A stretch of DNA of 64,000 bases from Stigmatella aurantiaca DW4/3-1 (GTDB taxonomy: Bacteria > Myxococcota > Myxococcia > Myxococcales > Myxococcaceae). A model generated the notes under the pieces. That model made no database searches, was not told the DNA's origin, and saw nothing but the letters and a program-made list of their open reading frames with translations. The stretch lies in the NCBI RefSeq assembly GCF_000165485.1, contig NC_014623.1:2809501-2873500 (forward strand). Direction: 5' to 3'. A program made the position numbers and the translations under genes. Below, in pieces: positions 1 through 64,000 of the stretch (its first letter is position 1; every line of letters starts with the position of its first letter).

Positions 1-130
1 CTCCAGACGACGTCCTTTCGTTGTGAGGATGCCTGCGGATGCCATCGTGGTACCTTGCCACGCCGTGGATGAGGCCCCTACCGGAGCAGTGGGTAGGTTT
101 TGACCCTCTCGGCGCAATCAGGTCCCTTCG

Positions 131-835
131 GTGTACGACCAACGCACGGATGAAGAGTTGTTCGCGGAGGTGGCCCGGCGCCGCGCCGCGGGCCAGGCTT
201 TCGGAGGCCCCCTGGGGGCACTCGTCGAGCGGTGGGGCCGTCCCGCTCGTTACGTTGTCGGTAAAATCCAGGCCAGTTATGGCCGGGGCGCTCCGGCGGA
301 TGCGGACGAGCTCTTCCAGGACGCGGTGGGCAAGTTCATCGACCGCGGGCTGGATCAGTTCCGGGGCATCTCCGAGCAGATGCCCGGCAAGAGCGCCTCG
401 CCCAAGACGTTCTTCCTGCGCATCGTCAAGCATGTCGCCATCGACTTCTACCGGCGTCAACGCGAGGACCTGGCCCCCGCGCCCAAGGATCCCGACGACG
501 TTATGGAGGAGTCTCCCGCGCAGACCGTTCGCGCCGTGGAGAGTGCCCGGCGTACCGAGGAACGCGCGGAAGCCCAGCAGTTCTATTGGGCCGCGTTCGC
601 TCGTCTCCAGAAGGAGCATCCCAAGGAGGCGGGCGCGTGGGAGCTGTACCACCACCAGGACGTGGAGGATCACGTGGAATGTGCTCGCCGCCTCGACATC
701 ACCGTGGCCAATTCCTACAAGCGCGTCAGCCGTGCCCAGGCTTATTTGAAGTTGTACCTGCTCGAAGCACGGCAGACGGCCGAGGCCGAGGCCGCACCCA
801 AACCCTCCATTGCCGGAAAGGTGTCCGATGAGTGA
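131..835 (+). CDS. ECF-type sigma-70 family RNA polymerase sigma factor
   Basis: A 234-residue protein starting at GTG. A sigma region 2-like helical segment lies at about residues 57-112, with DELFQDAVGKF and the FYRRQRE element typical of the promoter-melting/-10 recognition region. A region 4-like helix-turn-helix lies at about residues 173-205 and ends in NSYKRVSRAQ. The protein is expected to direct core RNA polymerase to a small regulon. Its last 8 bases overlap the next gene, which carries zinc-binding anti-sigma-type motifs, so the two form a likely sigma/anti-sigma pair. No convincing Shine-Dalgarno precedes the GTG and no in-frame ATG lies nearby, so the start is the weak point. Family membership is inferred from motif layout; the target promoters cannot be read here. 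Confidence 0.8.
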   Translation: MYDQRTDEELFAEVARRRAAGQAFGGPLGALVERWGRPARYVVGKIQASYGRGAPADADELFQDAVGKFIDRGLDQFRGISEQMPGKSASPKTFFLRIVKHVAIDFYRRQREDLAPAPKDPDDVMEESPAQTVRAVESARRTEERAEAQQFYWAAFARLQKEHPKEAGAWELYHHQDVEDHVECARRLDITVANSYKRVSRAQAYLKLYLLEARQTAEAEAAPKPSIAGKVSDE

Positions 836-1997
836 AGCACTCTCGCGTTATCAGGAGCGGCGCCATCAGCTTGTCGGCTCCTCTCAGTCCGTGGGCGGGA
901 CGTTGGAGCGGGTGGGGGACGTTCTCCGCCGGAGCGTGAGGTTGGGGCTGGAGGGAGTAGAGCCCGCGCTGCGGGCGCTGAGCCGGCCACAGCTCGAGGC
1001 ATGGCTGAGCGGATTGAAGCCGGGGGAGCTGCGCTCCACCCTGCTGCGCGCCGCGGAAGAGGCCATCGAGGTGGCCTTGGGGGAGGGCGGGGAGGAGGCC
1101 GAGCTTTGGCGCACCTCCGCGATGGAAGGCTTGAATGCGCGAGATCGTGCGGCCTCCGCGGTCCGTGCGCTGAGAGAGTGGGAGGGACTTCATGGGGAAC
1201 TCCAGGGCGAGGCCGCTCAGCTCAAGGCGGGATTTCTCCAGGCCCTCGGGAACATCGACACGGCCTTGATTCCACGGGCCCGATGGTTCATTCCGCTGAA
1301 CGCGTACCGCCGGGAGGAGCGAGACCTTCTCGATCCCGGGGAGCGCGACCGCGCCTGGTGGTTCTCCGCACGGGTGCATTGCGATGATCTGGTGGTCACT
1401 TGGACGGCACCGGTGGCTTCGCTCTCTCCGCACCTGAAGAGTTGCGCGGAGTGCCGTGAAGACTTGGAGGAGGCCGCCGCCGTCGACAGCCCCCCTGCCC
1501 ACCATTTGAGCGCTGACGAGCTGTGGCGATTCGACATGGGGATGCTCTCCCCGGAGGAGCGGGCGCGGGTGGATGCCCATTCCTCGAAGTGCACGGAATG
1601 TGCTCAGGCCCTGTCGGCCCTCGAGGACGGGGATGAGGCCATCGACGAGGCACTTGGCCAGGAGGGGGGGACTGCCGCCGCGAGGACCTCCCGGGCTCCC
1701 AGTGCGCTCCGTCCTGGGGCGCGCCACCCCGAGCAGCGAGAGGTGCTCGAGGAGCGGCGTGAGTTTCGCGTCTTCCTCGTGCGAGAGCGTCAGCGGGTGA
1801 GGCTGCTGGTGTCACCGCTCGAGGGCCGCACGTTGACCGCCGCGGTGTTTCTCACCCCGGGCAAGCCGTCGCTCAAGCCCATCCCCGGGCCCGAGGGGCT
1901 CTCCTTCGAACTGGGGGATGACACGGGCGGCCGCCGCTCGGCGCACCTCTCGGTGCAGGCCGGGGCCGAGAAGCTGGAGCGCGACTTTTCGTTTTGA
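828..1997 (+). CDS. zinc-binding anti-sigma-type protein, two HxxxCxxC motifs
   Basis: A 389-residue soluble protein. The ATG at 828 is chosen because GGAAAGG sits 7 bases upstream and the start overlaps the sigma gene by 8 bases. Residues 1-190 are helical and charged and are not recognised. Two copies of the zinc-binding anti-sigma signature follow: HLKSCAEC (His202, Cys206, Cys209) and HSSKCTEC (His251, Cys255, Cys258). The C-terminal 100 residues look beta-rich. No membrane segment is visible, unlike many anti-sigma factors. The likely job is to hold the upstream sigma factor and release it on a signal, possibly redox or metal. The arrangement is seen directly; the binding partner is inferred. 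Confidence 0.65.
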   Translation: MSEALSRYQERRHQLVGSSQSVGGTLERVGDVLRRSVRLGLEGVEPALRALSRPQLEAWLSGLKPGELRSTLLRAAEEAIEVALGEGGEEAELWRTSAMEGLNARDRAASAVRALREWEGLHGELQGEAAQLKAGFLQALGNIDTALIPRARWFIPLNAYRREERDLLDPGERDRAWWFSARVHCDDLVVTWTAPVASLSPHLKSCAECREDLEEAAAVDSPPAHHLSADELWRFDMGMLSPEERARVDAHSSKCTECAQALSALEDGDEAIDEALGQEGGTAAARTSRAPSALRPGARHPEQREVLEERREFRVFLVRERQRVRLLVSPLEGRTLTAAVFLTPGKPSLKPIPGPEGLSFELGDDTGGRRSAHLSVQAGAEKLERDFSF

Positions 1998-2012
1998 AGC
2001 CGCCGTGTGGAA

Positions 2013-2483
2013 TCAGTTGATGGCGGGGCTCTCGCCCGAAGCCCAGGGCAGGGTGGAGATCCGGACCACGCCCTGTGCCCGCGCGCAGATGTTGCCCTGC
2101 GCATCCCGGATGCGGGCAGAGGCGAAGAGGGTGCTTTTCCCGTAGGAGTCGATCTCGGCTTCCGCCTCGACGGAGCCGCCCACCAGCGGACGCTGGAAGC
2201 TGACGGAGAGCTGCAAGGTGGCGCAGCGCCGGGTGGGATCCAGCAGCGCGGGCGTGCAGCCGATGGCCAGGTCGAACATGGCGGAGAGGATGGCACCGTT
2301 GACGGCCGTGGTGCCCAGGCCGCCCAGGTGCTCGGGGCGGACCTCGGGCAGGGAGATGACGACCTTGCGGCCCTCCGGAAAGGAGAGACGCACGCCCAGA
2401 TACCGCAGGGTCTGGCTCTGGGTGAATTGCTCCGCGTAGCGGTCCAACTGCTCCTGGGTGGGACGGGTGGGGGGGGCGGACAT
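2013..2483 (-). CDS. PaaI-type hot-dog fold acyl-CoA thioesterase
   Basis: A 156-residue cytoplasmic protein with the hot-dog fold order of the PaaI/YdiI group. An N-terminal helix is followed by the loop and long helix VNGAILSAMFDLAIG at about residues 75-90, then strands ending in QGVVRIST. In most relatives the loop reads HGG; here it is NGA, which may alter the catalytic pocket. It probably hydrolyses an acyl- or aryl-CoA thioester, but the substrate cannot be read. It is convergent with the anti-sigma-type gene (15-base gap) and divergent from the helicase, with which it shares a 91-base upstream region. Confidence 0.75.
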   Translation of the reverse strand: MSAPPTRPTQEQLDRYAEQFTQSQTLRYLGVRLSFPEGRKVVISLPEVRPEHLGGLGTTAVNGAILSAMFDLAIGCTPALLDPTRRCATLQLSVSFQRPLVGGSVEAEAEIDSYGKSTLFASARIRDAQGNICARAQGVVRISTLPWASGESPAIN

Positions 2484-2574
2484 GGCCGCACTCTATAGAT
2501 GCGAGCGGCCAGGGGGGAGCAGGTCTCCTGAGGATCGTCCTTCTCCTGGGCCGGAAAGGCGTTAGAAGGAAGGG

Positions 2575-4920
2575 TTGCCGTCTCCTGGACCCGCCTTGAA
2601 TACCCACGAACAAGCCCTCCTTGAAGATCTCAACCCCCCCCAGAAGGAGGCAGTCCTTCATGGGGAAGGCCCTCTGCTCGTCCTCTCCGGGGCAGGCAGC
2701 GGCAAGACCCGCGTCATCACCCGCCGGGTCGCGCACCTGGTCAAGGTTCGCCGTGTGTTCCCTTGGCGGATCCTCGCCGTGACCTTCACCAACAAGGCCG
2801 CCCGGGAGATGCGCGAGCGCCTCGTCCAACTCCTGGGCGCGCAGGCCCACGAACTGGTCGTCAGCACGTTCCACTCGTCCGCGGCGATGATCCTTCGCCG
2901 GGAGGCGGAGGCGGTGGGGCTCACCCGCAGCTTCGTCATCTACGACGACGGCGACCAGCTCAACATCGTCAAGCGCGCCATGCGCGAGGCCCGCGTGGAG
3001 CCCAGCATGCAGCCGCGCGAGATCCTCCACCGCATCGACCAGGAGAAGAACGCCGCCCGCCTGCCCGATGCGATGCAGGTGGATGCGGATGACCTGCGCG
3101 GCATGGTGGTGAAGCGGACTTACCAGACCTACCAGCGGCTGCTGCGGGCCGCGAATGCGGTGGATTTCGGAGATCTGCTGTTGTTGCTCGTCTCGCTGTT
3201 CCGAGACCACCCGGAGGTGCTGGAGAAGTACAGGCGGCGCTTCAGCCACGTGTTGGTGGACGAGTTCCAGGACACCAACCCGGTGCAGTACGAACTGCTG
3301 CGCCTGCTGGCCCCGCCTCCTGGTGCCAACCTGGTGGTGGTGGGAGACGACGACCAGTCCATCTACCGTTGGCGAGGGGCCAGCGTGGACAACATCCTGG
3401 GCTTCCCGAACACGTACCCAGGGGCCAAGGTGGTGAAGCTGGAGCAGAACTACCGCTCCGATCAGGCCATCCTCGAGGCGGCGCACGCGGTCATCTCCAA
3501 GAACCGGCGCCGCATGGCGAAGAAGCTTTGGAGCGAGCGGCAGCGGGGCGAGCACCTCCAACTCCTCATCCTTCGCGACGAGCGGGCCGAGGCGCAGGAG
3601 GTGGCCCGGCAGATCCATGCCCTGCAAAGAGAGGGTTTCATCAAGTACTCGGGCATGGCTGTGTTCTACCGGGTGAATGCCCAGAGCCGTGTGTTGGAAG
3701 AGGCGCTTCGGCTGGCGCGCGTGCCGTACACGCTGGTCAGTGGCCGCAGCTTCTACGACCGGGCCGAGGTGCGTGACGCGGCGGCCTACCTGCGCCTCAT
3801 GGTCAACCCCCGCTCGGATGCTGACCTGCTGCGCATCATCAATACCCCCGCGCGAGGGATTGGCGATACCACCGTGGAACGGCTCACCACGCACGCGGAC
3901 CATCAGGGCATTAGCCTCTACGAGGCCATTGCCCAGCCGGAGCAGATCCCCGCGCTCAACAGCGCCGCGGTGCGCCGGTTGGCGGGTGTCCATACGCTGC
4001 TTGCTTCACTGAACAGCTTCGCTCAGGGTGCCAAGGACGCGGCGAGCGCCGTGGACGAAATGCTCCGGGAAACCCGGCTGGTGGAGTCCCTCACCGCCGA
4101 GGGCAGCGACGAGTCCCTTACCCGCGCGGAGAACCTTCGTGAGTTTCTCGGCGCCGCGCAGGAGTTCGATCTGAACCGGGCGGCTGCCTCCGTGGCGGCC
4201 GCTGCTGCGGTGCCCGCCGAGCCCGAAGAGCCTCTTCCGGCCGACCTGGACGCGGCCCCCCTGTCGGCGGATGTTCCTCCACTTCAGTCCTTCCTGGAGC
4301 AGATCAGCCTGGTGGGCGACGCGGATGCCGAGGTGGGGGAGGGCAAGGTGGCGTTGATGACGCTGCATGCCGCCAAGGGCCTGGAGTTCGACGCGGTGTT
4401 CCTTACGGGCATGGAGGACAACGTCTTTCCCCACTCACGAGCGCTCGTGGGGGAAGATCCGGATGAAGGGGAGGAGATGGCCGAGGAGCGGCGCCTCTGT
4501 TACGTGGGGTTCACCCGTGCGCGCAGGCGGCTCTTCGTGAGCCTCGCGCAGTGCCGATCCCTCTTCGGTGAGCTGCGCTACAACCCGCCCTCCCGATTTC
4601 TGCGGGACGTGCCTCCGACGCTCTTTGGCATCGACCCGTCCGTGCAGGAGGCTCCTCGCCCGGTGGCCGCCCCCGTGGCGCCTCGCCGCCGTTCCTACGA
4701 GGACGATGACAGCCCACGCATCGATCGGTCCTACTCGCAGGCGCCGGACATGGAAGGCGCGAGCGGGGATGTCCGCGGGATGCGGGTCCGCCACGAACAG
4801 TTTGGTGTGGGGCGCATCGTCTCTACGGATGGCTCGGGACCCAACGCCAAGGTGACGGTGGAGTTCGGTGGAGGCGTTGGCCTCAAGCGCGTCATTGCTC
4901 GTTTCCTGCTGCCGGGCTAG
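2575..4920 (+). CDS. UvrD/PcrA-type superfamily 1 DNA helicase
   Basis: A 781-residue ATP-dependent 3'-5' helicase of the UvrD/PcrA/Rep group, acting in excision repair and in clearing proteins from DNA. Helicase motifs appear in order: Q-motif NPPQKEAV, Walker A GAGSGKT, Walker B DEFQDTN, motif III DDDQSIYRWRGA, motif IV EQNYRSD, motif V TLHAAKGLEFD and motif VI VGFTRARRR. The last 45 residues match the PcrA/UvrD C-terminal Tudor-like domain (HEQFGVGRI). An Ala/Pro/Glu-rich insert at about residues 530-570 looks like a lineage-specific linker. The TTG at 2575 is preferred because AAGGAAGGG lies just upstream; a second in-frame TTG at 2596 lacks a ribosome site. Length is close to the family norm. 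Confidence 0.93.
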   Translation: MPSPGPALNTHEQALLEDLNPPQKEAVLHGEGPLLVLSGAGSGKTRVITRRVAHLVKVRRVFPWRILAVTFTNKAAREMRERLVQLLGAQAHELVVSTFHSSAAMILRREAEAVGLTRSFVIYDDGDQLNIVKRAMREARVEPSMQPREILHRIDQEKNAARLPDAMQVDADDLRGMVVKRTYQTYQRLLRAANAVDFGDLLLLLVSLFRDHPEVLEKYRRRFSHVLVDEFQDTNPVQYELLRLLAPPPGANLVVVGDDDQSIYRWRGASVDNILGFPNTYPGAKVVKLEQNYRSDQAILEAAHAVISKNRRRMAKKLWSERQRGEHLQLLILRDERAEAQEVARQIHALQREGFIKYSGMAVFYRVNAQSRVLEEALRLARVPYTLVSGRSFYDRAEVRDAAAYLRLMVNPRSDADLLRIINTPARGIGDTTVERLTTHADHQGISLYEAIAQPEQIPALNSAAVRRLAGVHTLLASLNSFAQGAKDAASAVDEMLRETRLVESLTAEGSDESLTRAENLREFLGAAQEFDLNRAAASVAAAAAVPAEPEEPLPADLDAAPLSADVPPLQSFLEQISLVGDADAEVGEGKVALMTLHAAKGLEFDAVFLTGMEDNVFPHSRALVGEDPDEGEEMAEERRLCYVGFTRARRRLFVSLAQCRSLFGELRYNPPSRFLRDVPPTLFGIDPSVQEAPRPVAAPVAPRRRSYEDDDSPRIDRSYSQAPDMEGASGDVRGMRVRHEQFGVGRIVSTDGSGPNAKVTVEFGGGVGLKRVIARFLLPG

Positions 4921-4993
4921 TTGGGTCATTCACCTCGTGGTCTCTGTGCCGGGAACACAAAGCACTCCGCCTGGGGCCCTGAATGTTGTCCCC

Positions 4994-5451
4994 ATGCTCT
5001 CCAAAGGAGAACGCTTACGCCTGGGGACCTATGAACAGGAATGCGATGCAGACTCGGACTGTGAGTCCCCGCTTCGTTGTTTTTACAGCATGCGGACCCA
5101 GCGCGAGTATTGCACGGACAGTACCTGTGTGACGAACGAGGACTGTGCAAGGGATTTCGTCTGCCGCACCCTTCGCTCCTCGGATGGTCAAGGACTCCTG
5201 AGAGCCTGCTCTTTGGAATGGCTTCTGTGGCCGTGCATGCCGCTTGGAACGCTCTGAGAGCTGCCCTCCAGTTGCCAGCCAACGTGCGAGGGGAGCGCTT
5301 GTCCTTTGGGCCAGCGCTGTGTCACCTCCCTCTTGGGAGGAATTGGCTCCGTATGATGGTTCCCGGCAAGATCTGGATGGAATGCCTGAAGATGTGCGCC
5401 AAGAGAGAGCCTCGCTCTTGGGCTTGCATGCCGGACTCGTCTGCTCTTTGA
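4994..5451 (+). pseudogene. remnant of a cysteine-rich repeat protein, frameshifted
   Basis: Reading from ATG 4994 gives a cysteine-rich stretch with paired-cysteine spacing (CDADSDCESPLRC, then YCTDSTC and DEDC-like NEDCARDFVC) up to about 5205. The frame then loses the pattern and stops at TGA 5255-5257. The same frame resumes the pattern further on (PTCEGSACPLGQRC at about 5279-5320, then TSLLGGIGSV) and stops again at 5354. The following segment ECLKMCAKREPRS continues in another frame to TGA 5449-5451. A third frame carries ESCP near 5255. This needs several small deletions, so the gene is broken. No signal peptide is visible at the 5' end, although intact relatives would be expected to be exported. 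Confidence 0.7.
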
Positions 5452-5453
5452 AC

Positions 5454-5786
5454 TTATTTATCTTCTTTTAGGCGGAAAGTATTCTTTTGCCCATACTGGT
5501 TGGTCTTGGGATTTGCGAGATTCATGGGGTCTTGCTCTGGCTCGTCGTAGGAGATCCACTATCCCCCCTCAAGCGTGTCCTGTGAGACAATCTTGAGGGA
5601 GGTGTACCCTGCGAATGAGCCGTCGAACCAGTTAAACCGCCCCAAAAGGCTGTCGCCAATCAGGGAAAAGTCATGGTATTCGCCTGTTGGTTTATCGATG
5701 AATGCGCCCCCCGGCATACCCATCGGTGCCGCCCCTGTCATTGCCTGGCTCTTCAGTTGCCGGGTTGAGCACAGCAGCGTGTCGTC
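5454..5786 (-). pseudogene. C-terminal gene remnant with an in-frame amber stop
   Basis: Read on the minus strand, this interval is one open frame of about 110 codons, apart from a single TAG at 5559-5561. Upstream of the TAG it encodes DDTLLCSTRQLKSQ, then a segment starting MTGAAPMGMPGGAF and ending QDTLEGG. After the TAG the same frame continues WISYDEPEQDPMNLANPK to QYGQKNTFRLKEDK and ends at TAA. Amino-acid composition is protein-like on both sides of the stop. Codons ending in A or T are far commoner than in neighbouring genes, and base composition is lower in GC. No start with a ribosome site is seen and the frame abuts the stop of the upstream lipoprotein gene, so the 5' part is missing. 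Family not recognised; probably acquired DNA in decay. Confidence 0.55.
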
Positions 5787-6860
5787 TCATGGCTTGGGTT
5801 CGCGAAGGGTCCAGGAGAGCACCCGCCCATCCAAGCCGACCACGAAGAGCTGATCTCCGAGCAGCACCGGCTCCGTGCGCAGTGGCGTATCCGCCTGAAG
5901 CGAGAAGAGAGGGGTCATCTCCCGTTCGTTCAGGACGAGCAGTTGCCCCTGTGGGCCGCTGGTGGGGATGAGCAGCCGCTCGCCCCAGATGGCCAGCCGC
6001 GTCACGAGTGGGGCAGGCAGGTCCGTGCTGGAGAGTGTCTCTCCCGTGGAGGGAGAGAGCGCGAGGAGCTGAGTGGGTTCCGCCCCCACCCAGACCTTTC
6101 CCAGGGCCACCGTCGGGGGGCTGGTGAGCAGGGAGGCGGGTTGCTTCTCCCAGCGAAGGGTTCCATCCAACGCGTTCAGCGCGGCCACACGGCCGGTTCG
6201 GGTGGTGACGTAGAGCGTCTCCGCCTCCCGGGCCAGTCCCAGGACCTGCGCCATGGGGCGCCGCCATCTCGGGGTGCCGTCCTCCGTGGCGAATGCCACC
6301 AGGCCTGAGTCTCCTTGCGCCACCACCAGGGTTCCTTCCGCGAGGACTGGTGGCGGCAGCCGGAGGGAAGGCTGGGAAGGAGGCGTTTCCCGCTTGGGGG
6401 CTGGCCGTCTCCACCGCACCTGGCCTGTGTCCAGTGCATGGGCGCGGACGGCGCCCTCGGAATCCAGGACGTAGACGGAGGCTTCGTCCGCCACCAAGTC
6501 CGTGAGGATGGGAGGCTCGCCGGTGACGCGCCATCGCTCCTGGGCCGTCTTCGTCTCCAGGCGTACCAGCTCTCCGCCCGTTGTTCCGGCAATCACTGTG
6601 TTTCCAGACCTCACGGGCCGCGACGCGATCTCCTGGGCGAACTTCAGCCGCCAGCCGGGTCTGCCCGTGCGGTCCAACCGGAGGAGCGCACCCGTTTCGG
6701 TGCCCACCACAACACTGTCCTCCAAGGCCACCAGCCCCGAGCGCGAGGAGGCGTGGGGGGAGAACTCGAAGCGCTGCTCGGCGGGGCGCTGGCAGCCCGC
6801 TGTTCCTGTCACCAGGAGCACGAGCCACAGGAGGGTGCATGGACAGGCGCGCGGCAGCAT
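5787..6860 (-). CDS. PQQ-type beta-propeller lipoprotein
   Basis: A 357-residue predicted lipoprotein. The ATG at 6860 is chosen because it opens a signal peptide (MLPRACPCTLLWLVLLVTG) followed by the lipobox TAGC; the longer frame to 6998 would bury this. The mature part is a run of PQQ-like beta-propeller blades with recurring G-x-L-x-R/A-L-D-x-x-TG-x-x-R/W units, such as ALDTGQVRWRR and ALDGTLRWEK. The fold resembles BamB, the outer-membrane assembly lipoprotein, but identity with BamB is not established. It probably acts as a periplasmic protein-interaction platform. It is divergent from the adenosine deaminase gene with 59 bases between starts. Confidence 0.8.
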   Translation of the reverse strand: MLPRACPCTLLWLVLLVTGTAGCQRPAEQRFEFSPHASSRSGLVALEDSVVVGTETGALLRLDRTGRPGWRLKFAQEIASRPVRSGNTVIAGTTGGELVRLETKTAQERWRVTGEPPILTDLVADEASVYVLDSEGAVRAHALDTGQVRWRRPAPKRETPPSQPSLRLPPPVLAEGTLVVAQGDSGLVAFATEDGTPRWRRPMAQVLGLAREAETLYVTTRTGRVAALNALDGTLRWEKQPASLLTSPPTVALGKVWVGAEPTQLLALSPSTGETLSSTDLPAPLVTRLAIWGERLLIPTSGPQGQLLVLNEREMTPLFSLQADTPLRTEPVLLGDQLFVVGLDGRVLSWTLREPKP

Positions 6861-6919
6861 GGTTTGAGGGAATGCATCTTCCGGCCCTCTTGAGGGTTGG
6901 CAAGCAAGGAACTGTGAAC

Positions 6920-8080
6920 ATGGCTTCCATTCGTGACGACGAGCTGCCCAACGCCACGGGAATTCCTTCGGCTGCACGGCGAACCGACATCTCCCCACCT
7001 CCCGCGCTGGAGGTCACCGAGGAGTTGCTCCACGCGTTGCCCAAGACGGATCTGCACTGCCACCTCGATGGCTCCATGCGGCTGAAGACCATCCTGGAGC
7101 TGGCCGAGCAGCAGAAAGTGAAACTCCTCGCGGACACCGAGGACGGTCTGGCCCAGGCGATCCACATGGGCCAGGTGTGCAAGAGCCTCGATGAGTACCT
7201 CGTGGCCTTCGATGTCACCCTGTCCGTCTTGCAGACCGCCGAGGCGCTCTACCGCTCCGCCTACGAACTGGCGGTGGACGCGGCGGCCGAGAACGTGCGC
7301 TACCTGGAGGTGCGCTACTCGCCCGCCCTGCACCTGCAGAAGGGGCTGAAGATGACCACGGTCATCGACTCGGTGCTCGAGGGGCTGCGCGCGGCCAAGC
7401 GTGAGACGGGCATCAAGTACGGCGTCATCGTCTGCGGCATCCGCCACATCAACCCGCAGACGTCCATGCGGCTGGCGGAGCTGAGCGTCGCCTACAAGAA
7501 CCGGGGCGTCATCGGCTTCGACCTGGCGGGCGCCGAGGCGAGCTTCCCCGCGAAGGACCACAAGGACGCCTTCCAGCTCATCCTCAAGAACAACGTCAAC
7601 TGCACGGCGCACGCCGGTGAGGCGTTCGGTCCCGAGTCCATTTCGCAGGCCATCCATTACCTAGGGGCTCACCGCATCGGCCATGGCACGCGGCTTCGGG
7701 AGGACGGGGACCTGCTCAACTACGTGAACGATCACCGCATCCCGCTGGAGGTCTGCCCGACGTCCAACGTGCAGACCGGAGCGGTGACGAGCCTCGCCGC
7801 GCACCCGCTGAAGTTCTATTTCGACTATGGCCTCCGGGTGACCATCAACACCGACAACCGGCTCATCACCGATACCACCGTGACGAAGGAGCTGTGGGTC
7901 GCGCACAAGGAACTGGGGCTGTCGCTCGAGGACCTCACCACCATCCTCGTCTCTGGCTTCAAGAGCGCCTTCCTCCCGTTCCGGGAGAAGCAGGATCTGT
8001 TGCGCAGCGTGAACCAGGAGATCGCCACCACCCTCGCGGCGTTCGAGACCCGGCCGAAGATGGTGAGACAGCCCGCCTGA
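6920..8080 (+). CDS. add: adenosine deaminase
   Basis: A 386-residue zinc hydrolase that converts adenosine to inosine in purine salvage. The metal and substrate motifs of the family are all present: TDLHCHLDGSMR near the N-terminus, HAGEAFGPESI, HRIGHGTRL with the catalytic His region, and INTDNRLIT. The NTDN form of the last motif is also known in actinobacterial enzymes. ATG 6920 is preferred, with AGGAA 10 bases upstream; an in-frame GTG at 6914 is possible. An N-terminal tail of about 35 residues precedes the barrel. The next gene follows after 9 bases and is probably cotranscribed. Confidence 0.92.
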   Translation: MASIRDDELPNATGIPSAARRTDISPPPALEVTEELLHALPKTDLHCHLDGSMRLKTILELAEQQKVKLLADTEDGLAQAIHMGQVCKSLDEYLVAFDVTLSVLQTAEALYRSAYELAVDAAAENVRYLEVRYSPALHLQKGLKMTTVIDSVLEGLRAAKRETGIKYGVIVCGIRHINPQTSMRLAELSVAYKNRGVIGFDLAGAEASFPAKDHKDAFQLILKNNVNCTAHAGEAFGPESISQAIHYLGAHRIGHGTRLREDGDLLNYVNDHRIPLEVCPTSNVQTGAVTSLAAHPLKFYFDYGLRVTINTDNRLITDTTVTKELWVAHKELGLSLEDLTTILVSGFKSAFLPFREKQDLLRSVNQEIATTLAAFETRPKMVRQPA

Positions 8081-8089
8081 GAGACCCTC

Positions 8090-8869
8090 ATGGACCTCGA
8101 ACTCGCTGGGAAGGTGGTGCTCGTCACGGGAGGCTCGGAGGGGCTTGGCGCGGCCGTGTGTGCACGGCTCGTTCGTGAGGGGGCGCACGTGGCGCTCTGT
8201 GCCCGGAATGCGCAGCGGCTGGAAGCCACTGCCGCCACCTTGCGTTCCCAGGGAGGGCAGGTGTTCGCCCTGCCCACGGACGTGACAAGCCCGGCGGAGC
8301 TGGAGCGTTTCGTCGAAGCGGCCCACGCGCGCTGGGGCCGGGTGGATGCGCTGGTGAACAACGCGGGCTCCGCGGCGGCAGGTCCCTTCAGCACGCTGAG
8401 CGATGCCCAGTGGGAGGAGGATCTCCAACTCAAGCTGTTCGCCGCGGTGCGGGCGGCCCGGCTGATCGTGCCGCACCTTCGCGCGGTGGGGGGCGGCGCC
8501 ATCCTCAACGTGCTCTCCATCCGGGCGAAGGCCCCAGGCGCTCAGTCCATGCCCTCCTCGGTGACACGGGCGGCGGGAATGGCGCTCATGAAGGCCCTTT
8601 CCAAAGAGCTGGGGCCCGACCGGATCCGGGTGAATGCCTTGCTCGTGGGAATGATCGAGAGTGGCCAGTGGGCCCGCCGGGCCGAGGCCTCGGGCAAGTC
8701 CCCGGCGGAACTCTACGCCCAGATGAGCCGTGATGCGGGGGTGCCCCTGGGACGCATCGGACGGGCCGAGGAGTTCGCCGATGCCGCTGCTTTTCTCCTC
8801 TCGTCCCGGGCGTCCTACATCAGCGGGACGGCCCTCAACGTGGATGGAGGGCTGTCTCCGGTGGTGTGA
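8090..8869 (+). CDS. SDR-family oxidoreductase with altered active site
   Basis: A 259-residue short-chain dehydrogenase/reductase. The Rossmann glycine motif TGGSEGLG, the NNAG motif, the NVLS strand with the catalytic Ser, and the C-terminal SGTALNVDGG motif are all present. The position that normally reads YxxxK instead reads SSVTR, aligned by the following AAGMALMKALSKEL helix. The usual catalytic Tyr is therefore Ser and the Lys is Arg. Some SDR subfamilies share this substitution, so it may use altered chemistry or be a binding protein. It follows the adenosine deaminase by 9 bases. No substrate can be assigned. Confidence 0.82.
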   Translation: MDLELAGKVVLVTGGSEGLGAAVCARLVREGAHVALCARNAQRLEATAATLRSQGGQVFALPTDVTSPAELERFVEAAHARWGRVDALVNNAGSAAAGPFSTLSDAQWEEDLQLKLFAAVRAARLIVPHLRAVGGGAILNVLSIRAKAPGAQSMPSSVTRAAGMALMKALSKELGPDRIRVNALLVGMIESGQWARRAEASGKSPAELYAQMSRDAGVPLGRIGRAEEFADAAAFLLSSRASYISGTALNVDGGLSPVV

Positions 8870-8878
8870 GCTGGGCGG

Positions 8879-10075
8879 TCAACGCGCCTGGGGGGATCGT
8901 GGCACGAGGAAGAGCAGTCGGCCCTTCTGCTTCATCATGCCGGCCGCCAGCTCCGCCTCGGGTCCTCGGCCCCAGAAGACATCCACCCGCCCCGCCCCTC
9001 GGATGGCGCCGCCCGTGTCCTGGTTGAGGACGAACCGGGACAGCGGCTTCCACGTCACCTGTCCGTCCGCTGTGGCCACGGGCCGATCAGTTTGGATGTA
9101 GGCCAGCGCACCGCGCGGAAACAGCCGTGCATCCGTGGCGATGGAGCGGCCCGGCGTCACCGGCCGACCGAGGGAGCCAACCGATGCCCCCTCCAGGAAC
9201 CGGAAGAACACGTAGGACTCATTGAAGTCGAGCACGCGGGTGCACTGGGCGGGGTTCAGGGCAAGCCACGTGCGCAGCGCCTGCATTGACATGGCCTCAC
9301 GCGGAATGGTTCCTTCCTGGATGAGGAGCGAGCCAATGCTCCGGTAGGGCCGTCCGTTGGAGGCGGCATAGCCGACGCGCCGCTCTGTCCCGTCCGGCAG
9401 GCGCAGGATGCCGCTGCCCTGAACCTCCAGGAAGAAGAGCGCCACCGCATCCTTCGCCCAGGCCAGCTCCAGCTTCTGGCCCGCCAGCTTGCCTCCGCGG
9501 ATCTCCGCCCGGGTCCAGTAGGGAACCACTCTCCGCCCATCGAGCCGTCCGAAGAGACGCTCCGCCTTGAAGCGCTCGGCGAACGGCTCGAGGGGAATCT
9601 CCAGCAGATCGCCCGGGGGACCGTGGATGGGCGTCGTGTACTCGCCCGTCTGGCTCAGGCTGGCTTCGATGAGGGGCTCATAGTAGCCGGTGAAGAGCAC
9701 CGTGCCGTCCTCGCCTCCCGCGGCCTCCATCCACTCGAAGTCTTCGAGCACACGCCGCGTGAGCTCCGCCGGGCTCAGGCCCGTGGTGATGCGGGCGCTC
9801 AGCCGCTCCAGGGCGCTCCGCATCTCGGCGGCGGTGACGGTGCGCTGTCCGAACACGAAGCGCTGCTCCGCGGATTGGGCCTTGAGCCAGCTCAGGCTCT
9901 GGGCAATCGCTGTCCGGAGTGTCTCGGCATCGCCATCGTCGCTGAGCTCCAGCGGGTGCGAGACCGGGACGAGCGCCTCCTCGGGGCGGGTGACGGGGGG
10001 GCGGGCCGCGCGTGAGCAACCCGTGGCCAGCAACAGCAGACACGTCGCCCATGAGAGGGCGGGAAGAAGGCGCAT
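8879..10075 (-). CDS. mltA: MltA-type membrane-bound lytic murein transglycosylase
   Basis: A 398-residue lipoprotein (signal MRLLPALSWATCLLLLA, lipobox ATGC) that should be anchored in the outer membrane and cleave the glycan strands of peptidoglycan. The MltA barrel is seen in FTGYYEP, PYWTRAEI, FFLEVQGSG and AASNGRPYRSIG. The C-terminal 3D-like region DTGGAIRGAGRVDVFWG holds the catalytic Asp. Length is close to the E. coli enzyme (365 residues) plus a short N-terminal region. It lies 9 bases downstream of the tail-anchored hypothetical gene on the same strand, so the two are likely cotranscribed. Confidence 0.92.
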   Translation of the reverse strand: MRLLPALSWATCLLLLATGCSRAARPPVTRPEEALVPVSHPLELSDDGDAETLRTAIAQSLSWLKAQSAEQRFVFGQRTVTAAEMRSALERLSARITTGLSPAELTRRVLEDFEWMEAAGGEDGTVLFTGYYEPLIEASLSQTGEYTTPIHGPPGDLLEIPLEPFAERFKAERLFGRLDGRRVVPYWTRAEIRGGKLAGQKLELAWAKDAVALFFLEVQGSGILRLPDGTERRVGYAASNGRPYRSIGSLLIQEGTIPREAMSMQALRTWLALNPAQCTRVLDFNESYVFFRFLEGASVGSLGRPVTPGRSIATDARLFPRGALAYIQTDRPVATADGQVTWKPLSRFVLNQDTGGAIRGAGRVDVFWGRGPEAELAAGMMKQKGRLLFLVPRSPQAR

Positions 10076-10084
10076 GCTCAGGGT

Positions 10085-11164
10085 CTATCGCGCACCAGTC
10101 TTGGCACGTGCAAGCCCGGGAAACACCTGCTCGGCGCCCAGCCCCGCCCCCACTCCCAGCGCGAAGGCCAGCACGAGCATCAGGAAGGTTCCCAGCCTTG
10201 AGCGGGAGGGGGCCTGCCGGGGTTGGGCCTGGGCGGGGGCCGTGTCTTGCTCGTCCGGGATGAGCACCAGGACCTTGATGCCGCCGTAGAAGAGGGTGTC
10301 CACCAGCTCGGTGAAGAACCGCTCGTACTCTTCCGCGCTGATGTCCATCGCCCGGCCGTAGCGGCTCTGGTGGCGTCTGGCCACTGCGGCGTGGTTGCGG
10401 AGCTGGGACTCCATCTTCGACACATCCACCCAGCCGCAGACGATCGCGGGAGCGGATTCCATGTTCGAGACGAGAGAGATGGGCTGCCGGGCCAGGATGC
10501 CGCCCCCTGTGCTGGGGCCATCCGGCTCGTCGATGCGCAGCCGGTAAGCGGGCGCCCCATAGCTCCTCCGCGAGAAGGTGGCCCTGACGAGATCCGCGAT
10601 CACCGCGGCCTTGTTCGCGAACGCCGTGCGCAGTTCCTCTCCCGGGGGCGGTGGGCCCAAGGAGGTGGTGCTGGCCGCCGTGATGACGCCGCTTGGCGGG
10701 GAGGCCGCACCCGGTCTGTAGTCCGCTTGGGTGATGACGGGCAGCGGGCTGTGAAGGTCCAAGGGAGGCGGCTTGGCGGCCGACTGGGGAGGAATCTCCA
10801 GAGGGGGGAGGGTGTAGGGTCCGGTGGCCAGGGGATCCGCTTCCTTCTGGGCGTCCCAGGGCAGGGCAGGGGCATCCAGCGCCCGGCGGGACCCCGTCTT
10901 CCGGCGGATGGGCCGGGTGGCATCCTCATTGGGGAGGGGCGTGATGGGGCCGCGCTTCTGGGGAACCGGGGGGGTTGCATCCTCCTCGGGCTCCTCCCAG
11001 GCGGGCGGGGGGGGCGCGTTCTTGGCGATGAGCCGGGTGGAGTCGTCCGGGGCGTTCCAGGAAGACTCTTCCTGGATGGGCTGCTCGTCCTCCTCCAGGG
11101 GCCGGAGGCGCGTCTCTTCGGTGGACACCACAGGGGGCCGGGGCTCTCGGTGTTTGCTCGCCAT
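10085..11164 (-). CDS. Pro-rich tail-anchored protein with acidic-TR motifs
   Basis: A 359-residue protein of unknown function. ATG 11164 is preceded by a good site (GGGAGG, 4-9 bases upstream). The first 180 residues are Pro-, Glu- and Asp-rich and disordered-looking. They hold four acidic-Thr motifs: EETRL (Thr18), DSTRL (Thr43), EDATP (Thr64) and EDATR (Thr83). Residues of about 185-310 look folded, with conserved-looking segments such as VSNMESAPAIVCGWVDVS and a helical YERFFTELVDTLFYGGIKV. Near the C-terminus is one membrane helix (FLMLVLAFALGVGAGLGA), suggesting a tail anchor with a cytoplasmic N-terminus. The neighbours are a histidine kinase upstream and MltA downstream on the same strand. 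Confidence 0.7.
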   Translation of the reverse strand: MASKHREPRPPVVSTEETRLRPLEEDEQPIQEESSWNAPDDSTRLIAKNAPPPPAWEEPEEDATPPVPQKRGPITPLPNEDATRPIRRKTGSRRALDAPALPWDAQKEADPLATGPYTLPPLEIPPQSAAKPPPLDLHSPLPVITQADYRPGAASPPSGVITAASTTSLGPPPPGEELRTAFANKAAVIADLVRATFSRRSYGAPAYRLRIDEPDGPSTGGGILARQPISLVSNMESAPAIVCGWVDVSKMESQLRNHAAVARRHQSRYGRAMDISAEEYERFFTELVDTLFYGGIKVLVLIPDEQDTAPAQAQPRQAPSRSRLGTFLMLVLAFALGVGAGLGAEQVFPGLARAKTGAR

Positions 11165-11211
11165 TTTCCTCCCCTTCCATCACAGGTCTCAGCGCGCCGC
11201 TTCTATCCTTT

Positions 11212-13707
11212 TCATGGAGTGTCCTGAGAGTCGATAGGCAAGGACACGGAGAAGCGGGTTCCCTGTCCGGGACCGGCGCTCGAGGCTTGAATCGTCCCTC
11301 CGTGACGCTCGACGATCTCCCGGCAGATGGCCAGGCCGAGCCCCAGTCCCCCGGCGTAGTGCTGGGCTGCGTTCCGGGCGCGGTAGAACGGGGTGAACAG
11401 GCTCGGCAGGCTTTCGGCGGGCACGCCGATTCCCTGGTCCTTCACCTCGATGAGGGCCCGGTCCGCCGTGGAGCCGATGCAAACCTGAATCGGCGCATCC
11501 GGCGGAGAGTAGCGCGCCGCGTTTTCAATCAAGTTGGTCAGGAGCTGGTCGAGGCGCTGCTCGTCCCAGACGCCGAGCAGCGGACCCTCGGGCAACTCGA
11601 GCTGGATGGGAGCACTCCGCTCGCGGCTGGAGTGCTGGATGCGGTCGGCCACCTCCCGTGCCAGCGCCGTCAGGTCCATGGACGCGCGCCTCATGGCCAG
11701 GCGTCCTCCCTGGATGCGGGCCATGTCCAGCATGTCCGAGACGAGCCGCGTGAGGCGGTCCACCTGCCGCCGCAGGCGCTCGAGCGTGGAGCGCTGCCGC
11801 TCCAAGGGGAGCACCTGATTCTCGTCGGATTGCCGCAGCAGCAGCTCGACGGTCGCCTTGAGGGGCGTCAACGGGGTGCGAAGCTCATGGCTGGCCATGG
11901 ACAGGAACTGATCCCGGAGGGTGATGGCCTCGCGCAGCTCCTTCTGCGTCTGTTCGATCCGGGCCGCCATTTCGTTGAAGCCCGCCGTGAGCTGCGCGAC
12001 CTCGTCATCTCCCCGCGCGGGAACGGGCTGCCCGAGCGACAGCGTCTTGAGCGCGGCGAAGCCATCCCGGAGGGCCTCCAGGCGCTGGGCCACGTCCTGG
12101 CCGACCCACCGGGACAGCAGGAGCGCGATGGCCCCCGCCAGCAGCGCCACCGCCACGACGATGGCACTCAGCCGTGTCACGGGTGCGAAGGCCTGGCGCA
12201 GGCGCGAAACCACCACCACCGTCCAGGGGGTGTCCGGCACCTGGGCGTGGGCGATGAGGAGCCGCTGCCCGGAGGCATCGAACGTCTCGAGGATGCCTTC
12301 ATCCGTCGAGAGGGCGCCTTCTTTCACGAAGGAGAGAATGGGAGCGCGCGTGAGGACCTCGCCGTGCTCTGTTTCCCGCAGCAGGCGCCCATCCCGCTTG
12401 TCGAAGATTTCGACGTGGTAGCTCCGCGAGGTGAGGGTCGCCTGGTGTCCCAACCGCAGCAGGGAGACCCCTCCCACGAAGACACTGGGGTCTTGACCCC
12501 CCGCAGGCACCTGGGAGGAGAACACCACGGCGGGGATTCCCGCGGCATTGAGGAATGGCTCGGACAGGTACACCTGGTTCGAGGCCTTCGCTCCCTGGAA
12601 ATAATCCCGGTGCGAGAAGTTGCCCTGCACGGGACCGGTCTTGGGCGAAGACAGCACCACATCGCCTCGGCCATCCAGCATCCAGACCTCATCGAACTGT
12701 CCAGAGGACCGTTCGAGCAGCTCGAAGCGCTTGTACAGGGCGGCTTTCTCCCTGGACCTCGCCCAATCTTGCAGCGAGGGATCCTGAACCTGGAGGGACA
12801 CCAGGGCGCGGGCCATCGACGCGCTCTGCTCCAGCCAGGCGGCCTCGGCCAGGACCGCCTGTTGCGCCTTGCCGCGCAGCTCGCGCTCGATCGCCTTCTG
12901 GGCGAGCACCGAAGCCAGGGCCCCCACGGCGATGATGGGCAGGACCGAGGCGAACGCCATGCCGCGGAACAGCCGCCAGCGAACCCCTGAGGGCTGGGGT
13001 TGACGCCTCAGAAAGACGAGCAGCAAGCAGGCCAGTGACAGGACCATGTAGAGTTCCATCCCCGTCCAGGAACTCGCGGCGCCCAGGATAACCGCCAGGA
13101 TCGCGAACAAGGCGCAGAGCACGCCGATGGCGAGCCGGTCCAAGGTGGGTTGGCGGCGCAGCCGGCCCACGGCGAGCAGGCCGCCGGAGCCCAGGAAGAG
13201 CAGGGCCACGGGGAGGGTCACTTGCTTGAGCCCCGCGCTGAGGGTGGGGCTGGTCTGGGAAGGGCCGAGCAGCAGGAGCACGCCAAACGACAGGGCCACC
13301 GCGGTCAAGAACCCTGGCATCAAGGGGCGTTCCCGCCATCGGGGAAGCGACTCCATGATGAGGCAGGCCGACATCAAGGGATAGAGGATGCCCCCGGTCA
13401 GCCCGCGGAAGATGACGGACGCGGTCCACCAGTAGATCGCCAGCGGCGCCAGGAACAAGGCTCGCCCGAGCCAGCCGAACCAGGCAGGCCAGTCGCTGTA
13501 GAGCATGGCGGCGATCATCATCGCCGAGCCCACGAGGAACGCGACGCCGAGCAGCCGGATAGAGGGGTAGATGGGCTGGAAGACCCGCGCGCCGAACTCG
13601 TAGGGCACGTACACCATCGTGATACCGACGAGCAGCCCGAACGCAGCCGCGACTTGATCGACACGGACTCGAATCAAAGGGGAAAGTTCCCGGGGCTTAG
13701 CGTCCAT
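11212..13707 (-). CDS. membrane histidine kinase with sensor loop and HAMP
   Basis: An 831-residue sensor kinase. Several transmembrane helices occupy about residues 15-270 (MASE-like multi-pass region). A further helix at about 285 precedes an extracytoplasmic Cache-like sensor domain of about 230 residues (EVWMLDGRGDVVLSSPKTG, SHRDYFQGA). Another helix (LSAIVVAVALLAGAIALLL) leads to HAMP, then HisKA with SMASHELRTPL (phospho-acceptor His607) and HATPase boxes NLIENAARYS, DQGIGVP and GGLGLGL. ATG 13707 is preferred over an upstream TTG, though no clear ribosome site is seen. No response regulator is adjacent. The hypothetical and MltA genes follow on the same strand after 47 bases. Confidence 0.88.
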   Translation of the reverse strand: MDAKPRELSPLIRVRVDQVAAAFGLLVGITMVYVPYEFGARVFQPIYPSIRLLGVAFLVGSAMMIAAMLYSDWPAWFGWLGRALFLAPLAIYWWTASVIFRGLTGGILYPLMSACLIMESLPRWRERPLMPGFLTAVALSFGVLLLLGPSQTSPTLSAGLKQVTLPVALLFLGSGGLLAVGRLRRQPTLDRLAIGVLCALFAILAVILGAASSWTGMELYMVLSLACLLLVFLRRQPQPSGVRWRLFRGMAFASVLPIIAVGALASVLAQKAIERELRGKAQQAVLAEAAWLEQSASMARALVSLQVQDPSLQDWARSREKAALYKRFELLERSSGQFDEVWMLDGRGDVVLSSPKTGPVQGNFSHRDYFQGAKASNQVYLSEPFLNAAGIPAVVFSSQVPAGGQDPSVFVGGVSLLRLGHQATLTSRSYHVEIFDKRDGRLLRETEHGEVLTRAPILSFVKEGALSTDEGILETFDASGQRLLIAHAQVPDTPWTVVVVSRLRQAFAPVTRLSAIVVAVALLAGAIALLLSRWVGQDVAQRLEALRDGFAALKTLSLGQPVPARGDDEVAQLTAGFNEMAARIEQTQKELREAITLRDQFLSMASHELRTPLTPLKATVELLLRQSDENQVLPLERQRSTLERLRRQVDRLTRLVSDMLDMARIQGGRLAMRRASMDLTALAREVADRIQHSSRERSAPIQLELPEGPLLGVWDEQRLDQLLTNLIENAARYSPPDAPIQVCIGSTADRALIEVKDQGIGVPAESLPSLFTPFYRARNAAQHYAGGLGLGLAICREIVERHGGTIQASSAGPGQGTRFSVSLPIDSQDTP

Positions 13708-13934
13708 CGGAAAGGCGAGGGCAATCAGAATGACAAGGAAGCGCGGGAGATTCCAACGAGAACAGTCCCTCGCGCCCAATCCGCGGTGAAAGGGGAGGGG
13801 ACGCGTGGGGCGCCCCCAGGCGGAGCGAGGCTGTGGTAATTCCTGGCGCCCAGCGCGCCCTGCGGGTGGAATCGCGCCGGTACGGGCCTGGTGCCCAGAA
13901 CGAAGCTCACGCCGATCATTTCAAGGGAGGGAAG

Positions 13935-14381
13935 ATGGAAGACACGTCTGGAACGCAGGGACCACCGAGCGGTGATGCCCGGGAGAAGGTGAACCTGCCC
14001 GCGATCTTGTTGATGGTCGCCGGAGGCGTCGGGATCGCCTTTGCCTTGCTGGGGGCCGTGCAGTCGCTCACGGGGGGCAGCGCCGCGCAGATGGAGCAGA
14101 TCCTGAGCGACCCGAACATTCCCGAGGGGGTCAAGACGTTCGCCACGGCTTCGAGCAAGGGCGGCATCTTCGTCAACCTGCTCAGCCTGGCCCTCAACGG
14201 CTTGGTCTTCTTCGGCGCCTTGAAGATGAAGAAGCTGGAGAACTACGGGCTGGCGATGGCGGCGTCCATCATCGCCATCATTCCGTGCTTCGGGTGTTAC
14301 TGCATCGGCATCCCGGTGGGCATCTGGTCGATCGTCACGCTCATCAAGCCCGAAGTGAAGAGTGCCTTCCGGCCCAGCTAG
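13935..14381 (+). CDS. small membrane protein with three hydrophobic segments
   Basis: A 148-residue membrane protein with a short polar N-terminus. Hydrophobic helices lie at about residues 18-40 (ILLMVAGGVGIAFALLGAV), 75-95 and 105-135. The last holds FGCYCIGIPVGIWSIVTL and is followed by KPEVKSAF, a pattern that recurs in small bacterial membrane proteins of unknown function. ATG 13935 has GGGAGGG 5 bases upstream. Divergent from the histidine kinase across 227 bases. No function assigned. Confidence 0.75.
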   Translation: MEDTSGTQGPPSGDAREKVNLPAILLMVAGGVGIAFALLGAVQSLTGGSAAQMEQILSDPNIPEGVKTFATASSKGGIFVNLLSLALNGLVFFGALKMKKLENYGLAMAASIIAIIPCFGCYCIGIPVGIWSIVTLIKPEVKSAFRPS

Positions 14382-14392
14382 CACCGCGCGCC

Positions 14393-14935
14393 TTACGGCT
14401 CGGGCAGGGGTGTGAGCCCCTGTCCCGGGCCATCGCCGGTCGCGGGGCGGAGCGCCGAGGGCCTTCGCTTCTGCATCCGCGTGCAAGGCAGGTACACCTC
14501 CGAGGTGAGGATGCGCCGGGCCGCATGCAGGGACATGTAGCCCCGCGCACGGTAGAAGGGCTCTGCGTTGAGGCTGGCATCCAGGCTCATCGCCCGGACA
14601 TTGGCGTGCCAGGCCAGTGCCTCCAGCGCGGACAGCAGCGCGGAGCCCACGCCCAGCCCCACCGCCTCCGGAGAGACGTAGAGCGCTTCCAGCTCCCCTC
14701 GGACCAGGTCGAGTTGCCCGAAGCCCACCAGCTGGTCGTCCTGTTCGGCCACCAGCACCGTCCGGGGCGGATCCGGGGGCAGGTAAGCCTCCGGCCGGAG
14801 CAGGCCGACCCAGGTTTTCACTTCATGATCGGAGTAGACGTCCCGGCAGAGCGAGCTGATGGAGCGGGTGTGGAGCCGCCAGAGCGCGAGCCGGTCCCCC
14901 GCGGAAGCTGTGCGCAGGCTCAGGCGTGGGGCCAT
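14393..14935 (-). CDS. GNAT-family N-acetyltransferase
   Basis: A 180-residue protein with the Gcn5-related acetyltransferase fold. Strand 4 LEALYVSPEAVGLGVGSALLSALEALA includes the acetyl-CoA pyrophosphate loop (GLGVGS). It is followed by the strand and helix ending EPFYRARGYMS. The substrate cannot be inferred. Its start lies 7 bases downstream of the glgC stop on the same strand, so the two are probably cotranscribed. The C-terminal 35 residues are an extra Arg/Pro-rich tail. Confidence 0.82.
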   Translation of the reverse strand: MAPRLSLRTASAGDRLALWRLHTRSISSLCRDVYSDHEVKTWVGLLRPEAYLPPDPPRTVLVAEQDDQLVGFGQLDLVRGELEALYVSPEAVGLGVGSALLSALEALAWHANVRAMSLDASLNAEPFYRARGYMSLHAARRILTSEVYLPCTRMQKRRPSALRPATGDGPGQGLTPLPEP

Positions 14936-14942
14936 GCGAGGC

Positions 14943-16172
14943 TCAGGTCACCTTCATGCCCTTGGGGATGACCACCACGCCGCCGGAGGTGACGTGGAAG
15001 CGGCGCCGATCCTCTTCCAGGTCATACCCGATGGTCATCCCGGGAGGGATCTCCACGTTCTTGTCGATGATGGCGCGGCGGATGCGGCACCGCCTGCCGA
15101 TGGTGACGTTCTCGAAGAGGATGCAGTCCTCGACTTCCGAGTAGGAGTTGACGCGCACCTTGGGGGAGAGCACCGAGCGCTTCACGCCGCTGCCCGAGAT
15201 GATGCAGCCCTCGGACACCAGGGAGTCCATGGCGCGCCCCACGCGGTGGTTGGGCTCGTCGGCGAAGACGAACTTGGCCGGCGGGAGGTTGTTCGGCTGG
15301 GTGTAGATGGGCCACCGGTCGTTGTAGAGGTTGAAGATGGGATCCACCTCCACCAGGTCCATGTTGGACTGGTAGTACACGTCGATGTTCCCCACGTCGC
15401 GCCAGTAGCCGCGCTCTTTCTCCTCCTGGCCCGCCACCCGGTTCTGGGCGAAGTCGTACACGTAAACAGGGGCGTGCTTGTACAGCTCGCTGATGATGGA
15501 CTTGCCGAAGTCGTGCGCGCTCGCCTCGTCCGCCGCGTCGCGGACCACCTCCTGCACCAGCACGCCGGTGGAGAACAGGTAGTTGCCCATGGAGGCCAGG
15601 CACATCTTCGGGTTGCCCGGCATGGGCGGAGGGTTCTTGGGCTTCTCGAGGAACTGGCGCATCTGCCCGTCGGGCCCCACGTCGATGATGCCGAACTCCC
15701 GGCCCTGCTCGATGGGCACCGGGATGGCGGCCACCGTGCACGCGGCCTTCTTGGCCACGTGGAAGCTCAACATCTCCCGCACGTCCATCCGGTACACATG
15801 GTCCGCGCCGAAGACGAAGATGTAGTCCGGCTCCTCGTCCGTGATGATGTTGAGGTTCTGGTAGATGGCGTCCGCGCTGCCCTTGTACCAGTCGAGCCCG
15901 GTGCGCATCTGCGCCGGCACGGCCTCCACGTAGTGGCCCAGGAAGGCCGTCATCCGCCACGTGCGTGACAGGTGGTTGTTCAGCGAGTCGCTCTTGTACT
16001 GCGTGAGGACTTTCATCCGGTACACGCCGGAGTTCGCGAAATTGGAGAGAACGAAGTCGATGATGCGATACCGGCCACCGAACGGCACCGTCGGCTTCGC
16101 GCGCTCACGCGTGAGCGGCTCGAGCCGGGTCCCCGCACCACCTGCCAGAATCATCGCCAACAGCTTTGCCAT
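14943..16172 (-). CDS. glgC: glucose-1-phosphate adenylyltransferase (ADP-glucose pyrophosphorylase)
   Basis: A 409-residue enzyme that makes ADP-glucose from ATP and glucose 1-phosphate, the committed step of bacterial glycogen synthesis. The nucleotidyltransferase signature [13 protein letters not shown] and the [11 protein letters not shown] motif are at the N-terminus. GADHVYRMD (metal/catalytic Asp) and FLEKPKNPP (substrate-binding Lys) follow, with the left-handed beta-helix region at the C-terminus ([18 protein letters not shown]). Full family length. ATG 16172 opens with [17 protein letters not shown] gene follows. It complements the TreY/GlgX enzymes elsewhere in the window, which act on glycogen-type glucans. 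Confidence 0.94.
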
Positions 16173-16394
16173 AGGCGCGGCACGTTAGCCTCGCGCGCTC
16201 GCACGACAAGGCTGCTGGCGTCCGGTCCGCGCCGTTCGTTGAGTGCACAACCGCCTGGGGCGGGCGGCAGGCCGCCCTGCTGGGCGGCCACGGGCCAGAA
16301 AATGAGAGGGCAGCCCCCCCCCCTACTCGATGGGTGTGGCGCAGTGTTACCTACATGGCTTCCGCGCCCCGAAGCGTGCTAATTCTGGTGGTCG

Positions 16395-17276
16395 ATGGCT
16401 GCCGATGAAACTCGGGTCACCAAGATCTCCACGATCACCGTAGGAAAGGCGGCCAATCGGGATTGCTGCCTCGTCCAGATCCATGGTCCGGAGCTGGGGA
16501 AGAAGTACGTGATCGAGGATGTGGAGTACACGATTGGCCGCGACGAGGGGAATCACATCGTCGTGGACCTGGACAACGTCTCGCGCCGGCATGCGCGCAT
16601 CCTCGTGCGGCAAGGCCGCATGTTCGTCGAGGATCTGGGGTCCACCAACGGCACCTACCTGAATGACCAGGAAGTGCGTCAGGCCCAGCCGCTGCGCAGT
16701 GGAGACCTCATCAAGGTCGGCGGCTCCATCTTCAAGTTCCTCGATGGCGACAACATCGAGACCCAGTACCACGAGACCATCTACACGCTGACCATCGCCG
16801 ATGGCCTCACCGGGGTGAGCAACAAGCGCTACTTCCTCGAGTACCTCGAGCGGGAGATGGGGCGCTCGCACCGCTACCACCGGGCGCTGTCGCTGATGAT
16901 CTTCGACATCGACCACTTCAAGAAGATCAACGACGTGCACGGGCACTTGGCGGGAGACCATGTGCTGCGGGAGCTGGCCCAGTCCGTCAAGCGCTTGGTG
17001 CGCCGCGAGCAGTGCTTCGCGCGCTACGGCGGCGAGGAGTTCGCGCTGGTGATGCCCGAGGATGGGCCGGAGAAGGCGCGCCTGTTCGCGGAGAAGATCC
17101 GCAAGCTCATCGAAGAGCGGACGTTCATGTTCGAGGACAAGGAGATCCCCGTCACCATCTCCATCGGCGTGGCCGACATGACGGCGGACATGACCGAGCC
17201 GACGCAGTTCATCAAGGTGTCGGACGCGAACCTGTACCGGGCCAAGAAGGCTGGGCGCAACCGGGTGGTCGGGTAG
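16395..17276 (+). CDS. FHA-GGDEF diguanylate cyclase
   Basis: A 293-residue cytoplasmic signalling protein. An FHA phosphothreonine-binding domain at about residues 28-115 carries IGRDEGNHIVVD, VSRRHARI and GSTNGTYLN. A GGDEF domain at about 130-290 follows with FDIDHFKKINDVHGH and the active-site loop YGGEEF (Gly212-Phe216), so c-di-GMP synthesis is expected. The inhibitory I-site, normally RxxD ending six residues before the GG, reads RREQ (203-206), so product inhibition may be lost. The protein probably links Ser/Thr kinase signalling to c-di-GMP. It lies 6 bases upstream of a metallo-beta-lactamase-fold gene. Confidence 0.92.
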   Translation: MAADETRVTKISTITVGKAANRDCCLVQIHGPELGKKYVIEDVEYTIGRDEGNHIVVDLDNVSRRHARILVRQGRMFVEDLGSTNGTYLNDQEVRQAQPLRSGDLIKVGGSIFKFLDGDNIETQYHETIYTLTIADGLTGVSNKRYFLEYLEREMGRSHRYHRALSLMIFDIDHFKKINDVHGHLAGDHVLRELAQSVKRLVRREQCFARYGGEEFALVMPEDGPEKARLFAEKIRKLIEERTFMFEDKEIPVTISIGVADMTADMTEPTQFIKVSDANLYRAKKAGRNRVVG

Positions 17277-17282
17277 GCGAGG

Positions 17283-18038
17283 GTGGCGGACGGCGGCCCA
17301 TCGAAGGGGCTTCGGGCCGTGTTCGTGCTCGGCGGCGTGGCGCTGCTGGGATTGGCTGTGGCGTGGCCCTCCCTGCCCAAGGCTGGAGCCTCCCGCGTCG
17401 AGGTCGGTGAGGCGCTGACCGGGGTGAACACCGGCCAGTCGTACGCCTGGGTGCTGAAGACCCAGTACGGCGCCGCGCTCGTGGACGCGGGGGGCGACGT
17501 GGAGGGCAAGGCGCTGTTGAAGGAGCTGTCCGTGCTGGGGCTGAGCCCCGAGGATGTGCACAGCATCCTGATTACCCACGGCCACATGGACCACTGGGCG
17601 GCCGCGCACCTCTTTCCCAACGCGCGGGTGTGGGTAGGGCCGGGAGAGGCCGCCATCCTCCGGGGCCAGTTCCCGCTCACCAGCCCCGTGGGCCGGTTGA
17701 CGAGCCTTCTGCCCCGGCCCCCCGTGCCCCCGCATGTGGAGTCCGTGCGCGACGGGGAGGAACTGGAGCTGGATGGGGAGAAGGTGCTCGCCATCCACGT
17801 GCCAGGGCACACCCCGGGCAGCACGATGTACCTGTGGCGCGATGTCCTCTTCACCGGGGATTCGCTCGTGCGCAGCAACAGCGGCCTGGCGCCCGCGCCC
17901 TTCGTGCTCTCGGAGAGCCGGTCGCAGAACGTCTCGTCCCTGCACAAGCTGCTCGAGGTGCCCTTCACGCGCACCGCGGACGGGCACTCCGGCGTCACGG
18001 ACAACGCCCGCGAGGAACTGCGCGGGCTGCTGCGCTAG
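17283..18038 (+). CDS. metallo-beta-lactamase-fold hydrolase with N-terminal anchor
   Basis: A 251-residue MBL-fold protein starting at GTG. A hydrophobic segment at residues 11-28 (AVFVLGGVALLGLAVAW) suggests a signal anchor. The zinc-binding motif THGHMDHW (HxHxDH), the later HVPGHTPGS His, FTGDSL Asp and DGHSG give a full binuclear site. This is a glyoxalase II/Zn-hydrolase type arrangement; the substrate is unknown. It follows the FHA-GGDEF gene after 6 bases and converges with the SDR gene with one base between stops. Confidence 0.85.
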   Translation: MADGGPSKGLRAVFVLGGVALLGLAVAWPSLPKAGASRVEVGEALTGVNTGQSYAWVLKTQYGAALVDAGGDVEGKALLKELSVLGLSPEDVHSILITHGHMDHWAAAHLFPNARVWVGPGEAAILRGQFPLTSPVGRLTSLLPRPPVPPHVESVRDGEELELDGEKVLAIHVPGHTPGSTMYLWRDVLFTGDSLVRSNSGLAPAPFVLSESRSQNVSSLHKLLEVPFTRTADGHSGVTDNAREELRGLLR

Positions 18039-18039
18039 G

Positions 18040-19068
18040 TCAGGTGCCCTCGCGCTTCTCCGCCAGGAGCCCCTTGATGCCCGGCAGGTCCTTGGGCGGC
18101 ATCTTCGTATAGATGTACTGGACCGTGTCGTGCAGCGTCTGCTGGGGATCCCTCGCCACGAAGCCTAGCTCGCGCTCCGCCTTCGTGGTGTCCACGTAGA
18201 AGTAGTGCTCGGCGATGTCCACTTCCTGGTGATCCAGGGCGGCCGTCGTGCCTCGCAGCTTGGCCCACCGCTCCAGCAGGTGGGCTCCCAGGACGTTCAC
18301 CTTCGCGGGCAGGTGGAGCCGGGGCGCCGCCACGCCCGTGAGCCGCTCCAGCCGGTCGAAGAAGTCCGTCATCGACAGGTTCACGCCCATCAGGTGGCGG
18401 CCGTGGATTTCCCCGCGCGTGAGCGCCTGGAAGAACCCCTCCGCCGCGTCCCGGACGTCCACGAAGGAGATGCCGCCCCCGGGCATGGCGGGCAGTTCCC
18501 GGTTGAGGAACTTCACCACCGTCCACGTGGAGGAGAGCCGGTCATCCCCGGGCCCCATCAGCAGGCTCGGGTTGAGCACCACCAGGGGGATGGCGTGCTT
18601 GCGGCAGAACTCGAGCGTCAGCTTCTCTTCGTAGATCTTCGAGAGGTAGTACGGCCAGCGGCCCACCACGGTGATGGGGTAGTCGTCCTCCTCGGTGCCG
18701 ACGCGCTCGTGCTTGGACACGGCGATGGTGCCGGAGGTGGAGGCGAGGATGAACCGCTTCACCCCGGCTTCGCGCACATCCTTGAGCAGCTCGCGCGTGG
18801 CGTTCACGTGCAACTCGTACATCCGCCGCGCGTCCCGGTCCCGGAAGGAGACCAGCCCCGCGAGGTGGTAGACGGCCTCCACCCCTTGCAGGGCGCGGCG
18901 CACCGCCTCGCGGTCCTTGATGTCCCCGGGGATGAACTCCGCCCGGGCCAGACTGGGCAGGGTGGGCTTCGTCCGGCCAATGAGCCGGACCTCATGGCCC
19001 GCCTCGAGCAGCTTGGGCACCAGGTGGATGCCCAGAAAACCGGTGCCTCCCGTCACGAGCAGCTTCAC
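18040..19068 (-). CDS. NAD-dependent epimerase/dehydratase-type protein (extended SDR)
   Basis: A 342-residue extended SDR with N-terminal TGGTGFLG, the catalytic YYLSK motif at about residue 150 preceded by an AST strand, and an otherwise complete fold. It resembles 3-beta-hydroxysteroid dehydrogenase/dihydroflavonol reductase-type enzymes, so reduction or oxidation of a lipid-like carbonyl is plausible. Its start overlaps the stop of the ElbD-like gene by 4 bases (ATGA), making it the last gene of the lipid operon. Function within the pathway is inferred from position. Confidence 0.85.
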   Translation of the reverse strand: MKLLVTGGTGFLGIHLVPKLLEAGHEVRLIGRTKPTLPSLARAEFIPGDIKDREAVRRALQGVEAVYHLAGLVSFRDRDARRMYELHVNATRELLKDVREAGVKRFILASTSGTIAVSKHERVGTEEDDYPITVVGRWPYYLSKIYEEKLTLEFCRKHAIPLVVLNPSLLMGPGDDRLSSTWTVVKFLNRELPAMPGGGISFVDVRDAAEGFFQALTRGEIHGRHLMGVNLSMTDFFDRLERLTGVAAPRLHLPAKVNVLGAHLLERWAKLRGTTAALDHQEVDIAEHYFYVDTTKAERELGFVARDPQQTLHDTVQYIYTKMPPKDLPGIKGLLAEKREGT

Positions 19069-22000
19069 GCGTCCTGTCCTCCACCGGGTCTGAGTGCCTT
19101 GCGCTGCTCCTGCGGGGTGGCCTTGGCGTCGATGTTCAGCACCCTGCCTGCCCGCAGCGCCTTCACGGCGTCTTCCGCCAGCCGCGTGGCGTAGCGGTAG
19201 CTCTCCGAGCGCGCCATGCCCTGCGTCAGGGTCCTCAGGTCCGTGTGCTTCAGCACCGGGCCGATGTGGACCTCCAGCTTCTTGGACTTGGGGAACATCG
19301 TGCCCTTGGGGAGCGCCTCGAAGGTGCCCCGCAGGTAGAGCGGCAGCACGTCCACCTCATAGGAGAGCGCCAGGTAGCCCAGCGTGGGCTTGAACTCCAG
19401 CAGCTCCCCGGTCGGCGAGCGCGTGCCCTCGGGGAAGATGAGGAGGTTGTAGCCCAGCCGCAGCGACTCACCGGCGAGCCGCAGCGACTCGCGCAGGCTG
19501 CCGTGCCGATCCATGGGGATCAGGTCCGTGAAGTTCTCGAAGTAGGCGCGCTTGAGCGGCGTATCGAAGAAGTAGTCCCGGGCCGCCAGCGCCACCAGCT
19601 TCTGGCCCTGCTCCTGGAGCACCGTGCGGATGAGCCCCGCGTCCAGGTGGCTGGCGTGGTTGGCGATGACGAGGAAGTTGCGGTTCTGCGGCACGAACGG
19701 CCGGCCGGTCACCTTCACGTCGAAGACGCCGCCGTAGAGCACCTGCTGGCTGAAGGTGAGCAGCTGTCGGCCCAGGTCCGCCGCCAACTGGGGCACCGGA
19801 ATCTCCACCTCCTCGGAGCGCTTGTTCTCCTCGGAGATCTCCTTGGCGCGGGTCTCCGCGGCGGGCCGCTTCCCCGAGGCGATGATCAGCTTGCGCAGGT
19901 CCTCCACCGTGTTCACCTGCGTCAAGTCGTTCACGGCGGGCAGCGGGACACCGGCCTGCTCCAGCGCCACGGACAGCTCGGTGAGCATCAGCGAGTCGAA
20001 GCCGAGATCGCCCGCCAGGTTCGCCTCGGGGCGCACATCCGACAGGGGCCGGTTCACCACTTCGGCGACGAGGGGGTAGAGCCAATCGCTCACGCCGCCC
20101 GTCGTGGGGTGGGCCACCTTCTCCCGGGCCTTCTCGCCGCTGGAGGCCAGGCGCTCCAGGCGCTTGAGCTCCTCCACCACGAGCTTGCGCTTCACCTTGC
20201 GCGTGGAGGTGCGGGGCAGCTCCCCGTCCCAGAAGCGAAGCACCTTCACCCGCCGGTAGAAGGGCATCTCCGCGCTGACCTCGCGGAAGTGGACTTCCAG
20301 CTCGCGGCGCACCTCGTCTCGAGGCCGGTCCTTGTAGTCCGGCACGCACAGGCAGGCGACCTTCTCGCCCCCGGCTTCGTCCGGCAGGCCGACGATGGAC
20401 AGCTCCTTGAGGTGCTCGTGGGTGCCGTACTGCTCTTCGAGCTCGTCCGGGTAGACGTTCTTCCCGTTGGCATCGATGATGACGTCCTTCTTGCGGCCCA
20501 CCAGATACAGCCGCCCCTCGTCATCCAGCCGTCCCAGGTCCCCCGTGTAGAGCCAGCCGTCCTTGAGGACGGCCTCGGTGGCCTCTCGGTCCCCGAAGTA
20601 CCCGGCCATGATGTTGGGGCCTTTGGCCAGCACTTCTCCGATGCCCTCGTTGTCCGGCTGGTCGATGCGGAACTCGATGCCGGGCAGGGCCTTGCCCACC
20701 GTGCCGGGCTGGCGCTTGTTGGTGCCCTCCGCCACGGACAGCACCGGGGCTGCTTCGGTCAGGCCGTAGCCCTCGGTGATGTTGAAGCCGAAGGCATGGA
20801 AAGCTTTGTGCACGTCGTCCGGCAGCGCCGAGCCGCCCGACACCAAGAACTTGATGCGCCCGCCGAACTTGCGGTGTACCGGCCAGAACAGCAGCTTGCC
20901 CAGGTTGAGCGAGCTGCGGTTGCGCAGCTCCCCATGGGTCGCCTGGAGCGCCTTGATGGCCTGCTCGATGAGGGGCGGCTGGGAGGAGATCTCCTGGGTG
21001 ATCTTCCGGTGGAGGAGTTGCCAGACCGCCGGCACACCGATCATCGCCGTCACCCGGCCGGTCTCGAACACGTCGCCCAGCCGGTCCGCGGTGAGCTCGT
21101 CGATGTACGAGATCTCCGCTCCGCGGGAGAACGGGGTGAGGAAGCCGGCGGAGAACTCGAACGTGTGGTGCAGCGGGAGGATGGAGAGCAGCCCATCGCC
21201 CACGCCAATGGAGAAGGCGCCGGCCAGCTTCGCCACCAGCGAGGCGAAGTTGCGGTGGGTGAGCATCACGCCCTTGGGGTTGCCCGTGGTGCCCGAGGTG
21301 AAGATGAGGCTCGCCACGTCGTCCGCCGCGGCCGTCTTGCGCACGGGCCCGATGCCGTCGGGATAGGCGGGGTCTCCCTCCATGGCTTCGCCGAGGCTGA
21401 GCACCTGCGTGGGGTGCTCCCCAGAGGTCAGCGCCTGGGTCAGGCCGGGATACTCCTCGGCGGACTGGTCCGACAGCAGGCACACCCGGGCCTGGGACCG
21501 GCGCGCGATGTTGAGGACTTCCGCCTCGGTGAGCGCGGGATCCACCGGGACGACGGTGGCCCCCGCGCGCAGGATGCCGAAGTAGGCCGTGCCCCACTCG
21601 GGCCGGTTCTCCGAGACCAGCAGCACCCGGTCTCCGTGCTTCACGCCCGCGCGCAGGAGCGCGCTGCCGATGCGGCCCGCGTAGCGGTGCACCTCGCCAT
21701 AGGTGAGGCGCTCCTCGCGCTCCCCGGAGACCATGCGGAAGGCCACCCGGTGGCGCCACGCGTGCACGGACGCCTCGAAGAGTTCGAGCAGATCCCGGTA
21801 CGCGGCAATGACGGTGCGCCGCTTGGTCTCCTCCTCCAGGCCGGGAAAGACGAACTTCTCCAGGCCGGGAAGGTGCGTCTCCATCCAGTACTCGCGCCAG
21901 TTGATGTTCTCGGGATCCCAGGGAATCTTCGCCCGGTCCGAGGGCAACATCCGTGCGTAGACGGAGCGCGTGTTGTCGCAGCGGAAGACGTAGCGGTTCT

Positions 22001-23477
22001 CCCAGAGGAAGGGGAGGAACAGCTCGATGAGCTGGCTGAGGCTGGAGGCCTGCTCCTCCACATCGTCCAGCTTCACCTTCGCCCGGTCCAGCAGGGCCTG
22101 GACGGTGGGGGCGCCCCACGCAGGCCGCACCTCCTCGATGACCTGCTTGAGCAGGCGCGCGCCCTTCATGAAGGCGGGGGCGCTGAGGCTCTCGAAGCGC
22201 TGGCGCGTGATCGGCTGCGGCTCGATGCGCGCGCGGACCTCGTTGAGCAGCGCGTTGCCCCCTTCCTTGTTGCGGTAGTAGCGGCGGCGGTAGAGGCCCA
22301 CCAGCTCCACCGAGCGGCTGGCGTAGAAGGGGTTCTCGTCGCCGGAGGCCAGGTGGTAGACGCGCCGCTCGTGCACCGTGAGGGAATGCGCGGTGATGCC
22401 GAGGGTGGCTCCCGCAACCTGATCCACCGGGATGATGTCCAGGATGGTCTTGAACCCGGCGGGAATGCCGCGCTGGCCCTTGATGCCGGCGAACGCCAGG
22501 GGCGCGGAGGTGGTGAAGCCCTCGTTCCATCCCGGGAAGGGGAAGTGGCGCGAGGTCTCCACGATGGAGGGCCGGACGATGGAGTAGCGCAGGCCAGGCG
22601 TGGCGGCCATGACCTGCTCGCCCAGGCTCTTGGTGTACGTGTACGTGTTGGGCCAACCCCAGTGCTGGGCACGCTCCATGCCGGCGCGCACCAACTCGGT
22701 GGTGAGCCACAATTTGCGCTCGCGGCCCACGGCCAGCCGCAGGGTCTTCTCGTCCCGGCTGTCGCGGCCTTCCTCGGCCAGCCGGTCCAGCGCCTTCTTG
22801 CGGAACAGCGAGGTGAGGGCCTTGTCATCGGCCTGTTCGCGCAGGCGCGCGACGATGCGCTCGGCGTCCTTCAGCTCCTGCTCCAGGCTGAAGTCGCGCC
22901 CATCCAACTCGTCCTTCTTCGGAAAGTAGCCGGCCACCTCCTCGTCCTCGAAGACGAGGCCGCTGCGGTTGCCCGCGACGAAGGCGGTGGACATGTGGAT
23001 GAGCGGGGCGCTCCACTTGAGCGCCAGGTCCACCGAGTACTTCACGCCGTGGGTGTTGACGTTGAGGCCCACCTCCAACGAGGGGTTGAAGGACACCAGG
23101 CCCGCGCAGTTGACGATGGCGGCCACTTTGCCGGTGAGCTCGTCCGCCTGCGCCTCGGTGAGGCCCATGAGCGGATCGGTGATGTCGCCATCGAGCACGT
23201 GGCACTTCTGACGGATGAACTCCAGCGCGGCTTCCTCGCCGAGCGCGTCGCGCAGCGGTTGGAAGGGCTCGCTGATGGCCACCTTGTCGAAGAAGCGGCG
23301 CTCGGCGGAGGCGGCGCTCCCCTTGCGGACGAGCACGTAGACCTTGTCCAGCGCCTGACCGTAATGCGTCAGGAGCATGGAGAGGGTCACCTTGCCCACG
23401 AAGCCGGTCGAGCCGGCGAAGAGCAGGCGCTTGCCGGTGAAGGCTTGAGAGACGTTCAGTTCGGGCAGCTGGCTCAT
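19065..23477 (-). CDS. elbD: multifunctional acyl reductase - AMP ligase - ACP - acyltransferase (ElbD-like)
   Basis: A 1470-residue four-part enzyme. Residues 1 to about 420 are a thioester/fatty-acyl reductase of the NAD_binding_4 type (GSTGFVGKV, YTKSLGE near 281). From about 570 to 1110 is an AMP-binding ligase (FTSGTTGNPKGVMLTH near 729, GYGLTEAAP, YTGDLG). An acyl carrier domain has its phosphopantetheine Ser in DLGFDSLML near 1158. A PlsC-type acyltransferase from about 1230 carries NHASHLD (near 1270) and FPEGTRSPTG. Such an enzyme can activate, reduce and esterify long-chain acyl groups. The layout fits ElbD, the multifunctional ether-lipid enzyme described in Myxococcus and Stigmatella; the symbol rests on that recollection. 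ATG 23477 is used; a TTG two codons upstream is possible. Confidence 0.8.
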   Translation of the reverse strand: MSQLPELNVSQAFTGKRLLFAGSTGFVGKVTLSMLLTHYGQALDKVYVLVRKGSAASAERRFFDKVAISEPFQPLRDALGEEAALEFIRQKCHVLDGDITDPLMGLTEAQADELTGKVAAIVNCAGLVSFNPSLEVGLNVNTHGVKYSVDLALKWSAPLIHMSTAFVAGNRSGLVFEDEEVAGYFPKKDELDGRDFSLEQELKDAERIVARLREQADDKALTSLFRKKALDRLAEEGRDSRDEKTLRLAVGRERKLWLTTELVRAGMERAQHWGWPNTYTYTKSLGEQVMAATPGLRYSIVRPSIVETSRHFPFPGWNEGFTTSAPLAFAGIKGQRGIPAGFKTILDIIPVDQVAGATLGITAHSLTVHERRVYHLASGDENPFYASRSVELVGLYRRRYYRNKEGGNALLNEVRARIEPQPITRQRFESLSAPAFMKGARLLKQVIEEVRPAWGAPTVQALLDRAKVKLDDVEEQASSLSQLIELFLPFLWENRYVFRCDNTRSVYARMLPSDRAKIPWDPENINWREYWMETHLPGLEKFVFPGLEEETKRRTVIAAYRDLLELFEASVHAWRHRVAFRMVSGEREERLTYGEVHRYAGRIGSALLRAGVKHGDRVLLVSENRPEWGTAYFGILRAGATVVPVDPALTEAEVLNIARRSQARVCLLSDQSAEEYPGLTQALTSGEHPTQVLSLGEAMEGDPAYPDGIGPVRKTAAADDVASLIFTSGTTGNPKGVMLTHRNFASLVAKLAGAFSIGVGDGLLSILPLHHTFEFSAGFLTPFSRGAEISYIDELTADRLGDVFETGRVTAMIGVPAVWQLLHRKITQEISSQPPLIEQAIKALQATHGELRNRSSLNLGKLLFWPVHRKFGGRIKFLVSGGSALPDDVHKAFHAFGFNITEGYGLTEAAPVLSVAEGTNKRQPGTVGKALPGIEFRIDQPDNEGIGEVLAKGPNIMAGYFGDREATEAVLKDGWLYTGDLGRLDDEGRLYLVGRKKDVIIDANGKNVYPDELEEQYGTHEHLKELSIVGLPDEAGGEKVACLCVPDYKDRPRDEVRRELEVHFREVSAEMPFYRRVKVLRFWDGELPRTSTRKVKRKLVVEELKRLERLASSGEKAREKVAHPTTGGVSDWLYPLVAEVVNRPLSDVRPEANLAGDLGFDSLMLTELSVALEQAGVPLPAVNDLTQVNTVEDLRKLIIASGKRPAAETRAKEISEENKRSEEVEIPVPQLAADLGRQLLTFSQQVLYGGVFDVKVTGRPFVPQNRNFLVIANHASHLDAGLIRTVLQEQGQKLVALAARDYFFDTPLKRAYFENFTDLIPMDRHGSLRESLRLAGESLRLGYNLLIFPEGTRSPTGELLEFKPTLGYLALSYEVDVLPLYLRGTFEALPKGTMFPKSKKLEVHIGPVLKHTDLRTLTQGMARSESYRYATRLAEDAVKALRAGRVLNIDAKATPQEQRKALRPGGGQDA

Positions 23478-23505
23478 GTCCAACTCGGGGCGCCGGGGGC
23501 GCGGT

Positions 23506-25134
23506 TCAGAGCTTCACATCCGCGAGCAGGGTGGGCGCGATGCGGAGCAGGCTGATGGTGGCCGAGCGGCCCATGAAGCCGCGGGCCTCCTCGATGGCCT
23601 CGGTGAGGGTGTCGGTCCGGTCCCAGCCGAGCAGGGCGGGCACGTGGTTGTTCTCCGCCCCGGCGACGATGACCTTGCCCACGTGCTGGCGGCCGTTCTC
23701 GCCCCAGTACCACATATAGAAGGGGTGCACGCCGTGGTAGGCATTGCCCTTGCGGTACAGGTGCACGTAGCTGGGGTTCTCCGCGAACTCGCGCTCGTAC
23801 TTGTGCTCCAGCTTCATCGAGTCCCGCGTCTCCGGGAGGATGCGGTTGAAGAACTCGATGTAGCTGGGGTGGTGCTCCGGATCGAACTCGTCGTAGGCCG
23901 GGTGCAGCAGGATGAGCACGCCGCCCTTCTTCACCAGCGGAATCCCGCGGTTGAGGTTGAAGAAGTAGCCCAGCCCCATCACCTGCACGAGCAGTGGGTT
24001 GAGGATGGAGTTGACGCTGTAGGGGGAGATGAACGGGATGGGGAAGATGACGATGTCGCTCTGCCCCTGCACCGGCACCGAGTACTGCTTCCAGCTCATC
24101 TCCAGCGTCTTGACGTGCACGGGCTCGGTGGCCCCGGCGAATACGCCCGTGACGTCATAGGGCGCGGGGATGGCGTTGAGCACCTTGCGCGCCGCCGCGC
24201 GCGGGATCTTTCCCAGCGTGAAGCGCAGCGCCTGGAACTTGAGCCGGTCCGCCTCGGTGTAGTCCTCTTCCTTCTTGGCCAGGAAGTCCGTGGGGCCGCC
24301 GAACATGCGGTTGTTCAGCGTGGTCTCGATGTGGAAGACCTTGAGGTGCTTGTCGATGACCGTGCCGATGCGCGAGTTGCTCTTGTAGAGCGCGCTGGCC
24401 TTGGGCTCCATGTAGCTGTCGGAGTCGCGGATGGTCTTCGGGTTGTGGTGCGCCCGGAGCGAGGCGTAGTTCGTCACGCCGGTGCCCATGGACTTGTGCC
24501 CGCCGTTCATGGGCACGAAGTTGACGTTGACGTAGACGATGAGGTCGCTCTCGGCCACGCGGCGGTTGACGGCCACCACCTCGTTGTGGGCGGTGCGCTC
24601 CAACTCGACGATGCCGTCGGGATCTTCCGCGTCGTGGTTGTAGTAGCGGTCCGGGTAGTAGGCGTCGAAGATCTTCGTGCCCACCATGCGCCGCATCTCG
24701 CCTTCCGTCATGCGGCGGTGCAGGGCGTTGGCGATGAGCAGGTGGACATCGTCCACGCCGCTGTCGGCCGCCAACTCCAGGACGACCTCCAGGATGCTCT
24801 GCCGCACGTCCGGGGTGACCATGGGCGGCAGCGGCACCGAGATGTCGTCGATGACGCACGTGAGCTTCATGCCCGGCCGGAGCAGGGCGTGCAGCGGGTC
24901 CATGCCCTCCGGGTGGTTGATGGCCCAGCGGATGGCGGCCTTGACGTTGGGCACCCCCTCCATGGGGGGGCGGGGGAAGATGACCCGTGTGCCAACCGGC
25001 AGGTCTTCCAGCAGGAAGTTCTCGCCCGAGAAGAGGGCGCGCGGGGGGCTTCCCTTCTCGGTGATGACGACTTGGCTTTCCTCGTCGTAGAGCTTCTGGA
25101 GCGTCTTGATAGGGCGCATGGGAGGGCTTTTCAC
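23506..25134 (-). CDS. LarA/DUF2088-like protein in lipid operon
   Basis: A 542-residue protein. The N-terminal half resembles the lactate racemase N-terminal domain family (DUF2088), with CVIDDISVPLPPM at about residues 95-107, where relatives have a DDxTRPTP motif. A helical HLLIANALHRRMTEGE segment follows. The rest (PIPFISPYSVNSILNPL, HPFYMWYWGENGRQHVG) is not recognised. The nickel-pincer residues of true LarA cannot be confirmed, so racemase activity should not be assumed. GTG 25134 overlaps the HAD gene stop by 4 bases (GTGA); an ATG at 25119 is the alternative start. It sits between the HAD phosphatase and the ElbD-like gene and is presumably part of the same lipid pathway. Confidence 0.72.
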   Translation of the reverse strand: MKSPPMRPIKTLQKLYDEESQVVITEKGSPPRALFSGENFLLEDLPVGTRVIFPRPPMEGVPNVKAAIRWAINHPEGMDPLHALLRPGMKLTCVIDDISVPLPPMVTPDVRQSILEVVLELAADSGVDDVHLLIANALHRRMTEGEMRRMVGTKIFDAYYPDRYYNHDAEDPDGIVELERTAHNEVVAVNRRVAESDLIVYVNVNFVPMNGGHKSMGTGVTNYASLRAHHNPKTIRDSDSYMEPKASALYKSNSRIGTVIDKHLKVFHIETTLNNRMFGGPTDFLAKKEEDYTEADRLKFQALRFTLGKIPRAAARKVLNAIPAPYDVTGVFAGATEPVHVKTLEMSWKQYSVPVQGQSDIVIFPIPFISPYSVNSILNPLLVQVMGLGYFFNLNRGIPLVKKGGVLILLHPAYDEFDPEHHPSYIEFFNRILPETRDSMKLEHKYEREFAENPSYVHLYRKGNAYHGVHPFYMWYWGENGRQHVGKVIVAGAENNHVPALLGWDRTDTLTEAIEEARGFMGRSATISLLRIAPTLLADVKL

Positions 25135-25796
25135 TTCAGATCGAGGATGGGCCAGTTGTAGGCCCGCGCGATCGAACGCAGGCGCATGTCCGGGTTGACC
25201 GCCGTGGGCCGGCCGACGATGGCCAGCATGGCGTAGTCGGAGGAACTGTCCGAATAGCCATGGCAGTGGGCCAACGACAAGCCCTCTTTGGCGCAGTAGT
25301 CGCGGATGGCGTTGGCCTTGTTGGCCCCTTCGATGATGGGCGGAATCACCTTGCCGGTGGCATTGCCGCCCACGAACTGCATCTTGTTGGCGATGAGCTC
25401 GTCTGCGCCCAGGTAGCGGGCGAGCGGGCGCATGGCGAAGTCCAGCGCCCCGGTGACGAGCACGATGCGGCAGCCGGAGCGGCGCGCCTCGGCGATGAGG
25501 TCCTTGGACTGCTCGTAGAGGGCGGGCTTGAGGACGTCCTCGAACATGTCCTCGGCGACCGTCAGGAGCCGGTCCTCGCTGAGCCCCTCGTAGTACCGGT
25601 AGAAGAACTCGTTGAAGACCTTGCGATTGAAGGAATCCAGGACGCCAAACAACGGCAGGCTGGCGACCGTGCTGAGGGTGCGCCCCGCCATGCCCAGGAT
25701 CGAGCCGCGGTTCATCGCGTAATAGGCGTAGACGTGAACGACATTCGTCTTCACGAGCGTCCCGTCGACATCATAGAAGGCAGCTTTGGCGGGCAT
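25131..25796 (-). CDS. HAD-IB family phosphatase
   Basis: A 221-residue HAD hydrolase of the SerB-like IB subfamily. Motif I is DVDGTLV (nucleophile Asp9), motif II is VLVTGA, motif III Lys is in GANKAN, and motif IV is YSDSSSDYAML. It probably removes a phosphate from a small molecule or lipid intermediate. A hydrophobic stretch near residues 30-50 may bring it to the membrane. It shares GTGA overlap with the DUF2088 gene and lies 72 bases after the upstream SDR gene, so a five-gene operon is likely. The substrate is not known; a lysophosphatidate-type lipid is one possibility given the PlsC domain downstream. Confidence 0.85.
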   Translation of the reverse strand: MPAKAAFYDVDGTLVKTNVVHVYAYYAMNRGSILGMAGRTLSTVASLPLFGVLDSFNRKVFNEFFYRYYEGLSEDRLLTVAEDMFEDVLKPALYEQSKDLIAEARRSGCRIVLVTGALDFAMRPLARYLGADELIANKMQFVGGNATGKVIPPIIEGANKANAIRDYCAKEGLSLAHCHGYSDSSSDYAMLAIVGRPTAVNPDMRLRSIARAYNWPILDLK

Positions 25797-25868
25797 GTGG
25801 CTGGCGGCTTCCTGACACTCCTGTTCGGGTGTGTCAACGGCGCCGGAAGGGGGGATTTCGGGTCAGAC

Positions 25869-26846
25869 CTACAGCCAGCCCTTCTCCTGGTACCAGCGGG
25901 CACTCCGGCGGATGGAGTCCCGCAGATCCCTGCGAGGCCGGAACCCCAGCAGCCGCTCCGCCTTGGCGCCGGAGCAGGTCCAGGCCGGGGCGAGAAGTTG
26001 GCGCGCCAGCTTCCGGTTCAGGGGCAGCTTCCGGCCGGTGGCCTGGGTGATGAGGTCCGCCCCCGCGGCCAGCGCCCGGAGCACCCAGGGGGGCAGGTGA
26101 ACGGTCCGGGGGTGAAGCCCCAACTCCTGGGCGCCGATGTCCTGCAATTCCTCCAGGGACAGGTAATGGGGGCCTGCCACGAAGAAGGACTGACCCAGGG
26201 CTTCCGGGCGCTCGGCCAGCAGCAGCAGCAGGTCCACCACGTCTTCCACGTCCACCAGGGTCAGGGGCCGGGGGCCGCCGCCAATCTCCAGCCGGATGCC
26301 GCGATGCACCAACTTGAAGAAGGTGAGGTTTTCGTGATCTCCGGGGCCCAGGATGCGCGGGGGCCGGGCCACCGTCACCGGCAGCCGGTCCGCGTAGGAG
26401 AGGACGATGCGCTCGGCCTCGGCCTTGCTTTCGCCGTACCACTCGGCCGGATGGAAGGGATCCTCCTCCACGTGGGGCCGCTCCCGGGAGGAGGGGCCGG
26501 AGGCGGACAGGGAGCCGCAGAGCACCAACCGGGCGTGGCTCCCGGCCTGCACGAGGGCCTCGCACAGGTGGCGCGTGCCCTCGGCATTGACGCGCAGGAA
26601 GTCCTCGCGCACGGCGGCCCGGCGGATGCCCGCCAGATGGAACACCACGTCACAGCTTGCTACAGCCTGCTTCAGCGAGGCCGGGTCGGTCACGTCTCCT
26701 TCCACCCGGTTGTAGGGCAGCCCTGCGAGCCCCGACACGTCGCTGGTGCGCCGCAGCAAACACGTCACCGAGTCACCTCGCGCGGTCAGCGCGCGGGCGA
26801 GCCAGGTTCCCAAGAAGCCATTTCCACCGGTGATGAGGGCATGCAT
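25869..26846 (-). CDS. NAD-dependent epimerase/dehydratase-type protein (extended SDR)
   Basis: A 325-residue extended SDR with GGNGFLG at the N-terminus and the YGESK catalytic motif at about residue 145. The family includes 3-beta-HSD/isomerase-like enzymes. It starts at ATG 26846 and is the first gene of the minus-strand lipid operon. The 258 bases between it and the SWIB gene must hold its promoter, although I cannot point to -35/-10 boxes. It is a distant relative of the last gene of the operon (18040-19068), so the pathway may use two SDR steps. Confidence 0.83.
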   Translation of the reverse strand: MHALITGGNGFLGTWLARALTARGDSVTCLLRRTSDVSGLAGLPYNRVEGDVTDPASLKQAVASCDVVFHLAGIRRAAVREDFLRVNAEGTRHLCEALVQAGSHARLVLCGSLSASGPSSRERPHVEEDPFHPAEWYGESKAEAERIVLSYADRLPVTVARPPRILGPGDHENLTFFKLVHRGIRLEIGGGPRPLTLVDVEDVVDLLLLLAERPEALGQSFFVAGPHYLSLEELQDIGAQELGLHPRTVHLPPWVLRALAAGADLITQATGRKLPLNRKLARQLLAPAWTCSGAKAERLLGFRPRRDLRDSIRRSARWYQEKGWL

Positions 26847-27104
26847 GTGCGGCTGTTTTCAAAACCAAATACATCACGGCGGCAAGGGAAAATCCGCCCG
26901 GGGAATTACTTGCGCCCTGGCGTAAACCCGAGGATCAACGCACCCCGTGCCGAGGGGGCCGAGGTGATTCCGAGGGCAGTTCTCCGAGGGAAAAACGCAC
27001 GGGAGGGCTGTTTTTCGGCCTCGGGCGTGCTACTACGCCCCCACGGCTCTAGATTGTTCATGCCGTAATCAACGTCCCCTTCGGAGGGGAGGAGACAGAA
27101 CCGA

Positions 27105-27425
27105 ATGGCCGCAAAGAAGGCTGCTGCGAAGAAGACCGCTGCGAAGAAGGCTGCTCCCGCCGCGAAGAAGGCCGCGGGTGCCAAGAAGCCGAACGCCGCG
27201 TTCATGAAGGAGTTCAACCCCACGCCCGAACTCGCCGCCGTCGTCGGGGACAAGCCGCTTCCTCGCACTGCGGTCATCAAGAAGCTGTGGGATTACTTCA
27301 AGAAGAATGGTCTCAACCAGGGCCAGCTCATCAACCTGGATGACAACCTCAAGAAGGTCTACGGCAACAAGAAGCAGATCAAGATGACCGAGGTCGCCGG
27401 AGCCTTCAAGCACCTGAAGGAGTAG
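27105..27425 (+). CDS. SWIB-domain protein with Lys/Ala histone H1-like tail
   Basis: A 106-residue basic protein. Residues 1-30 are almost entirely Lys and Ala in KKAAAKK-type repeats, like the tail of histone H1 or bacterial H1-like proteins. Residues of about 33-106 are a SWIB/MDM2 domain (TAVIKKLWDYFKKNGLN, QIKMTEVAGAFKHL). In eukaryotes SWIB occurs in chromatin-remodelling complexes; in bacteria it occurs in chlamydiae and scattered others. It is probably a small nucleoid-associated protein. The start has GGGGAGGAG 9 bases upstream. A short hairpin (CCCCT/AGGGG, about 27072-27085) abuts the ribosome site. A strong terminator follows the gene, so it is likely monocistronic and well expressed. 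Confidence 0.88.
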   Translation: MAAKKAAAKKTAAKKAAPAAKKAAGAKKPNAAFMKEFNPTPELAAVVGDKPLPRTAVIKKLWDYFKKNGLNQGQLINLDDNLKKVYGNKKQIKMTEVAGAFKHLKE

Positions 27426-27462
27426 TCTTGGCAGGCGGGCCCCTCGGGGCACGCGGCAATTC

Positions 27463-27499
27463 GAGGGCTCGCCGTGGACACGGTGGGCCCTCTTCTTTT
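27463..27499 (+). terminator. intrinsic terminator after the SWIB gene
   Basis: A long stem starts with GAGGGC at 27463-27468 and closes with GCCCTC at 27487-27492, continued inward by CGCCGTG pairing with CACGGTG around a 2-base loop. The stem has two wobble pairs and is followed at once by TTCTTTT on the plus strand. Position 38 bases after the stop supports its role. Confidence 0.8.
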
Positions 27500-27593
27500 G
27501 GGGGAAGGGGACGCTTTCAGAGCGTTGGAAAGAGGGCGGACGGGCAGATGACCACTGGCCAACGGCCCCAAGAGGTTCTACCTCTTTGCCCCG

Positions 27594-30500
27594 ATGCTGC
27601 TCGACGGATCGAAAGAGGCGAAGGCCGCGACGCCGGAACAGGCGGAGCGGGAGGCGGCCCAGGTGGCCGATGGGCTGTATGCGCGGGTTCGAGAGGAGCT
27701 GCTGGCGACCGCCCGGGACACGCCCCTGTCCACCTACCGGCTTCAGCTCCATCAGGGCTTCCGCTTCCAGGACGCGCGGGCAGTGGTGCCGTACCTGGCC
27801 CGGCTGGGGGTGAGCGATCTGTATGCCTCCCCGTACCTGAAGGCCACGCCGGGCAGTACCCATGGGTATGACTGCGTGGACCACCAGCACCTCAACCCCG
27901 AGGTGGGGTCGGCCGAAGACCATCAAGCGCTCTGCCAGACGCTGAAGCAGCACCACCTGGGGCATGTGGTGGACGTGGTGCCCAACCACATGGGCATCGA
28001 GCGCCTCAATCCCCTGTGGTTCGACGTGCTGGAGAACGGCCCGTCCTCGCTGTACGCGAAGTACTTCGACATCGACTGGGCCCCGGTGAAGGCCGAGCTG
28101 CGGGACAAGGTGCTCCTGCCCATCCTGGGAGACCAGTACGGCATCGTCCTGGAGCGGGGGGAGCTGAAGCTCGCCTTCCGGGAGGGGGCCTTCTTCATCC
28201 AGTACTATGACCACTTCCTGCCGCTGGCCCCGCGCCAGTATGCGTATGTGCTGAGCCAGGAGCTGGCGGGGTTGGTGGCGAAGCTGGGGGAGGGCCACCC
28301 GCAGCTCATCGAGCTTCAGTCCATCCTCACCGCCATCGAGCACCTGCCCTCGCGCACGGAGACGGAGCGGGCCAAGGTCATCGAGCGCAACCGCGAGAAG
28401 GAGGTCATCAAGCGGCGGCTCGCGGCGTTGGTGGAGACCAGCCCGGAGGTGGCCGCCTTCGTGGCCGCCCGGGTGGCCGCCGTCAACGGTACCCCCGGCA
28501 ACCCGCGCTCCTTCGATCAGTTGGACACGCTGCTGTCGCACTGCTCCTACCGGCTGGCGCACTGGCGCGTGGCCGGCGAGGAGATCAACTACCGGCGCTT
28601 CTTCGACATCAACGGGCTGGCCGCCATCCGCGTGGAGGATCCGGACGTCTTCGATGAGGCCCACGCCCGCATCTTCGACTGGCTGCGCGAGGGCTGCGTC
28701 ACGGGGCTGCGCATCGATCACCCGGACGGATTGTTCGATCCCACGGCCTACTTCCTCCGGCTCCAGGAGCGCTTCTTCCTGGAGCGGGCGAAGGCGCGTT
28801 TCCAGGCGGAGCACGGGGCTCAGGACGCCCGCTGGGCGGCGGTGGAGCAGCGCCTGGCGCAGCGGTGGCAGGAGGAAGCGGGGCAGGATCCTGCCTCGCC
28901 GCTGCGCAAGGCGCTCTACGTGGTGGTGGAGAAGATCCAGGGGGGCAAGGAGCGCATTCCCGAGGTGTGGGCCGTGCACGGCACCACCGGCTACCGCTTC
29001 GCCAACGCGGTGGGAGGCCTCTTCGTGCAGCCAGAGGCGGAGAAACCGCTGACGGAGACGTACCACCGCTTCCTGGGGGAGTCGCCCGACTTCGAGCAAC
29101 TGGTCTATCAGAAGAAGCAGTTCATCATGCGCACCGCCATGTCGAGCGAGATCAACATGCTCGCCCATGAGCTGAACCGCATCTCGGAGATGAACCGCCG
29201 TACCCGGGATTTCACGCTCAACAGCTTGCGCCGGGCGCTCGTGGAGTTCATCGCGCTGTTTCCCGTGTACCGCACCTATGTGGACGGGTGGCGGCCAGAG
29301 CTGGATGCCCGGGACGTGCAGTACATCGAGTGGACCATCTCCCGGGCCAAAGCGAACAACGCCATCACCAACACCAGCATCTTCGACTTCCTCAGCGACA
29401 TCCTCCTGAGGCGCTACCCGGAGCACCTCAACGAGAACGAGCGGGCGGAGATGCTGCGCTTCGCCATGAAGCTGCAGCAGGTGACCGGGCCGGTGATGGC
29501 CAAGGGGCTGGAGGACACCTCCTTCTATATCTACAACCGGCTCGTCTCGCTCAACGAGGTGGGGGGAGAGCCCGAGCACTTTGGAATCAGCACCGCCACC
29601 TTCCACCAGCGCAACCAGGAGCGCGCGGACCACTGGCCCGCGAGCTTGCTCACCACCAGCACGCACGACACCAAGCGGAGCGAGGATGTGCGGGCCCGGC
29701 TGAACGTGCTCACCGAGTTGCCCGACGTGTGGCGCCAGAAGGTTCAGCACTGGGCACAGCTCAACGCCCGGCACGTCACCTTGCTGGCCTCCGGGGCCGC
29801 CCCCTCGCGCAACGACGAGTACCTCCTGTACCAGACCCTCGTGGGCGCATGGCCCATGGGCGAGCACGTGCCGGCCAAGGAGTTCGAGGCCTTTCATCAC
29901 CGGGTGCGCGACTACATGGCCAAGGCCCTGAAGGAGGCCAAGGTTCGCACCTCGTGGACCAGCCCGGACGCCGACTATGACGGGGCGGTGGCCCGCTTCG
30001 TGGACGCCTGCTTCGATGCGAAGCAGTCCTCGGCCTTCCTGGACGATGTGCGCCAGTTCAAGCGCCGCATCGAACGGGCGGGCCAGCACAACGCGGTGGG
30101 ACAGCTGGTGCTCAAGCTGGCCTCTCCCGGGGTGGTGGACACCTATCAGGGCTGTGAGCTGTGGGATCTGTCCCTGGTGGATCCGGACAACCGCAGGCCG
30201 GTGGATTACACGGTGCGCGCCAAGCTCCTGGAGGCGCTGGATGCGGAGGCCGCGAAGGACCGTCAGGCGCTGTGCTCCCGCTTGGTGTCCCACATGGACG
30301 ATGGGCACGTGAAGCTCTATGTGCTCGCCGAGGGCCTGCGGCTGCGCCAGCGCCAGGCGGCCCTGTTCCGCGCGGGGGCCTACCGGGCGCTGGAACTGTC
30401 CGGTCCCCGGTCTCAGGCGGCCGTGGCGTTTGCCCGGGAGCGCGAGGGAGCGGTGGTGCTGGCCGCCGTTCCGAGGTTCACCTTGAGTGCGCTGGAGGAG

Positions 30501-30695
30501 GCGGGCGGGCTGGCCCGCGCCTACGAAGGCACTTTCGTGGACCTTCCGGAGGCGTATGGAGGCATGATGTTCCAGGACGTGTTGACCGGGCGACAGGTGC
30601 GGCCAGAGCGGGGAGCAACGGGTGGCGTGGTGCTGCCCCTGGCTCCGTTGCTCTCTGGATTCCCGGTGATCCTCTTGGAGAGGAGTTCTGGATGA
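27594..30695 (+). CDS. treY: maltooligosyl trehalose synthase
   Basis: A 1033-residue GH13 enzyme that turns the reducing end of maltodextrin into an alpha-1,1 trehalosyl unit. Typical TreY motifs are STYRLQLHQGF at the start of the barrel, YASPYLKATPGSTHGYD, DVVPNHMG, RIDHPDGL with the nucleophile region, and VEKIQGGKE. Length is above the usual 700-900 residues, with extra helical segments at about residues 260-330 and in the C-terminal half. ATG 27594 has no strong ribosome site. GlgX follows with an ATGA overlap. The hydrolase TreZ, which releases trehalose, is not in this window. Confidence 0.92.
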   Translation: MLLDGSKEAKAATPEQAEREAAQVADGLYARVREELLATARDTPLSTYRLQLHQGFRFQDARAVVPYLARLGVSDLYASPYLKATPGSTHGYDCVDHQHLNPEVGSAEDHQALCQTLKQHHLGHVVDVVPNHMGIERLNPLWFDVLENGPSSLYAKYFDIDWAPVKAELRDKVLLPILGDQYGIVLERGELKLAFREGAFFIQYYDHFLPLAPRQYAYVLSQELAGLVAKLGEGHPQLIELQSILTAIEHLPSRTETERAKVIERNREKEVIKRRLAALVETSPEVAAFVAARVAAVNGTPGNPRSFDQLDTLLSHCSYRLAHWRVAGEEINYRRFFDINGLAAIRVEDPDVFDEAHARIFDWLREGCVTGLRIDHPDGLFDPTAYFLRLQERFFLERAKARFQAEHGAQDARWAAVEQRLAQRWQEEAGQDPASPLRKALYVVVEKIQGGKERIPEVWAVHGTTGYRFANAVGGLFVQPEAEKPLTETYHRFLGESPDFEQLVYQKKQFIMRTAMSSEINMLAHELNRISEMNRRTRDFTLNSLRRALVEFIALFPVYRTYVDGWRPELDARDVQYIEWTISRAKANNAITNTSIFDFLSDILLRRYPEHLNENERAEMLRFAMKLQQVTGPVMAKGLEDTSFYIYNRLVSLNEVGGEPEHFGISTATFHQRNQERADHWPASLLTTSTHDTKRSEDVRARLNVLTELPDVWRQKVQHWAQLNARHVTLLASGAAPSRNDEYLLYQTLVGAWPMGEHVPAKEFEAFHHRVRDYMAKALKEAKVRTSWTSPDADYDGAVARFVDACFDAKQSSAFLDDVRQFKRRIERAGQHNAVGQLVLKLASPGVVDTYQGCELWDLSLVDPDNRRPVDYTVRAKLLEALDAEAAKDRQALCSRLVSHMDDGHVKLYVLAEGLRLRQRQAALFRAGAYRALELSGPRSQAAVAFAREREGAVVLAAVPRFTLSALEEAGGLARAYEGTFVDLPEAYGGMMFQDVLTGRQVRPERGATGGVVLPLAPLLSGFPVILLERSSG

Positions 30696-32842
30696 AGAAG
30701 GCGGAGGTGCTTCCAGGGAGGCCATTCCCCCTGGGCGCCACGTACGATGGGGAGGGTGTGAACTTCGCGGTCTTCAGTGAGCACGCGAAACGCATCGAAG
30801 TGTGCCTCTTTGATCCGGACCACCCTACCCAGGAGATTCGCCGCTTTCCGCTCCTGGAGACAACCTATCAGGTTTGGCATGGCTATGTGCCTGGGTTGAA
30901 GCCCGGGATGCTCTATGGCCTGCGCGCGCACGGTCCCTACGAGCCAAAGAAGGGCCTGCGCTTCAATCCCCACAAGCTGCTCGTGGACCCGTACGCGCGG
31001 GCCCTCCACGGCAAGGTGGAGGTCTCCGCGCCCGTGTACGCCTACCGGGGCGTGGACGAGAACGACAAGGACGCGGACCTGACGATGGACACGCGCGACA
31101 GCGCCGCCGGGGTTCCCAAGGCGGTGGTGCTGGCCGGTGACTTCGACTGGGAAGGGGACCGTCCGCCCGCCACCCCCTGGCACCGCTCGCTGCTGTACGA
31201 ACTGCACGTCAAGGGCTTCACGAAGCTTCACCCCGCCGTGCCCGCGCCCCTGCGGGGCACCTATGCGGGGCTGGCCCACCCGGCGGTGCTCGAGCACCTG
31301 CAACGGCTGGGCGTCACCGCCGTGGAGCTGCTGCCCATCCATGCCTCCGTGGATGAGTCGTTCCTCGTGAAGAAGGGGCTCACCAACTACTGGGGCTACA
31401 ACACGCTCGGGTACTTCGCGCCGGATGCGCGCTACAGCGCCTCGGGTTCCCTGGGCGGCCAGGTGACCGAGTTCAAGCAGATGGTGAAGGCGCTTCACCG
31501 CGCCGGCATCGAGGTCATCCTCGATGTGGTCTACAACCACACCTGTGAGGGCAATCACCTGGGGCCCACGCTGTCCTTCAAGGGCCTGGACAACGGGGCC
31601 TATTACCGGCTCACGGAGAAGGACCCGCGCTTCTATCTGGACTTCACCGGGTGCGGAAACTCGTGGAATGCCACGCATCCCTATGCGCTCAAACTGGTCG
31701 CGGACTCCCTGCGCTACTGGGTGGAGGAGATGCATGTGGATGGGTTCCGCTTCGACCTGGCCACCACGCTGGGGCGGGACCGGGGGGGCTACGACACGCG
31801 CGCGGCCTTCTTCCAGATTCTCCACCAGGATCCGGTGCTCAGCCGGGTGAAGCTCATCGCCGAGCCCTGGGACGTGGGGGACTTTGGCTACCAGGTGGGC
31901 AACTTCCCGGTGCTCTGGGGTGAGTGGAACGGCAAGTACCGGGACACCATCCGCCGGTACTGGAAGGGGGACGACCGGCAGGCGGCGGAGATTGGCTACC
32001 GGCTCACCGGCTCGTCGGACCTGTTCGCACTCTCCGGGCGCAGGCCCACCGCCAGCGTGAACTTCGTCACCGCGCACGATGGCTTCACCCTGCATGACCT
32101 GGTCACCTTTGGGGAGAAGCACAACGAGGCGAACCTGGAGAGCAACCGGGATGGCGCCAATGACAACCACTCGTGGAACTGTGGGGTGGAGGGGGAGACG
32201 GCCGACGCGGCGGTGAATGCCTTGCGCGAACAGCAGAAGCGCAATTTCATCGCCACGCTCTTCATCTCCCAGGGCGTGCCCATGCTGGTGGCGGGCGACG
32301 AGATGGGGCGCACGCAGCAGGGCAACAACAACGCCTATTGCCAGGACAATGCGCTGTCGTGGGTGAACTGGACGCTGAGCGCCCGGCAGCAGGAGATGCT
32401 GGAGTTCACCCAGCGGATGAGCCGGTTGCGGCGGGAACAGCCGGTGTTGTCCAAGCGCCGGTTTTTCCGGGGCGCCCACATCTGGGACAGCGAGCTGAAG
32501 GACCTGGCGTGGTTCCGGCCGGACGGCAACGAGATGCGCAAGGAGGACTGGGAGAAGCCCTACGTCCGGTCCCTGAGCTTCCTGCTGGGCGGAGACGCCA
32601 TTGCCGCCCTGGATGACCAGGGCCACCGCATCGTCGGCGACACGTTGCTGGTGCTCTCGAACGCCCACCACGAGCCGATGACCTTCCTGTTGCCGGCCAT
32701 CGAGTGGGGCGCGGACTGGGAGCGGGTGGTGGATACGACGGTCTCGGGAGACTGCTCCCACATCCACACGCCCGCCGGAGGGAAGATTCAGGTGGCGGGG
32801 CGTTCCTTGGTGGTTCTGCGCAGGCCCGCGACAGAGTTGTAG
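30692..32842 (+). CDS. glgX: glycogen debranching enzyme GlgX/TreX
   Basis: A 716-residue GH13 isoamylase-type enzyme that removes alpha-1,6 branches from glycogen. An N-terminal CBM48-like domain (RPFPLGATYDGEGVNFAVFSE) precedes the barrel with DVVYNHT, GFRFDLATT (nucleophile Asp), LIAEPWD (acid/base Glu) and VTAHDGFTL (third acid). ATG 30692 overlaps the treY stop by 4 bases and has GGAGAGGAG upstream, so the two are translationally coupled. Debranched glucan is the natural substrate for TreY, so the pair channels glycogen toward trehalose. Confidence 0.94.
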   Translation: MKKAEVLPGRPFPLGATYDGEGVNFAVFSEHAKRIEVCLFDPDHPTQEIRRFPLLETTYQVWHGYVPGLKPGMLYGLRAHGPYEPKKGLRFNPHKLLVDPYARALHGKVEVSAPVYAYRGVDENDKDADLTMDTRDSAAGVPKAVVLAGDFDWEGDRPPATPWHRSLLYELHVKGFTKLHPAVPAPLRGTYAGLAHPAVLEHLQRLGVTAVELLPIHASVDESFLVKKGLTNYWGYNTLGYFAPDARYSASGSLGGQVTEFKQMVKALHRAGIEVILDVVYNHTCEGNHLGPTLSFKGLDNGAYYRLTEKDPRFYLDFTGCGNSWNATHPYALKLVADSLRYWVEEMHVDGFRFDLATTLGRDRGGYDTRAAFFQILHQDPVLSRVKLIAEPWDVGDFGYQVGNFPVLWGEWNGKYRDTIRRYWKGDDRQAAEIGYRLTGSSDLFALSGRRPTASVNFVTAHDGFTLHDLVTFGEKHNEANLESNRDGANDNHSWNCGVEGETADAAVNALREQQKRNFIATLFISQGVPMLVAGDEMGRTQQGNNNAYCQDNALSWVNWTLSARQQEMLEFTQRMSRLRREQPVLSKRRFFRGAHIWDSELKDLAWFRPDGNEMRKEDWEKPYVRSLSFLLGGDAIAALDDQGHRIVGDTLLVLSNAHHEPMTFLLPAIEWGADWERVVDTTVSGDCSHIHTPAGGKIQVAGRSLVVLRRPATEL

Positions 32843-32938
32843 CCAGCAGGCCGGGGACGCGTTAGGCAGGGGGGGGTCTGGAGAGCGTCCTATCCAGCTG
32901 GGTAGTGTTTTCCCCTTCGCACCACTCGGGATTCGCAC

Positions 32939-33889
32939 GTGAATACGCAAGTTGCGCTCTGGGTAGGCTTCAATCTCTTCGTCATCGCGATGCTCGCGAT
33001 CGATCTGGGCCTCTTCCACCGCAAGGATCACGCGGTGACGCCGAAGGAGGCCGGGGCCTGGACGGGGGTGTGGATCTCCATCAGCCTGCTCTTCTGCGGG
33101 GGCATCTGGTACTTCTCGGGCCCGGTTCCCGCGCTGCAGTGGTTCACCGCCTATGTCGTCGAGTACTCGCTGTCGGTCGACAACCTGTTCGTCTTCCTGA
33201 TGGTGTTCAGCTACTTCCGGGTGGCGGCGGAGCACCAGCACCGGGTGCTCTTCTGGGGCATCGTCGGCGCCTTCATCATGCGCGCGGTGCTCATCATCGC
33301 CGGGGCCGCGCTGGTGACGCGCTTCCACTGGATCATCTACCTCTTCGGCGCCTTCCTGGTCTTTACCGCCGTGAAGATGTTGGTGTCCAAGGACGAGGAG
33401 GTGGATCCAGAGCAGAAGTGGATCGTGCGGATGGCCCGCAAGACGTTGCCCGTGGCGAGGCTGGGCGAGGGCAGCCGCTTCTTCGTGACCGAGGACGGGC
33501 GGCGCAAGGTGACGCCGCTGTTCGTGGTGCTGCTGGTGGTGGAGGCCACCGACCTGCTGTTCGCCCTGGACTCCATCCCCGCGGTGCTGGGCATCAGCCA
33601 GGACGCGTTCATCATCTACACGTCCAACGTGTGCGCCATCCTCGGGCTGCGCTCGCTGTTCTTCGTGGTGGCCAGCCTCATGGACAAGTTCCACTTCCTC
33701 AAGCTGGGCCTCTCGGGAATCTTGGGGTTCGTGGGCGTGAAGATGTTGATCACCTACTTCGACATCCACGTTCACATCGGGTTGTCGCTGGGGATCATCG
33801 CCGGCATCCTGGTGGCCAGCATCGTGGCCTCGCTCATCTGGCCGAAGGCGCCGGATCCGGGACATGACCGGGAGAGCGCCAAGACCTGA
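32939..33889 (+). CDS. TerC/Alx-family integral membrane protein
   Basis: A 316-residue membrane protein with eight or nine hydrophobic helices. The acidic membrane motifs of the TerC family are present: EYSLSVDNLFVF and VEATDLLFALDSIPA. The relatives Alx, MeeF and YkoY export manganese or help metalate exoenzymes. Starts at GTG 32939; no clear ribosome site. The 96-base leader does not show the yybP-ykoY manganese riboswitch often found before this family. Function in Mn export is inferred from family. Confidence 0.88.
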   Translation: MNTQVALWVGFNLFVIAMLAIDLGLFHRKDHAVTPKEAGAWTGVWISISLLFCGGIWYFSGPVPALQWFTAYVVEYSLSVDNLFVFLMVFSYFRVAAEHQHRVLFWGIVGAFIMRAVLIIAGAALVTRFHWIIYLFGAFLVFTAVKMLVSKDEEVDPEQKWIVRMARKTLPVARLGEGSRFFVTEDGRRKVTPLFVVLLVVEATDLLFALDSIPAVLGISQDAFIIYTSNVCAILGLRSLFFVVASLMDKFHFLKLGLSGILGFVGVKMLITYFDIHVHIGLSLGIIAGILVASIVASLIWPKAPDPGHDRESAKT

Positions 33890-33947
33890 GCGCCCCCGTT
33901 GGGCGTTTTCCTTGCAACCCGAGCCCGTCCCGGCTCAAGGTGGAGAC

Positions 33948-34331
33948 ATGTCCACGACGACCACCGAGGGCATCCGGATCACCGTGAAGCCCGCCTATTG
34001 GCCCGAGCGCAGCGCCCCCGAGTCCGGGCACTACGCGTTCATGTACACGGTGGAGATCGCCAATGTGGGGAACCTCCCCGCCCAGCTGCGCAGCCGCCAC
34101 TGGGTCATCACCGACGCCCATGGGCGCATCGAAGAAGTCCGGGGAGAGGGCGTGGTGGGCAAGCAGCCTCGCCTGGAGCCCGGTGAGCGCTTCGAGTACA
34201 CGAGCTGGGCCATGCTGCGCACCGCGTTCGGCTCCATGCGGGGCAGCTACGCCTTGGTCCGCCCGAATGGATTGCAGTTCGACGCCCAGATTGGCGAGTT
34301 CGCTTTGACCTTGCCCAACGCGTTGCATTGA
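33948..34331 (+). CDS. apaG: ApaG-domain protein
   Basis: A 127-residue protein of the ApaG family, a small beta-sandwich protein linked to metal resistance and Ap4A level in enterobacteria; its biochemical role is not settled. Family markers are IANVGNLPAQLRSRHWVITD, the motif GEGVVGKQPRLEPGE and FEYTSWAML. ATG 33948 has AAGGTGGAG just upstream. The hemH start follows directly, so the two genes are likely coexpressed. Confidence 0.92.
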   Translation: MSTTTTEGIRITVKPAYWPERSAPESGHYAFMYTVEIANVGNLPAQLRSRHWVITDAHGRIEEVRGEGVVGKQPRLEPGERFEYTSWAMLRTAFGSMRGSYALVRPNGLQFDAQIGEFALTLPNALH

Positions 34332-34336
34332 GCCCC

Positions 34337-35431
34337 ATGCCCACCGTGAAGAAGGGGCTGCTGCTGGTCAACCTGGGGACACCGGATGCGCCAGAGACGG
34401 GGGCGGTGCGCCGCTACCTGCGCGAGTTTCTGAGCGATCCGCGGGTGCTGGACATCCATCCGGTGGGGCGGTGGATGCTGCTCAACCTGATCATCCTGCC
34501 CTTCCGGCCGGCCCGGAGCGCCGAGGCCTATCAGAAGGTGTGGACGCAGGAGGGCTCCCCCCTGCTCGTGCATGGGCGGGCCTTGGCCGAGGCCGTGGCG
34601 GGGCGCCTGGCGGGCGAGTACGAGGTGGCGCTGGCCATGCGCTACGGCAATCCCTCCCTTCCCGAGGCGGTGCGGGCGCTCCGGGCCCGGGGGGTGTCGG
34701 AGTTCACCGTCCTGCCGCTCTACCCTCAGGAGGCCACCTCCAGCTCCAGCTCCACCCGGGCCCGCATCTACGAGGTGCTGGGTGAGTCGTGGGATGTGGC
34801 GCCGGTGAGATCGCTCCCGGCCTTTCATGATGACCCGGGCTTCTTGGATGCGTTCGCGGCGGTGGCGCGGCCCGTCATCGCCGGGGCGCGTGCTGACCAC
34901 GTCCTCTTCAGCTACCACGGGTTGCCCGAGCGCCACATGCGCAAGAGCGATCCCTCTGGGCAGCACTGTCTGGCCTCCGCGGGCTGCTGTGACGTGCTCA
35001 CGGAGGTGAACCGCCACTGCTACCGCGCCCAGTGCTTCGCCACCACGCGCGCCCTGGTGGAGCGCCTCGGCCTGGCGAGCGGCGGTTACACCACTTCGTT
35101 TCAGTCACGGCTGGGGCGCACGCCGTGGGTGAAGCCCTACACGGATCTGGTCCTCCCGGAGCTGGCGCAGAAGGGCGTGCGGCGGCTGGCGGTGATGTGC
35201 CCTGCCTTCGTGGCCGACTGCCTGGAGACGCTGGAGGAGATTGGCCTGCGTGCCCGGGAGCAGTTTCTCGGATGCGGGGGCGAGTCGCTCACGCTGGTCC
35301 CCTCGCTGAACGCCCACCCCACATGGGTGGACGCCGTGTGCAACCTGGTGCGAGGGGCGGACCGCGCCGCGCCCGGCGTTACTTCAGGGCCTCGAGCTTC
35401 AGCTCTGCCGGAACCCCTTCCAAGGGAGTGA
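34337..35431 (+). CDS. hemH: ferrochelatase with internal cysteine cluster
   Basis: A 364-residue enzyme that inserts Fe(II) into protoporphyrin IX, the last haem step. The catalytic His194 lies in SYHGLPERH, and the N-terminal LLLVNLGTPDAPE and the LPLYPQ motif are standard. Inserted after the His are five cysteines: Cys211, Cys217, Cys218, Cys228 and Cys233 (HCLASAGCC, then HCYRAQC). This matches the class described for Myxococcus xanthus, in which an internal segment binds a [2Fe-2S] cluster; other bacterial and animal enzymes use C-terminal cysteines. ATG 34337 is used; TTG 34328 is possible. The last 53 bases overlap the convergent lipoprotein gene. Confidence 0.93.
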   Translation: MPTVKKGLLLVNLGTPDAPETGAVRRYLREFLSDPRVLDIHPVGRWMLLNLIILPFRPARSAEAYQKVWTQEGSPLLVHGRALAEAVAGRLAGEYEVALAMRYGNPSLPEAVRALRARGVSEFTVLPLYPQEATSSSSSTRARIYEVLGESWDVAPVRSLPAFHDDPGFLDAFAAVARPVIAGARADHVLFSYHGLPERHMRKSDPSGQHCLASAGCCDVLTEVNRHCYRAQCFATTRALVERLGLASGGYTTSFQSRLGRTPWVKPYTDLVLPELAQKGVRRLAVMCPAFVADCLETLEEIGLRAREQFLGCGGESLTLVPSLNAHPTWVDAVCNLVRGADRAAPGVTSGPRASALPEPLPRE

Positions 35432-36401
35432 GTCGCAGGGCGTACTTGCCCTCGGGCAGTTGGGCCACGGTGCTGGCGGGGGACTTGGGGGTGTAGCCCT
35501 CCGTCTTCGCCGAGATCGCGCCCTTCCAGGCGCGCCAGCGGCCCGCCTTCACCAGGAACTCTCCGCGTCCCGTCACCGTCACCGTGGTGCTCACGTCGCG
35601 CGGGGTGCCCGAGGGCTTTTCCTTCTCCTTGTCGTGCCCGTCCGCCTCCTTCTTTCCGAGGGGAGACTTGCCGTGGCCATGGCGGTTGATCCGGGAAGGG
35701 CTCGCAGGGGGGGAGAGCACGCCGCTGACGCTCTCGTGGAGATCATACTCGAGCGTGGCCACCTGCTCGTCTCCCTCGGGGGTCAGGGCGGTGAGCTTCA
35801 CGCTGTTGCGCCGGTCGGATTTCTTCGTGGCGAAGCCGGGCCCCAGCGGGGCCGTGTCCACGAGGTCCGTTCCCAGCGACCACTTGTCCCCGGTGCCGAC
35901 CCGATCCCTGGGGAGTTCCAGCATCAGGCCCGCCAGGGTGTGCGTGGTCCTGTCGAGGCCATCCAGCACGAAGCCCCGCTCGCTGACGGTGCCCTGGTCT
36001 GGTGTCCCTCCCGACGGAACGACGCGCAGGACGAGATCGCCCGTCTCGGGTTGCTGGAGGACGTAGACGATGTTCAAGGCTTTCGAGGCCGTCGGCTCCG
36101 GGGCCGGGTTCTCCTTGGCGCCCTTGCCCTTCTTCTTGGCGGGAGGCGGGACGGCGTCCGCCCCCTTCTCGGGGGTGCCTTCCAGGCGCAGCGCGAGCGG
36201 GGAGTCCACGGCGAGCTTCCAGCGCAGCAGCACCTTGCTGGGGTCTGGAGCCTCGGGGGGCCGTGCCACCTCGGCCTGGGGGGGCGCAGGGGCTTCGTAG
36301 CCTGCGGGACGGGGAATGGGCTCCATCTCCCCGCGCGGCGGCTCCTTGCACGCGAAGAGGGTACACAGGCTGAGGAAGAGACCGGGGAGGCTGCGCTTCA
36401 C
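35379..36401 (-). CDS. lipoprotein of unknown function
   Basis: A 340-residue predicted lipoprotein. GTG 36401 opens a signal peptide (KRSLPGLFLSLCTLF) with lipobox LFAC, and AAGGAG lies upstream. An upstream in-frame start at 36461 would hide the signal. The mature protein has a Pro-rich linker (about residues 25-55), a KKKGKGAKE patch and a beta-rich body with VTVTGRGEFLVKAGRWRAW. It is not recognised. A His/Lys/Glu-rich loop near residue 235 (GHGKSPLGKKEADGHDKEK) could bind metal. Its 3' end overlaps hemH on the opposite strand by 53 bases. Confidence 0.75.
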   Translation of the reverse strand: MKRSLPGLFLSLCTLFACKEPPRGEMEPIPRPAGYEAPAPPQAEVARPPEAPDPSKVLLRWKLAVDSPLALRLEGTPEKGADAVPPPAKKKGKGAKENPAPEPTASKALNIVYVLQQPETGDLVLRVVPSGGTPDQGTVSERGFVLDGLDRTTHTLAGLMLELPRDRVGTGDKWSLGTDLVDTAPLGPGFATKKSDRRNSVKLTALTPEGDEQVATLEYDLHESVSGVLSPPASPSRINRHGHGKSPLGKKEADGHDKEKEKPSGTPRDVSTTVTVTGRGEFLVKAGRWRAWKGAISAKTEGYTPKSPASTVAQLPEGKYALRLTPLEGVPAELKLEALK

Positions 36402-36457
36402 GAAGGCACACTCCTTGGGAGAAGCGAACAGCGGGATATCGGAGTGGGGGCGGTGCT

Positions 36458-37429
36458 TCAAGTGCCCGAGGTCCGCGGGGCAGCCGCCCGGGCGAGGCGG
36501 TCTCGCACGGCCAGGCCCAACCCCCTCGCGGAGGGAAGGCAGGCAAGGAGGAGGTCCAGGCCCGCGAGGTCCGCCTCGCGCAGGCGCAGATACAGATCGT
36601 GGGCCGCCCCCGCCGGGTCCTCGGGCATGTCGAAGCGGGGCACGCCCGGCGGCAGCGCGAGGGACGCGGGGCCCAACACGCCCACCCGGAGCCCCTGGCC
36701 CCGCAGGGCCTGCGCCCGGGCGGCGGCTTCGGGGACTTCCACGAGCGTGACCCCCGCGCGAGGGGCATAGTGGGAGGCCAAGGAGCCGGAGACGCGCACG
36801 GACGAGGTGGCGCGGACGGGGACGGGCCGGCCCAGGACGTGCTCCAGTTCCTCGGCCGCCAGGCCTCCGGGCCGGAGGATGGCGGGGTCTCCGGAGCTGA
36901 GGTCCACGATGGTGGATTCCACCCCCACCGTGCAGGGGCCCCCATCGAGGATGAGGTCCACGTCGCTTCCGAGGTCTTCCCGGACGTGGCCGGCGGTGGT
37001 GGGGCTGACCCGGCCGAACCGGTTGGCGCTGGGGGCCGCCAGCCCGCCTCCCAGGGCGGAGAGGACGGCGAGCGCCAGGGGGTGGTTTGGCACGCGCAGG
37101 GCGACGGTGTCCTGGCCGCCTGTGACCGCATCGGTGGCGCGCGAGGTGCGGCGCAGCACCAGCGTGAGCGGCCCAGGCCAGAAGGCGGCGGCCAGCTTCC
37201 AGGCTTCGGGAGGGATGTCGCGGGCCCAGCGGGGGAGGGCCTCGGCCTGGGGCAGGTGGACGATGAGGGGGTGGGTGGCGGGCCGGCCTTTGATGGCGAA
37301 GACGCGGCGCACGGCCAGCTCGTCCTCGGCGTTGGCGGCCAGCCCATACACCGTCTCTGTTGGCAGGGCGATGACTCCCCCGCTTCTCAGGATTTCCACT
37401 GCACGGTCAACAGGCTCCGGGTTAAGCAT
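36458..37429 (-). CDS. Sua5/YrdC-type L-threonylcarbamoyladenylate synthase
   Basis: A 323-residue protein. The YrdC domain (about residues 1-200) has PTETVYGLAAN, the FAIKGRP ATP/threonine-binding loop and APSANRFG. The C-terminal Sua5 domain (about 225-320) begins after the SHYAP motif. It makes threonylcarbamoyl-AMP from threonine, bicarbonate and ATP for the t6A37 modification of ANN-decoding tRNAs. The presence of the Sua5 domain distinguishes it from the short TsaC form. Divergent from the TIGR01777 gene across 32 bases. Confidence 0.92.
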   Translation of the reverse strand: MLNPEPVDRAVEILRSGGVIALPTETVYGLAANAEDELAVRRVFAIKGRPATHPLIVHLPQAEALPRWARDIPPEAWKLAAAFWPGPLTLVLRRTSRATDAVTGGQDTVALRVPNHPLALAVLSALGGGLAAPSANRFGRVSPTTAGHVREDLGSDVDLILDGGPCTVGVESTIVDLSSGDPAILRPGGLAAEELEHVLGRPVPVRATSSVRVSGSLASHYAPRAGVTLVEVPEAAARAQALRGQGLRVGVLGPASLALPPGVPRFDMPEDPAGAAHDLYLRLREADLAGLDLLLACLPSARGLGLAVRDRLARAAAPRTSGT

Positions 37430-37461
37430 GCGCGGCCTGCACTGTTGCGCTGGGAGGGGTC

Positions 37462-38892
37462 ATGGGCAAGTCACGTGTGTTCGATGCGCGCAGCCGGATG
37501 CCAGTTTCCGCCACGGAGCTGTTCGCCTGGCATACCCGGGAGGGGGCCTTCGAGCGGTTGACGCCCCCTTGGGAAACCATGGAAGTCTTGGAGCGCCACG
37601 GGGAGGGGATTCGCGAGGGCGCCAAGGCGGTGATGCGGATGCGCCTGGGGCCGGTGCCGCGGAAGTGGGTGGCGCGGCACACGCAGTATGTGGAGGGCTC
37701 GCTCTTCCAGGATGAGCAGGAGTCGGGTCCCTTCGCGCGGTGGGTGCATACCCACCGGATGGTGCCCGAGTCGCCCTCGTCCTCGAGCATGGAGGACGTG
37801 GTGGAGTACACCCTCCCCCTGGGTCTTCTGGGGCAAGGGGTGGGAGGCGGGTTTGCCCGCAGGACGCTGGAGCGGATGTTCTCGTACCGGCACTCCGTGC
37901 TTCGCGCGGACCTTCGCCGGCATGCCGCCTTCGCGGAGCAGGGGCCCCTCACGGTGGCGGTGAGCGGGGCCACGGGGCTGGTGGGCCGCGCGCTCGTGCC
38001 CTTTCTCACCGCCGGGGGCCATCGCGTGCGGCGGCTGGTGCGGGGGCGCCCGGAGGCGGCGCGGGGAGACGTGGCCTGGAATCCGGCCCAGGGAGAGATC
38101 GACGCCGCCGCCTTGGAGGGCGTGGACGCGGTGGTGCACCTGGCGGGTGAGAACGTGGCGCAGCGCTGGACGCCCGAGGCCCAGGATCGCATCCGCCGCA
38201 GCCGCACGGAGGGCACGCGGGTTGTGTGCGAGGCCCTGGCGCGCCTGAAGCGCAAGCCCCGCGTCCTGGTGAGTGCCTCGGCCGTTGGCTTCTACGGGGA
38301 CCGGGGCGAGGCGCTCCTGACGGAGGCCAGTGACTCGGGAGAGGGGTTTCTGGCCAGCGTGGTGCGGGACTGGGAGGCGGCGGCGGCCCCCGCGCTCGAT
38401 GCGGGCATCCGCGTGGTGCACCTGCGCATTGGCCTCGTGCTGGACGCCAGCGGGGGGGCGCTGGCGAAGATGGTGCCCGCGTTTCTTCTGGGCGGCGGGG
38501 GACGCGTGGGCAGTGGCCAGCAGTGGGTGAGCTGGATAGCGCTCGAGGATGTGCTGGGGTTGGCGCACTTCGCCCTGATGAAGCCCGAGCTGAGGGGGCC
38601 CGTCAACGCGGTGGCGCCCCATGCGGTGCGCCAGGAGGAGTTCGCCCGGAGCTTGGGCCGGGTGCTCTCGCGGCCTTCGGTGTTTCCGCTGCCCGCGGTG
38701 GCGGTGCGCACCGTGTTCGGCCAGCTGGGCCAGGAGGCGCTGCTGGCCGGCGCCCACGTGCTTCCCGAGGTCGCCCAGCGCCAGGGCTTTTCCTTCCTCT
38801 TCCCGGAGCTGGAGGAGGCCCTGCGCTTCACGCTCGGGCGCACCACGGCGGGGGCCCAGTTCATGCACGGCCTCGCCGCCAAAGTCCCTTGA
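37462..38892 (+). CDS. SRPBCC-TIGR01777 epimerase fusion (YfcH-like)
   Basis: A 476-residue fusion. Residues 1-160 are a START/SRPBCC-like ligand-binding domain (FDARSRMPVSATELFAWHT). Residues 165-476 are the TIGR01777/YfcH extended SDR with VSGATGLVGRAL, VHLAGENVAQRWT, VLVSASAVGFYGDRG and WISWIALEDV-like WVSWIALEDVL. The fusion is common in bacteria; the substrate is unknown. Its TGA stop forms part of the TTGACA of the promoter for the next operon. Confidence 0.88.
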   Translation: MGKSRVFDARSRMPVSATELFAWHTREGAFERLTPPWETMEVLERHGEGIREGAKAVMRMRLGPVPRKWVARHTQYVEGSLFQDEQESGPFARWVHTHRMVPESPSSSSMEDVVEYTLPLGLLGQGVGGGFARRTLERMFSYRHSVLRADLRRHAAFAEQGPLTVAVSGATGLVGRALVPFLTAGGHRVRRLVRGRPEAARGDVAWNPAQGEIDAAALEGVDAVVHLAGENVAQRWTPEAQDRIRRSRTEGTRVVCEALARLKRKPRVLVSASAVGFYGDRGEALLTEASDSGEGFLASVVRDWEAAAAPALDAGIRVVHLRIGLVLDASGGALAKMVPAFLLGGGGRVGSGQQWVSWIALEDVLGLAHFALMKPELRGPVNAVAPHAVRQEEFARSLGRVLSRPSVFPLPAVAVRTVFGQLGQEALLAGAHVLPEVAQRQGFSFLFPELEEALRFTLGRTTAGAQFMHGLAAKVP

Positions 38893-38918
38893 CAATCGTG
38901 CCGGGTGCGCCATTTAGA
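38889..38918 (+). promoter_or_regulatory. sigma-70-type promoter for the ABC exporter operon
   Basis: A consensus -35 box TTGACA lies at 38889-38894. After 18 bases a weaker -10 box TTTAGA lies at 38913-38918. The start codon of the ABC ATPase is 35 bases further on. The -35 box overlaps the stop codon of the upstream gene. The assignment is from sequence only. Confidence 0.5.
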
Positions 38919-38952
38919 ACGCGCATTTTTCCGCACGGTACAGAGGGTCCCG

Positions 38953-39894
38953 ATGATTCAGGTGGAAGGGCTCAGCAAGTACTACGGCGAGCATGCGGCG
39001 GTTCGAGACCTCTCCTTTTCCATCGGCAAGGGCGAGGTCATCGGCTTCCTGGGGCTCAATGGCGCTGGGAAGACGACGACGCTGAAGATCCTGGGGTGTG
39101 TGTTGTTGCCCACCTCGGGCCGGGTCGTCATCGACGGGTTCGACGTGGTGAAGGATCCCCACGAGGTCCGTCAGCGCATCGGGTTTCTGCCGGACACTCC
39201 CCCGCTGTACGACGAGATGACGGTGGGGGAGTACCTGGCGTTCGTGGCCCAACTGCGCGGGGTGCAGGCGAAGGAGGCCAAGGCCCACGTCGCCGAGGCG
39301 GAGGAGAAGACGGGCCTGCGGGAGGTGGACGGGGTGCTCATCTCCACGCTCAGCCATGGCTACCGGCAGCGCGTGGGGGTGGCGCAGGCGCTGGTGCACC
39401 GGCCTGCGTTCCTCATTCTGGATGAGCCCACCAGCGGGCTGGACCCGGCGCAGATTCGCGGCATGCGCGAGCTGATCCGGGGCCTCAAGGGCTCGCACAC
39501 GGTGCTCGTCTCCAGCCACATCCTGCCGGAGATCAGCGAGACGTGCGACCGGCTGCTCATCGTCCATGGCGGACAACTCGTGGCGCAAGGCGCGGAGGAA
39601 GAGCTGGCGCGCAAGATGGGCGGTGGCTCCATCGAGGTGGAGATCCGTGGGGACAAGGCGCGGGCGCTCGAGGCGCTCCAGGCCATCGGGCCGGTGAGCG
39701 TGACGCACGAAGAGGGTGGGGTGGTGGGGTTGCGCGTGGAAGCCTCGCTGGAACTGCGGCCGAGGGTGGCGCAGGTGTTGGTGGGCGCGGGGCTGGAGCT
39801 GCTGCGGCTGGACCGGGGCGCGGAGCGGCTGGAGTCCATCTTCCTGCGGCTGACGCAGAGTGGCGGAATCGTCTCCCGGGAGGTGGCCTCGTGA
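38953..39894 (+). CDS. ABC transporter ATP-binding protein (GldA-like)
   Basis: A 313-residue ABC ATPase. Walker A is GLNGAGKTT, the signature is LSHGYRQRVGVAQALVHRP, Walker B is LILDEPTSGLD, and the H-loop is SSHIL. A C-terminal extension of about 90 residues after the nucleotide-binding domain is typical of the CcmA/NatA/GldA group. The signature LSHGY departs from the common LSGGQ but is normal in this group. First gene of a four-gene operon with the permease, Gld-type and DUF4340 genes; start ATG 38953. The cargo is unknown. Confidence 0.93.
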   Translation: MIQVEGLSKYYGEHAAVRDLSFSIGKGEVIGFLGLNGAGKTTTLKILGCVLLPTSGRVVIDGFDVVKDPHEVRQRIGFLPDTPPLYDEMTVGEYLAFVAQLRGVQAKEAKAHVAEAEEKTGLREVDGVLISTLSHGYRQRVGVAQALVHRPAFLILDEPTSGLDPAQIRGMRELIRGLKGSHTVLVSSHILPEISETCDRLLIVHGGQLVAQGAEEELARKMGGGSIEVEIRGDKARALEALQAIGPVSVTHEEGGVVGLRVEASLELRPRVAQVLVGAGLELLRLDRGAERLESIFLRLTQSGGIVSREVAS

Positions 39895-40613
39895 AGGCGC
39901 TGCTCATTGCTCGCCGCGAGCTTGCGGGATACCTGCGCACGCTCAGCGGCTACATCATCATCGCGGTCATCCTGGGGTTGAACGGGTTGTTCTTCAACGC
40001 GTTCGCCCTCGGCAAGGCGGCGGAGCGCTCCGCGACCGTGCTGTCCAACTTCTTCTATTACTCGAGCGGCTTCACCATCGTGGCCTGCGTGTTCATCTCC
40101 ATGCGCCTGCTGGCCGAGGAGCGGCAGGCGGGCACGCTGCCGCTGCTGTACTCCTCTCCGGTGAGGGACCGGGACATCGTGCTGGGCAAGTACCTGGCTG
40201 GGCTGGTGTTCCTCGCCCTGTACCTGGCCTGCACGGTCTACATGCCGTTGATGGTGATGGTGAACGGCAAGGTGTCCGCCGGGCACATCGCCGCGGGTTA
40301 CCTGGGGTTGCTGCTGCTGGGCAGCGCCTCCTTGGCGGTGGGCACGTTCGGCTCGGCGCTGGCGCGCAATCAGCTCCTGGCCGCCATTCTCACCGCGTGC
40401 ATGCTGGTGGGGCTCATCGTGTGCTGGCTGCTGGCGCGCATCACCGCCCAGCCCTTGTCGGATGTGTTCAGCGCACTGTCCTTGTGGAATCAGCACTTCC
40501 CGCCGTTCCAGGCCGGGTTGGTGCACATCCGGGACGTTGCCTATTACCTGCTGGTCACCTACGTGGCGCTCTTCGGGGCCACGCGGGTGCTCGAGGCGCG
40601 GAGGTGGCGATGA
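39891..40613 (+). CDS. ABC transporter permease (GldF/ABC-2 type)
   Basis: A 240-residue ABC-2 type permease with six hydrophobic helices. It starts at GTG 39891, overlapping the ATPase stop by 4 bases (GTGA). Features include the first helix SGYIIIAVILGLNGLFFNAF, the cytoplasmic coupling segment EERQAGTLPLLYSSPVRD, and the family pattern ILGKYLAGL-like VLGKYLAGLVF. It forms the membrane channel of the exporter with the ATPase upstream and the Gld-type protein downstream. Confidence 0.9.
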   Translation: MKALLIARRELAGYLRTLSGYIIIAVILGLNGLFFNAFALGKAAERSATVLSNFFYYSSGFTIVACVFISMRLLAEERQAGTLPLLYSSPVRDRDIVLGKYLAGLVFLALYLACTVYMPLMVMVNGKVSAGHIAAGYLGLLLLGSASLAVGTFGSALARNQLLAAILTACMLVGLIVCWLLARITAQPLSDVFSALSLWNQHFPPFQAGLVHIRDVAYYLLVTYVALFGATRVLEARRWR

Positions 40614-42466
40614 ATCCGCGGGGAAGCAGTCTTCCGTTGACGTTGCTGTTCGTGGCCGTGCTGGTGGGAGGCCTCATCGCCGAGCGCATCGCCGGGGCGG
40701 GGACCTCGCTCACCGCCGTCATGGGGGTCCGGCTCGGGGTGCTCCTGGCGATCATCGGCTGGGGTGCGGCGCGCATGATGCGGGTGAGCGGCGAGCGCCG
40801 GGTGCTGTGGCGCTGGACGCTGCTCTGCTACACGGTGGCCTTCACGGGCTTGTTGCTCTACACCGCCCAGACCGAGCTGGGGGCCCGGTGGTTCGGTACG
40901 CCCCTCGCGCAGGCCGCGCCGAAGCTGGCCGTGGCCTTCCAGGTGCTCTTCCCCGCGTTGATCGTCCTGGGGTTGGTGCCGCTGGCGCTGCTGGAGGTCT
41001 CGGCGGCGGCCATGGTGCGTGCGCCGGTGCTGGAGACCGCGCGGGCCCGAGGGGCGCTGTTCTCGGGGCTGGGCACGGCCTTCGTGCTCGTCTTCGCCTT
41101 CTCGGCCATGTACGTGGCCACTCAGCTCGATGCGACCTGGGACCTGTCCTATTTCCGCACCGCGCGGCCCGGAGAGTCCACGCGCAAGGTGGTGCGTGGC
41201 CTCAACGAGCCCCTTCAGGTGACGTCGTTCTTTCCACCGGCCAATGACGTGGGCGATCAGGTGGAGCAGTACTTTCGCGAGCTCAGCCAGGAGTCTCCCC
41301 AGCTCCAGGTGGAGCGGTTGGATCAGGCCGTGGAGCCGGCCCGGGCCCGGACGCTGGGCGTGACCACCAATGGGGTGGTGGTCTTCTCCAAGGGAGAGAA
41401 GCGCGAGGTCTACACGGTGGGGCTGGAGCTGGACCGGGCCCGTGGGCAGCTCCAACGGTTGGACCAGGAAGCCCAGCGGCGGCTGCTGACGGTGGCCCGT
41501 CCCCGGCGGGTCATCTACTTCACCACCGGCCACGGGGAGCGCTCGGATGGGCGCGCGGTGCCGGGAGAGACGCCCCGGGCGGGCATCAACCAGCTCAAGG
41601 AGCTGCTCCGGGCGCAGAACGTGGAGGTGCAGAACCTGGGGGCTTCCGAGGGCTTGGGCTCGGAGGTTCCACGTGACGCGGCGGTGGTGGTTCTCGTCAG
41701 CCCCATGAAGGAGTTCCTCCCCGAGGAGGTGGCAGCCCTTCGCGAGTATGAGGAGCGGGGCGGCCGGGTGTGGATGGCGTTCGATCCCGATGGCCCCTCG
41801 CATGATTCGCTGCTGGAGCCGTTGGGCCTGCGCTACCTGAACACGCCGCTGGCCAACGACCAGGTGTTCTTCCGGACCACGCGTCAGCCGAGCGACCGGG
41901 GGAACCTGGGAACCTCCACGTTCTCCTCGCATCCCTCTGCGTCCACGCTGTCCTCGTTGGGCTCTCAGGCGCCGGTGGCCTTCTTGAGCGCGGGAGCCCT
42001 GGAGCCGCGCAACCCACTGCCCACGGGCCTGGGGCAGGACATCACGGTGAGGGCCCACGAGGCGACGTTCCTCGACAAGGACCGCGATTTCACGGAGGAC
42101 CCCGGGGAGGAGCGCCGCGCTTGGCCGCTCGTGGTGGCCGTGGAGAAGGCCACCCAGGGCAAGGACGTCATGCGGGCCGTGGTGATGGCCGACTCGGACG
42201 CGCTGTCGGACGGGGTGGTGCCGAACATGGCCAACGCCTACCTGGTGCTGGACACGCTGCGTTGGCTCACCGGTGAGGAGTCCATCGCCGGGACCGTGTC
42301 CAGCGAGGAGGACGTGCCCATCCAGCATACGCGCGAGCAAGACGTCGCCTGGTTCTACGCGACCGTGTTCCTGGGGCCCCTGCTGGTGTTGGGGGTGGGC
42401 TTCTTCGTGACCCGGCGGCGGGGCAGGCGCGCGCCCCGGGATGTGGTGGAAGGGAGTGCGCGATGA
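40610..42466 (+). CDS. GldG-family ABC exporter-associated protein
   Basis: A 618-residue protein. Residues 1-165 hold four or five membrane helices, then a large periplasmic region begins (VVRGLNEPLQVTSFFPPAND) with the Gld/DUF4350-type fold, including VYFTTGHGER-like VIYFTTGHGER and VVLVSPMKEFLPEEV. A final helix (FYATVFLGPLLVLGVGFFV) ends in an Arg-rich tail. It overlaps both neighbours by ATGA. Relatives in Bacteroidetes (GldG) form an ABC complex needed for gliding; a gliding role here is only an analogy. Confidence 0.88.
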   Translation: MNPRGSSLPLTLLFVAVLVGGLIAERIAGAGTSLTAVMGVRLGVLLAIIGWGAARMMRVSGERRVLWRWTLLCYTVAFTGLLLYTAQTELGARWFGTPLAQAAPKLAVAFQVLFPALIVLGLVPLALLEVSAAAMVRAPVLETARARGALFSGLGTAFVLVFAFSAMYVATQLDATWDLSYFRTARPGESTRKVVRGLNEPLQVTSFFPPANDVGDQVEQYFRELSQESPQLQVERLDQAVEPARARTLGVTTNGVVVFSKGEKREVYTVGLELDRARGQLQRLDQEAQRRLLTVARPRRVIYFTTGHGERSDGRAVPGETPRAGINQLKELLRAQNVEVQNLGASEGLGSEVPRDAAVVVLVSPMKEFLPEEVAALREYEERGGRVWMAFDPDGPSHDSLLEPLGLRYLNTPLANDQVFFRTTRQPSDRGNLGTSTFSSHPSASTLSSLGSQAPVAFLSAGALEPRNPLPTGLGQDITVRAHEATFLDKDRDFTEDPGEERRAWPLVVAVEKATQGKDVMRAVVMADSDALSDGVVPNMANAYLVLDTLRWLTGEESIAGTVSSEEDVPIQHTREQDVAWFYATVFLGPLLVLGVGFFVTRRRGRRAPRDVVEGSAR

Positions 42467-43539
42467 ACACGCGAGGGGTATGGGTGCAAGGCGTGCTCGC
42501 GGTGGCGGGGTTGGTGGCGGCGTTCCTCGTCTGGCAGCGCGAGCCCGAGGGGATTCCGGGAGAGGTCACCGTCCTGGATGTTTCCAAGCGGTCGCTCCAG
42601 CGGGTGCGGTACGAAGATGCGTCCCGCACCGCGGAGCTGTACCGCGATCCGAGCGATGAAGAGACGATCTGGCTTCGGCTTGGCAACAAGCCGCCCCCGC
42701 CCCCGGCCGTGGCCACGACGGATGCAGGCCCGGATGAGGGTGGGGTGGACGGGGGCGTGGGAGATGCGGGGCCTGTGGCCGAGGCTCCTCCCGCTGGTGC
42801 CGACGCGGGCGTTGCCGCTCCCCCCCCGCCGCCCAGAGAGCTGCGCGGCAACGAGACGGCGAAGAACCTGTTTGCTCGCCTCGTGCCCTTGAAGGCCACG
42901 CGGGCCTTGGGCGAGCTTGACGCGAAGAAGCAGGAGGAGCTGGGCCTGACCAACAGTCCTCGGAAGCTGACGCTGACGGTGGATGGCCGTGAGGAGTCCT
43001 TCACCCTGGCCTCGCCCTCGGGGACTTCCTGGGGAAGCCCGTACCTGCGCCGCGAGGATGGCCGGGTCTTCCTGCTGGGCCCCGCGCTCCTGCCGGATCT
43101 GGAGAATGCCTCGAGCCGTCTCGTGGACCGCCGCAAGCACACCTTCGAGATGGGCGACTTCGACGCCTTCACGGTGTTCCAGGGCAAGGCCTCGCGCGCC
43201 TTCGTGGTGAATGGCAAGCCGCCGTCGCCCGTGACGGTCGCTCCGCAGGGCTCCCCGGACAAGCAGGATGAGTTCGTCCGGAACTGGTTTGATCGCGTGT
43301 GGCGGCTCGTGCCGTCGGAGCTGCTTGGGAAGGGAGAGGAGCCCCCCGGGGGAGCGCCCGAGGAAGTCTTCCGTGTGGAGTTCCGCAAGGGAGAGACGCA
43401 GACCGGTTTTGCCACCGTGGCGCGGGGCGTCAAAGGCGACTTCTATCTGAGGACCGAGCACCTGCCGGGCTGGGCAAAGCTGCCTTCTGGCGTGGACACG
43501 CTCGCCTCGGAGGCCGTGAAGGTGAGCCAGGGCCATTGA
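42463..43539 (+). CDS. DUF4340-type membrane-anchored protein
   Basis: A 358-residue protein with an N-terminal membrane helix (VQGVLAVAGLVAAFLVW). An Ala/Gly/Pro/Asp-rich linker at about residues 75-125 is followed by repeated beta units of the DUF4340 kind (LGLTNSPRKLTLTVDGREE, YLRREDGRVFLLG). This family often follows GldG-type genes, and here it overlaps the GldG-type gene by 4 bases, closing the operon. It is likely an extracytoplasmic accessory subunit of the exporter. Confidence 0.85.
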   Translation: MNTRGVWVQGVLAVAGLVAAFLVWQREPEGIPGEVTVLDVSKRSLQRVRYEDASRTAELYRDPSDEETIWLRLGNKPPPPPAVATTDAGPDEGGVDGGVGDAGPVAEAPPAGADAGVAAPPPPPRELRGNETAKNLFARLVPLKATRALGELDAKKQEELGLTNSPRKLTLTVDGREESFTLASPSGTSWGSPYLRREDGRVFLLGPALLPDLENASSRLVDRRKHTFEMGDFDAFTVFQGKASRAFVVNGKPPSPVTVAPQGSPDKQDEFVRNWFDRVWRLVPSELLGKGEEPPGGAPEEVFRVEFRKGETQTGFATVARGVKGDFYLRTEHLPGWAKLPSGVDTLASEAVKVSQGH

Positions 43540-43654
43540 GCCCTTCCGAGGGGGACGGGCGGGTTCGCGAGAAAATCCTGAATTCGGACGCAACTCCTTT
43601 GCTCATGATTCGAGAATCAACTCGAACTCACCTGCGCGACCGAAGGATTCGTTC

Positions 43655-44377
43655 ATGGGCACTGCCGCCATCAGCAACCAGAAGCCGTCCGTCCACAACA
43701 TTCAGTATGGGGAGACGCTGTCGGGGATCGCCCGGGCGAACAAGACGACTGTCAGTGCGCTGATGAAGGCGAACCCGCAGATCAAGGACGCCAACAAGAT
43801 CTACGCGGGCAAGCCCCTGAACATCCCCGGACGGACCGACAGCTTCGAGGCGGCGAAGCCCTCGCGTCCGGGCGGCGCTGGCCGTCCGTCGACGCCCAGC
43901 ACCCAGGCGCCCAGCACCACGGGCCCGGCCTCGCAGGGCCCCAAGGGGAGCCCCTTCGACATCGCGAAGAGCCACCTGGGCAAGAACGCCGGCAGCCTGA
44001 AGATGGAGAAGAACGGCGTGGGCTCGGACATGGAGGACTGGGTCCCCAACAACGTCAACTGCGCCAACTTCGTCTCCGCGTGCCTGGAGCAGGCCGGGCA
44101 GATCAAGAACAGCCAGCACCACAACGCGGTGACGGGCCTGCAGGCCAACCTGGACAAGGATCCGAACTTCAAGCGTGTCTCGCTGGCCCAGGCCAAGCCG
44201 GGGGATGTGGTGAGCATGAAGACGCCGGGCGGCCACCACGTGGTGATGTTCGCCGGGATGAAGAACGGCAAGCCCCAGTTCATCGGCTCCAACAACGTGA
44301 ACGCGGATGGCTCGCAGCGCATCTCGCTCTCGTCGATGAACTACCCCATCATGTCGATCCACCAGTACCGCGGCTGA
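43655..44377 (+). CDS. LysM - CHAP/NlpC-like cell wall protein
   Basis: A 240-residue protein. A LysM peptidoglycan-binding domain spans about residues 14-58 (YGETLSGIARANKTTVSALMKANP). A Pro/Ser/Thr linker leads to an amidase-like domain with the Cys motif NCANFVSACLEQAG (Cys near 130) and a later GHHVVMFAG-type His motif (GGHHVVMF). This fits a CHAP/NlpC-P60 hydrolase cutting peptidoglycan stem peptides. No classical signal peptide is visible at the chosen start (GAAGGA 8 bases upstream), so export may be by another route, or the protein may be a cargo or toxin-like effector. Confidence 0.82.
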   Translation: MGTAAISNQKPSVHNIQYGETLSGIARANKTTVSALMKANPQIKDANKIYAGKPLNIPGRTDSFEAAKPSRPGGAGRPSTPSTQAPSTTGPASQGPKGSPFDIAKSHLGKNAGSLKMEKNGVGSDMEDWVPNNVNCANFVSACLEQAGQIKNSQHHNAVTGLQANLDKDPNFKRVSLAQAKPGDVVSMKTPGGHHVVMFAGMKNGKPQFIGSNNVNADGSQRISLSSMNYPIMSIHQYRG

Positions 44378-44417
44378 GCGGCGCCTCCGGCACCGTTCGA
44401 GACGAGGCCTCGGCCCG

Positions 44418-44858
44418 TCAGGCCCTCGCTGGATTCACGCGCCGCAGCCCGGCGTACTGCAGTCCAGCGAAGGCCGCGACCGCCAGCGCCTGGCCCAGGG
44501 TGAAGAGGTAGCCCAGGGCCGTGGGGTCCGCCCATCCGGTCACGAGCAGCAGCACGCTGTCGATGGCCCACAGCAGGTTGTATCCCACGATGGCCCAGAC
44601 GAGGCGCTGGGGGATGGCGGCCCTGGCGGAGAGAAACACCAGCAAGGCAGCGAAGGGCAGCAGGCTCAAGCCGGCAGCGCGGAGCAGGGTCACGTTCAGC
44701 CCCAGGAGGCCGCCCAGCGGGCTGGCGGCCACCAGCATCAGGGTTCCCGTGGCACCACTGACGGCACCATCGGCCAGCAGCGCACGGCGCAGCAGGTTCC
44801 ATGAAGCGGCCGGGGAAGTCATCGTGACAGCATGGGGTGCGGCAGTCGTTGTGCTCAT
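44418..44858 (-). CDS. small four-helix membrane protein
   Basis: A 146-residue membrane protein with four hydrophobic helices. ATG 44858 is chosen because AGGAG lies 11 bases upstream; the longer open frame reaching 45086 overlaps the regulator gene and is not supported. Segments include AVSGATGTLMLVAASPLGGLLGL and LVWAIVGYNLLWAIDSVLLLVTG. Function unknown. It is divergent from an XRE/MmyB-like regulator across 142 bases, which suggests it is that regulator's target. Confidence 0.75.
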   Translation of the reverse strand: MSTTTAAPHAVTMTSPAASWNLLRRALLADGAVSGATGTLMLVAASPLGGLLGLNVTLLRAAGLSLLPFAALLVFLSARAAIPQRLVWAIVGYNLLWAIDSVLLLVTGWADPTALGYLFTLGQALAVAAFAGLQYAGLRRVNPARA

Positions 44859-45000
44859 CTCTCGCGTTCTCCTGTGAAGGGTGGCACCGCGGCGGGACAA
44901 ATCCCCCGTGGTTGCAGGAACAAAATGCGTGGCCGGGGTTCCGGAGTCGATTACCTCGGAGGGAATTGGCGGGATGACGTCCTGACCGTATCGTCGGGTC

Positions 45001-45819
45001 ATGACGATCCCGAGCCCTTCGCCAGGCCGTCCCGTGGGAGCGTTGCTGCGCCTGTGGAGAGAGCGCCGAGGCCTCAGCCAGCTCAACCTGGCCTGCCGCG
45101 CGGACGTCTCCAGCCGGCATGTCAGCTTTCTGGAAACAGGGCGCTCTCAACCCAGCCGGGAGATGCTGCTCCACCTGTGCGAGGAGCTGGAGATTCCTCT
45201 TCGTGAGCGGAACGCCTTGTTCATGGCCGCCGGGTTTGCCCCTGTGTACGCCGAGAGGAGCCTGGACGACCCTGCCCTCCGGGCCACGCGGGAAGCCGTC
45301 GAACTCGTGCTCCATGGACACGAGCCCTATCCAGCACTCGCCGTGGACAGGCATTGGCGTCTGGTCTCCGCCAACCGCGCCCTGGGCGCTCTACTGACGG
45401 GCCTCGCGCCCGAGTTGCTTCAACCGCCGGTCAATGTCCTGCGGCTCAGCCTGCACCCCTCGGGGCTCGCGCCGCGCATCCTCAACCTGGCGCAGTGGCG
45501 GGAGCATCTTCTCGCCCGCCTTCGCCATCAGGTGGAGCTGACGGCCGATCCGGTCCTCTCCACACTCCTGGAAGAACTCCGGGGATATCCAGCCCCAGCG
45601 CCTTCGGGCCGGGAGCACGAGCCGGCGGGCGTGGTCGTCCCCCTGTGCTTGGAGACGGCCGCGGGGCCGCTCTCGTTCTTCAGCACCATCACCGTGTTTG
45701 GCACCCCCATCGACATCACCCTCTCCGAGTTGGCGATCGAGTCCTTTTTCCCAGCGGACCCAGCGACCGCGGAGGCGCTGCGGCAGCTCTCCGGACAGGC
45801 GGGTCGGCTGGCCACCTAG
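45001..45819 (+). CDS. XRE-family regulator with MmyB-like ligand domain
   Basis: A 272-residue transcription factor. Residues 12-70 are a helix-turn-helix (LSQLNLACRADVSSRHVSFLETGRS region). Residues 100-265 match the MmyB-like ligand-binding domain (PALAVDRHWRLVSANRALGALL, TVFGTPIDITLSELAIESFFP), a PAS-like fold that in relatives binds fatty acids. It probably controls the divergent membrane protein gene. It carries ATG 45001 with no obvious ribosome site, so it may be leaderless or weakly translated. Confidence 0.88.
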   Translation: MTIPSPSPGRPVGALLRLWRERRGLSQLNLACRADVSSRHVSFLETGRSQPSREMLLHLCEELEIPLRERNALFMAAGFAPVYAERSLDDPALRATREAVELVLHGHEPYPALAVDRHWRLVSANRALGALLTGLAPELLQPPVNVLRLSLHPSGLAPRILNLAQWREHLLARLRHQVELTADPVLSTLLEELRGYPAPAPSGREHEPAGVVVPLCLETAAGPLSFFSTITVFGTPIDITLSELAIESFFPADPATAEALRQLSGQAGRLAT

Positions 45820-45917
45820 GCCCGGGGGCAGGCCGGATCCCAGGGGCTCTCACGCTTGGCTCTTCCCCTGGAGACGCTGGCAGGCGTGCGAGGCTTGGGC
45901 TAGAGGCGAAGAACCCC

Positions 45918-47204
45918 ATGGCCTCTCCCACCGGTTCGTCCCATCCCCTGTCCGTTTTCCGGCACCGTGACTTCCGGTTCTACCAACTGGCGCGGCTGTG
46001 CGCGGTGCTGGCCGTTCAGATCGAGTCGGTGGCCATCGGCTGGCAGATCTACACGCTGACGGGGAGTGCCCTGGCACTGGGCTACACGGGGCTGGCGCAG
46101 TTTCTGCCCTTTTTCGCCTTCGCCCTCTTCGGCGGGCAGTTGGCGGACCGGGTGGATCGCCGCGCCATCCTGGTGGTGTGCCAGTCGGTCATGTTGCTGT
46201 GCAGCCTGTTGCTCCTCGCCTTCACGCTGGGCCACATCCAGGATGTGCGCTTCGTGTATGGGGTGCTGGTGCTCTTTGGGACCGCGCGCGCCTTTTATGC
46301 GCCCGCGGGCTCGGCCCTGACCCCCCGCCTGGTGCCGGCCGAGGATCTCACGCGTGCGGTGGCCATCAACTCCACGAGTTGGCAGGTGGCCACCATCGCG
46401 GGGCCCGCGGTGGGCGGGCTTCTCTATGGTTGGGCAGAGGCCGAGGGCGCTTACATCGGCTCTGCCTCGCTGTGTGCGCTCAGCGTGGTGTTGATGCTCT
46501 GCTTGAAGGTGCGGACGGGGCGGGCGTCCACCTCCTCTTTCTCCATGGAGTCGCTCCTGGCGGGGTTCCGGTTCGTGCGCCGCCAGCGGCTGCTGCTGGG
46601 CAGCATCACCTTGGATCTGTTCGCCGTGCTGTTTGGCGGGGCCGTGGCGCTGTTGCCCATCTACGCGCGGGACGTGCTGCACACGGGCCCATGGGGCATG
46701 GGCTTGTTGCGCAGCGCGCCCGCCTTGGGGGCCGCCGTGGTGGCCGTCGTGCTGGCCTCGCGTCCCTTGGGCGGCCGGGCAGGATGGAAGATGTTCATCT
46801 CGGTGGCCATCTTCGGCGTGGCGACGCTCGTCTTCGGGCTCAGCCATTGGCTGCCCTTGTCCGTCGTGGCCTTGGCGGTGGCGGGGGCGGCGGACATGGT
46901 GAGCGTGGTGGTGCGCGGCACGCTGGAGATGGTGGCCACGCCGGACGAGATGCGCGGCCGCGTGGGCGCGGTGAACATGATGTGCGTGGGGGCTTCCAAT
47001 GAGCTGGGGGAGTTCCGCGCGGGCGCCTTCGCCGAGCACCTGGGGCCGGTGACCGCGGTGATCTCCGGCGCCGTGGGGACGCTGGTGGTGGTGGCGCTCT
47101 GGGCCGTGGCCTTTCCCGAACTGCGGCGGGTGGACGAACTGGAGCAGGCGGCCCGTGAGCCGCTTCCCGGAGAGGACGCCGTGGCGGCCCCCGCCGCGCA
47201 CTGA
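45918..47204 (+). CDS. MFS transporter of the EntS/MFS_3 type
   Basis: A 428-residue permease with about 12 hydrophobic helices. The ATG at 45918 opens FRHRDFRFYQLARLCAVLAVQIESVAIGWQIY, a typical start for this family. The loop motif GGQLADRVDRRAI after helix 2 is the MFS A-motif. Relatives export siderophores or drugs. No specific substrate can be read. It is convergent with the GvpF/L-type gene with 13 bases between stops. Confidence 0.9.
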   Translation: MASPTGSSHPLSVFRHRDFRFYQLARLCAVLAVQIESVAIGWQIYTLTGSALALGYTGLAQFLPFFAFALFGGQLADRVDRRAILVVCQSVMLLCSLLLLAFTLGHIQDVRFVYGVLVLFGTARAFYAPAGSALTPRLVPAEDLTRAVAINSTSWQVATIAGPAVGGLLYGWAEAEGAYIGSASLCALSVVLMLCLKVRTGRASTSSFSMESLLAGFRFVRRQRLLLGSITLDLFAVLFGGAVALLPIYARDVLHTGPWGMGLLRSAPALGAAVVAVVLASRPLGGRAGWKMFISVAIFGVATLVFGLSHWLPLSVVALAVAGAADMVSVVVRGTLEMVATPDEMRGRVGAVNMMCVGASNELGEFRAGAFAEHLGPVTAVISGAVGTLVVVALWAVAFPELRRVDELEQAAREPLPGEDAVAAPAAH

Positions 47205-47217
47205 GCCCGCGAGAGGC

Positions 47218-48138
47218 TCAGCGGTCCCTCGCCGGCTCCTCACGCTTCAGCCGGAGCCGGATGTCCGCGAAGTGGTACGGCGCCCAGGGGCCGGTGAACT
47301 GGAACGTCAACATCGCGTGCTTCGCGGCGAGCGATTTGACCCGCGCGTCGAAGGCGGCCTCTTGCTCCCGGGCCACGAGGAAGGCGGCGTTGAGCAGCAT
47401 CCGCTCACCCACGGGGCTCACCACCCGGGTCGCCGCGGCCACGGGCCTCAAGGTCTCCACGATGCTGTTGCCCTCATGCTGGGCCCGCTCCCGGAGCGCG
47501 CTTTCCAGTCTGCGTTCGTACTCCAATCGGGCTGGACTGTCCGGCGGCTGGCCCGCGAGGCGTGCCAGCTCCGCGTCCACCTGCTCCAGCTCCCGGGCGG
47601 CCCTGTCTTGATCCCAGAGCACTTTCAGCCCCAGCTCGATGTGCCCCTCCAGCCGACTCAGGACGTCGGTGAAGGCGTCATGGGCCGAGCGCAACAGCTC
47701 CGTGACGTCCTCAGGGCCTGGGAAGGTGAGGCCAAAGGCCATGGGCAGCAGGGTGTGGCCGTGGATCACCGCTTCCTGGACGCGGTGGTGGGCCAGCAGG
47801 TTGTCACGCGTCGGATCCGGTACCCCTCGGGGGCCTTTTGACACCACCGCTCCCAGCCCCCGGTACAGGACCGTCCACACCTCCGAGGGCGGCACCCCCA
47901 GTCCAATGAGGCCAAAGTTCAGCGCTTCTTCCGTGCGCAGCACGCCATAGACGTAGAGCCCGTGCGCAGGCGAGAGCCCTTCGGGAACGGCAGGGGTGAC
48001 GGTGGGAGCGGTTGCGGCGGCGCGAAGGGGTTCAGGCTCGGCGATGGGGAGGGGGGGCTTAGCGGACGCGCGCGGGCGGCGCTTCGCCGGGCGCTTGGTG
48101 GTTCGAGAGCTTCCTTTCCGGACGGGGGGCCGGGCCAT
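47218..48138 (-). CDS. GvpF/GvpL-family gas vesicle protein with basic N-terminal tail
   Basis: A 306-residue protein. Residues of about 58-300 match the GvpF/GvpL family: GLYVYGVLR, the AHHRVQEAVIHGHTLLPMAFG segment, a central helical region with the LEYERRLESALRERA coil, and the terminal FTGPWAPYHFADIRLRL strand typical of the family. Residues 1-45 are an unusual Lys/Arg/Pro-rich tail (RKGSSRTTKRPAKRRPR). In gas vesicle clusters GvpF/L helps nucleate or chaperone GvpA. Here it starts 3 bases after the response regulator stop and is the last gene of a four-gene operon that also begins with a GvpA/J-like gene. Confidence 0.85.
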   Translation of the reverse strand: MARPPVRKGSSRTTKRPAKRRPRASAKPPLPIAEPEPLRAAATAPTVTPAVPEGLSPAHGLYVYGVLRTEEALNFGLIGLGVPPSEVWTVLYRGLGAVVSKGPRGVPDPTRDNLLAHHRVQEAVIHGHTLLPMAFGLTFPGPEDVTELLRSAHDAFTDVLSRLEGHIELGLKVLWDQDRAARELEQVDAELARLAGQPPDSPARLEYERRLESALRERAQHEGNSIVETLRPVAAATRVVSPVGERMLLNAAFLVAREQEAAFDARVKSLAAKHAMLTFQFTGPWAPYHFADIRLRLKREEPARDR

Positions 48139-48141
48139 GGC

Positions 48142-48555
48142 TCACCGTGCCGGAAGTGCCTTGCGCACCGCCAGCATCCGCCTCACTTCTTCCACCAGTG
48201 CATCGGGCAGGCAGGGCTTGATGACGAAGGAGTCGCAGCCCGCATCCTGCGCCCCGCCGGGTTGGCCCGTCAGGGCGTGGCCGGTCAAGGCCACCACGGG
48301 GATGGTCTTCGTGCGCTCGTCGTTCTTGAGCCGGCGCGTGGCTTCCCATCCGTCGATGATGGGCAGCGACAGGTCCATCAGGATGACATCCGGCAAGAGC
48401 TCGAAGGCCTTGTCCAGCGCTTCGGCTCCGTTCTTCGCTTCGGCCACCCGGAAGCCCGAGAACTCCAAGTACTCGGCGTACATCTCGCGCGCATCTTGGT
48501 AATCGTCGACGACCAGGACGAGCGGCTTGGGTCCGTCCACTGGGGGGTTGCTCAT
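48142..48555 (-). CDS. single-domain response regulator
   Basis: A 137-residue receiver domain with VVDDYQD acidic pocket, phospho-acceptor Asp61 (LMDLSLPIIDGW), TGHA and the switch Lys in VIKPCLPD. There is no output domain, so it probably acts by protein-protein contact, like CheY or SpoIIA-type regulators. It overlaps the histidine kinase stop by 4 bases (ATGA) and lies 3 bases before GvpF/L. It is the cognate partner of the kinase by position. Confidence 0.93.
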   Translation of the reverse strand: MSNPPVDGPKPLVLVVDDYQDAREMYAEYLEFSGFRVAEAKNGAEALDKAFELLPDVILMDLSLPIIDGWEATRRLKNDERTKTIPVVALTGHALTGQPGGAQDAGCDSFVIKPCLPDALVEEVRRMLAVRKALPAR

Positions 48556-50237
48556 GTGCGCCTCGTGCGCCGGGGTAGGTGCAAGGTGAAGGTGGAGCCC
48601 TGGCCCAATGCGCTTTGAACCGTGATGCGACCTCCCAGCATGGTCGCCAGACGCCGGCAGATGGACAGGCCCAGGCCCGTGCCGCCATAGGCGCGGGTGG
48701 GGGAGCTGTCCACCTGCTGGAAGTCCTCGAAAATTTTCTCCTGATGCTCCTGCGCGATGCCAATGCCCGTGTCCTTCACGGAGATGAGCACAAGCGAGAG
48801 CGAGGGCTGGTACTCGGCGTTGACCTGGATGGAACCCTCATGGGTGAATTTGAGGGCGTTGGACAGCAGGTTGAGGACGATCTGCTTCACCTTCTGCCGG
48901 TCGCTGTGGACCTCTGGCAGCCGGGGGGGAAGGGCGGCGTCCACCACGAGCTTCGTGCGCGCGATGATGGGGTCCAGCTCCGCCATCACTTCCTGGAGAA
49001 GCTCCGGCAGCGCGAAGTCCGACAGGTTGAGCGGCATCCGTCCCGCCTCGATGCGGGTGATGTCGAGGATCTCGTTGATGACCTGGAGCAGGTGCCGCCC
49101 GTTGGAGTCGATGCGTTGGAGGTTGCGCTTCTGCGTGGGCATCATCTCCCCGGACACGCCCTGGAGCAGCATGTTGGTATAGCCGAGGATGGCGTTGAGC
49201 GGGGTGCGGAACTCGTGGGACATGTTGGCCAGGAACTGGGACTTGGCCGCGCTGGCCTGCTCGAGCTGGAGCGCCTGCCGGCGCAGCTTCTCGTTCTGCT
49301 CGGCCAGCTCCGCGGTGGCCGTGTGGACCTTGGCCTCCAACTCGCTGGAGGCCGTCTTGAGCTGCTCCAGCAGCCGGGCCTTCTCGCGCGTCTCGGTCCG
49401 GTCGTGCAGCAAGGTGACGATGGAGGTCGTCTCGCCCTGGTCCGTGAGCACCTTGCTGGCCACGGCCTCCATGGGCAAGGGGGTGCCCGTGGTGGGCTCC
49501 ATCAGGTGCAGCTCTCCGCGCCAGCGCCGCGCGCTCCCTTGGGAGAGCAGGTGGGACAGGAACGAGGAGAAGTGCGCGTCGTTGGTTCGCACGCGCCGCC
49601 GGGAGGCCTCGCCGCTGCCCGCCGGGGCGGAGAAGAGCCGCTCGGCCGGATCGTTCATCAGCACCATGCTCCCGGAGGGGTCCGTGAGGATGATGGGGTT
49701 GGCCACCGAGTCGAGGATGAGATCCAGGCGCAGCCGCTCCGAGCGGGCCTCCTGCTCCGAGGCGCGGAGCCGCCGGTAGCTCTCGCCGAGGGCCTGGGTG
49801 GCACGCCCCAGGTCCGTCACGTTGCGCAGCACGCTCACCACGCCCACCACGCCCTGGGCCTCGCGCATCGGGGTGGTGACAAGCTCGAAGAGCAGGTCCG
49901 TGCCCTGGAGCGGATCCACCAGGGACAGCTCCCGCCGGCGCACGGTGGAGGCGCCCCCCGTGGCGGCGCTGGCGAGCGCGGTGGTGAAGAGGTGCTGGTT
50001 GAGCTCCACCGCCCGGCGGTGCCCTTCGCTGGCCCCTTCGCCCGCCACCAGCAGCTCGCGCGCCCGCGCGTTGGCGATGCGCAGGTGCCCCTCGGCGTTG
50101 GTGAACAGCAGCGGGTCGGTCACCGCGTCCAGCAGGCGCAGCAGGATGAGCTGATCCGGCGGGGTGGCCGGGGAGCCAGGGCTCGACGGCTCCTCGGTCA
50201 GGGGGCTGGAGGGGAGCAGGGGCGCGATGGAGGACAC
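48552..50237 (-). CDS. cytoplasmic PAS histidine kinase
   Basis: A 561-residue soluble kinase. Two PAS-like domains lie at about residues 28-145 (DAVTDPLLFTNAEGHLRIANA) and 170-290 (DSVANPIILTDPSGSMVLMN). A coiled coil at about 295-335 leads to HisKA with ANMSHEFRTPLNAI (His341), and the HATPase has NLLSNALKFTHEG, DTGIGIAQEH and GGTGLGLSICRR. No membrane segment is visible, so the signal is intracellular. It starts 4 bases after the GvpA/J-like stop, so it is cotranscribed with it. Confidence 0.92.
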   Translation of the reverse strand: MSSIAPLLPSSPLTEEPSSPGSPATPPDQLILLRLLDAVTDPLLFTNAEGHLRIANARARELLVAGEGASEGHRRAVELNQHLFTTALASAATGGASTVRRRELSLVDPLQGTDLLFELVTTPMREAQGVVGVVSVLRNVTDLGRATQALGESYRRLRASEQEARSERLRLDLILDSVANPIILTDPSGSMVLMNDPAERLFSAPAGSGEASRRRVRTNDAHFSSFLSHLLSQGSARRWRGELHLMEPTTGTPLPMEAVASKVLTDQGETTSIVTLLHDRTETREKARLLEQLKTASSELEAKVHTATAELAEQNEKLRRQALQLEQASAAKSQFLANMSHEFRTPLNAILGYTNMLLQGVSGEMMPTQKRNLQRIDSNGRHLLQVINEILDITRIEAGRMPLNLSDFALPELLQEVMAELDPIIARTKLVVDAALPPRLPEVHSDRQKVKQIVLNLLSNALKFTHEGSIQVNAEYQPSLSLVLISVKDTGIGIAQEHQEKIFEDFQQVDSSPTRAYGGTGLGLSICRRLATMLGGRITVQSALGQGSTFTLHLPRRTRRT

Positions 50238-50241
50238 GACG

Positions 50242-50451
50242 CTACGCTCCGGTCCCCGTCATCCCCGGAGGCGGCACGGGCGTCTCCAAGTGGGTGTCCA
50301 CGGCTTCGACGGTGATGAGGAGCCGCTCTGTCCCGCGTTGCGGGCTCGTCAGCACCGCGTTCGGACGCACCTCGAACCGGACGCCCTGATCCAGGACACG
50401 GTCAAGGATGTCGACGAGGCTGGTGATTCCGGGATTTCGTGCGACAGGCAT
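50242..50451 (-). CDS. GvpA/GvpJ-family gas vesicle-like protein, 69 residues
   Basis: A 69-residue protein starting at ATG 50451 with AGGAG 6 bases upstream. The N-terminal half SLVDILDRVLDQGV matches the core helix of the gas vesicle structural family (GvpA/J/M/S), in which SLxDxxDRxLDKG is the usual pattern. The C-terminal LLITVEAVDTHLET fits the second helix (IxVASVETYL) at the same spacing. The central turn, normally with Trp and VGIELL, is replaced by RPNAVLTSPQRGTER. It is therefore a divergent member and may not form the rigid wall. First gene of the operon with the kinase, regulator and GvpF/L. Confidence 0.72.
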   Translation of the reverse strand: MPVARNPGITSLVDILDRVLDQGVRFEVRPNAVLTSPQRGTERLLITVEAVDTHLETPVPPPGMTGTGA

Positions 50452-50554
50452 CCAGGACTCCTGCGGGGGGTGTCCTCCCGCCTTCCTTTCATAGCGCGCC
50501 CAGCCGTGGGCCCCTCAGGGTTTCGGCGAAGGTCCGCAAATGGCCAACACCTGA

Positions 50555-50579
50555 GTGTCCACTCTGTTGCCTCGGACAC
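50555..50579. promoter_or_regulatory. inverted repeat in the gvp-like/oxidoreductase divergent region
   Basis: GTGTCC (50555-50560) and GGACAC (50574-50579) form a perfect 6-base inverted repeat with 13 bases between, in the 218-base region between the GvpA/J-like start and the FAD/Rieske gene start. The spacing is suitable for a dimeric regulator. Whether it controls either side is not known. Confidence 0.3.
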
Positions 50580-50669
50580 ACCGCTCTACGCCGGAGTAGG
50601 AGAGCAGCCAGGGGAGCGGGCCCAGGCATGCGCCTTACCGGGCTCCGGAGCCATCCCTAGCCTTGGTCC

Positions 50670-52217
50670 ATGAAGGACGAGCGAATCCACAAGTCTCTTT
50701 GGACAACGACGGCGCACGGCAGACGCTTCCCCCTCTTGCAGGGCGACCTGACGGTGGACGTGGTCATCGCCGGAGGCGGCATCACCGGCCTCACCACAGC
50801 CCTGTTGCTCAAGCGGGCCGGCAAGAAGGTGGCGGTGCTGGAGATGCACCGGTTGCTCTCTGGCCAGACCGGGCAGACCACCGCTCACCTCACGGAGTTG
50901 CTCGACACCCCCTACGCCACGCTGCGCTCGGACTTTGGCGAGCGGGGGGCGCGCATGGCCGCGGCCTCCAGCCGGGCGGCCATCGAGCAGATCGCCACGC
51001 TCGTGAAGGAACTGGGCATCGACTGTGGCTTCCAGCGCGTGCCGCTGTACCGCTATGCGGAAACCCACCTTCAGCTCCAGGAACTGGAGAAGGAGGTGGC
51101 CGCCGCGCAGGAAGCGGGGCTGATGGTCCGCTTCACCCAGGAGACGCCGCTGCCCTTTCCCGTGAAGGGCGCGCTGCGGTTGGAGGACCAGGCGCAGTTC
51201 CACCCGCGCGAGTACCTGCTGGCTCTCGCCGAGCAAATTGAAGGGGATGGGTGCTTCCTCTTCGAGGAGACGCGGGTGGTGGAGGTGCAGGACGGCACGC
51301 CCTGCCGCGTCATCACCGACCGGGGCACCGTGACGGCCGGAGAGGTGGTGGAGGCGACGAACAGCCCCCTCAACCGCGTCTTCATGCAGACGAAGATCTA
51401 CCCGTACCGCACCTACGCCGTGGCCGGTCCGCTGGAAGGTCCCCTGGAGCCGGGCCTCTATTATGACAGCCAGGACCCCTACCACTACATCCGGACGCAG
51501 CGCGTCCAGGGCGTGAACTACCTCATCGTGGGCGGCGAGGACCACAAGGTGGGCACGGAGGAGAACACGCAGCAGCGCTTCGATGCCCTGGAGGCTTACG
51601 CACTGCGTCGCTTCCCAGTCTCGACCCTCACCCACCGTTGGTCTGGGCAGGTCATCGAACCCGCGGATGGTCTGGCGTACATCGGCCGCAACAGCGCTTC
51701 GAAGCACACCTGGGTGGCCACGGGTCTATCGGGAACGGGCCTGACGTGGGGAACGCTGGCCGGGATGATCCTCTCGGACCTTCTCCTCGGACGGCAGAAC
51801 CCATACGCCGCGCTGTATGACGCCACGCGCGTGAAGGTGCGGGCGGGGGCCAAGGACTTCATCCAGGAGAACGCGGAGGTGGCGTTCCGTTTTGTCGCGG
51901 ATCGCCTCTCCCGGCCGGATGGGTGCACGCTGTCCGAGGTGGCTCCGGGCGAGGGGAAGATCCTCGAGGTGGCCGGGCAGAAGATCGCCGTCTACCGGGA
52001 AGAGGGCGGCGCGTGCCATGCCGTGTCCCCGGTGTGCACGCACCTGGGCTGCCACGTGCATTGGAACAACGCCGAGCGCTCCTGGGACTGCCCATGCCAT
52101 GGCGCCCGCTTCAGCCCCACCGGCCAGGTGCTCAACGGGCCGGCCGTGAAGGACCTCGCATCCAAGAAGCTTCCACCCGAGGCGAATGACGCACCATCAG
52201 ACGGAGAGACACCATGA
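50670..52217 (+). CDS. FAD-dependent oxidoreductase with C-terminal Rieske domain
   Basis: A 515-residue redox enzyme. The N-terminal DAO-type flavin domain has VVIAGGGITGLTTALLLKRAGKKVAVLE. A Rieske [2Fe-2S] domain at about residues 425-500 holds CTHLGC (Cys456, His458; Cys461) and DCPCHG (Cys474, His477; Cys476), the ligands and disulfide pair of a true Rieske centre. The fused architecture is seen in other bacteria; the electron partner is unknown. It may be located in the cytoplasm, since no signal is seen. The hemerythrin gene follows with ATGA overlap. Confidence 0.92.
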   Translation: MKDERIHKSLWTTTAHGRRFPLLQGDLTVDVVIAGGGITGLTTALLLKRAGKKVAVLEMHRLLSGQTGQTTAHLTELLDTPYATLRSDFGERGARMAAASSRAAIEQIATLVKELGIDCGFQRVPLYRYAETHLQLQELEKEVAAAQEAGLMVRFTQETPLPFPVKGALRLEDQAQFHPREYLLALAEQIEGDGCFLFEETRVVEVQDGTPCRVITDRGTVTAGEVVEATNSPLNRVFMQTKIYPYRTYAVAGPLEGPLEPGLYYDSQDPYHYIRTQRVQGVNYLIVGGEDHKVGTEENTQQRFDALEAYALRRFPVSTLTHRWSGQVIEPADGLAYIGRNSASKHTWVATGLSGTGLTWGTLAGMILSDLLLGRQNPYAALYDATRVKVRAGAKDFIQENAEVAFRFVADRLSRPDGCTLSEVAPGEGKILEVAGQKIAVYREEGGACHAVSPVCTHLGCHVHWNNAERSWDCPCHGARFSPTGQVLNGPAVKDLASKKLPPEANDAPSDGETP

Positions 52218-52702
52218 ACGCCATTGACCTGCTCGAGGACCAGCACCAAGAGGTGAAGAAGCTTTTCAAGAAGTACGAGAGCCTGGGGGACGGCGCGGAT
52301 GCGGAGCGCCGGGAGCTCTTCGAGAAGATCGCCGACCGGCTGGCGGCCCATACCTCCATCGAGGAGCTGTACTTCTATCCCTCGGTGAAGGCGGCCCGGA
52401 CGGAGGAGCAGCTGTACGAGGCGGTCGAGGAGCACCTGGCCGCCAAGCGCATCATCGCGGACCTGCTCCAGATGAAGCCGGACAGCGAGTACTTCGACGC
52501 GAAGATGAAGGTGCTCCAGGAGAGCATCGACCACCACGTGGAAGAAGAAGAGGAGGAACTCTTTCCGAAGGTGCGCAAGCTCCTGACGGAGGAGCAACTG
52601 CTGGTGCTCGGCATCCAGATGAAAGAGGAGTTCGACGAAATCATGGAAGCCGAGCCGCGCTACGAAGTGCCGATGCAGACGGACGTCGCGGCCCCTATCT
52701 GA
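52214..52702 (+). CDS. hemerythrin HHE-domain protein
   Basis: A 162-residue four-helix protein with the HHE cation-binding pattern: DQHQEVKKLFKKYE, HTSIEELYFYP, EEHLAAKRII and HHVEEEEEELFPKV. His and Glu/Asp in these helices form the di-iron site; relatives bind O2 or NO, or scavenge peroxide. It overlaps the oxidoreductase stop by 4 bases and may be its redox partner or an iron store. An acidic run (EEEEEE) near residue 115 is unusual but tolerated in this family. Confidence 0.9.
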   Translation: MNAIDLLEDQHQEVKKLFKKYESLGDGADAERRELFEKIADRLAAHTSIEELYFYPSVKAARTEEQLYEAVEEHLAAKRIIADLLQMKPDSEYFDAKMKVLQESIDHHVEEEEEELFPKVRKLLTEEQLLVLGIQMKEEFDEIMEAEPRYEVPMQTDVAAPI

Positions 52703-52745
52703 ACTTGCGTGCAGTCCTCGCACGGGGGTGGCAGCATGGTCCGCC

Positions 52746-53435
52746 ATGCCCGCCCCCCCGCGCGCCGCCGTGTCCTTGCCCGAGGCCTTTACCCTGTCTG
52801 CTCGCCGGGCGCTGGCCCGTGCCGACCCCACGCTGGCCGCCCTGATGCGGAAGGTGGGGCCCTTCCGGCTCGAGCTCAAGCCGCTGCTCAGCCCCTTCGA
52901 GGCACTGGCTGAGTCCATCGTCTACCAGCAGCTTCACGGCCGCGCGGCGGCCGCCATCTTCGCCCGGCTGTGTGAGCGGGTGGGGAGTGGCACGGGCCTC
53001 ACGCCCGAGGCCCTCCTGGCCACGCCGGACGATGCGCTGAGGGCCGCCGGGGTGTCGGGCCCCAAGGCCGCGGCGCTGAAGGATCTGGCCGAGAAGACCC
53101 GGGCGGGAACGGTGCCCTCCCTGGCCCAGGTGCGGCGTCTGAGTGACGAGGCGCTCATCGAGCGGTTCTCCGCGGTGCGCGGCATTGGCCAGTGGACGGT
53201 GGAGATGCTGCTCATCTTCCGCCTCGGCCGGCCGGACGTGCTACCCGTGGACGATTACGCCATCCGCAAGGGCTTCATGTTCCTTCAGGGCTTGAAGGAG
53301 TCTCCTCGGCCCCGGGAGGTGCTGGCGTACGGAGAGCGGTGGCGTCCCTGGCGCAGCGTGGCGAGTTGGTACCTGTGGCGCTCGTTGGAGCTGCCGGAGA
53401 TCCAGGAAGCCTCCCGCCGCGCCAAGAAGGACTGA
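52746..53435 (+). CDS. AlkA-type DNA-3-methyladenine glycosylase
   Basis: A 229-residue HhH-GPD base-excision enzyme. The helix-hairpin-helix and catalytic region reads FSAVRGIGQWTVEMLLIFRLGRPDVLPVDDYAIRKG, with the catalytic Asp in PVDD. An upstream SIVYQQLHGRAA motif matches the AlkA core. It removes alkylated purines. The N-terminal AlkA domain is absent, which is normal for the short form. ATG 52746 is used; a GTG 18 bases earlier is possible. It follows the hemerythrin gene by 43 bases and may share its transcript. Confidence 0.88.
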   Translation: MPAPPRAAVSLPEAFTLSARRALARADPTLAALMRKVGPFRLELKPLLSPFEALAESIVYQQLHGRAAAAIFARLCERVGSGTGLTPEALLATPDDALRAAGVSGPKAAALKDLAEKTRAGTVPSLAQVRRLSDEALIERFSAVRGIGQWTVEMLLIFRLGRPDVLPVDDYAIRKGFMFLQGLKESPRPREVLAYGERWRPWRSVASWYLWRSLELPEIQEASRRAKKD

Positions 53436-53566
53436 CGGCGCAGCGCTGCTGGGCCAGGCACGCAGGGCCAGTTCCCGCTTGCCTGCTCCATCGCCAAGAG
53501 AGGGAGACGCGTGTTGCCGCCGCGCCGCAGCGTCCTCACCCCTTACGGCAAAGGAGCATAACCCGC

Positions 53567-54718
53567 ATGAGAGCATTGACCTATCAGGGCCCCTCCAAGG
53601 TTCGTGTGGAGAACAAGCCCGACCCGCGCATCGAGCATCCCCAGGACGTCATCTTGAAGGTAACCCGGGCGGCGATCTGTGGCTCGGACCTTCACCTTTT
53701 GCACGGCCTGGTGCCGGACACCCGCGTGGGCTGTACCTTCGGCCACGAGTTCACCGGCGTGGTCGAGGACATGGGCCGCGAGGTGAAGAGCCTGCGCCAG
53801 GGGGACCGCGTCGTGGTGCCCTTCAACATCTCTTGCGGCTCCTGCTTCTATTGCCAGCGCCACCTGACGGCCCTCTGTGAGAACTCCAACCCGGCCAGCG
53901 ATGTGGCCTCGGGGGTGTACGGCTATTCGCACACCACGGGCGGATTCGAGGGAGGGCAGGCCGAGTATGTGCGCGTGCCCTATGCGGACGTGGGGCCGAT
54001 GAAGATTCCAGACGACATGGACGAGGAGGAGGTGCTCTTTCTCAGCGACATCTTCCCCACTGGCTACCAGGGCGCGGAGATGGGGGAGATCAAGGCCGGT
54101 GAGACGGTGGTGGTCTTTGGCGCGGGCCCCGTGGGCCTGTTTGCCATGAAGTCCGCGTGGCTGATGGGCGCGGGCCGTGTCATCGCGGTGGACCACATCC
54201 CCTACCGGCTGGCCTTCGCCGAGCAGTACGCGAAGGTGGAGACGGTGAACTTCAAGGAAGTGGGCGACGTGGTGATGCACCTCCGGGAGATGTGTGGCGG
54301 CCGGGGCGCGGACGTGTGCATCGACGCGGTGGGCATGGAGGCGGACGGCTCGAAGATGCACACCGTGCTGGGCCTGGTGATGAAGGCGGAGGCGGGAGCG
54401 CCCACCGCCATCAACTGGTGCATCGACACCGTGCGCAAGGGGGGCAACGTCTCCATCATCGGCGTGTATGGGCCCCCCTGGAACCTGGTGTCGATCGGCA
54501 CGGCGATGAACAAGGGGCTCACGCTGCGGATGAACCAGTGCAACGTGCGCCGCTACATGCCCCACCTGCTGGAGCACATCCGCTCCGGCCGCGTGGATGC
54601 CAAGGGCATCATCACCCACCGCTTCTCGCTGGAGGATGCGCCCCAGGCCTACCACCTGTTCGCCCAGAAGCGGGACAACTGCGTGAAGTGCGTCCTGGCG
54701 CCTCACGGCCACGCGTGA
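53567..54718 (+). CDS. zinc-dependent alcohol dehydrogenase (MDR family)
   Basis: A 383-residue medium-chain dehydrogenase. The catalytic zinc site has CGSDLHLLHG (Cys) and GHEFTGVVE (His, Glu); the structural zinc site has CGSCFYCQRHLTALC. The Rossmann motif is VFGAGPVGLFAM. The sequence resembles the formaldehyde dehydrogenase/threonine dehydrogenase-like group, and MNKGLTLRMNQCNVRRY near the end is typical of it. The substrate is probably a small aldehyde or alcohol. ATG 53567 has AAGGAG 11 bases upstream. A tail-anchored protein follows after 15 bases. Confidence 0.9.
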   Translation: MRALTYQGPSKVRVENKPDPRIEHPQDVILKVTRAAICGSDLHLLHGLVPDTRVGCTFGHEFTGVVEDMGREVKSLRQGDRVVVPFNISCGSCFYCQRHLTALCENSNPASDVASGVYGYSHTTGGFEGGQAEYVRVPYADVGPMKIPDDMDEEEVLFLSDIFPTGYQGAEMGEIKAGETVVVFGAGPVGLFAMKSAWLMGAGRVIAVDHIPYRLAFAEQYAKVETVNFKEVGDVVMHLREMCGGRGADVCIDAVGMEADGSKMHTVLGLVMKAEAGAPTAINWCIDTVRKGGNVSIIGVYGPPWNLVSIGTAMNKGLTLRMNQCNVRRYMPHLLEHIRSGRVDAKGIITHRFSLEDAPQAYHLFAQKRDNCVKCVLAPHGHA

Positions 54719-54733
54719 CGAGGGGAGACAGCC

Positions 54734-55123
54734 ATGCAGAACTCAACGATCAAGGGCAGGGGAGTGGATGCGGCTCCGGAGCAGCGGCCCGGCGTGCCCA
54801 TGGAGACCGAGCCGCAGCCGCTGGCGGGCGCACAGTCTCCCATCACGCAACAGCACACGGATGTCCCCGTGTTCAAGCATGGGGGCCGGGCGCAGATGCC
54901 GCCCGTGTATGGGACGGCGATTCCCCCGAAGGGCCTGAGCGGTGCGGTGCGCAAGGTGGCCTACCGCTACCCGGACCACTGGACGCGGCACTGGATGATG
55001 CTGCTCGCGGCGGACCGGATGGATGTGTGGGAGCACCGGCTCCGGAGGTTTCTTCCCGCGGGCCTCGCCGTGGCATCGGTCGCCGCCATCGGCGGGCTGA
55101 CGTGGAAGTTCACCCGTCGCTAG
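54734..55123 (+). CDS. tail-anchored hypothetical protein
   Basis: A 129-residue protein with an unstructured, Pro/Gln-rich N-terminus. A segment of about residues 68-105 (AVRKVAYRYPDHWTRHWMMLLAADRMDVWEHR region) looks helical and charged, and is followed by one membrane helix (FLPAGLAVASVAAIGGLTW) at the C-terminus. It is 15 bases behind the alcohol dehydrogenase gene and its 3' end overlaps the convergent MFS gene by 14 bases. Not recognised; it may anchor or recruit a partner enzyme. Confidence 0.7.
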   Translation: MQNSTIKGRGVDAAPEQRPGVPMETEPQPLAGAQSPITQQHTDVPVFKHGGRAQMPPVYGTAIPPKGLSGAVRKVAYRYPDHWTRHWMMLLAADRMDVWEHRLRRFLPAGLAVASVAAIGGLTWKFTRR

Positions 55124-56360
55124 GCAGCGCTTGAGGTGGACTGCTCCGGGGGCGCTGTCGCAGTCCCCGGAGCGGCACCAGCAGGAAGAGGAAGGCCACG
55201 GAGAGGGCGGTGCCCAGGAGAAACGCCTGGGCATAGCTCCAGTGCGCGGCCCCCACGAGCAATCCGCCGATGGGGCCTCCGGGGGCCTTGCCCAGCACCT
55301 CGATGCTGGCGAACAGCGTGTAGTGGGTGGCGCCGATGCGCGGGTCCACCTGCGACATCATGAAGGCGAACATCACGGTGGTCAGCGCGCCGCCAAAGAA
55401 CTCCTCGGCCATGGTGACGCCGATGATGCTGGGGTCGGAGACCCCCCACTGCGCCAGCCACCACCGGCCCGCCAGCGGCACGACGCGGAGCCCCGCGGTC
55501 AGCCAGAGGGCTCCCAGCAAGGGCATCCGGGTGGCGAGCAGCCCGCCGGCGGTGGAGCCGAGCAGCGAGGCGGCCATCCCCCATGTTCCCACCCAGAGGC
55601 CGATCTGTTCGGGACGAACCCCCACGTGAACCAGAAACACCTTGAAGAGCACATCCGACAGGGACTCGCCGAGCTTGTAGGTGGCGATGAAGAGCAGCAC
55701 CCAGCCGGTGCCCGGCAGGAGGAACGCCTCCCGGAGCCGGGCCAGCACCTCGCGCCAGCTCGTCCGCTCCGAGGTGCGCTCCCGGGGCGCGGGCTCCCGG
55801 GCGAACAGCGTGATGAGGAAGACGGTGAGGCTGAGCCCCGCCATGGACAGGAACAAGCCGCGCCAGCCAATGGACTGGCTGGCCCAGACAAGGAGGCCCC
55901 CGCCGGTGAGCATTCCCAGCTTGTAGCCCACCACCTGCGCCGTGTTGCCCAGGCCCATCTCCTCGGGCCGCAGCAAGTCCACCGCCAGCCCATCCACCGC
56001 GATGTCCTGCGTGGCGGCCAGCAGGTTCATCAGGAAGATGAGGCCCAGCAGCACGGGCAAGGCCCCCTCGACGGGAACGAAAGCGGCCAGGGCACACGTG
56101 GCGGCCAGGGCCACCTGGAGCGGGAGGATCCAGGATTTGCGCCGGCCGATGCGCGGGGAGCCGTAGCGATCCACGAGCGGCGCCCAGAGCGCCTTGAACA
56201 TCCAAGGCAGGGAGAGCAGCCCCAGAAAGCCGATGGCCGTGACCGAGACGCCCTGCGTCCGCAGGTAGACGGGCAGGGCGGTGGCCTGGAAGCCAAAGGG
56301 CATGCCCTGGACGAAGTAAAGCGCGCCGAGCAGGCCCAGTTTGGACGGAGAGAGCTTCAC
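55110..56360 (-). CDS. AmpG-like MFS transporter
   Basis: A 416-residue permease with 12 predicted helices. The N-terminus KLGLLGALYFVQGMPFGFQATALPVYLR and the region AATQDIAVDGLAVD match the AmpG/acetyl-CoA transporter-like MFS group. AmpG imports muropeptides for wall recycling, but the substrate here is not certain. The gene follows the aminotransferase gene with an ATGA overlap. No ampD, nagZ or ampR gene is in the window. Confidence 0.82.
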   Translation of the reverse strand: MKLSPSKLGLLGALYFVQGMPFGFQATALPVYLRTQGVSVTAIGFLGLLSLPWMFKALWAPLVDRYGSPRIGRRKSWILPLQVALAATCALAAFVPVEGALPVLLGLIFLMNLLAATQDIAVDGLAVDLLRPEEMGLGNTAQVVGYKLGMLTGGGLLVWASQSIGWRGLFLSMAGLSLTVFLITLFAREPAPRERTSERTSWREVLARLREAFLLPGTGWVLLFIATYKLGESLSDVLFKVFLVHVGVRPEQIGLWVGTWGMAASLLGSTAGGLLATRMPLLGALWLTAGLRVVPLAGRWWLAQWGVSDPSIIGVTMAEEFFGGALTTVMFAFMMSQVDPRIGATHYTLFASIEVLGKAPGGPIGGLLVGAAHWSYAQAFLLGTALSVAFLFLLVPLRGLRQRPRSSPPQALPSDG

Positions 56361-57643
56361 GGAGCCGAGGGCAACCGGGTGTACTGCATCACCATCGCTT
56401 CGAGCCGTGAGAGGGCCTTGTCCAACACCTCCATGGAGGGGCCGAACGACAGGCGCACGTAGGTGCGGAAGCGCGAGGCGCGGGCGCGGCGCTTGCCGGG
56501 GTTCACGTCGAAGAACTCCCCCGGCACGCAGATGATCTTCTGCTCCAGGGCCGCCCGGAAGAAGCCCATCCCGTCATTGAGGGGAGGGGGCAGCCCCGCC
56601 ACGTTGCCCCAGACGTAGAACGTCCCATCCGGTGGGCGATCCGTGCGGATGCCCAGGCGCTCCAGCCGGGAGTGGAACCGGTCCCGCTTCTCGCGGAAGG
56701 CCGCGTTGATGGCCAGGGTCTCCGCCACCACGGGCTGCTCCTCCAACAAAGGGAGGGCGGCCCGCTGCAACGGCCGGGAGCCCCCGCCATCCAGGAAGCT
56801 GCCCGCGCTGGAGATGGCCTCGATGACCTGGCGGGGCGCGACCGTCCACGTCATCCGCCAGCCGGGATAACGCCAGTTCTTCGTGAAGCCGTCGAAAAGC
56901 ACCACCGGATCCCGGTTCACGTCCTCCACGTAGCGCGCGGCGCTCTCGGTGGGCAGGTGCCCGGGACGCCCCGTCCACACGTAGTGGGAGTAGAACTCGT
57001 CGATGAGCAGCGCGCACTCCTGTTCGCGGGCCACACCCACCCAGCGCGCCAGCTCGTCGCCGTGCACCAACTTTCCCGTGGGATTGCAGGGGTTGGAGAA
57101 GAGCAGGGCGGACAGGCCGCGCCCCTGCACCTCGCGCCGCAGATCCTCGTGGGTGAAGGCGTAGCCGCGCTCTCCCTCCAGGAGGATGGGGATGGAGGTG
57201 AACGCCTTGAAGACGTCCAGCAGCTCCTCGTACGCGGTGTAGTCCGGCAGGAAGTGGCCCAGGTTCACCGCGCCCAGGCTGGCCGCGGCGCGGGTGAGCG
57301 CCGCGCGGCCTCCGCCGGACAGACACACGTTCTCCGCGCTGTACTGGCTGGGCATCCCGCGCCGGTAGAGGCGGTTGTACAGGCTGGCGACGGCCTCGCG
57401 GACCTCCCACAGCCCCGCCACCGGCGCGTACTCCAGGTCTCCCACGTCCACGGAGACGTGTCCCACCCGGGGGGGGGCGCCGGGCAGCTCGCCGGTCTCG
57501 GGCTGGCCCTGGCCCAGATTGCACCACTCGGGGTCGGACGGGCGGTAGCCGCGGCGGCCTGCTTCGGTGGTGACATAGATGACACCCGTGCGCGGCACGG
57601 TGCGAAACGCTGGAATGGGTGTTTCTTCGCTCACGCCGCGCAC
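56357..57643 (-). CDS. PLP-dependent aminotransferase, class I/II
   Basis: A 428-residue fold-type I aminotransferase. The PLP-binding Lys is in DGFTKNWRYPGWRMTW, with NPCNPTGK and LLIDEFYSHYVW as the usual substrate and cofactor loops. A start at GTG 57643 or 57634 is possible; neither has a clear ribosome site. It overlaps the AmpG-like gene by 4 bases, so the two form an operon. The substrate is not identifiable. Confidence 0.88.
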   Translation of the reverse strand: MRGVSEETPIPAFRTVPRTGVIYVTTEAGRRGYRPSDPEWCNLGQGQPETGELPGAPPRVGHVSVDVGDLEYAPVAGLWEVREAVASLYNRLYRRGMPSQYSAENVCLSGGGRAALTRAAASLGAVNLGHFLPDYTAYEELLDVFKAFTSIPILLEGERGYAFTHEDLRREVQGRGLSALLFSNPCNPTGKLVHGDELARWVGVAREQECALLIDEFYSHYVWTGRPGHLPTESAARYVEDVNRDPVVLFDGFTKNWRYPGWRMTWTVAPRQVIEAISSAGSFLDGGGSRPLQRAALPLLEEQPVVAETLAINAAFREKRDRFHSRLERLGIRTDRPPDGTFYVWGNVAGLPPPLNDGMGFFRAALEQKIICVPGEFFDVNPGKRRARASRFRTYVRLSFGPSMEVLDKALSRLEAMVMQYTRLPSAP

Positions 57644-57692
57644 GCTACCGGAGGTTGGGCCCGAGCGCCCGTCTTCCGTGATCCGCCCTGCG

Positions 57693-58169
57693 TTACTCGC
57701 CCAGCGTGGCGCGCAGGAACCAGGTGTGCTTCTCGAACTCCGTGATGGCGCCCGTCAGCAGGTCCACCGTGTCCGTGTCCTGGTGCTGCTCGACCAGCTT
57801 CCGGCTCTCGCGCAGGCCGGCCAGGTACAGGTCGAACCGGTCGGCCAGCAGCTTCACGTGGTCCAGGTCCTTCACCGTCTCCTGCTGGTACTCCGGAATG
57901 CGGCTGGTCTTCGCCACGTGCCGGGTGGTGCCGTAGGCCCGGGCGCCCAACGTCACCGCGCGCTCGGCGATCGCGTCGTTGTGGCCCGCGAGGCTCACCG
58001 CGAAGGTCTCGAACAGCGGGTGCAGCGATGCGAACTGCGGGCCCTTGATGTTCCAGTGGGCGACTTTGATCTGGCTGTGCAGGTCCAGTCCGTCCGACAG
58101 CCGCTCATTCAGCGACGCGGCGATGGGGGCACGGGCTTGCTCGGAAAGGGGGCTTGGGCTGCGGTACAT
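57693..58169 (-). CDS. dps: Dps-type ferritin-like DNA protection protein
   Basis: A 158-residue miniferritin. Family markers are VAHWNIKGPQFASLHPLFE (ferroxidase His and Glu) and GHNDAIAERAVTLGA (Asp, Glu). It forms a 12-mer that oxidises Fe(II) with H2O2 and protects DNA. ATG 58169 has AAGGATG upstream; an upstream in-frame start at 58259 lies in the terminator region and is not used. The N-terminus lacks a Lys-rich DNA-binding tail. It lies downstream of ahpC-ahpD but behind a terminator, so it probably has its own promoter. Confidence 0.9.
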   Translation of the reverse strand: MYRSPSPLSEQARAPIAASLNERLSDGLDLHSQIKVAHWNIKGPQFASLHPLFETFAVSLAGHNDAIAERAVTLGARAYGTTRHVAKTSRIPEYQQETVKDLDHVKLLADRFDLYLAGLRESRKLVEQHQDTDTVDLLTGAITEFEKHTWFLRATLGE

Positions 58170-58243
58170 GGTTTCATCCTTTCGTGAGGGTGTGGGCAAT
58201 GCGCTCTTCTTGAAAGCTTGGATGCGCAAGTCCAAAAGACAGA

Positions 58244-58273
58244 GCGCCCCCGGGTGCATTCACCCGGGGGCGC
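58244..58273 (-). terminator. intrinsic terminator after ahpC-ahpD
   Basis: A perfect 13-base stem (GCGCCCCCGGGTG at 58244-58256 and CACCCGGGGGCGC at 58261-58273) closes a 4-base loop. Read on the minus strand it is followed by TCTGTCTTTT. It lies 25 bases after the ahpD stop and upstream of dps, separating the two units. Confidence 0.8.
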
Positions 58274-58298
58274 CCATGACAGCTCGCTTCAAAACGGC

Positions 58299-58823
58299 TT
58301 ATGACTCCAGGCCGACCGCCGCGGCATGGATGACGGCCGCGATGCGGACCGCGTCGTGCACCTGATCCTCCGACAGGCCGCCTTCGATGACGACCTTCTC
58401 GTGGGACTGCACGCACATCTCGCAGCCGTTGATGGCGCTGACGGCCAGGCAGACCAGCTCGAAGTCCACCTTGTTCGTCAGCACCTGGGCCAGACGGTTC
58501 ATTCGCAGCCCCGGGCGCTTGGTCGAGTAGGACTCCTTCCCGATCATGTGCCGGAACCGGTAGTACACGTTGTTCATCCCCATCAGCGAGGCCGCGGCGC
58601 GGGCGTCCTCGATGACGGGATCGGGGTTGGCCAGGGCCTTCTTCGCCTCGTTGATCACGGCCTCCTTCAGCCGCTCATTCCGGGCGGCGAAGGCGCACGC
58701 GACGGCCACGCCCCAGCGCTGCTCCGGGGTGAGGCTGCCACCCTCCAGGACGGCCTGGAGGTTGAGGCGGGTGTCCTTGTGGGAATCCGCGAGTTCCCCG
58801 CGGATGACTTCGATCGAGGCCAT
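58299..58823 (-). CDS. ahpD: AhpD-like alkylhydroperoxidase
   Basis: A 174-residue carboxymuconolactone decarboxylase-like protein. The redox motif CEMCVQSHEK (CxxC with the following His) is that of AhpD, the reductant of AhpC in mycobacteria. Length and the helical pattern match AhpD. It starts 6 bases after the ahpC stop and must be cotranscribed with it. The pairing with a CPC-type AhpC supports a real AhpC/AhpD system rather than an AhpF system. Confidence 0.93.
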   Translation of the reverse strand: MASIEVIRGELADSHKDTRLNLQAVLEGGSLTPEQRWGVAVACAFAARNERLKEAVINEAKKALANPDPVIEDARAAASLMGMNNVYYRFRHMIGKESYSTKRPGLRMNRLAQVLTNKVDFELVCLAVSAINGCEMCVQSHEKVVIEGGLSEDQVHDAVRIAAVIHAAAVGLES

Positions 58824-58829
58824 GGTGGA

Positions 58830-59384
58830 CTACCCCGCCTTCGCCAGCTTCGAGGTGAGCGTCTCCTCACCCTTCTGCCAGTTGCAGGGGCACAGCTCGT
58901 CGGTCTGGAACGCGTCCAGGGTGCGCACCACCTCCGCGACGTTGCGGCCCACCGACAAGTCGTTCACCGACACGTGGCGGATGATGCCCTGGGGGTCGAT
59001 GATGAAGGTCGCGCGCAGCGCCACGCCCTCCTCCTTGTGGAGGATGCCCAGCGCGTTGGTCAGCTCGTGCTTCAGGTCCGCCAGCATGGGGAAGGGCAGG
59101 TTCTTCAGGTCCGCGTGGTGCGTGCGCCACGCGTGGTGCACGAACTCGCTGTCGGTGCTCAGGCCGAGCACCTGCGCGTCGCGGTCATTGAAGTCCTTGT
59201 TCTTCTTCCCGAACTCGGCGATCTCGGTCGGGCAGATGAAGGTGAAGTCCTTCGGCCACGCAAACAGGATGATCCACTTTCCCTTGTAGGTGTCCTGGGT
59301 GATGGTCGTGAACTCCTTGCCCTTCTCGAGGCTCACGGTGGCCTTCACGGAGAAATTCGGAAGCTTGTCGCCAACGGTCAGCAT
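58830..59384 (-). CDS. ahpC: alkyl hydroperoxide reductase AhpC
   Basis: A 184-residue 2-Cys peroxiredoxin. The peroxidatic Cys51 is in FTFICPTE, and the C-terminal ELCPCNW supplies two cysteines, as in AhpC enzymes that use AhpD. It reduces organic peroxides and peroxynitrite. ATG 59384 has AAGGAG 9 bases upstream. A -24/-12 promoter and a 5' leader hairpin precede it, and a sigma-54 activator gene diverges from it. Confidence 0.95.
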   Translation of the reverse strand: MLTVGDKLPNFSVKATVSLEKGKEFTTITQDTYKGKWIILFAWPKDFTFICPTEIAEFGKKNKDFNDRDAQVLGLSTDSEFVHHAWRTHHADLKNLPFPMLADLKHELTNALGILHKEEGVALRATFIIDPQGIIRHVSVNDLSVGRNVAEVVRTLDAFQTDELCPCNWQKGEETLTSKLAKAG

Positions 59385-59409
59385 GGTGTTTGACTCCTTG
59401 GGGGGTAAG

Positions 59410-59430
59410 GGCCCGTCCCCAAGACGGGCC
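59410..59430 (-). other. hairpin in the ahpC leader
   Basis: GGCCCGTC (59410-59417) and GACGGGCC (59423-59430) form a perfect 8-base stem with a 5-base loop in the expected 5' leader of ahpC, about 10 bases upstream of the AAGGAG ribosome site. It could affect mRNA stability or translation. There is no U-tract after it, so it is not a typical terminator. Confidence 0.5.
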
Positions 59431-59457
59431 GAAAGTTGTTGCGTCAGCTACCACTAG

Positions 59458-59473
59458 AGCAGGGGTCGTGCCA
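59458..59473 (-). promoter_or_regulatory. sigma-54 (-24/-12) promoter of ahpC-ahpD
   Basis: On the minus strand the sequence reads TGGCAC, five bases, CTGCT (59473 to 59458), a close match to the TGGCAC-N5-TTGCA consensus with the invariant GG and GC. The expected start of transcription is near 59446, giving a leader of about 60 bases. An RpoN-dependent activator is encoded divergently 66 bases away and is the obvious candidate regulator. Confidence 0.75.
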
Positions 59474-59538
59474 GAAAAACGGCCTCAATCTATTCAAGAG
59501 GTTACGCGAGCAGCCTCAGGAAAAGCCCCGCCGGAAAG

Positions 59539-61188
59539 GTGAATAACGGCATCTCGGTACGCTTTGCCACTGCAATTTCGGTGGCCACTGACTATTCGTG
59601 TGACATGGTGGACGATTCAAAGGGGAGCACCTCCCTGGAGCGAGTGCCGGAGGACAAGGACCTGCTCGAGCTGGCGAGTGCGGAGCCTTCCGTGTCGGAG
59701 CTGCTCCGGCGGGGTCTGGATTGGGTAACCCGCATCGCCCGCTTTGATCTGGCGACGCTCTTTTTATTGAGGGATGCCCGCCTGGTGGCCGTGGCGGCCC
59801 GGGGGCCATTGGCCAACGCCCAGGTCCGGGGCCATGTGCTCGAACTGGCGCGCTTTCCCCAAGTCCGGCAGGCCCTGGAGACGCGCCGCGCCCGGGCCTT
59901 CACCGAAGAGGACCACACGGGCGAGGGGGACCCCTTCGATGGGGTGCTGGACCTGCCGCCGGGACACTCGTGCATGGTGGTGCCGCTGTGCTCGGGGGAG
60001 CGGTGCTACGGCGTGCTCACCTTGGACCGCGTCGAATGTGAAACCTACGCCCCGTCCGTGGTGGAGCTGGTCGAGGTGTACGGTCAGATTCTGGCCACGG
60101 CGCTCCAGAACGCCGAGCAACGGGCCACCTTCGAGCGGATGCACCGGCAGGACCGCGAGCACGCCAAGCTGCTGGAGTCCGAGCTGGGCGGGGACTCGGA
60201 GGGAATCCTCGAGACGAGCCTGAGCCCGGTGATGAGGGACTTGGCGCGGCGGGCCCGCCAGGTGGCGGAGACGGACACGCCGGTGCTGCTGCTCGGAGAG
60301 ACGGGGACGGGCAAGGAGCGGCTGGCCCGGGCCATCCACCGGTGGAGTGCCCGGGCGGACCAGCCCTTCGTCACCCTCAACTGCGCGGCCATTCCCGCGG
60401 GCTTGTTGGAGAGCGAACTGTTCGGCCACGTGAAGGGCTCCTTCACCGGCGCCATCAAGGACCGGGCCGGCCGCTTCCAGATGGCGCATCGCGGCACGCT
60501 GCTGCTGGATGAGATTGGCGAGCTGCCGGTGGACTTGCAGGCCAAGCTGCTGCGGGCCCTGCAGGAGAAGACGTTCGAGCCGGTGGGCAGCGACCGGGTG
60601 GTGCGCGCGGATGTCCGCATCCTGGCGGCCACCCATGTGGACTTGCAGCAGGCCATCGCCCAGCGGCGTTTCCGGGAGGACCTGTACTACCGGCTGAGCG
60701 TCTTCCCGCTGCGGCTGCCCCCCTTGCGGGAGAGGCGCGAAGACCTGGCTCAGTTGTGTGCCTTCCTGCTGGCGGAGCAGGTCCGGCGCACGGGACGGCG
60801 TGGCATGCGGGTCACCCCCGAGGGGCTGGCGCGGCTGGCGGCCTATGACTGGCCGGGCAACCTGCGCGAGCTGGCCAATGTCTTGGAGCGCGCCACCATT
60901 CTTTCACCGGGATTGGAACTGGGGCCGCACGCCTTCGAGTTGCCCACGCGTGCGCCCATGGAGGTGCCCGAGGTCCGGCCCGCCGCCATGACGTTGGAGG
61001 ACGTCCCCACGCTGGCCAAGGTACAACGGGAACACATTCTTCGGGTGCTCTCCCTCACCAAGGGGCGCATCTACGGCCCGGGCGGGGCGGCGGAACTGCT
61101 GGGGCTCAAGCCCTCCACGCTCCAGAGCCGGATGAAGAAGCTGGGCATTGCACGCCAGGATCAATTCGTCATCGAAGGCCCGCGCTAA
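59539..61188 (+). CDS. GAF - AAA+ - Fis sigma-54 activator
   Basis: A 549-residue enhancer-binding protein. A GAF-like sensor domain spans about residues 50-190. The AAA+ domain has Walker A GETGTGKE, the sigma-54 contact loop GSFTGA (about 300; usual form GAFTGA), Walker B TLLLDEIGELP and FREDLYYRLSVFPL. A C-terminal Fis-type HTH contains GGAAELLGLKPSTLQSRMKKLGI. It is an NtrC/NorR-like activator for RpoN. GTG 59539 is used with GGAAAG close upstream; an ATG at 59605 is possible. It is divergent from ahpC, which has a -24/-12 promoter, so it probably controls ahpCD in response to peroxide or another ligand of the GAF domain. Confidence 0.93.
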   Translation: MNNGISVRFATAISVATDYSCDMVDDSKGSTSLERVPEDKDLLELASAEPSVSELLRRGLDWVTRIARFDLATLFLLRDARLVAVAARGPLANAQVRGHVLELARFPQVRQALETRRARAFTEEDHTGEGDPFDGVLDLPPGHSCMVVPLCSGERCYGVLTLDRVECETYAPSVVELVEVYGQILATALQNAEQRATFERMHRQDREHAKLLESELGGDSEGILETSLSPVMRDLARRARQVAETDTPVLLLGETGTGKERLARAIHRWSARADQPFVTLNCAAIPAGLLESELFGHVKGSFTGAIKDRAGRFQMAHRGTLLLDEIGELPVDLQAKLLRALQEKTFEPVGSDRVVRADVRILAATHVDLQQAIAQRRFREDLYYRLSVFPLRLPPLRERREDLAQLCAFLLAEQVRRTGRRGMRVTPEGLARLAAYDWPGNLRELANVLERATILSPGLELGPHAFELPTRAPMEVPEVRPAAMTLEDVPTLAKVQREHILRVLSLTKGRIYGPGGAAELLGLKPSTLQSRMKKLGIARQDQFVIEGPR

Positions 61189-61210
61189 AGGTCCACGCTG
61201 ACCCGGCTGG

Positions 61211-61270
61211 GTGAGAACAGCCCTGTGAAACAGGGTGCGTGAGTCTGGAACGCCCCGTGCGTGTTCTCAC
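61211..61270. other. nested inverted repeats upstream of the secreted propeller gene
   Basis: GTGAGAACA at 61211-61219 is perfectly complementary to TGTTCTCAC at 61262-61270. Inside lies a second stem, CCCTGT (61221-61226) with ACAGGG (61230-61235) around GAA. The structure lies 140 bases before the next gene and 22 bases after the activator gene. It could be a leader RNA structure, a terminator without a U-tract, or an operator. Confidence 0.4.
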
Positions 61271-61410
61271 GTGAATCGCAAAACCGGGGGGAGTGGCTGC
61301 CTTTGAAGCAAAGGGAGCGCTACACTCATGCTCGCTCTTCGGACAACAGGGCGAGCCTCAGGCGCTCGTTGACGAGGGGAATGCCACGCCATCCCTTGAG
61401 GGCCTGCTGT

Positions 61411-64000
61411 ATGACCATTCGCGCAGCGACCTATGCCATCCTGGGCAGCTTGTTGTGGTCTTCCGCGGTGTGGGCGGAGGAAGACTTCGCCACCACCGAG
61501 GAGCGGCGCTTCACCTCGCAAGAGGACTTCGCCCAGGGCAGCGCGTCGGGCCTCAAGCCCAGCGCGGCCACGCCCGGCCAGCTTGAGGTCGATGTGGGCG
61601 CGAAACAGCCGCCCTACCTGTGGATTGGCAATCCCAGCACGGGATTTGTCATCAAGGTCGACTCGCGGACGGGAAAGCACGTGGCCCGGTATCACTCGGT
61701 GCTGGTTCGGAACTGGGACAACTCGAGCCCTTCGGTGAGCCCTCCGGGCAACGTGTGCAACGCCCCTTCCCTGGCGGCCGTGGATGCCGCGGGCGATGCC
61801 TTCATCGTCAACAGCGGCAACTGCACCGGGGCCTATGCCTCCCTCACGAAGTACGCGGGGACGTTGGCCGCCTGCGTGGATCGCAATGGCAACGGGGTGA
61901 TTGACACGTCCTTCGACGAGAACGGTGACGGCACCCTCAACACGAACAACCCAGTCGAGTTTCCCGGCCAGAACGACGAGTGCGTCCTCTGGACGAAGAA
62001 CTACGCGGAGGTGAATGATCCCGGCCGCTCGCTCGTGGTGGACGCGGATCAGAACGTCTGGGCCGCGGGCTACGCCTCCTCGAAGCTCTACCAGATCAAC
62101 GGCAAGACGGGCGCGGTGCTGAAGACCCTCGACCTCAAGGCCGAGACGGGCATCGAGACCCAGATCCAGGGGCTGGCCATTGGGCCGGGCGGGTTCCTCT
62201 ATGCCACGGATACGTCGGCGCAGCGGCTGGTCCGGAAGATCGATCCCTCCGCGGCAACCGGCCACCATGTGGTGGCCTCGGTTTCCACGCCGGCGCCCAC
62301 CTATGGCATCTCCGTGGATCCCCAGGGCAGGGTGTGGGCGGGTGCTGAATCCGACTCGGCCCCGGGGCCTCTGCGGGTGAACTTCGAGACGAGGGTGGCC
62401 GAGCCCATGGGCAGTGGTTGCACGGGCCGTTCACGAGGAATCGCGGTGGATGTTCAAGGCCGCGTCTGGGTGGCGTGCTGGTCCAGCCGCCGGCTGATGG
62501 GCTTGGGGCCGAACGGCAACGTGCTGGGCACGTGGATGTTGAGCGAGCGCCCCGAGGGGGTGGCCGTGGATGCGAGTGGGAAGATCTGGCTCAACTCCAG
62601 CAGCAGCTCCCTCGTGTGGCGGGTCGATCCGGCGGTGCCGTCGTCCAGCCAGAGCTTCTCGGGGGGCACCTCCCCGCTGTCGCATGGGGACGCGACGGGC
62701 TACCAGCACCACAAGTTCATCCTGAGCGAGGGCACCTGGAGTGTGATCCACCAGGGGAGCCGGGAGTCGATGCAGTGGGGCCGCGTCGCCTGGAATGCAG
62801 AGTCCAATCCGTCCGACAGCCGCATTGCCGTTCGGGTGAGGGCCGCGAACACCCTTCAGGAGCTGTCGGCGCAGGCCTTCTCGGCCGTGCCGAACAACCA
62901 GCCCTTCTCCGGACCCAAGGGGCGCTACATCGAGGTCAAGGTCTTGCTGCGCGCGGTGAACTTCAGCGGCAGTCCGGTGCTCAGTGACCTGACGCTCTAC
63001 TCGTACAACAACCCGCCCGTGGCCCAGTGCCAGGGCCAGAACGTCTGCGCCGATTTGACCTGCACGGCCGACGTCAGTGTGAACGACGGCTCGTATGATC
63101 CTGATGGCGAGAGCCTCTCCTTCTCCTACTCGCCTGCGGGGCCCTACTCGATCGGCCAGCGTTCCGTGGCGATGACGGTCTCCGACAAGCTCGAGAGCGC
63201 GAGTTGCAGCGCCACGGTGCGCGTGCGGGATTGCGAGCCACCGGCCATTGCCTGCGCGGCGCCCTCGGTGTTCGAGTGCACGGAGAACGGCTCCGCCCGG
63301 GTGACGCCCCCGGTCGCCCAGGCCACCGACCGGTGCTCCGCGGTGAGTGTGAGTGGACCGGGGACGGCGCTGTATCCCCTGGGCACAACGCCTCTGACGT
63401 ACACGGCGGCGGACGCCGCGGGAAACACCGCCACCTGCAGCACCTCCATCGAGGTGCGGGACACGCTCGCCCCCTCCATTTCCTGCCCCGCCCCCGTCAC
63501 CGCCGAGTGCGTGGCGGGCGGGGCCACCAGTGAGGGGGTGGGCACCGCGAGTGCTTCCGACAGGTGTTCCGCCGCGCAGGTGGTGGCCCCCGCACCCGTC
63601 CGGGTCCCGGTTGGCAATGAGGTGCTCTTGACGTTCACGGCGCAGGACGCGTCCGGGAACAGGGCAAGCTGCTCCACGCCGTTCAAGGTCGTCGACACCC
63701 GGGCGCCCACCCTCCAACTCAAGGGGGCGGCCCTCGAGCGCTTGGAGTGCGGTTCTCCCTTCGGGGACTCGGGGGCGGAGGCGAGCGATGTCTGTGCGGG
63801 AGACCTGAGTTCCCAGGTGGTGGCCACGGGCACGGTCAACCCTGGCCAGCCAGGGAGCTATGCCGTGCGCTACGGCGTGACGGATCCGGCTGGCAATCCG
63901 GCTGCATTCCTCTCGCGCACCGTGGTGGTGGAGGACACCCTGGCTCCCACGATCGTGCTCAACGGTCCGGCGTCCCAGGCACTGGAGTGCGGGGACACCC
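61411..64000 (+). CDS. secreted propeller protein with HYR repeats, 3' end outside the window
   Basis: An open frame of 863 codons with no stop before the window edge. ATG 61411 opens a signal peptide (AATYAILGSLLWSSAVWA, cleavage after AWA). Residues of about 60-400 contain NHL/SMP-30-like propeller repeats with recurring VDxxGxVWxA units (VDADQNVWAAG, VDPQGRVWAG, VDVQGRVWVA, VDASGKIWL). From about 530 to the end there are Ig-like and HYR-type domains with paired cysteines (FECTENGSARVTPP, TAECVAGG, DRCSA) and repeated DTLAP linkers. It is a surface or secreted adhesin-like protein. The in-frame ATG at 61381 is less likely because it precedes the signal. Confidence 0.85.
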   Translation, partial: MTIRAATYAILGSLLWSSAVWAEEDFATTEERRFTSQEDFAQGSASGLKPSAATPGQLEVDVGAKQPPYLWIGNPSTGFVIKVDSRTGKHVARYHSVLVRNWDNSSPSVSPPGNVCNAPSLAAVDAAGDAFIVNSGNCTGAYASLTKYAGTLAACVDRNGNGVIDTSFDENGDGTLNTNNPVEFPGQNDECVLWTKNYAEVNDPGRSLVVDADQNVWAAGYASSKLYQINGKTGAVLKTLDLKAETGIETQIQGLAIGPGGFLYATDTSAQRLVRKIDPSAATGHHVVASVSTPAPTYGISVDPQGRVWAGAESDSAPGPLRVNFETRVAEPMGSGCTGRSRGIAVDVQGRVWVACWSSRRLMGLGPNGNVLGTWMLSERPEGVAVDASGKIWLNSSSSSLVWRVDPAVPSSSQSFSGGTSPLSHGDATGYQHHKFILSEGTWSVIHQGSRESMQWGRVAWNAESNPSDSRIAVRVRAANTLQELSAQAFSAVPNNQPFSGPKGRYIEVKVLLRAVNFSGSPVLSDLTLYSYNNPPVAQCQGQNVCADLTCTADVSVNDGSYDPDGESLSFSYSPAGPYSIGQRSVAMTVSDKLESASCSATVRVRDCEPPAIACAAPSVFECTENGSARVTPPVAQATDRCSAVSVSGPGTALYPLGTTPLTYTAADAAGNTATCSTSIEVRDTLAPSISCPAPVTAECVAGGATSEGVGTASASDRCSAAQVVAPAPVRVPVGNEVLLTFTAQDASGNRASCSTPFKVVDTRAPTLQLKGAALERLECGSPFGDSGAEASDVCAGDLSSQVVATGTVNPGQPGSYAVRYGVTDPAGNPAAFLSRTVVVEDTLAPTIVLNGPASQALECGDT

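Follow-up and report, generated by a model that had tools for sequence, protein, structure and literature searches.

The window, a stretch of 64,000 nucleotides from the genome of Stigmatella aurantiaca DW4/3-1, carries four minus-strand genes in the order GvpA-like protein, PAS histidine kinase, lone receiver and GvpF/L protein, with a spacing of 4 bases, an overlap of 4 bases and a spacing of 3 bases between consecutive genes, counted from the GvpA-like end (Table 1). These tightly joined genes form an operon, as had been proposed from the DNA, with open reading frames, spacings and conserved order in agreement. This order is shared by 51 genomes of the host's class, and the kinase and receiver genes overlap by exactly 4 bases in 50 of them, which places the arrangement beyond chance; the remaining one, L048, is a draft assembly whose kinase frame is broken. 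Scans for promoters and terminators returned 0 and 2 sites, compared with 0.1 and 1.5 in shuffled sequences.

Table 1. Features of the four-gene operon, in positions of the window
Feature	Positions	Strand	Basis
GvpA-like protein, 69 aa, GvpA relic; residues 1-27 kept, hairpin region diverged	50242..50451	-	ORF, Pfam and comparison
Histidine kinase, 561 aa, PAS-PAS-HisKA-HATPase_c; without the N-terminal region present in 43/51 operon kinases	48552..50237	-	
Kinase PAS pair, residues 36-142 and 170-280; missing in 12/12 kinase-receiver-only loci	49398..50132	-	
Stand-alone receiver, 137 aa; 4-base overlap with the kinase gene	48142..48555	-	
GvpF/L, 306 aa; domain at residues 60-291	47218..48138	-	
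Conserved dyad CAACA-N15-TGTTGG in the divergent intergenic region; may serve either neighbour	50544..50569	-	

The assignment of two of these proteins to gvp families is clear for GvpF/L, a PF06386 member in Pfam (216.1 bits against a cut-off of 23.6, model positions 1-244 of 245) whose sequence matches PDB entries 6l5d and 4qsg. It is weaker for the 69-residue protein, which in the window falls below the PF00741 (Gas_vesicle) cut-off (20.2 bits against 25, with the first 14 of 39 model positions matched); the copy of a relative (P0007) exceeds it, at 29.8 bits. The receiver protein scores 83.5 bits with the Pfam model Response_reg, and the kinase comprises PAS, PAS, HisKA and HATPase_c domains in Pfam, giving a HisKA and HATPase_c kinase that adjoins a receiver domain, the composition of a two-component system. 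In many genomes about 500 bases separate the GvpA-like gene from the kinase domains; they code for an N-terminal extension of the kinase, and a separate gene at this place was rejected; a GAF-like identity of the extension, proposed by eye, found no Pfam match. Because the kinase and receiver genes overlap by 4 bases in 50/51 operons and are retained together in 12 further loci, phosphotransfer from the kinase to the receiver is probable. In CheY/DivK-like pairs, a kinase and a stand-alone receiver likewise work by phosphotransfer without a DNA-binding output domain; what sets the present pair apart is that it is embedded between two gas-vesicle-family genes and was apparently once part of a vesicle cluster.

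The GvpA-like protein is 64% identical to a cluster GvpA over residues 1-27 and 16% over residues 28-45. Its frame is uninterrupted in every one of the 49 readable operons, and all 49 copies have D14, D17, R18 and G23 together with a derived R25, the equivalent of which is valine in all six cluster GvpA proteins; V13 is also derived and invariant. Across six clades, pN/pS is 0.13-0.30 in codons 1-27 and 0.43-1.04 in the remainder, values which show the first 27 codons to be under purifying selection and the rest to be much less constrained. Mean hydropathy of the hairpin region (residues 28-60) is -0.27 (-0.14 in the window), compared with 0.79-0.82 in cluster GvpA, and the window protein lacks the wall-forming hydrophobic hairpin of the PF00741 family. 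According to excerpts of PMC7688916 and PMC9372576, haloarchaeal GvpF binds a GvpA fragment of residues 1-22. With residues matched to haloarchaeal GvpA numbering in the present analysis, the published GvpF-contact positions R15 and G20 have equivalents in 49/49 copies, D24 corresponds to D or E in 46 of 49, K19 to R in 39 and Q in 10, the window copy among the latter, and R28 and E40, which also matter for haloarchaeal GvpF binding, are kept in just 14/49 and 12/49. As judged from these comparisons, the protein retains the N-terminal arm and helix, the parts to which haloarchaeal GvpF binds, and has lost the hydrophobic hairpin; it would build no wall and probably serves as a dedicated partner of GvpF. 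Its predicted structure, with a helix at residues 12-21 only and a mean pLDDT of 54, was not used as support.

Six sampled relatives, drawn from four families, have a gvpA-kinase-receiver-gvpF unit inside a gas-vesicle cluster. The cluster of G085, which belongs to the same family, occupies the same chromosomal address, its upstream neighbours being 74%, 47% and 72% identical to those of the window. Another vesicle cluster (L099) contains a kinase, an NtrC-type regulator and a lone receiver. At the operon's address in 12 further genomes, only the kinase and receiver are found and both Gvp genes are gone. In G007 and G010, neither a kinase nor Gvp genes were detected near the receiver ortholog, and in G011 it is accompanied only by a kinase remnant. 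Four of the 12 kinase-receiver-only genomes (G043, G045, G046 and G048) have a GvpF/L elsewhere. Weak GvpF matches at six of the 12 loci (E 6e-4 to 0.009) were not counted as GvpF, because each covers no more than a short piece of the GvpF queries, inside their first 60 residues and ahead of the GvpF domain.

In the kinase tree, rooted on f2 by our own choice, the 51 operon kinases form one branch and all six cluster kinases fall outside it. A single clade for the 12 kinase-receiver-only loci was not rejected (p-AU 0.41). The GvpF/L tree, from which L068 (broken) and L104 (long branch, its GvpF/L thus unplaced) were left out, separates 58 module GvpF rows from 34 paralogs by a branch with support of 95; rejection of a single module group by the first such tree (p-AU 0.0004) was set aside, one module GvpF (G102, L064) having been labelled a paralog in it. 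By gene content and order, the operon is shown to correspond to the gvpA-kinase-receiver-gvpF unit that belongs to a gas-vesicle cluster in other families. It is not an odd union of unrelated parts. The simplest history would be derivation from such a cluster by reduction in place and subsequent vertical inheritance, since the operon sits without the remainder of the cluster where a relative of the same family has the cluster.

The PAS pair is present in 51/51 operon kinases, in 6/6 cluster kinases and in L104, and is found in none of the kinases at the 12 kinase-receiver-only loci. That it is missing there together with the GvpA-like protein and GvpF suggests that the Gvp pair acts at the input of the kinase and not as the target of the receiver. 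The PAS pair would be the route by which the two Gvp proteins jointly act on the kinase, which in turn would phosphorylate the lone receiver; the output of the receiver would lie elsewhere in the cell. Taken as a whole, an operon reduced in place, in which the GvpA-like protein partners GvpF and the two act at the kinase input via the PAS pair, is a reading that we favour tentatively, with a little less than even confidence. A bolder extension seems rather doubtful to us: that the gvp chaperone-client pair has itself become the kinase input, with the PAS pair reading GvpF, loaded or not with the GvpA-like protein, and that the ancestral kinase sensed vesicle assembly. In the ancestral clusters, this link could have let the kinase read the loading of GvpF with unassembled GvpA as a check on the assembly state, which the reduced operon might keep without the organelle; no kinase checkpoint on vesicle assembly state was met in the literature searched.

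Several observations weigh against the input model. Loss of the PAS pair, the GvpA-like protein and GvpF amounts to one or two events and could be coincidence or a single deletion. The window GvpA-like protein is under the Pfam cut-off, and has Q at the K19 equivalent, and the R28 and E40 equivalents are absent from most of the 49 copies. GvpF is only moderately constrained (pN/pS 0.36-0.61, a rough range that includes some rows with upstream starts and the broken gene of G106), although its domain is stop-free in 50/51 operons; internal stops in four GvpF rows were traced to tblastn starts upstream of the gene, with the domain itself stop-free there. In a Bacillus-derived system, as excerpted from PMC11445434, GvpF-GvpA2 contact was detected only on removal of other Gvp proteins.

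The original prediction placed the Gvp pair at the output, with the phosphorylated receiver contacting GvpF or the GvpA-like protein and switching their assembly. The receiver and gvpF genes are adjacent and tightly spaced. The receiver carries no output domain, and in five of six clades it shows the strongest constraint among the four genes (in the exception, Hyal3, codons 1-27 of the GvpA-like gene have a lower value). This claim is weakened by the 12 genomes in which kinase and receiver persist at the operon's address without the Gvp genes, as well as by the isolated receiver orthologs of G007, G010 and G011, and we consider it unlikely. Equally to be weighed is that the two Gvp proteins are slowly decaying leftovers, that only the kinase and receiver matter, and that the GvpA-like gene is kept as a leader or for translation coupling. 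Their joint absence in 12 genomes, the nearly unconstrained C-terminal part of the GvpA-like protein in places (pN/pS up to 1.04) and the broken GvpF of G106 would fit decay, and the lower synonymous change in codons 1-27 than in the rest, seen in five of six clades, could reflect a constraint on the nucleic acid. Against it stand the open frames of both genes, the protein-level constraint on codons 1-27 and the derived yet invariant R25 and V13, which make decay improbable. An opposite direction of change, in which an older kinase-receiver pair had vesicle genes added around it, would agree with the pair standing alone at the address in 12 genomes, and the root of the tree was not inferred from the data; the clusters are nevertheless spread over four families and make up the deepest branches under the f2 root, and the GvpA-like protein has derived loss features, so we regard this order of events as very unlikely.

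Profile searches of the window's own single-contig genome gave no PF00741 match, one PF06386 match, which is the operon's GvpF/L gene, no match to GvpK (PF05121) and no GvpN above the cut-off; a gas-vesicle cluster, taken as GvpA and GvpK with further accessory genes in the genome, was thus not found in S. aurantiaca DW4/3-1, in line with what had been claimed. GvpN was counted only above the cut-off of TIGR02640 (3/147 genomes), a model that at E 0.001 is unspecific, matching 144/147 genomes and also 12/14 control genomes. An ArsA-type ATPase, present in the window's genome as a copy of 36% identity, was rejected as a cluster relic because genomes that lack GvpF/L altogether (e.g. G042 and G044) retain it too. 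A minimal gas-vesicle-like particle of the GvpA-like protein and GvpF, controlled by the two-component pair, would draw on the GvpA ancestry and the retained first helix, and is made highly improbable by the diverged hairpin segment with its low hydropathy, by R25 in every copy and by this genomic background. A role of the operon for a vesicle cluster located elsewhere in its own genome can practically be dismissed: GvpK is present elsewhere in 11/51 operon genomes and undetected in the other 40, the window's included, and as it also occurs in three of the 12 kinase-receiver-only genomes (G043, G045 and G048), a separate cluster does not track retention of the two Gvp genes.

The four-gene order therefore persists without GvpK in 40 of 51 genomes, and the idea of a soluble signalling unit made of gas-vesicle-family proteins is borne out. 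Overall, the original prediction holds in part: the operon, the families (weakly so for GvpA) and the signalling unit stand, the proposed target of the receiver has lost ground, and the premise that kinase and receiver genes are not interleaved in normal gvp clusters fails for this class, as the clusters of six relatives hold these very two. Serratia-type clusters, which according to the excerpt of PMC4982088 include the regulators gvrA-gvrC, also speak against that premise.

The same excerpt describes gvrA-gvrC of Serratia ATCC 39006 as acting on gvpA1 transcription; there, as in the operon, vesicle and signalling genes share one locus, but the Serratia cluster yields vesicles and its GvrA is a transcription regulator of the NtrC type, whereas the operon has a receiver without an output domain and two vesicle-family genes left. 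Streptomyces offers, in that source, a further case of vesicle genes in soil bacteria without known floating; its cluster is without several genes, and the operon is down to the GvpA-like gene, gvpF and two signalling genes. As in the GvpF-GvpA chaperone-client pair of Halobacterium salinarum (PMC7688916 and PMC9372576, in excerpt), a GvpF/L accompanies a GvpA N-terminal segment, with the differences that the operon's protein is without the wall-forming hairpin and that binding within its pair is a prediction. No description of such a system was found in the titles and abstract starts of the open-access literature searched.

One chromosomal address thus presents a series of states, namely a vesicle cluster, a four-gene operon and a kinase-receiver pair, in which the organelle genes are lost and the signalling core is retained. 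Two questions follow, one about the role of gvp genes in soil bacteria without known floating, the other about whether contact between GvpF and GvpA can be a signal. In soil-dwelling myxobacteria, signalling seems to have taken over part of the equipment for buoyancy.

The four minus-strand genes are present in the window as the original prediction described them, and form the operon listed in the table below. According to Pfam, the kinase has the domain order PAS-PAS-HisKA-HATPase_c, the receiver is stand-alone, and the last gene encodes a clear GvpF/L, for which PDB sequence matches gave relatives with solved structures. The 69-aa protein, a GvpA relic referred to here as GvpA*, falls under the Pfam GvpA cut-off, and a relative's copy of the same gene lies above it. 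In profile searches of the single-contig genome (10,260,756 bases), no second GvpF/L was found, PF00741 and GvpK gave zero matches, and GvpN gave none over the cut-off.

Coordinates of the operon and of other loci discussed in the text
Sequence	Position	Strand	Feature
Window	47218-50451	-	Operon: gvpA*, kinase, receiver, gvpF/L
Window	48552-50237	-	Operon kinase
Window	50670-52702	+	Divergent DAO/Rieske oxidoreductase and hemerythrin genes; adjoin the operon in 34/51 and 30/51 loci
L120 (own genome, G000:C1, about 9.61 Mb)	7507-7959		Paralog of the window's receiver (64% identical)
L120	3626-7438		1270-aa protein adjoining the paralog; protein-kinase, STAND NTPase and FGE-sulfatase domains
L099 (G028)	7372-12618		Vesicle cluster; also encodes an NtrC-type regulator, a kinase, a stand-alone receiver and a Cdc48-type AAA protein
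L068 (G106)	about 9412-9870 (module orientation)		Broken GvpF; GvpA*, PAS kinase and receiver retained; assembly error or real loss

Profile searches detected GvpF/L in 73 of 147 genomes sampled from the class (75 of 195 sampled across the phylum), GvpK in 27 of the 147 and PF00741 in 31. Neighbourhoods were examined for 66 of the 73 GvpF/L genomes, leaving out G001, G002, G004, G006, G027, G029 and the G046 match, and in 59 of these the GvpF/L gene adjoined orthologs of the kinase and receiver, with L031 and L032 excluded as duplicates because their contigs equal those of L085 and L086 in length. The 59 loci comprise 51 four-gene operons, six units inside a gas-vesicle gene cluster (L055, L096, L097, L098, L105 and L106), L104, which has the kinase, the receiver and a distant GvpF/L with no GvpA found, and L054, which is truncated where its contig ends. 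In 49 of the four-gene operons GvpA* could be read; the remaining two stop at a contig edge. Among the other seven genomes, G102 has GvpF alone at a contig end, and the GvpF/L genes of G028, G043, G045, G048, G138 and G139 have no adjoining kinase-receiver pair. GvpK was detected elsewhere in 11 of the 51 operon genomes and was undetected in 40. Some operon genomes, including those of L090, L091, L092 and L094, carry a separate vesicle cluster at another site; the module kinase and receiver do not adjoin it in any of these four, and L094 has a distant kinase and receiver about 7 kb off.

The order in L096 is a PF00741 gene, gvpA, kinase (714 aa), receiver, gvpF/L, an ArsA-type ATPase, gvpF/L, a PF00741 gene, gvpF/L and gvpK. 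The ATPase is missing between the first two gvpF/L genes in L106 and in G085, where gvpG occupies the position, and in G085 gvpK and the third gvpF/L are near the end of a different contig. Upstream of the G085 unit, the neighbouring genes correspond to those of the window, with identities of 74% for the alcohol dehydrogenase, 47% for the gene after it and 72% for another farther out, so that, judging by gene neighbourhood, the vesicle cluster and the operon occupy a common chromosomal address. Ten families of flanking genes are recurrent, each occurring at between 26 and 48 of the 51 operons, and a member of one family is likewise found upstream of two f2 clusters (L096 and L097).

At the same address, reduction has apparently gone further. 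With a threshold of E 1e-30, the receiver search found matches in 81 of the 147 genomes, and of 18 further stretches chosen from it, 12 (G042-G048, G073-G076 and G121) contain the kinase and receiver with neither GvpA* nor GvpF. The window's divergent oxidoreductase is matched next to the pair in all 12 (apparently so for G121), and downstream neighbours of the window's locus are matched in eight. Weak tail matches to GvpF in six of the 12 fall outside the GvpF domain and were not counted. The other stretches hold a receiver ortholog without kinase or Gvp genes in the vicinity (G007 and G010; L117 and L123), a receiver ortholog with a C-terminal kinase remnant (G011; L118), a receiver at the start of a contig (G092) or a receiver paralog (own genome and G118). 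Most operon-bearing genomes have a second receiver match.

Trees were built by quick searches and include long branches. In the kinase tree of 59 rows, the 51 operon kinases share one branch (support 100), with the six cluster kinases outside. A larger tree of kinase core and receiver (71 rows, adding the 12 two-gene genomes), rooted on f2 by choice, had the cluster rows as its deepest branches. All the two-gene loci but one, 11 in total, fell among the operons in this tree, and the exception, G042, formed a poorly resolved branch outside. Neither a single clade of the 51 operons (p-AU 0.40) nor one of the 12 two-gene loci (p-AU 0.41) was rejected. The operon's origin is largely explained; the reverse course, in which vesicle genes were gained around an older kinase-receiver pair, is less simple but may hold.

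The PAS pair is present in all 51 operons, all six clusters and L104, and in none of the 12 two-gene loci (L054 is cut in that region). The N-terminal kinase region is retained in all 12 two-gene loci and in 43 operon kinases and is absent from the eight operons of the window's branch, which points to opposite sensor losses at one locus.

Over residues 1-27, the 49 GvpA* copies are 64% identical to L096 GvpA, falling to 16% over 28-45 and 25% over 46-62; the other five cluster GvpA proteins give 96, 97 and 99%. Among 20 positions tabulated, G8, S11, V13, D14, D17, R18, G23 and R25 are invariant in GvpA*, of which V13 and R25 are derived, since cluster GvpA has I13 and V25. As described in passages of PMC7688916 and PMC9372576, haloarchaeal GvpF binds GvpA fragment 1-22, and R15, K19, G20, D24, R28 and E40 matter. 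In our own alignment, R15 and G20 are conserved in 49/49 GvpA*, the K19 position carries R in 39 copies and Q in the other 10 (including the window), D24 corresponds to D or E in 46, and R28 and E40 are conserved in 14 and 12. Pooled, uncorrected pair counts from six clades of GC-rich genomes gave pN/pS of 0.13-0.30 for GvpA* codons 1-27 against 0.43-1.04 for the rest, 0.13-0.36 for the kinase, 0.06-0.29 for the receiver and, roughly, 0.36-0.61 for GvpF. In all but one of the six clades, codons 1-27 showed less synonymous change than the remainder of the gene, and the nucleic acid itself may therefore be under some constraint there.

Upstream, a relaxed pattern picked out a dyad near CAACA-N15-TGTTGG at 48 of the 49 operons scanned, and the one exception offers only 76 bases to search; among single-base shuffles the match rate is 0.13%, the loci themselves being related. 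The strict pattern occurs in 33 of 49, starting 113-139 bases ahead of GvpA*, and the dyad in 5 of 11 two-gene loci scanned. The own genome has one exact site for the full pattern and one with two mismatches. Lying between divergent genes, the dyad may serve either neighbour.

Retention follows two blocks: the kinase and receiver are kept without Gvp genes, and GvpA*, GvpF and the PAS pair are missing together. The originally proposed mechanism, a receiver acting on GvpF/L or the GvpA-like protein by contact, is possible and less favoured, because the pair persists without Gvp genes. The same pattern leads us to place GvpA* and GvpF, tentatively and at somewhat less than even chance, at the kinase's input, where they would act; our caution reflects a basis of one or two events, possibly a single deletion or coincidence.
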